34,435 nucleotides of DNA from Nitrososphaeria archaeon (lineage in GTDB: Archaea > Thermoproteota > Nitrososphaeria > Geothermarchaeales > JDFR-13), in the NCBI GenBank assembly GCA_027047855.1, contig JALTTZ010000029.1, forward strand, positions 1-34,435. Reading direction: 5' to 3'. A model generated the notes under the pieces. It was given only the letters and a program-made list of their open reading frames with translations, did not search any database and was not told where the DNA came from. Within the stretch, counting starts at the first letter, position 1. Each line of letters starts with the position of its first letter. Shown here piece after piece: positions 1-34,435 of the stretch. A program made the translations under genes and the position numbers.

Positions 1-55
1 TAACACTGTTAATTAAATAATTAACCAATTAATATTATATAATTTTATACTACAA

Positions 56-1324
56 ATGTTTGATATAGTTGGTGATGGTATGTTCGATCCAAAAGTGATT
101 AGGAAAGATTTTCCCATATTGAGTAGAAAGGTCAAGGGCAAACGGCTCATATATTTTGATAATGCTGCTACCAGTCAAAAACCTATACAGGTAATCGAGG
201 CTGTTGCTAACTATTATAAATATTATAATAGTAATGTGCATAGGGCTGTTCATACTCTCTCTCAAGAGGCCTCTCAGAAGTACGAGGATGCTCATGAGGT
301 CGTGGCTCGATTTATCGGTGCGGATAGCTATAGGGAAATTGTGTTCGTGAAGAACGCAACCGAGGGTACGAATTTAGTTGCTTATTCATTGGGTTTACAT
401 GAATTTAGTGAAGGTGATGAAGTTATCGTTACTTTAATGGATCATCATAGTAATATCGTTCCATGGCATATTATATCCAAGGTTAAAGGTATAAAAATAT
501 ATACTGTTGGGATAGATGAAGAAGGGAAGATAGATCTGGATGATTTAGCAAGTAAACTAAGTAGCCGAACCAAGATCGTTTGTGTTCCCCATGTTTCAAA
601 TGTCCTTGGTACTATAAATGATGTTAAGACGATCGCTAAGATGGCTCATGAGGTCGGTGCATATATCTTGGTTGATGGGGCTCAGTCTGTGCCTCATATG
701 CCAGTTAATGTAAAGTCATTGGATGTTGATTTTCTAGTTTTTTCAGGTCATAAGATGTTGGGTCCCATGGGTATAGGGGTTCTATATGGTAAGGAAGAGG
801 TTTTGGAGGATATGGAGCCGTTCTTAGGTGGAGGAGACATGATTAGTAGTGTTTCTGCTAGGCTCGAGGGCGGGTTCAGTGTTAAATACAATGATTTACC
901 TTGGAAGTTTGAGGCGGGAACTCCTAATGTGGCTGGTGCGGTGGGCTTGATGGAGGCAATTAAATATTTGGATAATCTGGGTATGGATAATGTTCATGCT
1001 TATGAACGGGATTTAGTCAAGTATACCTTGGAGTTAATGGAGGAGCTGGAAGGCGTCGAGATTTACGGGCCGATGAACCCCAATTCTAGAAGTGGAGTAG
1101 TTGCATTTAATATTGTGGGATTGGGTGGTCATGAGACTGCATCGCTTTTGGATGATTATGGGATCATGGTGAGGAGTGGGCATCATTGCGCGCAACCTTT
1201 ACATGAGTATTATAATATATCTAATTCAGCCAGAGCCAGTTATTACATTTATAATTTAAAGGAGGAAATAGACATATTTATTGAGGCCCTGAGAGATATA
1301 TTGGTGATATCTAGTGAATTATAG
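56..1324 (+). CDS. sufS: Cysteine desulfurase, SufS/CsdA class (class-V aminotransferase)
   Basis: FDNAATSQKP N-terminus, DHHSNIVPW, PLP-lysine motif FSGHKMLGPMGIGVLYG, catalytic Cys motif RSGHHCAQPLH. Internal ATG at 80 is an alternative start. Confidence 0.95.
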   Translation: MFDIVGDGMFDPKVIRKDFPILSRKVKGKRLIYFDNAATSQKPIQVIEAVANYYKYYNSNVHRAVHTLSQEASQKYEDAHEVVARFIGADSYREIVFVKNATEGTNLVAYSLGLHEFSEGDEVIVTLMDHHSNIVPWHIISKVKGIKIYTVGIDEEGKIDLDDLASKLSSRTKIVCVPHVSNVLGTINDVKTIAKMAHEVGAYILVDGAQSVPHMPVNVKSLDVDFLVFSGHKMLGPMGIGVLYGKEEVLEDMEPFLGGGDMISSVSARLEGGFSVKYNDLPWKFEAGTPNVAGAVGLMEAIKYLDNLGMDNVHAYERDLVKYTLELMEELEGVEIYGPMNPNSRSGVVAFNIVGLGGHETASLLDDYGIMVRSGHHCAQPLHEYYNISNSARASYYIYNLKEEIDIFIEALRDILVISSEL

Positions 1325-1577
1325 GAAGTATATTAAGAAGATTGAGAAGTTGTGTGGGGAGAAGAAAGGGTTTATGGTATTATTTAAAGATGAATTGTAT
1401 GAGGAGGCTCTTTTCCCTGTTTATAAGAAACTAAATATATCAAATATTAAGCCTCTAGTTCGTGTAAAAAAGGACGGTCTAGAGATTAACATATTCAAAA
1501 CGGGGAAAATTATCGTGAAGGGTCTGGATGATGAAGGTGATTTGTGGCGTTTATTGGATGCTTTATATGGAAGGTAG
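1314..1577 (+). CDS. Small conserved hypothetical protein overlapping the 3' end of sufS
   Basis: 87 aa ORF, GTG start overlapping the sufS stop by 11 nt, no recognised motif. Confidence 0.6.
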   Translation: MNYRKYIKKIEKLCGEKKGFMVLFKDELYEEALFPVYKKLNISNIKPLVRVKKDGLEINIFKTGKIIVKGLDDEGDLWRLLDALYGR

Positions 1578-1728
1578 GCTTAATAATTAGGGAATATTGA
1601 TATTCGAATGTTTTTGACTATATAGTTTATACTAAGAGTTATTTTATTGGATATTTTTCATAAAATTCGTTTAAGATATGTTCTGTTGTTCAATTTGTTA
1701 GTCCTTTCTTGGATGGGAGGTGGTTGGT

Positions 1729-2871
1729 TTGAGGATTCTTGTTATTGGTGCTGGTTTGGTTGGTTCTGTTATTGTTAAGGATTTAGCTAGGTTTTATAGG
1801 GATGTAGATAAGATAATCGTGGGGGATATTGATCTAGATAAGGCTTTGGCTTTAGAGAAATATGATAATAGGATTGAAGGGATTCGATTGGATGTTCGTG
1901 ATATAGATGCGGTTAAGAGGATTTTGGATAAGGTGGATTGTGTGGTTAATGCTACTTATTATGGTTTGGCTAAATATGTTCTTGATGCGGCGCTTGAAAC
2001 CAAGACTCCTTATCTTGATTTAGGTAGTTCGCAGTATGGCTATGATGAGAAGTTTAAGGAGGTAGGGGTTCCAGCTATGATTGACGTGGGTGGGGCTCCA
2101 GGTCTAATTAATATGTTGGCGAAGTATCTAGTTGAAGATTTGGATGTAGTTGACTACATACATTTATATGATGTCAATAAGGAAGTTAATCCACCTTATA
2201 GGGAGAATCCTATTAGGTGGAAGTATTCTGTGGAGACTGTTTTGGATGAGGCAACTATGGATGCTGTGGTTTATAGGGAGGGTGAGTTTGTTAAGGTACC
2301 GCCTTTTTCTGGGATGGAGGAGAGGTTTTTTCCTGAACCTATAGGTGTGTCCAAGGTATTTATGATCTTTCATCCAGAGGTTATCACTCTTGCTGAGACT
2401 TATAGAGATAAGGGTGTGAAGGAGGTTTGGTACAAGATCGATGCATTTAATTTGCCTTGGGAGGAGGGGATGAGGTGGAAGTTGATAGCTGACTTAGGTC
2501 TTGCTGGGAAGGAGCCAATAGAAGTTAATGGAGTTAAGGTCTCTCCCCGGAGTGTTTTGTTGGATTTGTTAAAACGGCTTGACTTGTCGTTTGATGGTTG
2601 GTCCGGTTATGAGATGCTCCAAGCAGTGGTAGCTGGTGTTAAGAACGGTGAGTATAATGTAAAGAGTGCAACGGCGATTGCGAAGGTTAGCTGGGACACG
2701 GGGTCCTTATTGACGGCTGTTCCTGCATCCATAGTGGCTTATTGGCTAGCTAAGGGCGTTATTAATGAAGCGGGTGCTCATCCAGTTGAGAGGGTTTTGG
2801 ATGCAGGGATGTTCTTTAATGAGTTGTCTAAACGTAGAATTCAGATTATAGTACGTGATGAAAAAGACTGA
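1729..2871 (+). CDS. Saccharopine dehydrogenase-like NAD(P)-binding oxidoreductase
   Basis: Rossmann motif LRILVIGAGLVGSVIVKDL, CVVNATYYGL, MIDVGGAPGLINMLAKYL. ORF track starts at GTG 1720; TTG 1729 preceded by gggaggtgg looks like a better start. Confidence 0.85.
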   Translation: MRILVIGAGLVGSVIVKDLARFYRDVDKIIVGDIDLDKALALEKYDNRIEGIRLDVRDIDAVKRILDKVDCVVNATYYGLAKYVLDAALETKTPYLDLGSSQYGYDEKFKEVGVPAMIDVGGAPGLINMLAKYLVEDLDVVDYIHLYDVNKEVNPPYRENPIRWKYSVETVLDEATMDAVVYREGEFVKVPPFSGMEERFFPEPIGVSKVFMIFHPEVITLAETYRDKGVKEVWYKIDAFNLPWEEGMRWKLIADLGLAGKEPIEVNGVKVSPRSVLLDLLKRLDLSFDGWSGYEMLQAVVAGVKNGEYNVKSATAIAKVSWDTGSLLTAVPASIVAYWLAKGVINEAGAHPVERVLDAGMFFNELSKRRIQIIVRDEKD

Positions 2872-2914
2872 AAAATTATCTTATTAAAATTATATCTGTC
2901 ACCATTATTTTTTA

Positions 2915-3799
2915 TTGATGAGAACTGTTGAGGTTATTGGTCACGGTTCACTACCTTTTATAACTAGTGTAACAAGTGGTTATGCTGCGTCGATGGGCAT
3001 AGATATCCCCCTACGGGTTGTGGCTAGTTTTACTGACAAGGCGGGAGAGATTGAGTTTATCATTAAGGGTGAGTGGGATAGAGATACTAAGTTGATTAAT
3101 CAAGTTAGGAAGGCTTTTCTGCACAGATATCTCTCGAAAGTTAAGGGTAAAGGGATCCAAATAGAGATTGATTCTAAAATTCCTCCTGGAATAGGTTTGA
3201 AGAGTGGTGCTGCTGTGTCTGTGTATGCGGTTTTGGCTGCTACTCAGCTTCTTGAGCTTTCTTTCTCTGAGAATGATATAATTCATCATGCATTGAATAT
3301 ATCTAAAGCTGTGGGCGGTCTATATTCGGCGTCTCTTGATGGTATTTATGCTTCGCTGAAGGGTGGCGTTGTCTATACTGATAATATGGGTGGTAGAGTC
3401 ATTTCTTGGTACACGGGTGTTCCAGATACATATGTTATTATTGGTTATAGAAATACCTCAAGGGTCGACTTGATATCGAGGATGAGAGAGATTAGACGGT
3501 ATGGTGAACTATTCAAGAAAATCTTTGATGTGGGTCAGAAGGGGGGGCATCTTAAAGCGGCCACTCTAAATGGGATATTATTTTCCATACTGGGGAATCT
3601 AGATTATGAGACCCTAGTAGAGACCTTGACAGAAGGAGCCGTGGCTGCTTGTATAGCCGGTACTGGGCCAAGTATATGTATATTTGTTAGGGAGAGTGAT
3701 CTCAACAAGTTTAGTGAGTTATTGAGAGAAAAGGGTTACAAGACTCTTGTGACGCGGCCTACAGCTAGGGGCTACTCATTTAAAGTAATGGAGGAATAG
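2915..3799 (+). CDS. aroK: Archaeal-type shikimate kinase (GHMP kinase superfamily)
   Basis: GHMP motif PPGIGLKSGAAVSVYAVLAATQLL, C-terminal AACIAGTGPSICIFV; size 294 aa. TTG 2915 or ATG 2918 start. Confidence 0.8.
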   Translation: MMRTVEVIGHGSLPFITSVTSGYAASMGIDIPLRVVASFTDKAGEIEFIIKGEWDRDTKLINQVRKAFLHRYLSKVKGKGIQIEIDSKIPPGIGLKSGAAVSVYAVLAATQLLELSFSENDIIHHALNISKAVGGLYSASLDGIYASLKGGVVYTDNMGGRVISWYTGVPDTYVIIGYRNTSRVDLISRMREIRRYGELFKKIFDVGQKGGHLKAATLNGILFSILGNLDYETLVETLTEGAVAACIAGTGPSICIFVRESDLNKFSELLREKGYKTLVTRPTARGYSFKVMEE

Positions 3800-3875
3800 C
3801 TTCAAAATTTTTTGATATCCTTTTGAATCTTCAATCAAAGAGTTGTTTTATAAGGTTTTGGCTTCTGCTTCTTGA

Positions 3876-5126
3876 TTGATGACGATTCAAATTGGCTTCC
3901 GTGATGTTGAGGACGCCGGATTTGAGGTCGGTTGGGATTTACTTAGTAAAGGGACGATAGTTGTAGGTAAATATGATGAGCCATCGATTATTGATATTAT
4001 TGAGCTGGCTACTTCAAATTCTATCCATCCTGTTCTATTTGACTTTAGGGGATCGTGGTTCGATGTTGATATAGGGGTTCCTGATGTCGCGAGATACGTC
4101 ATAGGCATAGATATTCCTTTTAATATTTTGATTCCTCCTAAAGGTATCCGCGTAGACTTGTATTTCGATTTGGTAGTTGATTCACTTATTATTGTGTATA
4201 AGATTCTGGGCCAGTCTAGACTCGAGTGGAGGCAAGGTTTTGTGGATATTATGCGTAGATTATATGATCGGGAGGGTTATGTTAATAATGAATTGGTTAT
4301 ATCTGAATTGGAGATCTTAAGAAATGAAGCTAGCGGATTTGATAAACATATGTATTCAATACTGTATAGCTTCTTAAGATACTTGATTTACAGTGGTGCC
4401 TCAAAGAAAATATTTGGTAGTGATGAGCCTTTCGATTATGAAGCCTTAATAAAATATCCAAGTATAATTAATTACTCTTTTACAGGAAATTTCTATTCCT
4501 CTCTCTTTCTTTATGTGGTATCTATCTTTGCTAGCCTACTTTATTCGATTAGCCGTCTAAATATCTTCTTCTGCGGCGATTTTTATATGCCGCACTTAAG
4601 TGCTCTACATATGGATATTCTTATGTCTTCCCTGGAGACTATGTATAATGTTATCCATTTCTATTCGTTGCCTTCAAGGGATGTGGTAGTTCCTTACTAC
4701 AATGTAGTGATTGATAATAGGTTGTTAAGTAAACTGTGGAGGAGGGTTAGGCTCAATCCGTTACTATTTGACGATTACTCTACTCACCACTTAGTTAGCG
4801 TGGGGCGTCTTATTCCAATTAGGATTGAGCGCATCGTGAGGAGGTACCTGACTCATATACCCTCCCCTCCCAAGGATATAGATGACTATAAGCCCCCCAG
4901 TTCCTTAATACAGAATATTTTATCTAAGGTTAGGGATTTGGGTGGAGTAGGGTTGGAGGGATTATATATGTATTTTCGGGAGTGGGATAGGGGAGATGTT
5001 TATATGGCTGTTGAGTGGCTGTGGAGGAATGGGTTTTTAAGGAAAGAATACATGGGCAATAGACCTGTGTATAAGGTCACTATTAAGGGGCTTATGAAGT
5101 TAAGGGAAGGTGGGGGTAATGGTTGA
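3876..5126 (+). CDS. Divergent HerA/DUF87-like ATPase-fold protein with degenerate Walker A, plus C-terminal winged helix
   Basis: GWDLLSKGTIVVGKYDEPSI...VLFDFRGSWFDV...DIPFNILIPPKGI...YKILGQSRLEWRQGFVDIMRRLYDREG follows the motif order of HerA/DUF87 ATPases (P-loop, DPHGEW-like strand, fNPL, LLxRALxxLYexrG) but the P-loop GxxGSGKS is absent. wHTH-like tail EGLYMYFREWDRGDVYMAVEWLWRNGFLRKE. Confidence 0.5.
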   Translation: MMTIQIGFRDVEDAGFEVGWDLLSKGTIVVGKYDEPSIIDIIELATSNSIHPVLFDFRGSWFDVDIGVPDVARYVIGIDIPFNILIPPKGIRVDLYFDLVVDSLIIVYKILGQSRLEWRQGFVDIMRRLYDREGYVNNELVISELEILRNEASGFDKHMYSILYSFLRYLIYSGASKKIFGSDEPFDYEALIKYPSIINYSFTGNFYSSLFLYVVSIFASLLYSISRLNIFFCGDFYMPHLSALHMDILMSSLETMYNVIHFYSLPSRDVVVPYYNVVIDNRLLSKLWRRVRLNPLLFDDYSTHHLVSVGRLIPIRIERIVRRYLTHIPSPPKDIDDYKPPSSLIQNILSKVRDLGGVGLEGLYMYFREWDRGDVYMAVEWLWRNGFLRKEYMGNRPVYKVTIKGLMKLREGGGNG

Positions 5127-6111
5127 TAGGTTTATTATTCGTAGTATTCCTAAAGTGAATGTTTTGTTTGGAGGTGGTTTGCCAAGGGAAAGTATGGTGC
5201 ATATTTATGGTCCATTTCAGAGTGGGAAAACATTCCTTATTTATCAACTGCTTTATGAACTGGTTTACCAGGGATTGGGTAATGCATTATATATCGATAC
5301 TGAGGCCTCATTTAGAAGCAATTTCTCCGATGAACTCACTATGAGGTTCGCTAAGCGTTTCGGTTCGGGAGTTAAGATTTCGGATGTACTTATTACGAGG
5401 GGTGTTTTAAAGAGGGGTGGTAAGAAGGTTAGGCTAAGCGATTTTAAGAAGGAGTTGGCCGCGGTACTGGATGATCTAGAGTACGTTTATGATCTAGAAG
5501 ATTTGTCGGATGCGGTTAAGTTCTTTGTACGTAGTATTGATTTGTATAGTGAGGAGCGTGGTAAGCGATTAATCTATCTATTAGATAATGTGGATATAGG
5601 GAGTATGCTTAGGTTACTTGATATAGATGCGGAGGTGGAGAGAAAGGGGGGTAAAACAGAGGTAAAGATAAAGGGCTTGTCTGACCCGATTACCAGTCCT
5701 TTATCTAAGTTTATCAGGAAATATAAAATTAGTTTTCTTGTTGTAGATAGTTTAGGGATGCTTGTTAAGGGACTTGCAATCTCACTTTCCGATTTGCCTG
5801 CTAGGGCGGTGGTGACTAATTTAATCGTAGGTGGTTTGATTAGGTTGGCTAGCTCGTACAAGTTGGTTGTCATCGCGACTAATCATGAGAGTAAAAATCC
5901 TACTGGGAAGGGGTTCCACTCTTTTTATGGTGGGAACGCGATCGGCTACGGCTTCAAATTTTCGTTATATTTGTCTAAGATAGGGAGGGGTAAAAGAAGG
6001 TTGGTTGCTGAAAGGTCTCCATTACTGCCGGAATATACTCATTATGTAGATTTGGAGATTAAGGAGGATGGTTTTTATGAGATTAGGGAGTCTGCTGAGG
6101 AAGGCGACTAG
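5110..6111 (+). CDS. RadB/RecA-superfamily ATPase with a large insertion between Walker A and Walker B
   Basis: GGGLPRESMVHIYGPFQSGKTFLIYQLL (Walker A), NALYIDTEASFR, Walker B FLVVDSLGML, L2-like VIATNHE, GGNAIGYGFKFSLYL; overlaps the preceding gene by 17 nt. Confidence 0.8.
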   Translation: MGVMVDRFIIRSIPKVNVLFGGGLPRESMVHIYGPFQSGKTFLIYQLLYELVYQGLGNALYIDTEASFRSNFSDELTMRFAKRFGSGVKISDVLITRGVLKRGGKKVRLSDFKKELAAVLDDLEYVYDLEDLSDAVKFFVRSIDLYSEERGKRLIYLLDNVDIGSMLRLLDIDAEVERKGGKTEVKIKGLSDPITSPLSKFIRKYKISFLVVDSLGMLVKGLAISLSDLPARAVVTNLIVGGLIRLASSYKLVVIATNHESKNPTGKGFHSFYGGNAIGYGFKFSLYLSKIGRGKRRLVAERSPLLPEYTHYVDLEIKEDGFYEIRESAEEGD

Positions 6112-6421
6112 GTTCCTATTGTTTCTCTCGACGGTATACTTCATTTCATATGGTATACTTTATAAAGTAGGTGATTCAGTGCTGGGGGAATCCCTATCAA
6201 TATTTACTATTATATTAATTTTTATGACGTTTTATTATCCTCTGTTTTTTCCGAGAAGACTGTATGCTGTTTGCTTAATATCTATAGTGCTCTTAGTTTA
6301 CAATATGTGGTTAGCCATTTTGGTTGTTACTGTTTCTCTTATTAATTTGGTTGGTTGGCATAGCCTTGCCAACATTATACTTTTTATTAAGCATGTTCTA
6401 CGGAGGCTTAAGGGTGAATAA
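6068..6421 (+). CDS. Small membrane protein, probably about 4 transmembrane helices
   Basis: Hydrophobic segments FLLFLSTVYFISYGILY, LSIFTIILIFMTFYYPLFF, LYAVCLISIVLLVYNMWLAILVVTVSLINLV; overlaps the RadB-like CDS by 44 nt (less if ATG 6077 is used). Confidence 0.7.
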   Translation: MVFMRLGSLLRKATRFLLFLSTVYFISYGILYKVGDSVLGESLSIFTIILIFMTFYYPLFFPRRLYAVCLISIVLLVYNMWLAILVVTVSLINLVGWHSLANIILFIKHVLRRLKGE

Positions 6422-6424
6422 AGA

Positions 6425-7234
6425 TTGGTCAGCGCATTTGAGTTAAGGGAGTTTATTGACTCGGCGATGAATAGTTCCAAAGTATTAAATATAATGATGT
6501 ACCTTTTCGATTGGAAATTTATATTCCGTTTAGAGTACGTTGATGCAGCGGGAAGAAAATTCAAGTATGTATTTCCTAAGTCGATATCTTCGGTTGATAG
6601 TCTCCTAATGTTTAAAGATATGAGATTGATGAGCTCAAGTAGGTTAACCCTCTCGCTAGGGGAGGTTTTAATATATAATGTTATTCGTGTGAGGGGTAAG
6701 CAAATTTGGGGTGTATATAAAGCCAAGGTCTCTAGTGGAGGTTTGGGAATTAAGTTTTTCAAGAATAAACTTTTGTCTTGGGGTTTTGTGCCTAAGACTA
6801 GGACCACGCATTACAACTCTTCTCCTTTAAGGATTCGTGTTTCTTTAATCCTGCCATTTGATATAGAGGGATTTATCGAGTTTTATCGATATTTACCATC
6901 CCCAAGGGGGATATCCAAAGAACTGTTCAATAAGATGATGGATTATTTACGTAACTCTCGGAGGAAGCTTTATCCGATCCTCTTGACTCCAAGGCCCCCG
7001 ATTAAGTTGGCTGGGGCAGCTCTTTTTAAATATCTGACCTATAATTCTCCATTTAATAATCCAGATCTATATCTGGGGGGTTACAAGACCCAAGATATTG
7101 TTTTTATAACGTCGCCTGACTTATACTGGGGTGATATAGAGGCTTCTGAATTGGTGGCAGTTGATATAGAGCCGTTGATTGGCAGTTATATAGATGTTAA
7201 AGATGGTTCCTTTGTATGTAACCTAATGATTTAA
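6425..7234 (+). CDS. Hypothetical protein, last gene of the HerA-like/RadB-like cassette
   Basis: 269 aa ORF from TTG 6425, 3 nt after the membrane-protein stop; no recognised family. Confidence 0.65.
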   Translation: MVSAFELREFIDSAMNSSKVLNIMMYLFDWKFIFRLEYVDAAGRKFKYVFPKSISSVDSLLMFKDMRLMSSSRLTLSLGEVLIYNVIRVRGKQIWGVYKAKVSSGGLGIKFFKNKLLSWGFVPKTRTTHYNSSPLRIRVSLILPFDIEGFIEFYRYLPSPRGISKELFNKMMDYLRNSRRKLYPILLTPRPPIKLAGAALFKYLTYNSPFNNPDLYLGGYKTQDIVFITSPDLYWGDIEASELVAVDIEPLIGSYIDVKDGSFVCNLMI

Positions 7235-7244
7235 GTTTGTATAA

Positions 7245-7886
7245 TTACCGCTGTATTCTTTTGATTGATCCAAATATTAGTCCGATGATGAATCCTCCGA
7301 TGTGGGCCCAGTAAGCTACTGGCAAGTCAATTAATGCCACAATAGTTATTGATGCAAATATGGCTTGCATAATAAACCAAATGAATATGTAAAATACTGC
7401 TCTTATCTCTACGATTCTGTAAAAGTAGTAGCCTAGTGGTATTAGGGTTAATATTTTTGCGTTAGGAAATAAGACTAGATAGGCTCCAAGTATGCCAGAC
7501 ACGGCTCCCGAAGCACCTATAGCTACAATATAGGGGTTTGCCGAAGTTATCGTGAAGAGGATTGAACCGAAAATTCCTGACATGAAATATAGAATAAGGA
7601 ATGCTGGTCTTCCTAGTCTGTCTTCAACGTTGTCCCCAAATATCCAAAGGAACCACATGTTTCCTATCAAGTGCTCCGCTCCACCGTGCAGGAACATGGA
7701 TGTTATCAATGTTTCCAGTCTAGTCATCTTATAAATGTAGACTGGTCTGAAGCCGTATGTCTCCACGATAGCTTCGTAATTTGGACTTAGGAGGGTATAG
7801 ATGAAGACTATTATGTTCAATACGACTAGCAATCTTGTCAAGATTGGTGTTTTCTCAGCTTTATTTATATCTTTTAATGGGAACAT
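7245..7886 (-). CDS. Rhomboid family intramembrane serine protease
   Basis: GGAEHLIGNMWFLWIFGDNVEDRLG, catalytic Ser motif AIGASGAVSGILGAY, catalytic His in YWAHIGGFIIGLIFG. Confidence 0.93.
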   Translation of the reverse strand: MFPLKDINKAEKTPILTRLLVVLNIIVFIYTLLSPNYEAIVETYGFRPVYIYKMTRLETLITSMFLHGGAEHLIGNMWFLWIFGDNVEDRLGRPAFLILYFMSGIFGSILFTITSANPYIVAIGASGAVSGILGAYLVLFPNAKILTLIPLGYYFYRIVEIRAVFYIFIWFIMQAIFASITIVALIDLPVAYWAHIGGFIIGLIFGSIKRIQR

Positions 7887-7976
7887 TCCTAACCCTTTTT
7901 GTGTTAACTGTTAGGTTATGTTAATAGTATTTAATACATCTAACTCATAAATTCTAGGTTTTCATTTTAGTTATGT

Positions 7977-8450
7977 ATGAAAAGTATTTCTTATGTGCCT
8001 TTCTACAAAGGATCATTAGAAATCGTCTACGAGGATTATGTAATTTTTGGTGTTAGGTATCTGCATATGGTAAAGCTTAGGAAGAATCTTGAGGATGAAG
8101 TTCCTAGCATGTTTGTTCGTTATGCAGGGGGTCGGGAGGTTTCTTTTAATGAACTGGTCCTAGCAAAGGGTCTGGGTTCACAGTTCGATTATAATGTATG
8201 GAGGGCTGCTAGGTCGATTCCATATGGGGAAGTTAGGAGTTATGGATGGTTGGCAGAGAAGGTGGGTGGTAAACGGTATTCAAGGGCCGTGGCCATGTCT
8301 CTCTCTAGGAATCCTTTTCTTATTGTTGTGCCTTGCCATAGGGTTATCAGAAGTAATGGTGGTTTGGGTGGCTTTTCGTCTGAGGGTGGGTTGGAGCTTA
8401 AAAAGTATATGCTTGGTTTGGAAAATGCCCTCCGATATGTAAAAATATAA
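7977..8450 (+). CDS. ogt: Methylated-DNA--protein-cysteine methyltransferase
   Basis: VWRAARSIPYGEVRSYGWLAEKVG and active-site VVPCHRVIRSNGGLGGFSS. Confidence 0.93.
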   Translation: MKSISYVPFYKGSLEIVYEDYVIFGVRYLHMVKLRKNLEDEVPSMFVRYAGGREVSFNELVLAKGLGSQFDYNVWRAARSIPYGEVRSYGWLAEKVGGKRYSRAVAMSLSRNPFLIVVPCHRVIRSNGGLGGFSSEGGLELKKYMLGLENALRYVKI

Positions 8451-8457
8451 GGTTGTT

Positions 8458-8530
8458 ATTGCTCAGCCTGCCCGTCTGCTACATCTACCCCTAGACGGGG
8501 TATCAAATACTACAATGGCTCATCATCGCG
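8458..8530 (-). ncRNA. Probable C/D box sRNA
   Basis: Reverse complement: gcg-ATGATGA (C)-gccattgtagtat-TTGA (D')-TACCCC gtcta GGGGTA hairpin-GATGT (degenerate C')-agcagacgggcagg-CTGA (D)-gc. C box 8520-8526, D box 8463-8466; GC-rich island in an AT-rich intergenic region; first guide is complementary to 16S rRNA CUACAAUGGC. Confidence 0.65.
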
Positions 8531-8611
8531 AATGTTCCAATATTATATCTAATTCCTTTTGTCATATATTTATGTAACTATTTACCTAACTTCTTTAATC
8601 AGCTTAGTAAG

Positions 8612-9505
8612 TTATTTTGTTGTCTTGGCTGTTTCCCATAGTGCCTTCGACGCACCTTTCCAAACCATTGGGATATAAATTAGACTTGATAGGTAGGCTA
8701 TGATTGTTGATATGACTTTTTTTATGTTTTTTGACTTGTATAGTTCCCTTATAAAGAGTGCTATCTGAGTTTTTAGACTGAGTTTTGTTTTTATGGTGTT
8801 ATTTACTATTTTTTCTAATTGTTTATGACCTAAGTATGCTCTTATTACCTGGGAGGTAAATTCGTATAGTTTTAGTGGAGGCTTAAAAAATACCTCGGTG
8901 TTTCCCAAATATACCGTAGCGAATCCCATTCTGCTTACCATACATTGTAGGTAAAGATCGACTGAGATTGTATCTGGTGGTATGTAGATATTTCTCGCAA
9001 TTTTCTTGCGGAGGGCTAGCGCTCTTCCCATTATTGTAAATTGGGCTTGGGGATATAATGTTCTTATTGTATGAAGCCATTCGTTTATTGTTTTTGTAGC
9101 TAGAGCAGCTATTGATTTGAGTTCGATTGTTCGTGTTCTGCATCCCACTATTCCTATTTTTGGGTTACTTGCTAGAGTTTTAGCGAGTTTTTCTATTACT
9201 TTCGGGGATAGTGAAATATCTGCATCGAGTAGTATTATTGTGTCTCCATCGGCTTCTCGAAATATCGTATTCCAAGCATTTGATACTCCCATTCTTTCAT
9301 TATTATGGATAAATTTTATGTTAAAGGGATATTTGGTCTCTCTTAGATGTTTACTAACCATCTCTGGTGTGTCGTCATTACTGTCATCGACTATTATAAC
9401 TTCTCTTATTGGTGAACCTGAATCGAATTCTTTCTTTAGTTGGGTTAGGAGTTTTATTAAGTTTTCTCCCTCGTTGTAGGCAGGTATTCCGATGGTTATT
9501 TCCAA
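8612..9505 (-). CDS. Family 2 glycosyltransferase
   Basis: ITIGIPAYNEGENLIKLL, VIIVDDSNDDT, ILLDADISLSP (DxD), C-terminal hydrophobic segment. Confidence 0.92.
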   Translation of the reverse strand: MEITIGIPAYNEGENLIKLLTQLKKEFDSGSPIREVIIVDDSNDDTPEMVSKHLRETKYPFNIKFIHNNERMGVSNAWNTIFREADGDTIILLDADISLSPKVIEKLAKTLASNPKIGIVGCRTRTIELKSIAALATKTINEWLHTIRTLYPQAQFTIMGRALALRKKIARNIYIPPDTISVDLYLQCMVSRMGFATVYLGNTEVFFKPPLKLYEFTSQVIRAYLGHKQLEKIVNNTIKTKLSLKTQIALFIRELYKSKNIKKVISTIIAYLSSLIYIPMVWKGASKALWETAKTTK

Positions 9506-9515
9506 GATTTATCAC

Positions 9516-9926
9516 CTATAATGAAGTTCTTTCCTCCGCTGTCCACCATGCTGTGTCCGGATTTTCATCGATGTATACAGCTATCCATCTTGATCCTCTA
9601 TTTTCATCACGTATCTTTAAAAGTCTTATTAGATAATGGGTGAATGTGGGGTAATCATATACCTCCCATATTACTCCATATACTATCTTTAGGGTTTCTA
9701 TTCCCGTGTCAAGGAAATATCCTTCGGATATGAGGAGTTTTATTATTTCACTTCGGCCTTTATATTTTTCTAGGCTTTTCTCGATGCAGTCTATAATTTC
9801 TTTGTCTTTGTTTGGATTTGCTCTGTAGAAGGCCACTCTAGTGTTTTTGTATTTTCTTATTGATTCATGTTCTGTTACTTGTCTTAGCTCTTCACTTAAG
9901 TCATCTAATATGTTGTCAGTTAACAT
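9516..9926 (-). CDS. Hypothetical protein upstream of the glycosyltransferase
   Basis: 136 aa ORF, ATG start, same strand, 10 nt gap to the glycosyltransferase; no recognised family. Confidence 0.6.
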   Translation of the reverse strand: MLTDNILDDLSEELRQVTEHESIRKYKNTRVAFYRANPNKDKEIIDCIEKSLEKYKGRSEIIKLLISEGYFLDTGIETLKIVYGVIWEVYDYPTFTHYLIRLLKIRDENRGSRWIAVYIDENPDTAWWTAEERTSL

Positions 9927-10024
9927 GTATAGCTCACTTGCAACATTTTCTCATGATTAATATCTTAATATTTTCTATCGTCCTATAGAAATATTTTTGT
10001 TGACATCATTGAGGTGAGGCTTGG

Positions 10025-10450
10025 TTGAAGGTTGGTGGCGTTGAGAGAATTTTTATAGGGAGATTGAAGAGAGGTGATGACGTCCTAAAGGAGTTAACAA
10101 GGATAGTTGAGGAGAACAATATAAAAAGTGGGGCTGTTCTGCTTATCGGAAGCCTGGATAGGGTGAATGTCGGATATTTCAATGAGGAGACGGGTGAGTA
10201 TGATAACTTTGTGGGTGAAGGATTCTATGAACTTGTTTCGGGTGTAGGTAATATTTCATGGAGGGATGGCAAGCCGGTTGTACATGTACATATCTCTGCC
10301 GCATCTCATGAAGGGGATATAAAGGTAGGTCATTTGCTTGAGGGAAATATATCTTCTTTAACTGTCGAATATGTTATTTTTGCATTTGACTTCAAGGTTG
10401 AGCGGAAGTATGACGAGGAGACTAAGTTGTCATTATTAGATACGGAGTAA
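10025..10450 (+). CDS. PPC (DUF296) domain protein, putative DNA-binding
   Basis: Low-methionine start TTG with gaggtgagg upstream; FIGRLKRGDDVLKELTRIVEENNIKSGAVLLIGSLDRVNVGYF...PVVHVHISAASHEGDIKVGHLLEGN is typical of PPC domains. Confidence 0.85.
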   Translation: MKVGGVERIFIGRLKRGDDVLKELTRIVEENNIKSGAVLLIGSLDRVNVGYFNEETGEYDNFVGEGFYELVSGVGNISWRDGKPVVHVHISAASHEGDIKVGHLLEGNISSLTVEYVIFAFDFKVERKYDEETKLSLLDTE

Positions 10451-11362
10451 TTGTTGGTGATTACCATTATTGGGCTTGTTGGTCTGGTTACCCTAGATGT
10501 AAATGTAGTTGGTTCAATTATTAGGGAAGGTGTAGGGGGGTCTATATATTATATATCTAGGGCTCTAGATGTATTGGGTGTTGACTATAAGGTTCTAACC
10601 GCAGTGGGAGAGGGTTTTCCTCTTTCTTCACTGGAATCAGAGTCGGGGGTGTTTCAGATTAAGAAATACAGAGGACCATCTCTTTTATTCAAGAATATAT
10701 ATAGTGGTGGCTTGCGTGAGCAGAGGGTCGAAAATTATGGCTATATGTTTGACATAGGGGATATTTTGGAGTATTTTTGTAATCTTGATTTGGATATATT
10801 GGGTATTGTTCCGGTTCTAGGGGAAATATCCATAAATGACCTTCTTACATTGAGTGGATACTTTGATGTTGGTGTGGATCCTCAAGGTGTAGTCAGGGAG
10901 GTAAGTAATGGATGGGTGGTGGGGAGGCATATATCACCGAACTATTTTATGAAAACTAAAATACTGAAAGTTTCGAACGACGAATTGTCGTATATTTTTT
11001 CTAATTCGGATGAATTTATGGATTTTGTTGATGTTTATAAGGGAGGTCTAGCGATCACACTGGGTGTTAAAGGGTCAGTAGTGGTTTATGATAATTCAAT
11101 GTTTTATGTCCCGTCTATTCCTGTTTATGGGGATATAGATACTACTGGTGCTGGTGATGTATATATGGCTGGTCTTTTGTATGGGTATGGCTCTGGTATG
11201 GATTTCTTAGACAGTGCTGTTTTGGCCACCGCCCTTAGTTATACATTAATTTCGGGGGGTATCTCGTCGCTTAAACAGTTTCCAAGTTATATTAATCATA
11301 TAAAGGATGGTGTTGAGAGGTTGGATGAAGAATCTTTGATTGTTTATATTGGGTACGTGTGA
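10451..11362 (+). CDS. PfkB family carbohydrate/nucleoside kinase, divergent
   Basis: C-terminal PfkB signature DIDTTGAGDVYMAGLLYGYG, LAITLGVKGSVVV; begins immediately after the PPC stop codon (TAA then TTG). Confidence 0.8.
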   Translation: MLVITIIGLVGLVTLDVNVVGSIIREGVGGSIYYISRALDVLGVDYKVLTAVGEGFPLSSLESESGVFQIKKYRGPSLLFKNIYSGGLREQRVENYGYMFDIGDILEYFCNLDLDILGIVPVLGEISINDLLTLSGYFDVGVDPQGVVREVSNGWVVGRHISPNYFMKTKILKVSNDELSYIFSNSDEFMDFVDVYKGGLAITLGVKGSVVVYDNSMFYVPSIPVYGDIDTTGAGDVYMAGLLYGYGSGMDFLDSAVLATALSYTLISGGISSLKQFPSYINHIKDGVERLDEESLIVYIGYV

Positions 11363-11376
11363 ATGTTCCTGTGAGA

Positions 11377-11652
11377 TCAGTATTTTATTCTGAAGTCTTT
11401 GAATTCTCCTTTGTATTCCTCTTCAATGATCTCCACTTTATCTACTCTGGCGAGTGGTGGGCCTTTGTGGAAAAACTCTATCATCTCCTCTATTTTATCT
11501 TCATCTCCTTCGACTATGGCTTCTACCCTGCCATCGGGTAGATTTCTTATCCAACCGGTTACTCCTAACTGCTCGGCTAGTTCTTTAGATGTGTATCTGA
11601 AGAATACTCCCTGCACTCGTCCTGATATAAACACGTGTATTCTTTTTTTCAT
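11377..11652 (-). CDS. acyP: Acylphosphatase
   Basis: MKKRIHVFISGRVQGVFFRYTSKELAEQLGVTGWIRNLPDGRVEAIVEGDEDKI. ORF track extends to 11664; ATG at 11652 preferred. Confidence 0.95.
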   Translation of the reverse strand: MKKRIHVFISGRVQGVFFRYTSKELAEQLGVTGWIRNLPDGRVEAIVEGDEDKIEEMIEFFHKGPPLARVDKVEIIEEEYKGEFKDFRIKY

Positions 11653-11730
11653 GTGTATCACCATAGTGGTTGCATTATGTGATTTGTTTGCTTATATGAT
11701 TAAATTTATTTAGGATATATTTTAATTGTC

Positions 11731-12651
11731 CTAGAGGCTTTCGGCGTCGTAGCCCAGTCTTTGCAGTTCCTTTGCAAATGTGGCTGAGTATCCGAATATA
11801 GTATAGATTTTTCTAGGGTTTACCTTGTCGATTACTCTGAGGAGTCCTAGGAAGTCGGCGTGGTCACTTAAAGGTAGGCCTTTATCTTCTTTGCCCACCA
11901 TCCATCCTGTGAGTCTTATTATTCTCGTGTTAAGGTTGAATTTTGATGTATCGACTCTGGAGTTTGTTCCTTTTATTAGTAGGAATGGCTCTGTTATATC
12001 GGATTTGTTTAATATATTATACTTGCAGTTTGTTAGGTATCCCAGTTTTCTGTATGATTCATTGTATTTATGGACTGCCTTGGATACATATAGGTTATTA
12101 TAGTTTCTAAATAGATTGGTCAGAAGTTGTGTTTTTCCGAGGGGATAGGCCTCCAGAATCACATTAGTTCCATTTATAACGGACTTATATACAGTCTGTA
12201 TCAATTTCTCTATTAGTCTGTTATATTCTCCAAATATGTATCTTCTCTTTCCATAGGTGGCTTCAATAATTAGTATGTCTGCTTGGGGTGGTTTGAATCC
12301 CCTAAGGAATTCTCTATCGAATATGTTTAAGTCTCCAGTGTATAGGATTTTTCCGTCTATTAGGAATGCTCTTGATCCTAATATGTGTCCATTCTCTATC
12401 ATTTCTATGTCTTTGTGTCTATCTTGGTCTAGGGCGTTATAGGTATATCCCCGGGTTCTTGCCAATTCTAATGTTTCCTTCGAGGATAGTACTTGAATAT
12501 TTCGGCCGCTTGGGAGGTGGTCGGTGTGAGCGTGGGATATCATATATATGTCTGCACTAACATTCTTTGGAACTTTGTCTAGTGCATATCTATATTTGTT
12601 TGTGTCTATTACTATGCCATTGCCTACTTTCCTTATGTTTATGTAGCTCAT
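11731..12651 (-). CDS. Metallo-beta-lactamase fold exonuclease-like protein (RNA-processing/ligase-associated type)
   Basis: SHAHTDHLPS, GHILGSRAFLIDGKILYTGD, ADILIIEATYGK, LPLSDHADFLGLL. Confidence 0.85.
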   Translation of the reverse strand: MSYINIRKVGNGIVIDTNKYRYALDKVPKNVSADIYMISHAHTDHLPSGRNIQVLSSKETLELARTRGYTYNALDQDRHKDIEMIENGHILGSRAFLIDGKILYTGDLNIFDREFLRGFKPPQADILIIEATYGKRRYIFGEYNRLIEKLIQTVYKSVINGTNVILEAYPLGKTQLLTNLFRNYNNLYVSKAVHKYNESYRKLGYLTNCKYNILNKSDITEPFLLIKGTNSRVDTSKFNLNTRIIRLTGWMVGKEDKGLPLSDHADFLGLLRVIDKVNPRKIYTIFGYSATFAKELQRLGYDAESL

Positions 12652-12717
12652 TCTATTTTCAAAATATTTGTATAACTTAGTTTGAATATAACTATTTATT
12701 GTAAGGGTGCATTATCT

Positions 12718-13926
12718 ATGGCGGATTTGAGGATCGGTATTATTGGTAAGACTAATACTGGTAAGACGACTTTCTTTAATGCGGCTACATTGTTGAATGC
12801 GGAGATTCAGCCTTATCCCTTTACCACTAAGAGGCCTAACATTGGTGTGGCTCATGTATCGTCGCCGTGTGTTTGTAGGGAGTTTAATGTGAAGTGTCAA
12901 CCTAGGAATAGTGTGTGTATTGGTGGGTGGAGGTTCCATAGAATAACGCTTATCGACTTGCCCGGTTTGATTAAGGGGGCTCACATGGGTAAGGGCTTGG
13001 GTAACCAGTTCTTGGGTGTTGCAGCCCAGTCTGATGCATTGATTCATCTTGTGGATGCATCTGGAAGCATTGATGCCGAGGGTAATATTGTTGAAGTTGG
13101 ATACGGGGACCCTCTGGCTGACTATTATGATATTGAAGAAGAGCTTGCCCTCTGGTATCATCGGATTATTGAAGGTAATAGAATGACTATAGAGAAGCAT
13201 GAGAAGAATATTGGTCTGGTTGACGCTTTGTATTCTGTTTTATCGGGTATTAAGGTTAAGAAGGAGCATATTGAGGAGGCTTTGATACTTAGTGGTTTGG
13301 AGGATATTCCATTTAAGGATTGGAGTATGGATGATTCCAAGGTATTTGCTTATCGTGTAAGAGAAATATCTAAGCCAACGATCGTGGTAGCGAACAAGAT
13401 TGATTTGGAGGGTGCTGAGAAGAATTACATTAAGCTTAACAATACTCTTAAGGATGTCGTGGTTATCCCTGCTTCAGCCGATTCTGAGCTTGCTCTGCGA
13501 AGGGCTGAGCAGAAAGGATTGGTCGAGTATATTCCTGGTGATGAGGAGTTCCGTGTTAAGGATCCTTCTAGGCTCACGGCTAAGCAGAAGAAGGCACTTG
13601 AGTATATGGAGCGGTTTGTATTCTCCAAGATTATGAGGACTGGTGTGCAGTTCGCATTGAATACTCTTGTCTTTAAGGTTATGGGGTACAAATACGTATA
13701 TCCTGTTCATGATATTGAGAGGCTGAGTGATAGGAAGGGAAGAGTGTTGCCTGATGTCTATTTATTGCCAAGGGAGGCGGATCTCGAAGATTTGGCTGGA
13801 GAAATTCATACAACACTGAGGAAGAATCTTTTGCATGGCATTGATGTTCGAACGGGTATTAAACTACCGCGTAATTATATCCTTCATGACAGAGATGTGG
13901 TTCACCTGGTTGTTGCTCGTAGATGA
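12718..13926 (+). CDS. TRAFAC GTPase, OLA1/YchF-like archaeal type
   Basis: G1 GIIGKTNTGKTTFFNAAT, G3 LIDLPGLIKGAHMGKGLGNQFLG, G4 VANKIDLEG, C-terminal TGS-like region. ORF track starts at 12682; ATG at 12718 preferred. Confidence 0.93.
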   Translation: MADLRIGIIGKTNTGKTTFFNAATLLNAEIQPYPFTTKRPNIGVAHVSSPCVCREFNVKCQPRNSVCIGGWRFHRITLIDLPGLIKGAHMGKGLGNQFLGVAAQSDALIHLVDASGSIDAEGNIVEVGYGDPLADYYDIEEELALWYHRIIEGNRMTIEKHEKNIGLVDALYSVLSGIKVKKEHIEEALILSGLEDIPFKDWSMDDSKVFAYRVREISKPTIVVANKIDLEGAEKNYIKLNNTLKDVVVIPASADSELALRRAEQKGLVEYIPGDEEFRVKDPSRLTAKQKKALEYMERFVFSKIMRTGVQFALNTLVFKVMGYKYVYPVHDIERLSDRKGRVLPDVYLLPREADLEDLAGEIHTTLRKNLLHGIDVRTGIKLPRNYILHDRDVVHLVVARR

Positions 13927-14870
13927 ATATGAGAACTAGACTCTATGTTGGGGAGAATCTATTCAAATATGGGTTTGAGAACCATCCTTTATCTACTAAA
14001 AGATATGCGAGGTTTTTAGAGTTATTGGAAAATGATGCTGCTTTGAAGAGTTCTTTAGAGTTTTTCGAGGTTGACGGATTATGTAACGAGAGGATTCTCC
14101 GCTTATTTCATACCTCTGAATATATAGGTCGTGTTAAAAAGTTGTCTGAGAGAGGCTATGGGTATATAGACTATGGAGATACTCCAGTATTCAAAGGTAT
14201 CTTTGAGGTTTCATTGGCCTCCGTGTGTGCCTCCGTATATGGTTTGGACTTTGCATATAATCACCGTTCCATTGCTGTTAATCTTGCTGGAGGGTGGCAT
14301 CATGCATATAGAGATAGGGGTTCCGGCTTCTGCGTGTTCAATGATATAGGTGTTAGTATCGAGGTATTGAGGTCTAAATATGGTAATGATTTAAAATTCT
14401 ATTATATAGATATTGATGCGCATCATGGAGATGGGGTATATTACTCGTATGAGTCGGATCCCAATGTATATATATTTGATATTCATGAGGATGGTAGATT
14501 TCTATTTCCAGGTACTGGTGGTTGGATGGAGCGTGGGTCTGGTAAAGCTTTTGGGACCAAGACGAATATTCCACTTCCCCCTTGGTCTGGTGATGAGCAG
14601 TTACTCTCATATATCGATAATTTGATAGAGGATGTGTTTAAGGTCTCGCCAGATGTAATTGTTTTTCAGGCTGGTCAGGATGGGTTAGCGGGTGATCCAC
14701 TTACTCACCTCCAATACAGTGATCAAGGATATTTAAAGGCGGTTGAGCGTGTATTTGGGGTTGCTAAGGACCTTAATATCGGCATTTTATATTTAGGTGG
14801 TGGAGGATATCAACCCAATAAGGTGGCTGAAAATTGGATAAGGGTTCTGAGGATCGCGGTGAATCTCTAG
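13923..14870 (+). CDS. Histone deacetylase/AcuC-like deacetylase
   Basis: NLAGGWHHAYRDRGSGFCVFNDIGVSI, YYIDIDAHHGDGVYYSY, QAGQDGLAGDPL, YLGGGGYQ: zinc ligands and active-site His pair present. Confidence 0.93.
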   Translation: MNMRTRLYVGENLFKYGFENHPLSTKRYARFLELLENDAALKSSLEFFEVDGLCNERILRLFHTSEYIGRVKKLSERGYGYIDYGDTPVFKGIFEVSLASVCASVYGLDFAYNHRSIAVNLAGGWHHAYRDRGSGFCVFNDIGVSIEVLRSKYGNDLKFYYIDIDAHHGDGVYYSYESDPNVYIFDIHEDGRFLFPGTGGWMERGSGKAFGTKTNIPLPPWSGDEQLLSYIDNLIEDVFKVSPDVIVFQAGQDGLAGDPLTHLQYSDQGYLKAVERVFGVAKDLNIGILYLGGGGYQPNKVAENWIRVLRIAVNL

Positions 14871-15940
14871 CAGTTGTGGATAGGCCGGGTCTTCATGACC
14901 TATTTATTTACAGGATTAATGTTGACCACGGTTATTTAGTTGGTTTTTTAGAATTGCCAGAGGAGCACGTGAGTCTCTATCCAGTTGTTGATTTTATTGT
15001 TGATGAGGAGATTCTGGGCTATGTATCGTTTATGGAGAAGATTGTTCTTGACGAGTTCTATCGTGTTCCTCCTATGACCTTCGCTGTCATCGGTTTTTAT
15101 AATTCCTATGGGGATGAGTATGTCGTTCCTCGATTAGGCAAGTTCTTGAAGGATGGATTTAGAGTGTGGACTGTTCAGTGGTTTTCATGGGACGTGAAAC
15201 CTGTGTCGACTGGATACTCTTCTTGGTTTAATTATGTCTTGTCTTTCTCCAGGTTCCTTCCATCAAGATATAGACCTGAGGTCATCAATGGGAAGGTGAA
15301 CTTAATAACCAATAATATCAAGTTTTTCAATTATACGTGTTTTAATGGATGGGTTGATGTCGGGAAATTGGCTAGCCATTTTGATGGACTAGCCGACTCT
15401 AGTGTAGTAATTTTTCCTCCAAATCTTTTAGATTTACCGACATACTCGGATGGTGAGTTGGTTTATAAGGCCTTATTTTTACATTTTGACAGTTTTCAAG
15501 ATATGTTGGATACTAGTTCTGCTCTGGAAGCTTGTGCTGGGCGGGTGCTCAATGTGTATAGTGATTTCTTCCATAGTCTGGTTTCGAGAGGCGATAACAT
15601 CTATATATTCCCTTTTTTTGTATCTTCTAATGGTGGTCTAAATATAGTATATCTCATATTTAGTGAGGGTAAGTGGTCTGTTGTTTATGGTCCCGTTTAT
15701 GAAGGCGAGGATTTTGTTTTAGATCCGTTCGGTGTCTACAAGGGGAGAAAATTAAAGGTTTTCTTTGGTTTGTGGGGTAGGGTTAGACATCGTAAGGGCT
15801 GGAGTCTAATTGATTACCTGAATTTTGATGGGTACAAGACGATTTTGTCTAGAATGTTTTTTGAGCTTAGGTATGGGGGGAAAATAATATATTCTGGACC
15901 TTCGAAAGTAGGTGTTTTGAGTCTTCCAGAAAATGTATAA
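14834..15940 (+). CDS. Hypothetical protein translationally coupled to the deacetylase
   Basis: 368 aa ORF overlapping the deacetylase 3' end (TTG 14834) or starting at GTG 14876; no recognised motif. Confidence 0.65.
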   Translation: MDKGSEDRGESLAVVDRPGLHDLFIYRINVDHGYLVGFLELPEEHVSLYPVVDFIVDEEILGYVSFMEKIVLDEFYRVPPMTFAVIGFYNSYGDEYVVPRLGKFLKDGFRVWTVQWFSWDVKPVSTGYSSWFNYVLSFSRFLPSRYRPEVINGKVNLITNNIKFFNYTCFNGWVDVGKLASHFDGLADSSVVIFPPNLLDLPTYSDGELVYKALFLHFDSFQDMLDTSSALEACAGRVLNVYSDFFHSLVSRGDNIYIFPFFVSSNGGLNIVYLIFSEGKWSVVYGPVYEGEDFVLDPFGVYKGRKLKVFFGLWGRVRHRKGWSLIDYLNFDGYKTILSRMFFELRYGGKIIYSGPSKVGVLSLPENV

Positions 15941-15946
15941 TTTGGT

Positions 15947-16741
15947 TTATAAGAGCGTTAGTGGTGTGTTTCTCTTGAAGTAGGATTGTTCAAATATTTT
16001 TCTTATTTGGCTTACCTTCTCTATTGTTATGTTTTCGGTGGATTGTGATATGTCTTCATATATTTCTTCATCTGTTTTGCTGCTTATTATACCCTCTAAT
16101 ATGGCGTCTATAACCATATCGTCTTGCAGTTTTACCATATTTTTAAAATTTATCCATTTTTCGTCTGGATCCGTTCCTTTGGTATATTGAAGTATGTGTA
16201 GCCGGCTTATTAGTTTCTTCGTTTGGGTTTTATATATTTTGGTTAGCGGTAGTAAGTCCATTGATTTCATGTATATTTGGTTGAAGATTCCCAATAGCCA
16301 ATTGCTTCTAGTTATATCTCCAATTAATAGGAGGTTTCTACTATCGGCAAGTTCCCGTAGAATTAAGGCTTCTATTACCTCGTTGGCAGCCACTTTCTTG
16401 TTGGATATATATGAGCGGATATAACTGTTTATATCTCTTGCTATTGAACCTATCTCTATATACTCATATGAGATTCTAAGGAACTTCATCAGTTTGTCTA
16501 GGTTTGGAGGCATTTTGTACCGTCTTTCGCTTATAAAGTATATCGCGTTGACTCGGCCCGGGTTTCTCAATGATCTAACGCCTATAGCGGATAGAAGAAT
16601 GGATTCGAATGTGTTTTTAATATTTATTAATATTCCTTGTTTATTTCGTTCTTCAACGGTATCTCGTATATCCTTGGTTATGGTGTATATTGTGTGGTCT
16701 ACATTGAAGAGTTTGATTGATTTGATTAGTCTGCTGGTCAT
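15947..16741 (-). CDS. Degenerate NAD+ synthetase (NadE)-like protein
   Basis: NLLLIGDITRSNWLLGIFNQIYMKSMDLLPLTKIYKTQTKKL aligns with the NadE motif [40 protein letters not shown]; C-terminal SYFKRNTP resembles SEHKRxxP; the SGGxDS loop is replaced by INIKNTFES. Confidence 0.7.
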   Translation of the reverse strand: MTSRLIKSIKLFNVDHTIYTITKDIRDTVEERNKQGILINIKNTFESILLSAIGVRSLRNPGRVNAIYFISERRYKMPPNLDKLMKFLRISYEYIEIGSIARDINSYIRSYISNKKVAANEVIEALILRELADSRNLLLIGDITRSNWLLGIFNQIYMKSMDLLPLTKIYKTQTKKLISRLHILQYTKGTDPDEKWINFKNMVKLQDDMVIDAILEGIISSKTDEEIYEDISQSTENITIEKVSQIRKIFEQSYFKRNTPLTLL

Positions 16742-17961
16742 TCTATGATTCCCTCCAATTTACCTATATGCTCTATCTGTGATAAGACGTACTCCCTTGT
16801 TTCTTCTATGTTTGAGTAGTCTACGAGCACTCTGCCTCTTTCTATAACTTTATGAATTAATGGCTCCATTTCTCCTCCGCATCTTGGACATTTTTTCAGA
16901 GTATCTTGGAATTTTGTTATTCGGTAATAATAACACTTTTTACATCTATATACTTGTTTCATTCCTGATAATTTACCTCTTTTTGCGATAGGTTTATCCT
17001 CTATTTCTACGATATCTAATGCATAGTCGACAGTCGGTGCATTTGATACTGACGTCCCTACTCCGAATCCGTCTGCACCAGCTTCTATCATATCTTTAAT
17101 GTTGTCTAGGTTGACGCCTCCGGAAACTATAATCTTGACATTTTTGTATCCTCTTAGGTCCAGTTCCCATCGTATCTCTTTAATTATTTCCTTTATGTCG
17201 CCTCTTCGACTCTTTGGAGTATCTATTCTAACACCAAATAGATTTTCTCCTAGTGCTTCGGCCGCCATGATTGCCTCTGTCTTTTCATCATATAGTGTAT
17301 CTATTAATGCTATTCGTTTTACATTCCTTTCCACATATTTATCAAATGCTTTCCATGCCTTTACTTGGTCACCCACGATAAGGATTAGTGCATGGGGCAT
17401 AGTGCCCTGTGGCTCAAGCCCTAGTAGTTCTGCGCTGAGTATGGCTGATACACCGTCGAAACCAGCTATATATGCCGCGTAGTCTATAAGTGGTGTTATA
17501 GCTGGATGCATTCTTCTGGCACCGAAGGATAGTAGTACTTTCCCCCAAGCTGCAAGTCTTATGTGTGCACTGTATGTGGCTATGCCGCTAGCTTGGCATA
17601 ATAACCCTAGCAAGGGAGTTTCATACTTTCCGAATACACCATATTTCCCTACAAGGTATCCTATTGGTGTTCTGTATCCATTGTCGTCCCTAGGTTTGAA
17701 TATAGTTCCTTCTCTCATCATGTATAGATCCATTTCCATATCTTTGAATAGATTTAAAACTTCAGGAACTCCAGCGAGGACTCCCCAACCGAATCCCTTT
17801 GGCAGTCCACCGCTTGATATCTCCATCTTAACATTTGTATCGAGTTTCCCTATGCTTCTTAAAATTTTCTCTGTTCTTATGAAGTAGATGTCTGTGGTTA
17901 ATCCCTTCTTTATTTCATCTTCTTTCGATATTAAAAATTCTCTATCTCTGGGGAACCGCAT
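16738..17961 (-). CDS. pncB: Nicotinate phosphoribosyltransferase with C-terminal zinc ribbon
   Basis: YEKTPLLGLLCQASG, SFGARRMHPAITPLIDYAAYIAGFDGVSAI, VSGGVNLDNIKDMIEAGADGFGVGTSVS; C-terminal CKKCYYYRITKFQDTLKKCPRCGG. Overlaps the NadE-like start by 4 nt. Confidence 0.93.
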   Translation of the reverse strand: MRFPRDREFLISKEDEIKKGLTTDIYFIRTEKILRSIGKLDTNVKMEISSGGLPKGFGWGVLAGVPEVLNLFKDMEMDLYMMREGTIFKPRDDNGYRTPIGYLVGKYGVFGKYETPLLGLLCQASGIATYSAHIRLAAWGKVLLSFGARRMHPAITPLIDYAAYIAGFDGVSAILSAELLGLEPQGTMPHALILIVGDQVKAWKAFDKYVERNVKRIALIDTLYDEKTEAIMAAEALGENLFGVRIDTPKSRRGDIKEIIKEIRWELDLRGYKNVKIIVSGGVNLDNIKDMIEAGADGFGVGTSVSNAPTVDYALDIVEIEDKPIAKRGKLSGMKQVYRCKKCYYYRITKFQDTLKKCPRCGGEMEPLIHKVIERGRVLVDYSNIEETREYVLSQIEHIGKLEGIIE

Positions 17962-18033
17962 TTTTGGCTGCCTCCATCACTTATAAATTTAGATTAGTTT
18001 GTGTCATATATTACTTGAATAAATAATTTTTCG

Positions 18034-19821
18034 TTATGATACATAATAGTATTCTCCTTTCTCTCTCTGTTCTCTGTCAAGACGGCTTCCAGGTTTATTT
18101 ATCCGTGGGCGTCCACTATGCTTATCTCTTCTGAGAGTTATGTTTACTTGGCTTAGGAATCGGTTCATTCCATCTCTCTTGTTTCTTGGGGCTCCACCAA
18201 CACCCTTTCTTCCAGGTTCTCCCTCGAATACCATTAGTCGGTCGGAGACGGCGTCTATTAGAATTAAGTCGTGGTCAATCACGGCTGCTGGTTTCTTATT
18301 TAGTTTTATGAATCTGTTTATAGCTGCAGCGACTTCTAATCTATCTTCCACATCTATGAATGCTGATGGCTCGTCGAGTAAATAGATATCTGCGTTTTGT
18401 AGAAGTGTCGCCGCTATATATACTTTCTGTAGTTCTCCTCCAGACAAATTCCTTACTTCCCTTTCTAATAAGTTGTATATGTTTAGTGGTTTAAGTAGGG
18501 AGTTTATTGCCCATCTAGATGTAGCATCTTTACCAGCCTTCTCTTCCAAGAATTCTTCTACAGTTCCATCGTAATCATTAGACAGGTATTGAGGTTTATA
18601 GGCCATCTTTTCTGGCGATATTAATATCTCTCCCTCGTCTGGCTTCAACTCTCCTACAAGTATTCTTATAAATGTGGTTTTTCCTATAGCGTTGGGCCCC
18701 AATATACCTAACACTTCTCCTTGCATGATCTCTCCTTCATTTATATATAGTTCGAAGTCTCCTAGTCTCTTCTTAATATTTGTGTATTTCAGCGCTGGAT
18801 ATGTTTCAAGACTGTGTTTCTGTGCTACTGTTGAGAAGGTTATTGGTTTTTCTCGGAACCTTATGTTATCTGCTGGAATATATCCATCTAGGAATATGTT
18901 TATCCCTGTTCTTACACTCTCCATTCTGGTGAATATTCCGAATGCCCCGGGCTCTCCGTACACGACTGTAATGTAGTCGCTAATGTAGTCTAGAAATGCT
19001 AAGTCATGGTCAACTATTACTACATATTTGTCCTTTGATAGGTTGTTTATGAATCTAGCGACGACCATCCTCTCAAATATGTCGTTGTAGCTACTTGGTT
19101 CGTCGAACAAGTATACATCCGCATCCTTTAGTGAAGCTGCTGCTATTGCGAGTCTCTGTAGATCTCCACCAGACAATTCCTTTATATCTCGGGTAAGAGA
19201 TTTTCTTAAATTGAGTGTGTCTATCACATAGTCTATATCTCCAGTCTCATATGCCTTGTCTAGCAGTTGTTTAACCGTGCCTTTCACAACTTTAGGTAGG
19301 AGATATACTTCTTGGGGTTTATAGGCTATTTTTAATTTTCCATCATATAGATCTTTAAAGTAGTAGTATAATTGCTCTCCTCTGTAGAATTCCAGCACTT
19401 TCTCAGGGTTTCCCTCCGTATTATATTCCCCCAGATTTGGGATTAATTTTCCTGATAATATTCTTAGTGCTGTAGATTTGCCTGTCCCGTTTCTTCCTAT
19501 TATCCCTAGAACCGCATCCTTCACGGGTACTGGTAACCTAAATAATCTGAATTCATTTATTCCGTATTGGTGTATTAAATTACTTCCTAATTCTTTAGGT
19601 AAATTAACTATTGTTATTGCTTCAAATGGACATTTTTTTACGCATATACCGCAACCAATACATAGTTCCTCTCTAATTATTGGTTCTCCATCTATGAATT
19701 CGATGCATGGTATCCCCATTCTTACTGGGGGGCAGAACCTCTGGCATTCATGGGTACATCTATCTGGATTACATAGTTCTCTATCAATTATTGCTACCCT
19801 CAGTGGTGTCTCTTCACTCAA
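18034..19821 (-). CDS. abcE1: Ribosome recycling ATPase ABCE1 (RNase L inhibitor homologue)
   Basis: N-terminal Fe-S domains CNPDRCTHECQRFCP and CIGCGICVKKCPF, two ABC domains (GRNGTGKST, LSGGDLQR; GPNAIGKTT, LSGGELQK). Confidence 0.98.
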   Translation of the reverse strand: MSEETPLRVAIIDRELCNPDRCTHECQRFCPPVRMGIPCIEFIDGEPIIREELCIGCGICVKKCPFEAITIVNLPKELGSNLIHQYGINEFRLFRLPVPVKDAVLGIIGRNGTGKSTALRILSGKLIPNLGEYNTEGNPEKVLEFYRGEQLYYYFKDLYDGKLKIAYKPQEVYLLPKVVKGTVKQLLDKAYETGDIDYVIDTLNLRKSLTRDIKELSGGDLQRLAIAAASLKDADVYLFDEPSSYNDIFERMVVARFINNLSKDKYVVIVDHDLAFLDYISDYITVVYGEPGAFGIFTRMESVRTGINIFLDGYIPADNIRFREKPITFSTVAQKHSLETYPALKYTNIKKRLGDFELYINEGEIMQGEVLGILGPNAIGKTTFIRILVGELKPDEGEILISPEKMAYKPQYLSNDYDGTVEEFLEEKAGKDATSRWAINSLLKPLNIYNLLEREVRNLSGGELQKVYIAATLLQNADIYLLDEPSAFIDVEDRLEVAAAINRFIKLNKKPAAVIDHDLILIDAVSDRLMVFEGEPGRKGVGGAPRNKRDGMNRFLSQVNITLRRDKHSGRPRINKPGSRLDREQREKGEYYYVS

Positions 19822-19913
19822 TAATAATCCCCTCTACCCCCGAATTCAATAATATACAAGAGGTATATATGGATTAATTATTAGGGAATATTAATGGTTT
19901 TGTTCTTTAGGTT

Positions 19914-20249
19914 TTAGGATGTTAATTCTTTTCTTAATTCTTCTAGGGTTTCAATTTGTTGTCTAAGGTCTCTACCTAGCCTTTTTATAGGGTATTTTCT
20001 TCTGAATACCCCTAATATTCCTCCTATGCCCATTAAAACGAGTCCTATAAGTTCAGATATTCCGACTATGGGTAGAATGAATATTAAAGCCCCAATTTTA
20101 ATTAATTTTCTTGCTAATAGGTCTTTTCCTTCCAAGTCACCATATAGGTCATTTACAGTAAGTTCTAGATTCGATAGTAAAGTGGTAATTGTCTCTATAT
20201 TCTTTTTTCTCTCTCTCAGTGCATCTGTTACATAACTGTATTTCTTCAT
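19914..20249 (-). CDS. Small coiled-coil protein with a transmembrane hairpin
   Basis: Amphipathic N-terminus, hydrophobic IGALIFILPIVGISELIGLVLMGIGGILG, charged C-terminal helix. Confidence 0.6.
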   Translation of the reverse strand: MKKYSYVTDALRERKKNIETITTLLSNLELTVNDLYGDLEGKDLLARKLIKIGALIFILPIVGISELIGLVLMGIGGILGVFRRKYPIKRLGRDLRQQIETLEELRKELTS

Positions 20250-20357
20250 TTCTCTATTGAAATTTAGTTTGATTTCGTGATTTCTTTATAGTTTGTGTAA
20301 CTGGGTTTTCTTATTTGAGGGGGACTTTTAAGCTACTTTTTGCAATTTAGAATATTT

Positions 20358-20684
20358 ATGGATGCATTTGGTGAACGACTGTATAGAGTTTCATGGGGAT
20401 TTGCAATTTTATGGCTGGGCATATCAATTATTGTTGGTTACTCAGGTGGTTTCGATATTCTGGGTGTTTATTTATCTGGAATCGGTATATATGGTTTAGT
20501 TGTAAGTTTTTATGCTTATTCTGTTGTTCGTGATAAGATATATTTGATTGCATTATGTGGAAGCATTATCTCTGTTTTGATTGGAGCGTCGGTCCTAACA
20601 GGGGGGTTAATTAATTTTGTTGTTCTGATGGGTATTATATTGATTACTATCGGTGTTATGGTTATCGTGTATTACTTGATCTAG
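20358..20684 (+). CDS. Small multi-pass membrane protein
   Basis: Hydrophobic throughout (FAILWLGISIIVGYSG; LIALCGSIISVLIGASVLTGGLINFVVLMGIILITIGVMVIVYYLI). ORF track starts at TTG 20340; ATG 20358 preferred. Confidence 0.6.
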   Translation: MDAFGERLYRVSWGFAILWLGISIIVGYSGGFDILGVYLSGIGIYGLVVSFYAYSVVRDKIYLIALCGSIISVLIGASVLTGGLINFVVLMGIILITIGVMVIVYYLI

Positions 20685-20797
20685 TTTAGCGGGCTTTAGT
20701 TTAGGGGAGTATTTTATTGTATTTAGGTAAATTTTTATATTTCAGATGATGTAAATCAATAGGGACTATGATTAGGTACGCCGAAGAATGTATTGAT

Positions 20798-23389
20798 ATG
20801 GCGGATTTATCTAGGTTATTGGATGAGGATGTGTATAGTTGGTTTAGTAAATTTGGAGATCTGACTCCCCCCCAAAAATATGGTATTTTGCCTATTGTTA
20901 AGGGTAATAATGTATTGATATCTGCTCCGACCGGCTCTGGTAAGACTTTAACTGCATTTATTTATATTATTAGTGAGTTGGTTAAGCTGGATAAACAAGG
21001 GCTCTTGGATGATAATGTTTATGCCATTTATGTTAGTCCCTTACGAGCTCTCAATAATGATATTTATAAGAATCTCTTGGTGCCTCTTCGTGAGATTAAT
21101 AAATTGGTTAAAGCTAGGTTGGGTAGGGAACTGAATATTAGAGTTGCTGTGAGGACTGGTGATACAACTCAATCTGAGAGGAGTAGGATGCTCAAGAGGC
21201 CTCCTCATATATTGATTACTACTCCTGAGAGTCTTGCTCTGGTTATTACGGCGCCCAAATTTAGGCAATTATTGAGGAAAGTTAAGTGGGTAATTGTTGA
21301 TGAGATTCATAGTCTGTGTGAAAATAAGCGTGGTGTCCATCTCGCTGTGACGCTTGAGCGGTTGCAAGACCTTGCTGAGGGACAGTTTGTTAGGATTGGT
21401 TTGTCAGCCACTATTAATCCATTGGAGATGGTGGCTGAATATTTGGTAGGATATAATGATGATGGAAGTCCAAGGGATTGTGTTATTGTTGACACTAGGT
21501 TTCATAAAAAGATTGATTTGCGCTTAATTGCTCCTGTTAGGGATCTCATATATGTTTCTTCTCAGAGGCTTTCAGATGCTCTATATAAGTACTTAAGTAA
21601 GATATTGAATCGTTATAAAACGACTCTGATATTTACCAATACTAGGAGTGGTGCGGAGAGGGTCACCTATCATCTCAAGCGGTTGAATATTGTGGATGCT
21701 GATGAGTTAGGTGTTCATCATTCTTCTCTCTCTAGGGAGATTAGGTTCGAGATTGAGAATAAGCTTAAGCGAGGTTTGGTTAAAGGTATTGTTACTAGTA
21801 CGTCTTTAGAATTGGGTATTGATATTGGGCATATAGATGCTGTTGTTCAGATAGGGTCTCCTAAGAGTATTAATAGGGGGCTTCAGAGGGTGGGTAGGAG
21901 TGGACACTCCATGGATAAAATTTCAAGGGGATATTTCATAGCTATGGATGTAGATGATCTTATTGAGGATGGTGTCTTGATTAAGGAAGCTATGGAGGGT
22001 AAGTTGGATAAGGTATATATTCCCCGGAATTCATTGGACGTCTTGGCTCAGCATATAGTGGGTATGGCTTTAGTTAAGAAGTGGACGGTTGAGGGGGCTT
22101 ATAGGCTTGTTAAGAGAGCCTATCCATATAGGGATCTGGATCGAGAGGTCTTTATCAGGGTCTTGAAATATTTGGCTGGTCATTATCATGACTTGGAGAG
22201 ATACAGGGTTTATGGAAAGATTTGGTTTGATGAGGAGGAGGGTGTATTTGGTAGGCGTGGGCGTTATCTGAGACCTATATATTTTCAGAATATTGGGACG
22301 ATTCCTGATGAGGCTCATATAGTTGCTTATCATGGTCGCAGGAGGATTGGGTATCTTGAGGAGACGTTTGTGGAGAATCTGGATTATGGTGATATTTTTG
22401 TTTTGGGGGGTAAGACCTACCGTTTCCTAGGTTCTAGTGGGAATAAGGCTTTTGTTGAGCCTGTTACTGGATTGAAGCCGACTGTCCCGAGCTGGATCTC
22501 TGAGATGCTTCCATTGTCATTTGATTTGGGTGAGGCTGTGGCAGATGTTAGATATACTCTATGGGTATATATTTCGAATGGGGAGGTGGATAGGGCGTAT
22601 CAATTTATTAAGGAGAAGATGAGGGCCAATAAATATGCTATAGAAAACATTATTAGGTATATAAAGTTGCAAGGGGAATTTCTGTCTAAATTGGGTGTTG
22701 AAGTTTTTCCTAGTAGGACTAATCTCCTTATAGAGGATTATGTAGATTTAGGTGATGGATTGAGGTACGTTATTTTCCATACTGTATTTGGTAGGCGTGC
22801 TAATAATGCGTTGGCCCGGGCATATGCATATGTCGCTAGGAACTTGATCGGTTATACTGTTCGTGTACTGGTTGACGACCATGGATTTGCGTTGATCATG
22901 CCTTCATATCTTCGGTTGGATATGGATGAACTCTTATCTTCCCTTAAAAGTAATAATATTCGGTCGGTTTTGAGGGAGGCTGTAAAGAATAGCCAATATA
23001 TATGGCGTATATTTAGGCATGTGGCGAACCGGGGTTTGATGATACTCAATTATTATAAAGGGAGGAAGACCAGTTTATCTAGACAGCAAATTAATTCTGA
23101 GGCTATTTATAGTGCATTTAGAGAGAGGGATGATTTCCCCTTGATTATGGAGGCGATTAGGGAGATAATCGAGGATAAGATGGATGTTATTAATGCGGAA
23201 AGGGTGTTAAGGGATATAGAAGAGGGTAGGAGGCGTTGGGTTGTAATGCCGGAATACGATATTCCTTCGCCGTTTTCGCATGGATTGTTGCTTAGAGGTA
23301 TGCAGGACGCAGTTTTGATGGAGGATAGGGTAAAGATTCTTCAGTCACTTTATAATAAAATTATGCATAGGGTGGGTATGGCGAAGTGA
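20798..23389 (+). CDS. lhr: Lhr-type (large helicase-related) superfamily 2 helicase
   Basis: SAPTGSGKTLTAF, DEIHSL, GLSATINP, STSLELGIDIGHID, QRVGRSGHS. ORF track starts at 20768; the internal MADLSRLL ATG is an alternative. Confidence 0.96.
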   Translation: MADLSRLLDEDVYSWFSKFGDLTPPQKYGILPIVKGNNVLISAPTGSGKTLTAFIYIISELVKLDKQGLLDDNVYAIYVSPLRALNNDIYKNLLVPLREINKLVKARLGRELNIRVAVRTGDTTQSERSRMLKRPPHILITTPESLALVITAPKFRQLLRKVKWVIVDEIHSLCENKRGVHLAVTLERLQDLAEGQFVRIGLSATINPLEMVAEYLVGYNDDGSPRDCVIVDTRFHKKIDLRLIAPVRDLIYVSSQRLSDALYKYLSKILNRYKTTLIFTNTRSGAERVTYHLKRLNIVDADELGVHHSSLSREIRFEIENKLKRGLVKGIVTSTSLELGIDIGHIDAVVQIGSPKSINRGLQRVGRSGHSMDKISRGYFIAMDVDDLIEDGVLIKEAMEGKLDKVYIPRNSLDVLAQHIVGMALVKKWTVEGAYRLVKRAYPYRDLDREVFIRVLKYLAGHYHDLERYRVYGKIWFDEEEGVFGRRGRYLRPIYFQNIGTIPDEAHIVAYHGRRRIGYLEETFVENLDYGDIFVLGGKTYRFLGSSGNKAFVEPVTGLKPTVPSWISEMLPLSFDLGEAVADVRYTLWVYISNGEVDRAYQFIKEKMRANKYAIENIIRYIKLQGEFLSKLGVEVFPSRTNLLIEDYVDLGDGLRYVIFHTVFGRRANNALARAYAYVARNLIGYTVRVLVDDHGFALIMPSYLRLDMDELLSSLKSNNIRSVLREAVKNSQYIWRIFRHVANRGLMILNYYKGRKTSLSRQQINSEAIYSAFRERDDFPLIMEAIREIIEDKMDVINAERVLRDIEEGRRRWVVMPEYDIPSPFSHGLLLRGMQDAVLMEDRVKILQSLYNKIMHRVGMAK

Positions 23390-24120
23390 TAGAGCTGTAT
23401 AAAGGGGACTTATTTATAGCTGATCCTTGGCCAGCGGTATATATAAAATCACTGGATGCTATTGTAATGAGTGATCTTCATTTGGGGATTGAGGGAGCCC
23501 TAGCTAATGAGGGGATCTATCTTCCTATGAGTATTAGTGAGTCTACCATCCGCCTAGTTAAACGTGTCTTGGAGGATTATAAACCTAGTCGAGTAGTATT
23601 TGCCGGGGATGTTAAGCATGGGTTTGGTTTATTGAATACAAGTGAATGGATACATGTAAGGAATCTATTTAGGGATCTTAGTGAATATTATAATGTTTTG
23701 GTTGTGAGAGGAAATCATGACAATTATCTAGGGGTCTTACTTAGTAGATACGATGTTCCATTTGTGGAGAGGTTTGATGAGGGTATTTACACCATCATTC
23801 ATGGGCATACTAAGCCTAGGAAACTGAATGAAGTCGTTATTATTGGACATGAGCACCCCTCTATATCGTTGAGGGATGATGTAGGGGTCAAATATAAGTT
23901 CAAGTGTTTTCTCTGGGGGAATATAGGTGGACACATGCTTCTTGTTCTTCCTTCTGTTGGGGAGTTGGCCACCGGAGCTACGATAAATATTTATGAGGAG
24001 GAGCGGCTGAGTCCATTAATGAAGGAGGTTGATATAACTAATTTCAAGGCTTACGCGATCGTACCTGGTGAGACCGTCCAAGAATTTCCAGTAATTAAGG
24101 ACCTTGTCGATTATATATAG
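23386..24120 (+). CDS. Lhr-associated metallophosphoesterase (calcineurin-like)
   Basis: SDLHLGIEGALANEGIYLP, FAGDVKHGFG, VRGNHDNYLG, IHGHTKP, GHEHPSI; GTG start overlaps the lhr stop. Confidence 0.9.
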   Translation: MIELYKGDLFIADPWPAVYIKSLDAIVMSDLHLGIEGALANEGIYLPMSISESTIRLVKRVLEDYKPSRVVFAGDVKHGFGLLNTSEWIHVRNLFRDLSEYYNVLVVRGNHDNYLGVLLSRYDVPFVERFDEGIYTIIHGHTKPRKLNEVVIIGHEHPSISLRDDVGVKYKFKCFLWGNIGGHMLLVLPSVGELATGATINIYEEERLSPLMKEVDITNFKAYAIVPGETVQEFPVIKDLVDYI

Positions 24121-24172
24121 ACAATTTCCTAAATATTTATTAGGTAATATATTAATCCCACTTTAAATATTA

Positions 24173-25258
24173 GTGTCATGTAAAGTTTTTGGAATAGCTA
24201 TTGAAGAGGGTGTTGTAGGATTGAAGGCTAAGAATAAGGTTGGTATATATGGATATGGGGCCTATATACCTAGATATATTATCGAGAATAGTTCTATTGC
24301 TCAGGTATGGGGGAAGTTATCTACACCGATTAAGAGTAAGACTTTTCCATCGTATGATGAGGATAGTTTGACTATTGCTTATGAGGCCTGTAGGATTGCG
24401 ATTGAGTCATCGGGTGCTCCTAAGGATAGGGTTGGGGCTATATATGTCGGCTCTGAATCTAAACCTTATGCTGTTAAGCCTTCTGGAACGGTTTTGATTG
24501 ATGCTTTAGGCCTTAGTAGACGCACATTATCGGCCGACTTTGAGTTTGCGTGTAAAGCTGGTACAGAGGCTATTCAAGCCATTTCTGGCTTGGTGTCGTC
24601 TGGTATGATTGATTTTGGTATTGCTGTAGGTACGGATACTTCGCAAGGGAGGCCTGGGGATGAACTTGAGTATACAGCGGCTGCTGGTGGTGCTGCTGTA
24701 ATAATTTCGAGGGCTAGTGAGGGGGTCTTGGCTGAGATCGAGGCCTCAACATCTTATGTCTCTGATACGCCTGACTTTTGGAGACGGTCTGGTGAGAAGT
24801 ATCCTAGGCATTTGTATAGGTTTACTGGTGAACCTGCATACTTCCATCACATAACTACTTCGGTTAAGATGTTTTTTGAGGAGTATGGTTTTTCTCCTAA
24901 GGACTTTACCTATGCCATTTTCCATCAGCCTAATTCCAAGTTTCCTCAGAGGGTTGCTAGGATGTTGGGTTTCACTATTGATCAAATAAAGCCGGGTCTC
25001 CTCTCCCCAATTATTGGGAATACCTATTCTGGTGCTACTTTAGTCGGTCTCGCTGCTACATTGGATGTGGCTAAACCTGGTGATAGGATTTTATTGGCTA
25101 GTTTTGGATCTGGTGCAGGGAGTGATACATTCTCTTTCCTTGTTACGGATTTAATTGAGGAGCGTAGGGCTAAACCACCACTTAGGGCTTTCTTGGAGCG
25201 GGTGGTTACCAAAGACTATTCCACATATGTTAGGTATAGGGGTAAGCTGATGCTCTGA
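24173..25258 (+). CDS. Archaeal hydroxymethylglutaryl-CoA synthase
   Basis: GIYGYGAYIPRYII, active-site DFEFACKAGTEAIQ, GRPGDELEYTAAAGGAAVI, FHQPNSKFPQRVARMLGF. True start may be downstream (TTG about 24221). Confidence 0.93.
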   Translation: MSCKVFGIAIEEGVVGLKAKNKVGIYGYGAYIPRYIIENSSIAQVWGKLSTPIKSKTFPSYDEDSLTIAYEACRIAIESSGAPKDRVGAIYVGSESKPYAVKPSGTVLIDALGLSRRTLSADFEFACKAGTEAIQAISGLVSSGMIDFGIAVGTDTSQGRPGDELEYTAAAGGAAVIISRASEGVLAEIEASTSYVSDTPDFWRRSGEKYPRHLYRFTGEPAYFHHITTSVKMFFEEYGFSPKDFTYAIFHQPNSKFPQRVARMLGFTIDQIKPGLLSPIIGNTYSGATLVGLAATLDVAKPGDRILLASFGSGAGSDTFSFLVTDLIEERRAKPPLRAFLERVVTKDYSTYVRYRGKLML

Positions 25259-25268
25259 GGTGTAACTC

Positions 25269-26414
25269 ATGTCTAGTGAAATTGTCTTGGTTGGTTATGG
25301 GTTGGTGAGGGTTGGCGAATATTGGAATAAGGACGTTGTTTCTATTGGTGTTGAGGCAGCGGCTAGAGCATTGGAGATGGCTGGAAATCCTTCTGTTGGT
25401 GGTGTTTACATCGGGTCTGCACTTAGCTCTACTCTCGGTATCCAAGGAAATGTGGCAGTGCATGTGGCAGATGAACTAGGCTTGGGTGACTGTGTTACGG
25501 AGACGGTATCTTCTGGTGGGGCTTCATCTGGCTTGGCCATTCTTAATGGGATTCATCAATTGATGTCTGGTGAGGCGGATTATGTGTTGGTTGGTGGTGT
25601 TGAGAAGATCAGTGATAGTTTGCCCAGTGATGTTATGGAGGCTGTTCTTATTGATTTGGATAGGAGGGTTATGAAGTATTCTGGTTTGACTGAGGCTGGT
25701 TTGGCAGCTATACTGACTAGGCTATATATAGATAAGTATGGTGTGGATAAGGAGAAGGTTACTGCTTTATCTGTCTTGGACCATGAGAATGGTGTTTATA
25801 ATCCCTATGCAATGTTTAGGAGGGCTGTTTCTCTTGAGATGGCTATGTCGGCACCTATCGTGGCTGATCCATTGACTATATTTGATGTTGCCCCATATGG
25901 GGACGGAGCGGCGTTTGTAGTTTTGACTACTAAGGATAAAGCTGTTGAGGCTGGTATTGACTATGTTGAGTTGTTTGGTTACGGTGTGTCTAGAAATAGG
26001 GTTCCCGTTAATTATAGGGATGATTTACTATCATTTGATGCTACCTCAAGGGCCGCATCGGTAGCCTTGGACATGGCTGGTTTAGACCTAAGTGACATAG
26101 ATTCGCTCCAGATATTCGACTCTTTCTCTATTACAGGAGTATTGGCTCTTGAAGGTCTAGGTGTTAGTCCACATGGTTCTGGTGCCGATGATGTTTCTAG
26201 TGGCAAGTTTAATAAAGGTAATAAGCCCGCAGTAAATTTGATGGGTGGATTGAAGGCTAGAGGGAATCCGATAGGTGCTACTGGACTTTATCAAGTTTCT
26301 GAGGCTATGATGTTAATCAGGGACGTCGGTGTTAAGTATGTATTGGTTCATATGATGTCTGGGTTTGATGATAATGTGGTGGTGTTTGTTCTAGGGGGTG
26401 GTGGCCATGCCTGA
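25269..26414 (+). CDS. Thiolase superfamily protein (acetyl-CoA acetyltransferase-like), apparently lacking canonical catalytic residues
   Basis: Thiolase fold features EADYVLVGGVEKISD and MGGLKARGNPIGATGLYQVSEAMM; gene order HMGCS-thiolase-DUF35. Catalytic positions substituted (see findings). Confidence 0.85.
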   Translation: MSSEIVLVGYGLVRVGEYWNKDVVSIGVEAAARALEMAGNPSVGGVYIGSALSSTLGIQGNVAVHVADELGLGDCVTETVSSGGASSGLAILNGIHQLMSGEADYVLVGGVEKISDSLPSDVMEAVLIDLDRRVMKYSGLTEAGLAAILTRLYIDKYGVDKEKVTALSVLDHENGVYNPYAMFRRAVSLEMAMSAPIVADPLTIFDVAPYGDGAAFVVLTTKDKAVEAGIDYVELFGYGVSRNRVPVNYRDDLLSFDATSRAASVALDMAGLDLSDIDSLQIFDSFSITGVLALEGLGVSPHGSGADDVSSGKFNKGNKPAVNLMGGLKARGNPIGATGLYQVSEAMMLIRDVGVKYVLVHMMSGFDDNVVVFVLGGGGHA

Positions 26415-26802
26415 AATTACTGAGTGGAGAGATCGTATATGGAGGTATAGATTGATAGGGACAAAATGTAAATCCTGTGGTTCTACTTATTATCCTCCTA
26501 GGAATGGTAAGTGTTTTAGGTGTGGTGGAGAGACGGAGGAGGTTGAGTTACCGAGGAGAGGAAAGCTTCTTTCCTATACAATTGTTTATCAAGCACCTAC
26601 ATTATACAAACATTCTTCCCCTTATATTGTTGGATATATCGAGCTAAGTAATGGAACAAGATTATTCGCTATGTTGACTGATATAGAACCTGGGGAAGTT
26701 AGGGTTGGGATGGAGCTTGAGGCTACACTGAGAAGATTATATACATATGGTGATTCAGGACATATAGTTTACGGTGTCAAGTTCAGACCGGTCGTCGAGT
26801 AG
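26398..26802 (+). CDS. DUF35 OB-fold/zinc-ribbon acyl-CoA scaffold protein
   Basis: Rubredoxin-like CKSCGSTYYPPRNGKCFRCG then OB-fold PRRGKLLSYTIVYQAP...YIVGYIELSNGTRLFAMLTD; overlaps the thiolase. Confidence 0.92.
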   Translation: MVAMPEITEWRDRIWRYRLIGTKCKSCGSTYYPPRNGKCFRCGGETEEVELPRRGKLLSYTIVYQAPTLYKHSSPYIVGYIELSNGTRLFAMLTDIEPGEVRVGMELEATLRRLYTYGDSGHIVYGVKFRPVVE

Positions 26803-27345
26803 TTATAGATTTTCACGTGCATAGGTTCTCAATACCCATCTTATTTTTCCAAGGAGGTCTCTTCTCCTCGCTTCATTGCCATGATCTATGAACTCTATTT
26901 GGGTTAGTAGCCCATCCTTCTCATCCATGGTATATATGAATCTCTTGCCCGGCTCTATCTCTCCCTTCGCTTCTTTTTCTAAATCTTCTTCGAAAATCTT
27001 ATCTAATTCTCTTTTTATATAGGCCACTAGTTTATGGTCTATGGGTATGTTCGCCTCTGTTGATATGTCTACAATTACTTTATCTAGATATATTTCTACC
27101 CATGCTAATGGCTTTCCCCTCCACATAAATAGTACTTCTCTTTTCACTGGGCGTTCTTCTATCATCTGAGGCTGTTTTTCCGCTAATTCTATAGCGGGCT
27201 TGTAGCTTTGGCTTTCAATCATTCTATCTATAATCTGTAGGAATGTGTTTAATTCTTCTAATTCCTGTTTTAATGATTGGATCTTATTTTCTATTTTATG
27301 TCTAAGTTCGATGAGCTTCTCTATATTTAAATCTTCATTGCTCAT
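26803..27345 (-). CDS. Hypothetical protein, N-terminal coiled coil plus alpha/beta domain
   Basis: ELRHKIENKIQSLKQELEELNTFLQIIDRMIE coiled coil; 180 aa ORF, ATG start. Confidence 0.75.
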   Translation of the reverse strand: MSNEDLNIEKLIELRHKIENKIQSLKQELEELNTFLQIIDRMIESQSYKPAIELAEKQPQMIEERPVKREVLFMWRGKPLAWVEIYLDKVIVDISTEANIPIDHKLVAYIKRELDKIFEEDLEKEAKGEIEPGKRFIYTMDEKDGLLTQIEFIDHGNEARRRDLLGKIRWVLRTYARENL

Positions 27346-27410
27346 AATTCATCATATAAAAAATTAGGGTGTCTGGTTAATTAAAAGGGGTATGTAGCAT
27401 CTTTAGCTTC

Positions 27411-28739
27411 TCATTTCGCTGTCTGTTTTACTTTATTAGCCACAAATTGTTCGAGTATTTCTTTGAGCTTACCTGTATGGTCTTGTATCTCGTATTGTAT
27501 TTGTATCAGGGGTTTATTTAGTTTCATTATATTAGGAAGTCTCGTTGGTGTTGCGGATATTATATAGTCTGCATTTATGCTGTTCAGTATGCTTTTTAAT
27601 TCCTCTATTTGATGCTTACTATAACCTAATGCTGGTACTACTTCTTTTAAGTGGGGATATTTTTTTATGGTTTCTTTTATGGTTCCTTTGAAGTAAGGTT
27701 TTGGATCTATTATATCGGCTCCTTTTTCTTTTGCATATAGGTAGGCTGCTCCGAAGCCCATTTCTCCATGTGTCACTGTGGGGCCATCCTCAACTACAAT
27801 CACTTTTTTGCCCCTTAGGTCTATATCTTTCTCTGGTTTGTATATCATTTGGACGGGCACGATCTCGGCCTTCTCGTTTACCTCTCTTACTTTATTCGTT
27901 GCGGACTCCACGTAGTCTTTTGGAGCAGTATTTACTTTACTTAGGATTATCACGTCTGCTGCTCTGACATTTGTCTCTCCCGGGTGGTATGTATCTATGT
28001 GTTGCCATCTGAATGGATCTACTACACAAATGTAGAGGTCGGGCTTTATAAAGGGGTAATCGTTGTTGCCTCCGTCCCATAAGATTATATCGTTTTCTTT
28101 TTCGGCTATGTTGAGAACTTTTTCATAATCTACTCCGCTATATACTATGAATCCATTTCTTATGTGTGGTTCGTAATCTTCTCTTTCTTCTATTGTAACT
28201 TCATATCTATCTAGGTCTTCTAGGGTCTCGAATCTCTGTGCCATTTGTTTTACTAGGTTTCCATAGGGCATTGGGTGTCTTATAATTCCAACTCTTAGCC
28301 CCATATTCTTCAATGCCTTGGATATATATCTTGTTGTGGGGCTTTTTCCCGCCCCTGTTCTCATCGCTGTTACTGCTATGACAGGTTTGTTCGCTTTTAT
28401 CATCGTGTCTCTTGGACCTAGGAGGTGGAAGGTAGCTCCTTTGCTTAATACTATGGATGCCCTATTCATAACATATATGTGGGAAACATCGCTGTAGGAG
28501 AAATACACATCTGTAACCTTATATTTCTCTATGAGCTCAGGAAGCTCTTCCTCTGGGTATATTGGTATACCATTTGGGTATCTTGGTCCAGCTAATTCGG
28601 GTGGATATTTTCTATCCTCGATAAATGGAATTTGCGTCGCTGTAAATGCAACCACTTCTATATCAGGATTGTTTCGGAAAAATACGTTAAAGTTATGGAA
28701 ATCTCTTCCCGCGGCCCCCATTATAATTGCCTTTCTCAT
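27411..28739 (-). CDS. Cyclic 2,3-diphosphoglycerate synthetase-like GTPase
   Basis: MRKAIIMGAAGRDFHNFNVFFRNNPDIEVVAFTATQIP, P-loop TAMRTGAGKSPTTRYISK, GEMGFGAAYLYAKEKGA. ORF track starts at GTG 28748, which lies inside the GGTGAT Shine-Dalgarno; ATG 28739 preferred. Confidence 0.88.
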   Translation of the reverse strand: MRKAIIMGAAGRDFHNFNVFFRNNPDIEVVAFTATQIPFIEDRKYPPELAGPRYPNGIPIYPEEELPELIEKYKVTDVYFSYSDVSHIYVMNRASIVLSKGATFHLLGPRDTMIKANKPVIAVTAMRTGAGKSPTTRYISKALKNMGLRVGIIRHPMPYGNLVKQMAQRFETLEDLDRYEVTIEEREDYEPHIRNGFIVYSGVDYEKVLNIAEKENDIILWDGGNNDYPFIKPDLYICVVDPFRWQHIDTYHPGETNVRAADVIILSKVNTAPKDYVESATNKVREVNEKAEIVPVQMIYKPEKDIDLRGKKVIVVEDGPTVTHGEMGFGAAYLYAKEKGADIIDPKPYFKGTIKETIKKYPHLKEVVPALGYSKHQIEELKSILNSINADYIISATPTRLPNIMKLNKPLIQIQYEIQDHTGKLKEILEQFVANKVKQTAK

Positions 28740-28934
28740 CCCTATCACCCGTTACTTTTATGTATTAATAGCATTTCTATTGTTATAAATGTAACTATTT
28801 ACAAAATTAAAGATGCAGCTAATCTTATGGTTTGAATGTCATTAGACGGTTCTTGCTTTGCCGTTTAGGAACCAATCTATAGGTTTGTTACAAATTATAT
28901 AAATAGGATAGAGGATGTAATGATAAATAAGATG

Positions 28935-28956
28935 GGAGTCTTAGTTCGCTGACTCC
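28935..28956 (-). other. Perfect 6-bp stem-loop immediately after the Alba stop codon
   Basis: + strand GGAGTC-ttagttcgct-GACTCC, abutting the TAA of the Alba CDS. Confidence 0.5.
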
Positions 28957-29238
28957 TTACTCTTTCTTCTTAAGTATGATCTCGATCGTTGATACTTTCC
29001 GTACGTTGGGTTCTTCGCCGACTTCCTCGGTGTCGATCTTGCAGCTGCTCACTTCAACTTTGTCTTGGTATAGTCTTCTCTTCACGATTTCAGCTACATC
29101 TACGGCCTTGGAGATCGCTTTGCCTCTTGCCCTGAGAATTACTTCGTCTGCACCTGCATCGAACTGTAGTAGTACTGCTAAGACGTAGTTCATGACAGAT
29201 TTCCTGCCTATGAAAATAACGTTGGTCTGTTCACTCAT
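28957..29238 (-). CDS. albA: Alba chromatin/RNA-binding protein
   Basis: NVIFIGRKSVMNYVLAVLLQFDAGADEVILRARGKAISKAVDVAEIVKRR; SD aggtgagc upstream. Confidence 0.96.
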   Translation of the reverse strand: MSEQTNVIFIGRKSVMNYVLAVLLQFDAGADEVILRARGKAISKAVDVAEIVKRRLYQDKVEVSSCKIDTEEVGEEPNVRKVSTIEIILKKKE

Positions 29239-29318
29239 TCATGCTCACCTAAAATTCAGTTAATAAAATTATGATTATCCATTGGGTTATAAATAAATAA
29301 AAATAAGTATATATAATG

Positions 29319-29615
29319 CTAGAGTTCTACTATCGAGTCCTCTTTCTCAGCTTCGATTAGCCATTTTAAGGGAATTGGCTCGAAGTCTTCTTTAAAGGGT
29401 AATTTTCTCTTAATCGATAATGGTAGAACTCCTTCTTTTACTTCTTTTTCTGCTATTTCTAATGATGACATTGGTCTATCTACCTTTATGAATGGTCTGG
29501 CTCCATAATCTATTTGTATTGCTCTCACACCTATAATTCTAGCTTTCTCGAATGCAGTTAGTCTGGGAGGACCTATAGGGATTAAATCTTTATATTTAAC
29601 TTTTTTGCTTGACAT
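29319..29615 (-). CDS. rpoK: DNA-directed RNA polymerase subunit K (Rpb6 homologue)
   Basis: GPPRLTAFEKARIIGVRAIQIDYGARPFIKV, IAEKEVKEGVLPLSIKRKLP. ORF track extends to 29663; ATG 29615 (MSSKKVKYK) preferred. Confidence 0.93.
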   Translation of the reverse strand: MSSKKVKYKDLIPIGPPRLTAFEKARIIGVRAIQIDYGARPFIKVDRPMSSLEIAEKEVKEGVLPLSIKRKLPFKEDFEPIPLKWLIEAEKEDSIVEL

Positions 29616-29748
29616 ACCAATCACTGCCATTTGTTTGAATATATGGTTATAATGGGTTATCAAGGTAGTATTTAAACTTATTTATTGTACATTATATTTA
29701 AATTATTACATATTTGTTTTGGTCTTGATTTCAAACCGGTGTATTATA

Positions 29749-30117
29749 ATGACCTTATATGTCGATTATGAGGTTGATTTAGGTTCGGGTAAAAAGTTTA
29801 TACTGTCATTGTCTAAGTCGAGGGCATTACCTATTATCAATGAACTTAACCGTAGGTTGCCTATGAATACCTATGTCTTCAGAAGGGGCTCTAATGTTTA
29901 TATATATTTGGGTATTAGGAAGGGAGGCGTCTCGCAGGTTGAGTGTTCTTTCGGGAAGGTGTTGTATGATGTTGTGCAGGACTGTTTAATGATCTGCTTG
30001 AGTGAGAAGAAGATAACTTCTAGGAAGTTTATCGAGGTAGGTTCTGTTAAGGAGGGTATTGAGGTTATTATGGGTATAGATGAGCGTGCTGACGTAACTA
30101 TACGTAGGTTAAGCTGA
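29749..30117 (+). CDS. Small hypothetical protein, possibly cyclophilin-like (DUF369-type) fold
   Basis: ATG at 29749; VSQVECSFGKVLYDVVQDCLMICLSEKK...VGSVKEGIEVIMGI loosely resembles archaeal cyclophilin-like domains. Confidence 0.5.
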   Translation: MTLYVDYEVDLGSGKKFILSLSKSRALPIINELNRRLPMNTYVFRRGSNVYIYLGIRKGGVSQVECSFGKVLYDVVQDCLMICLSEKKITSRKFIEVGSVKEGIEVIMGIDERADVTIRRLS

Positions 30118-30417
30118 TGCGGGTGCATATACCTCTACATCCTTATGTTTTTCCATTAGCTTTAGTAGCCCTTCGCTGTGAAGTTTTCGCAGCAACCTTC
30201 TGGCTATACTTATCCTTAATTCGGCTCTTCTAGATAGCATAGATGGAGTAATATATTTCTGTTTTAGAATGTATTTTCTAAGTTCCTCTTCTTCTTTTGG
30301 AGTTATATGTCCCTTGTAGATTTCCCTTCTCTTCTCATCTCCTTTCTTACCTGCCTTGTCTTTTCGCATAGTCATCTTTCTAAGTTTCGATAGTGTTGGT
30401 TTCTTGGTTCCACCCAT
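30109..30417 (-). CDS. rps25e: Small subunit ribosomal protein S25e
   Basis: MGGTKKPTLSKLRKM, ITPSMLSRRAELRISIARRLLRKLHSEGLLKLMEKHKDVEVYAPA. Confidence 0.93.
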   Translation of the reverse strand: MGGTKKPTLSKLRKMTMRKDKAGKKGDEKRREIYKGHITPKEEEELRKYILKQKYITPSMLSRRAELRISIARRLLRKLHSEGLLKLMEKHKDVEVYAPASA

Positions 30418-30497
30418 TTATATTCACCACTTTAATTCATAGCTGTTAAGTCAATTATATATCTTTCGTCTATCTATAAATAAACCGACAATCTTAA

Positions 30498-32255
30498 TCA
30501 CTCTATGTTTCTTCTTTGTTTCTTAAACATTTCAATTAGTTCTTTTTCTGTGGTTGCGTCTTCTGGACTCTTATCTTCTCTATATCTTCCGGTAAATCTC
30601 GGGAATCTAAGTGCAAGGCCCGCACCCTCTTGGAAGACATTATATGCTGCTCTGTGTACTGGGCTTAAAGTGATTTCAGCGGCTTGTATCTCAAGAACTA
30701 TCTGTGGCTCTACCCAATAGTCTGGTTCTAGCCCGGTTTCTACTCTTGCTGGTTTTCTGTCTCTTAGTAATGGTTTCAAGAGTTTATTCATGTATGCTAT
30801 GTCGTCGTCTTTGAACCCGGTTCCTACCTTGCAAACTGATCTAAATACGTCATTTACATCGTCATAAACTGCCATTAGGAAGCTGCTCAAGTTTCCTCCC
30901 TTTCTTCCCCTGCCGTATAATGCTCCTATAACCACTAGGTCTAGGGTGTCTGCTAGTTCTGCTCTATAGTCTCGTTTTAGTTTTATCCATAGCCACCCCC
31001 TGGCCCCTGCTTGGTAAATTGATTCGGGGCCAGCGTTTTTAATTACAAGTCCCTCACATCCGTTTTCTATTGCTAAAAGGAAGAAGTCCCAAAGTTCTTT
31101 TATATTCTTAGGATAGATTAATTCCGATGGTTTTATATACTCACTCTCTTCAATGATACTTTCTAGTATTTTTCTTCTTTCAGGAAAGGGCTTCTTCATC
31201 AAATTTTCTCCATTGATATATACGATGTCAAATACTCTCAGGGTCACTGGTATCTCTTCAATCATTTTTTCAATATCGTATTTTCTCTTTCTTCTCATTA
31301 ATTCTTGGAAGGGTCGGAATTCTCCAGTATTTTTATCTATGGCTACAGCCTCTCCCTCTATAATTACTTTTTCGGCCTTAACTTGGTTCTTAACTATTTC
31401 GATTACATCTGGGAATTGGTATGTGATGTTTTCCAGTCTTCTACTGAATATCAATACTTTGTCTCCATCCTTGTGTATTTGCATTCTTTCTCCGTCGTAT
31501 TTGAAGTCGGCGGCAAGGTTTCCATTAGTTTTTTCCCATGCTTCTTCCGGACTCTTTACTCTCTCTGCCAGCATTGGTCTTACAGGTATACCTAATTTTA
31601 TATCTACCTTCTTTATACCTTCTAGCCCTTCTTCATAAACTACTCGGGTTATATATCCTATATCTGGCACCATATTATATGCTTCTTCAAGTACCGCTTT
31701 ATACTCTCTACCGCCCAGTTTTATTGCTAAGGCTTCTAAAAGGGTCATATCGGCTACTCCTAGTCGCATAACACCCTCTGCGATCCTTGCTATGTATCTC
31801 GCCTCAATTCCATTGGCATCAACAAGTAGACTTGCTAGTAATCTAATTTTATCATTTATTGATCCTTCTCCAGTTGTTTTTGATATTTTGTCGAGGGTTT
31901 CGTAGACCCGTTTAACACTCAACTCTGTTGCAAATAGTGTCATTTGTCTCTTTCTTGATATGAAATGTTCGGCAACTTTACCTATATCACCCAGTTCATT
32001 TAGCTTTTTTTCTACTTGGGAGGCGTCGTATCCAGAGGCCATAGCTATACTTCTGATTATAAGTTTTTCGCTCATTCCTAATTCTAAGCCTACATAGGGT
32101 GGATGGATCTCGCCTAGTATTAGGTATGATACTATGGCGGCCTCTTCTGGATTCTCTATTTTTTTATATAAATCTGCTAGGATACTCATTAGGTCTAGTC
32201 TTGCGGTTGTGTATTCAAGTCTTTGGAAGTATTCTACGAGTTCGCTGAATTTCAA
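30498..32255 (-). CDS. lig: ATP-dependent DNA ligase
   Basis: Adenylation motif I ADFKYDGERMQIHK, VIIEGEAVA, EGLVIKNAG, WIKLKRDY, RFPRFTGRYREDKSPEDA. Confidence 0.97.
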   Translation of the reverse strand: MKFSELVEYFQRLEYTTARLDLMSILADLYKKIENPEEAAIVSYLILGEIHPPYVGLELGMSEKLIIRSIAMASGYDASQVEKKLNELGDIGKVAEHFISRKRQMTLFATELSVKRVYETLDKISKTTGEGSINDKIRLLASLLVDANGIEARYIARIAEGVMRLGVADMTLLEALAIKLGGREYKAVLEEAYNMVPDIGYITRVVYEEGLEGIKKVDIKLGIPVRPMLAERVKSPEEAWEKTNGNLAADFKYDGERMQIHKDGDKVLIFSRRLENITYQFPDVIEIVKNQVKAEKVIIEGEAVAIDKNTGEFRPFQELMRRKRKYDIEKMIEEIPVTLRVFDIVYINGENLMKKPFPERRKILESIIEESEYIKPSELIYPKNIKELWDFFLLAIENGCEGLVIKNAGPESIYQAGARGWLWIKLKRDYRAELADTLDLVVIGALYGRGRKGGNLSSFLMAVYDDVNDVFRSVCKVGTGFKDDDIAYMNKLLKPLLRDRKPARVETGLEPDYWVEPQIVLEIQAAEITLSPVHRAAYNVFQEGAGLALRFPRFTGRYREDKSPEDATTEKELIEMFKKQRRNIE

Positions 32256-32370
32256 CTTTCCACCACCAATTATAATTTAGTCTTGCTATGTATAAGAAAA
32301 TATTTTATTTTTATGTTACTTGTTATGTATTGATTTGGTATTTTTCACTACTTGACTGTCAGTTACAATT

Positions 32371-32380
32371 ACTTATAAAT
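32371..32380 (+). promoter_or_regulatory. Candidate TATA box for the antiporter gene
   Basis: acttataaat about 33-42 nt upstream of ATG 32413, with SD-like gaggt just before the start. Confidence 0.4.
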
Positions 32381-32412
32381 CTAATTTATTCTATGGTTTT
32401 TTTGAGGTAAAG

Positions 32413-33696
32413 ATGCAGCAGGAAGTCTATGGACTCTTCTTGGCGGCCGCAGTGATTTTTGTGGGGTTTTTGGGAGCCTTTCTTCTTAATAGGAAGAATA
32501 TTCCGGATGCTATCTTTTTGATTGCCTTTGGATATTTTCTGGGCCATTATTCTGGGTGGCTTGATCCCCAACAGTTTTCTAGTGTTGCAGGTTATATTGG
32601 CGCATTAGCCCTTATCGCTATAATGTTTGAAAGTAGTTTAGATATAGATTTGAATGAATTGCTTATATCGGCGAAACCCGCACTTATAATGGCTGTTGGA
32701 GGTTTCTTTATATCTACTCTCGTTACCTTTATATTATTATATTACGTGTTTAATTTCTATCCCGATAATCCGTTATACAGTATTTTGGTAGGTACGATTA
32801 TTGGTGGTGGGAGTGGCGCTGTTATTGCCAGTATCGCCCCAAGAATATCTATTCCGAGTAGTCTACAGTTAACGCTTAGTCTGGAAAGTGTATTGACGGA
32901 TGTTTTTGTTATAGTTTTTACTTTAACCATATTTTCTATTATTCAGAATCAGGTTGTGGGTGGTGTTTCTGAGATTAGGATTGACCAGATTGCTGGTCAA
33001 ATTGCTGCCCGGTTTTCCACAAGCCTTGTTTTAGGTTTTATAGGAGGCATTGTTTTGTCGAATTTGATATTTCGTTTTAAGAAGGAGCAACATATCTATG
33101 TGATGACCTTCGCCTATTTAATTATGCTGTATGCAGGGGCTGAATTTGTGGGCGGTAGTGGCGCCATAACGATTCTTACGACTGGTATAATTGTTGCTAA
33201 TCTAGCTTATCTACCTCAGTTTATGGCTGGTAGTAATATTGTTGACGTGGTTAGGTACCAATTGTTTAGTATGGAATCTACACATGCTGAATTGACTCTA
33301 CTTATTAGAGTGTTTTTCTTTGTTGAGGTTGGTTTGATTCTCGATCTTAGCGATATGTACTTATTATTTGTATCTCTATTATTGTCTATCATTTTGTTGG
33401 TTGCAAGGTATCCACTAGCATATTATATTAGTAAAGGGTTGGGATTTAGGAGGAAAGCGGGTACTGCTGCATCTGTAGCAAGTGTCTTTTATGCTAGGGG
33501 GTTGGCGGCTGCTGTTATGGCGATATTAGTATCTCAAGGTGTGGCGTCAGTAAGTGGTGTGGAGGTTCCAATTATTCCACCAGAAATAAGTTCATCGATA
33601 CTAACTATAGCTTCGGCTGTGATCCTGTTTACCAATATAATTCTAACTATAGGTGTGGTACTGTTAAAAGAAAAAGCAAAAGACCTTTTAATTTAG
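32413..33696 (+). CDS. Cation:proton antiporter (CPA1/NhaP-like)
   Basis: Multi-pass hydrophobic protein; ALIAIMFESSLDIDLNELL, GGGSGAVIASIAPRI, SLESVLTDVFVIVF, ARGLAAAVMAILV. Confidence 0.88.
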   Translation: MQQEVYGLFLAAAVIFVGFLGAFLLNRKNIPDAIFLIAFGYFLGHYSGWLDPQQFSSVAGYIGALALIAIMFESSLDIDLNELLISAKPALIMAVGGFFISTLVTFILLYYVFNFYPDNPLYSILVGTIIGGGSGAVIASIAPRISIPSSLQLTLSLESVLTDVFVIVFTLTIFSIIQNQVVGGVSEIRIDQIAGQIAARFSTSLVLGFIGGIVLSNLIFRFKKEQHIYVMTFAYLIMLYAGAEFVGGSGAITILTTGIIVANLAYLPQFMAGSNIVDVVRYQLFSMESTHAELTLLIRVFFFVEVGLILDLSDMYLLFVSLLLSIILLVARYPLAYYISKGLGFRRKAGTAASVASVFYARGLAAAVMAILVSQGVASVSGVEVPIIPPEISSSILTIASAVILFTNIILTIGVVLLKEKAKDLLI

Positions 33697-33744
33697 TTTT
33701 AGATTAAATAGTTGATGAGGATAAATAATAGGGTGTATAGGTGA

Positions 33745-34317
33745 CTAGTAATATATCAATCGAAGTTCTTCTAATTCATTTCTTAGTTTCTCGATTGCAT
33801 CGTAAATATATTTCTCTCCTCTTGCCCCAGTACACACTATTTTGCCGCTTGCGAATAGGAGTATGACAACTTTAGGATCTTTCATACTATAGATTAATCC
33901 TGGGAATTCTTCTGGTTCATATATTGCAAATTCTAGTGTTTCAGCTGCTTTCTCTAAGTCTATTAACCCCTTTAAATTACCCGAGGCGACGACGTTTTCA
34001 ATTTTAATATTTGGCTTGGCATCCTTGATAATTCTTTTCGATACTAATGTCTTTATCAACTTGTCTACTGCTTTGTACACATCCTCCTCCGCTTTAGCGC
34101 CTGTTATAACCATGTTTCCTGATCCAAATATTAATATTGCTGTTTTTGGTCGTGTTAATCTGTATACTAGTCCTGGGAATCTTTTGGGGTCATATTCTGC
34201 TTGGGGAATTTTTTCAAGAATTCTTCTTAAGTTGATTTCTTGGTTAACCTTTACGGTTGCAACTACATTGACTATTTTTATCTCTGGTTCTGGTCTAGGA
34301 AGTAAACCGTCTGGCAT
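33745..34317 (-). CDS. tbp: TATA-box-binding protein
   Basis: Two direct repeats: FPGLVYRLTRPKTAILIFGSGNMVITGAKAEEDVYKAV and FPGLIYSMKDPKVVILLFASGKIVCTGARGEKYIYDAI. Confidence 0.98.
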   Translation of the reverse strand: MPDGLLPRPEPEIKIVNVVATVKVNQEINLRRILEKIPQAEYDPKRFPGLVYRLTRPKTAILIFGSGNMVITGAKAEEDVYKAVDKLIKTLVSKRIIKDAKPNIKIENVVASGNLKGLIDLEKAAETLEFAIYEPEEFPGLIYSMKDPKVVILLFASGKIVCTGARGEKYIYDAIEKLRNELEELRLIYY

Positions 34318-34435
34318 TTATATACACCTCTATACAAAAATGAAAAAGTAAAATCTAGTTAATCAGAAATTAAGTATAGTATATAAATTCATTTATATAT
34401 TATAACTATTTTGTTGATCGTCTTTATCTGTCTCC

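Follow-up and report, generated by a model that had tools for sequence, protein, structure and literature searches.

Rad51-family ATPases are recombinases and mediators, and HerA/VirB4-type ATPases are DNA pumps. Several described systems that employ such proteins are close to the locus analyzed here. (i) HerA acts with NurA in end resection. (ii) VirB4 and the VirD4-type protein TrwB are conjugation ATPases, and archaeal DNA importers (Ced/Ted) employ HerA/VirB4 ATPases and are themselves found near repair genes (PMC9905601, PMC11868833). The Ced/Ted systems are defined by CedA with 6 to 7 transmembrane (TM) segments, the small pilin CedA1, and an active VirB4/CedB, and CedB is thought to power transport. 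(iii) In the PolB2 mutasome operon (PolB2-PPB2-iRadA), the RadA homologue is inactive and the polymerase works (PMC11791011). (iv) RadB and other archaeal Rad51 paralogues, proteins of 230 to 265 aa, have a RecA fold without the N-terminal HhH domain. (v) The partition systems SegAB and AspA combine a winged-helix protein and a ParA-type ATPase in one operon, with palindromic sites nearby.

The locus is part of the window, i.e., the whole stretch of 34,435 nucleotides that was analyzed, which belongs to a 1.37-Mb draft genome of the Geothermarchaeota type that is 75% complete. It comprises four genes, termed A to D, with the following features:

3800-3840, + strand: operator-like inverted-repeat region lying after the preceding gene and ahead of the TATA-like element, with TCAAAATTTTTTGA at 3802-3815 and CTTCAATCAAAG at 3829-3840
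3846-3855, + strand: TATA-like promoter element ttttataagg, read directly, about 28 nt upstream of ATG 3879
3876-5126, + strand: gene A, 416 aa, with TTG at 3876 and ATG at 3879
5119-6111, + strand: gene B; the open reading frame (ORF) opens with GTG 5110, and the alignment of homologues begins at ATG 5119
6068-6421, + strand: gene C, 117 aa, small membrane protein with 4 predicted TM segments
6425-7234, + strand: gene D, 269 aa, soluble protein with a fold of no recognized family

The coordinates given by a preceding sequence-only reading of this DNA are correct for all four + strand ORFs; the TATA-like element that it had placed at 3847-3855 is also present, with a span of 3846-3855. A and B overlap by 17 nt when B is counted from GTG 5110 or by 8 nt from the conserved ATG 5119, B and C overlap by 44 nt, and C and D are separated by a 3-nt gap. 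Upstream of A is a GHMP-kinase gene, with 76 nt between them, and the convergent rhomboid gene at 7245-7886 (- strand) forms the downstream boundary of the A-D set. In most Geothermarchaeales relatives, a TATA-like element is likewise found ~25 to 30 nt before the start of A. An Rfam scan of the window for RNA elements returned no match.

This cassette matches no described system; A and B belong to known superfamilies. The sequence-only reading could name no described system with this composition. The cassette differs from HerA-NurA, Ced/Ted, the PolB2 mutasome, SegAB, and RadA/RadB in the respects detailed below. Searches of open-access full texts retrieved no paper on the gene set, a scope that makes this weak evidence of absence.

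Protein families encoded by the cassette

The ATPase part of A was recognized by none of the family scans. A profile built from 23 A proteins aligned with the DUF87/HerA-type proteins of related genomes over 265 columns (hhalign probability, 97%; E = 4.4e-11); in a control, the profile of B aligned with the same set across just 41 columns around the P-loop. The AF2 model of A (pLDDT, 70; pTM, 0.63) was matched by Foldseek to VirB4 (4ag5; E = 1.8e-6), DndH-C, the coupling protein TrwB (1e9r), and HerA (4d2i), and all 33 matches with E <= 1e-3 were to proteins of these kinds or to chains from the inner-membrane complex of R388 conjugation. The Walker A motif (GxxxxGK[ST]) is present in 0/32 A proteins, and none of the 32 has GK[ST] within the first 90 residues. 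The C terminus is a winged helix of the MarR/PadR/AspA type (MarR-type match, E = 8e-5), which also resembles the plasmid centromere binder AspA and Sso10a. Judging from profile and model, A has the fold of the FtsK-HerA superfamily, with a HerA/VirB4-type domain that has lost its P-loop. Given the profile match, the VirB4/TrwB/HerA folds, and the lack of Walker A in 32 homologues, its initial description as a HerA-like pseudo-ATPase was right in kind. A thus shares the HerA/DUF87 ATPase domain fold with HerA but differs from it in the missing P-loop and in the extra C-terminal winged helix, and neither NurA nor any other nuclease family was found among the cassette proteins or the scanned flanking genes.

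B matched the Pfam family Rad51 with E = 2.8e-12, and a profile of 19 B homologues matched the RadA structure 6tuu with E = 2.6e-22; 3cmu topped the list of structures, but with a score inflated by the presence of six RecA copies in a single chain. The Walker A motif is retained by 32/32 B homologues (GPFQSGKT in the window copy), and 31 of the 32 also show the patterns of Walker B and DTE. The alignment of 19 sequences has no variation at G31, G36, K37, E62, and D210, of which the last two are catalytic. Like RadB and the other archaeal paralogues, B has no N-terminal HhH domain and begins straight at the ATPase core; its alignment shows that RadA-like L1/L2 regions are kept. The region between Walker A and Walker B is longer than that of RadA, namely, in the part that follows the DTE strand. 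In contrast to these paralogues, B has about 330 aa, and it remained far below the NCBIfam cut-offs for RadB (43.9 bits; cut-off, 172.4) and RadA (56 bits; cut-off, 259). In a tree that took in RadA, RadB-like, and KaiC-like proteins from the same genomes, B formed one clade on a long stem (support, 100/100), separate from RadA and RadB-like proteins. As judged by sequence, B is a Rad51/RecA superfamily ATPase with a clade of its own, neither RadA nor RadB. The label RadB-like, which B had been given initially, can be kept only in a broad sense, since the protein misses the RadB cut-off and forms a separate clade; the view that one ATPase of the operon is active agrees with the intact Walker A and the match to a RadA structure, which make B active-looking.

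The two ATPases invite comparison with the PolB2 mutasome, likewise a conserved, fusion-prone archaeal operon with a Rad51-superfamily protein lacking the N-terminal domain and one inactivated enzyme (PMC11791011). The cassette reverses this arrangement: the ATPase motifs of B are intact, unlike those of iRadA, and the HerA-like partner is dead; moreover, no polymerase family was found among the scanned neighbors, and a membrane protein is added. By analogy, the PolB2-PPB2-iRadA mutasome can be regarded as the nearest precedent for the logic of the cassette.

Hydropathy identifies C as a membrane protein with four hydrophobic segments, and a charge map shows it to be basic at both ends. In 10/10 Geothermarchaeales loci, a gene of 103 to 130 aa with 3 to 4 TM segments overlaps the end of B. 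The relatives of D have 210 to 442 aa and keep their position across the Geothermarchaeales loci, where they are cut by contig ends in two. Mean pairwise identity among seven Geothermarchaeales is highest for B (45%), as against 24% for A and 20% each for C and D, and D is by its sequence a fast-evolving, predicted soluble protein. Scans of C and D against the families of Pfam, NCBIfam, PHROG, and PADLOC gave no match above the cut-off. In families f3, f5, f8, and f11, the position of C and D is occupied by a single gene, termed CD, that encodes N-terminal TM segments, as seen in hydropathy, followed by a soluble part. Outside Geothermarchaeales, the cassette is therefore a three-gene set in which one membrane-plus-soluble gene replaces C and D. 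The sequence-only reading, which had proposed a membrane protein as the third gene and recognizable families for neither of the last two, was accurate on both points. Profile comparison gave no homology signal between C plus D and CD; position and the membrane/soluble layout, and these two features only, suggest that they are equivalent. An AF2 model of CD, based on a five-sequence alignment, was discarded (pLDDT, 39). A likeness of D to the N-terminal domain of HerA/VirB4, perceived by eye in the 442-aa D of locus L025, was also dismissed, as neither phmmer nor hhalign gave a signal against HerA-type proteins.

That VirB4 and TrwB are the closest folds of A and that the operon includes a membrane protein are features shared with conjugation and with the archaeal importers. 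They would fit a machine for DNA uptake or transfer, in which A and CD form a stripped-down VirB4/VirD4-like inner-membrane platform and B receives or pulls the single strand, as could be imagined by reference to Ced/Ted. We consider this rather unlikely. The nucleotide site is absent from 32/32 A homologues, whereas transport is ascribed to CedB; the cassette contains no pilin-like gene and no channel of 6 to 7 TM segments, C, with 3 to 4 TM segments, and CD being short membrane anchors; and its Rad51-type ATPase is a further difference from Ced/Ted and VirB4/VirD4 (PMC9905601, PMC11868833).

Conservation and distribution of the cassette

The cassette was compared over 34 loci from five families (f1, f3, f5, f8, and f11), of which f3, f5, f8, and f11 are of the same class as the window according to GTDB-style kinship. 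In 33 of these loci, distributed over f1, f3, f5, and f11, A is located directly before B, with a gap of at most 23 nt and often with overlaps of 4 to 8 nt. The membrane gene, C or CD, comes after B in every case where the contig or the extracted stretch was readable. The homologues are therefore neighbors to an extent beyond chance, in accordance with the operon of four genes that had been proposed from the window. In the f11 locus L122, an ORF of 244 aa is located between B and CD. In a sample of 251 genomes of the class, B was present in 31; A was found in 30 of those and in 0 of the other 220. The f8 genome G046 contains B and CD and no recognizable A, and in G015 A is split by a frameshift, which may be due to the assembly. 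A and B can thus be decoupled, an observation that counts against one common complex.

The surroundings of the cassette vary with the family: the window has SufS/GHMP kinase and rhomboid genes, f3 has GatD and GatE, and f11 has EF-2. Since the neighbors differ among families, the unit appears to be kept for itself and not merely as part of a shared synteny. That A and B so strictly accompany each other, in a fixed order, across four families with different surroundings also argues against B being an ordinary Rad51 paralogue, i.e., a recombination mediator whose unrelated neighbors merely share its operon. B clearly belongs to the Rad51 superfamily, and Rad51 paralogues are common in archaea; we nevertheless disfavor this explanation and hold it to be very improbable.

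The cassette is absent from near-complete f4 genomes and from f6, f7, and f9 in the class sample, and this patchy spread across the class is compatible with an ancient set that was lost in places or with a degree of transfer. In a 300-genome sample of the phylum, the window's own genome alone was retrieved at E <= 1e-20; below that level, distant homologues were indistinguishable from RadA. A mobile or viral origin was considered and rejected: B had no match among PLSDB plasmids, and a structural viral library yielded four weak matches of A (E <= 1e-3).

The DNA element upstream of gene A

The upstream DNA element is absent from the sequence-only reading and is added here. In Geothermarchaeales, an inverted repeat (TTGCAAAAATTTTTGCAA; CTTCAAAAATTTTTGAAG) is centered 55 to 70 nt before the start of A, ahead of the TATA-like box. 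The region at 3800-3840 matches these palindromes of the relatives in position, and CTTCAATCAAAG is common to the window and L021. The window copy is degenerate, with 3 mismatches (chance in the window, 0.5), and the inverted-repeat score of the region was attained by 3/60 shuffles. When 12 whole genomes were scanned with at most 1 mismatch, the Geothermarchaeales element was found in five, each time solely before A, and a backward control pattern had 0 occurrences. Genus g35 of f11 has a different element, TGTGCGTCAGnnnCTTAAG, which is accompanied by neighboring inverted repeats and occurs exactly once in 7/8 genomes, just before A. As the elements were picked from A promoters, their presence there is by construction, and the test is their occurrence nowhere else. 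A lineage-specific element is thus confined to the cassette in 5 genomes of f1 (Geothermarchaeales) and 7 of f11, with 0 hits of the backward control pattern. Other members of f11, as well as f5 and f3, have conserved but different repeats upstream of A; in f3, the best inverted repeat per sequence was mostly no better than in shuffles. The possibility that the palindrome is a terminator of the preceding gene was ruled out for genus g3, whose preceding gene is transcribed in the divergent direction.

An element confined to its own operon is what autoregulation predicts, and the operon may well be autoregulated. The winged helix of A is the simplest candidate for the binder. At most f11 loci, a separate 87-aa winged-helix gene is found beside the cassette or within a few kb of it, so that the element may there be read by that protein and not by A.

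Two other explanations draw on this element. (i) C/CD might sense the state of the envelope or of DNA, with B as an ATP-dependent, KaiC-like switch and A as a transcription factor with a dead HerA scaffold. The MarR/PadR-type winged helix at the end of A, the operator-like element ahead of the operon, and the fact that A, C, and D diverge rapidly in comparison with B are consistent with such signaling. The element was seen at the cassette alone in all 12 genomes that carry one, so that no wider regulon is apparent, and the Rad51-like L1/L2 regions of B exceed the needs of a switch; we therefore judge it improbable. (ii) With its single site per genome adjoining the operon, the cassette might serve in segregation or anchoring. 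In that case, the element would act like a centromere and be bound by the winged helix of A, with B as the ATPase and C/CD as the membrane anchor. The resemblance of the winged helix to AspA and Sso10a, the combination of a winged-helix protein and an ATPase in one operon, and the nearby palindromic sites recall SegAB and AspA. However, B is a RecA-type ATPase of the Rad51 kind, as opposed to the ParA/MinD type of those systems, and the membrane protein and the dead HerA are extra. Plain autoregulation would equally lead one to expect a lone site by the promoter, and the winged-helix likeness is generic. The probability of such a function appears to be quite low.

Proposed function of the cassette

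The explanation that we prefer, and to which we give an even chance of being correct, is an autoregulated, membrane-tethered complex in which B is an ATP-driven motor or switch and A a catalytically dead, DNA-binding scaffold. The cassette would encode one cytoplasmic complex that handles DNA. As a Rad51-superfamily protein without the N-terminal filament domain of RadA, B would be the motor or switch; A, which has lost its nucleotide site and carries a winged helix, would be the structural and DNA-binding subunit; and C in the membrane and D in the cytoplasm would keep the complex attached to the inner side of the membrane, a role that one membrane-plus-soluble protein would fill in the other families. 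A regulator, most simply the winged helix of A, would bind the inverted repeat just upstream of the promoter and control this operon alone. We infer the physical complex and its binding to DNA, and DNA handling is suggested by the L1/L2 regions of B and by the HerA/VirB4 fold and winged helix of A. Such a complex might take up or exchange DNA, repair it at the membrane, or segregate it. In a more specific and only tentative version, the cassette might be an undescribed archaeal machine for moving or positioning DNA: an active motor of the Rad51 family would drive a dead HerA/VirB4-like, DNA-binding subunit that C and D retain at the membrane, under the control of the machine's own operator.

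If the preferred explanation is true, the combination of a dead pump-like protein, a live Rad51-type ATPase, and a membrane protein would represent a new coupling of recombination-type ATPases to the membrane. The question is amenable to experiment: three or four small proteins and a single promoter element are involved, and the pairwise interactions to be considered can be clearly listed. The archaeal class in which the cassette is found also contains ammonia oxidizers, to which several carriers of the cassette are related as deep branches, and the relatives of the window's genome include Candidatus Geothermarchaeota, among them Ca. Geothermarchaeum rappei.

Genes beside, near or within the cassette

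In family f11, a divergent winged-helix gene of ~87 aa adjoins the cassette or, in some members, lies a few kilobases away. Its product resembles the C-terminal winged helix of the HerA-like protein A and is possibly a separate regulator. Besides the three loci listed here, the gene is found in other f11 loci. One f11 genome (G537) carries an additional ORF between B, the Rad51-superfamily ATPase gene, and CD, the single membrane-plus-soluble gene.

L086:6621-6884, winged-helix gene, ~87 aa
L085:6448-6708, winged-helix gene, ~87 aa
L087:10115-10378, winged-helix gene, ~87 aa
L122:7936-8670, additional ORF, 244 aa

A locus with no recognizable A

Locus L032 (genome G046) contains B and CD, and A is not recognizable there. 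Upstream of B are apparent frameshifted fragments of an MFS transporter on the opposite strand, which point either to an assembly error or to a genuine loss of A.

Other genes of the window and its draft genome

The methyltransferase-type gene, immediately downstream of the rhomboid gene, is kept in several Geothermarchaeales neighborhoods; the three others listed have no link to the cassette.

7977-8450, O6-methylguanine-DNA methyltransferase-type protein (Pfam DNA_binding_1)
13923-14870, histone deacetylase-family protein
20768-23389, Lhr-type helicase
30498-32255, ATP-dependent DNA ligase

The window's draft genome (G000; contamination, 4.4%) also yielded two RadA-like matches, on contigs C51 and C100 (L130 and L135), possibly of contaminant origin.
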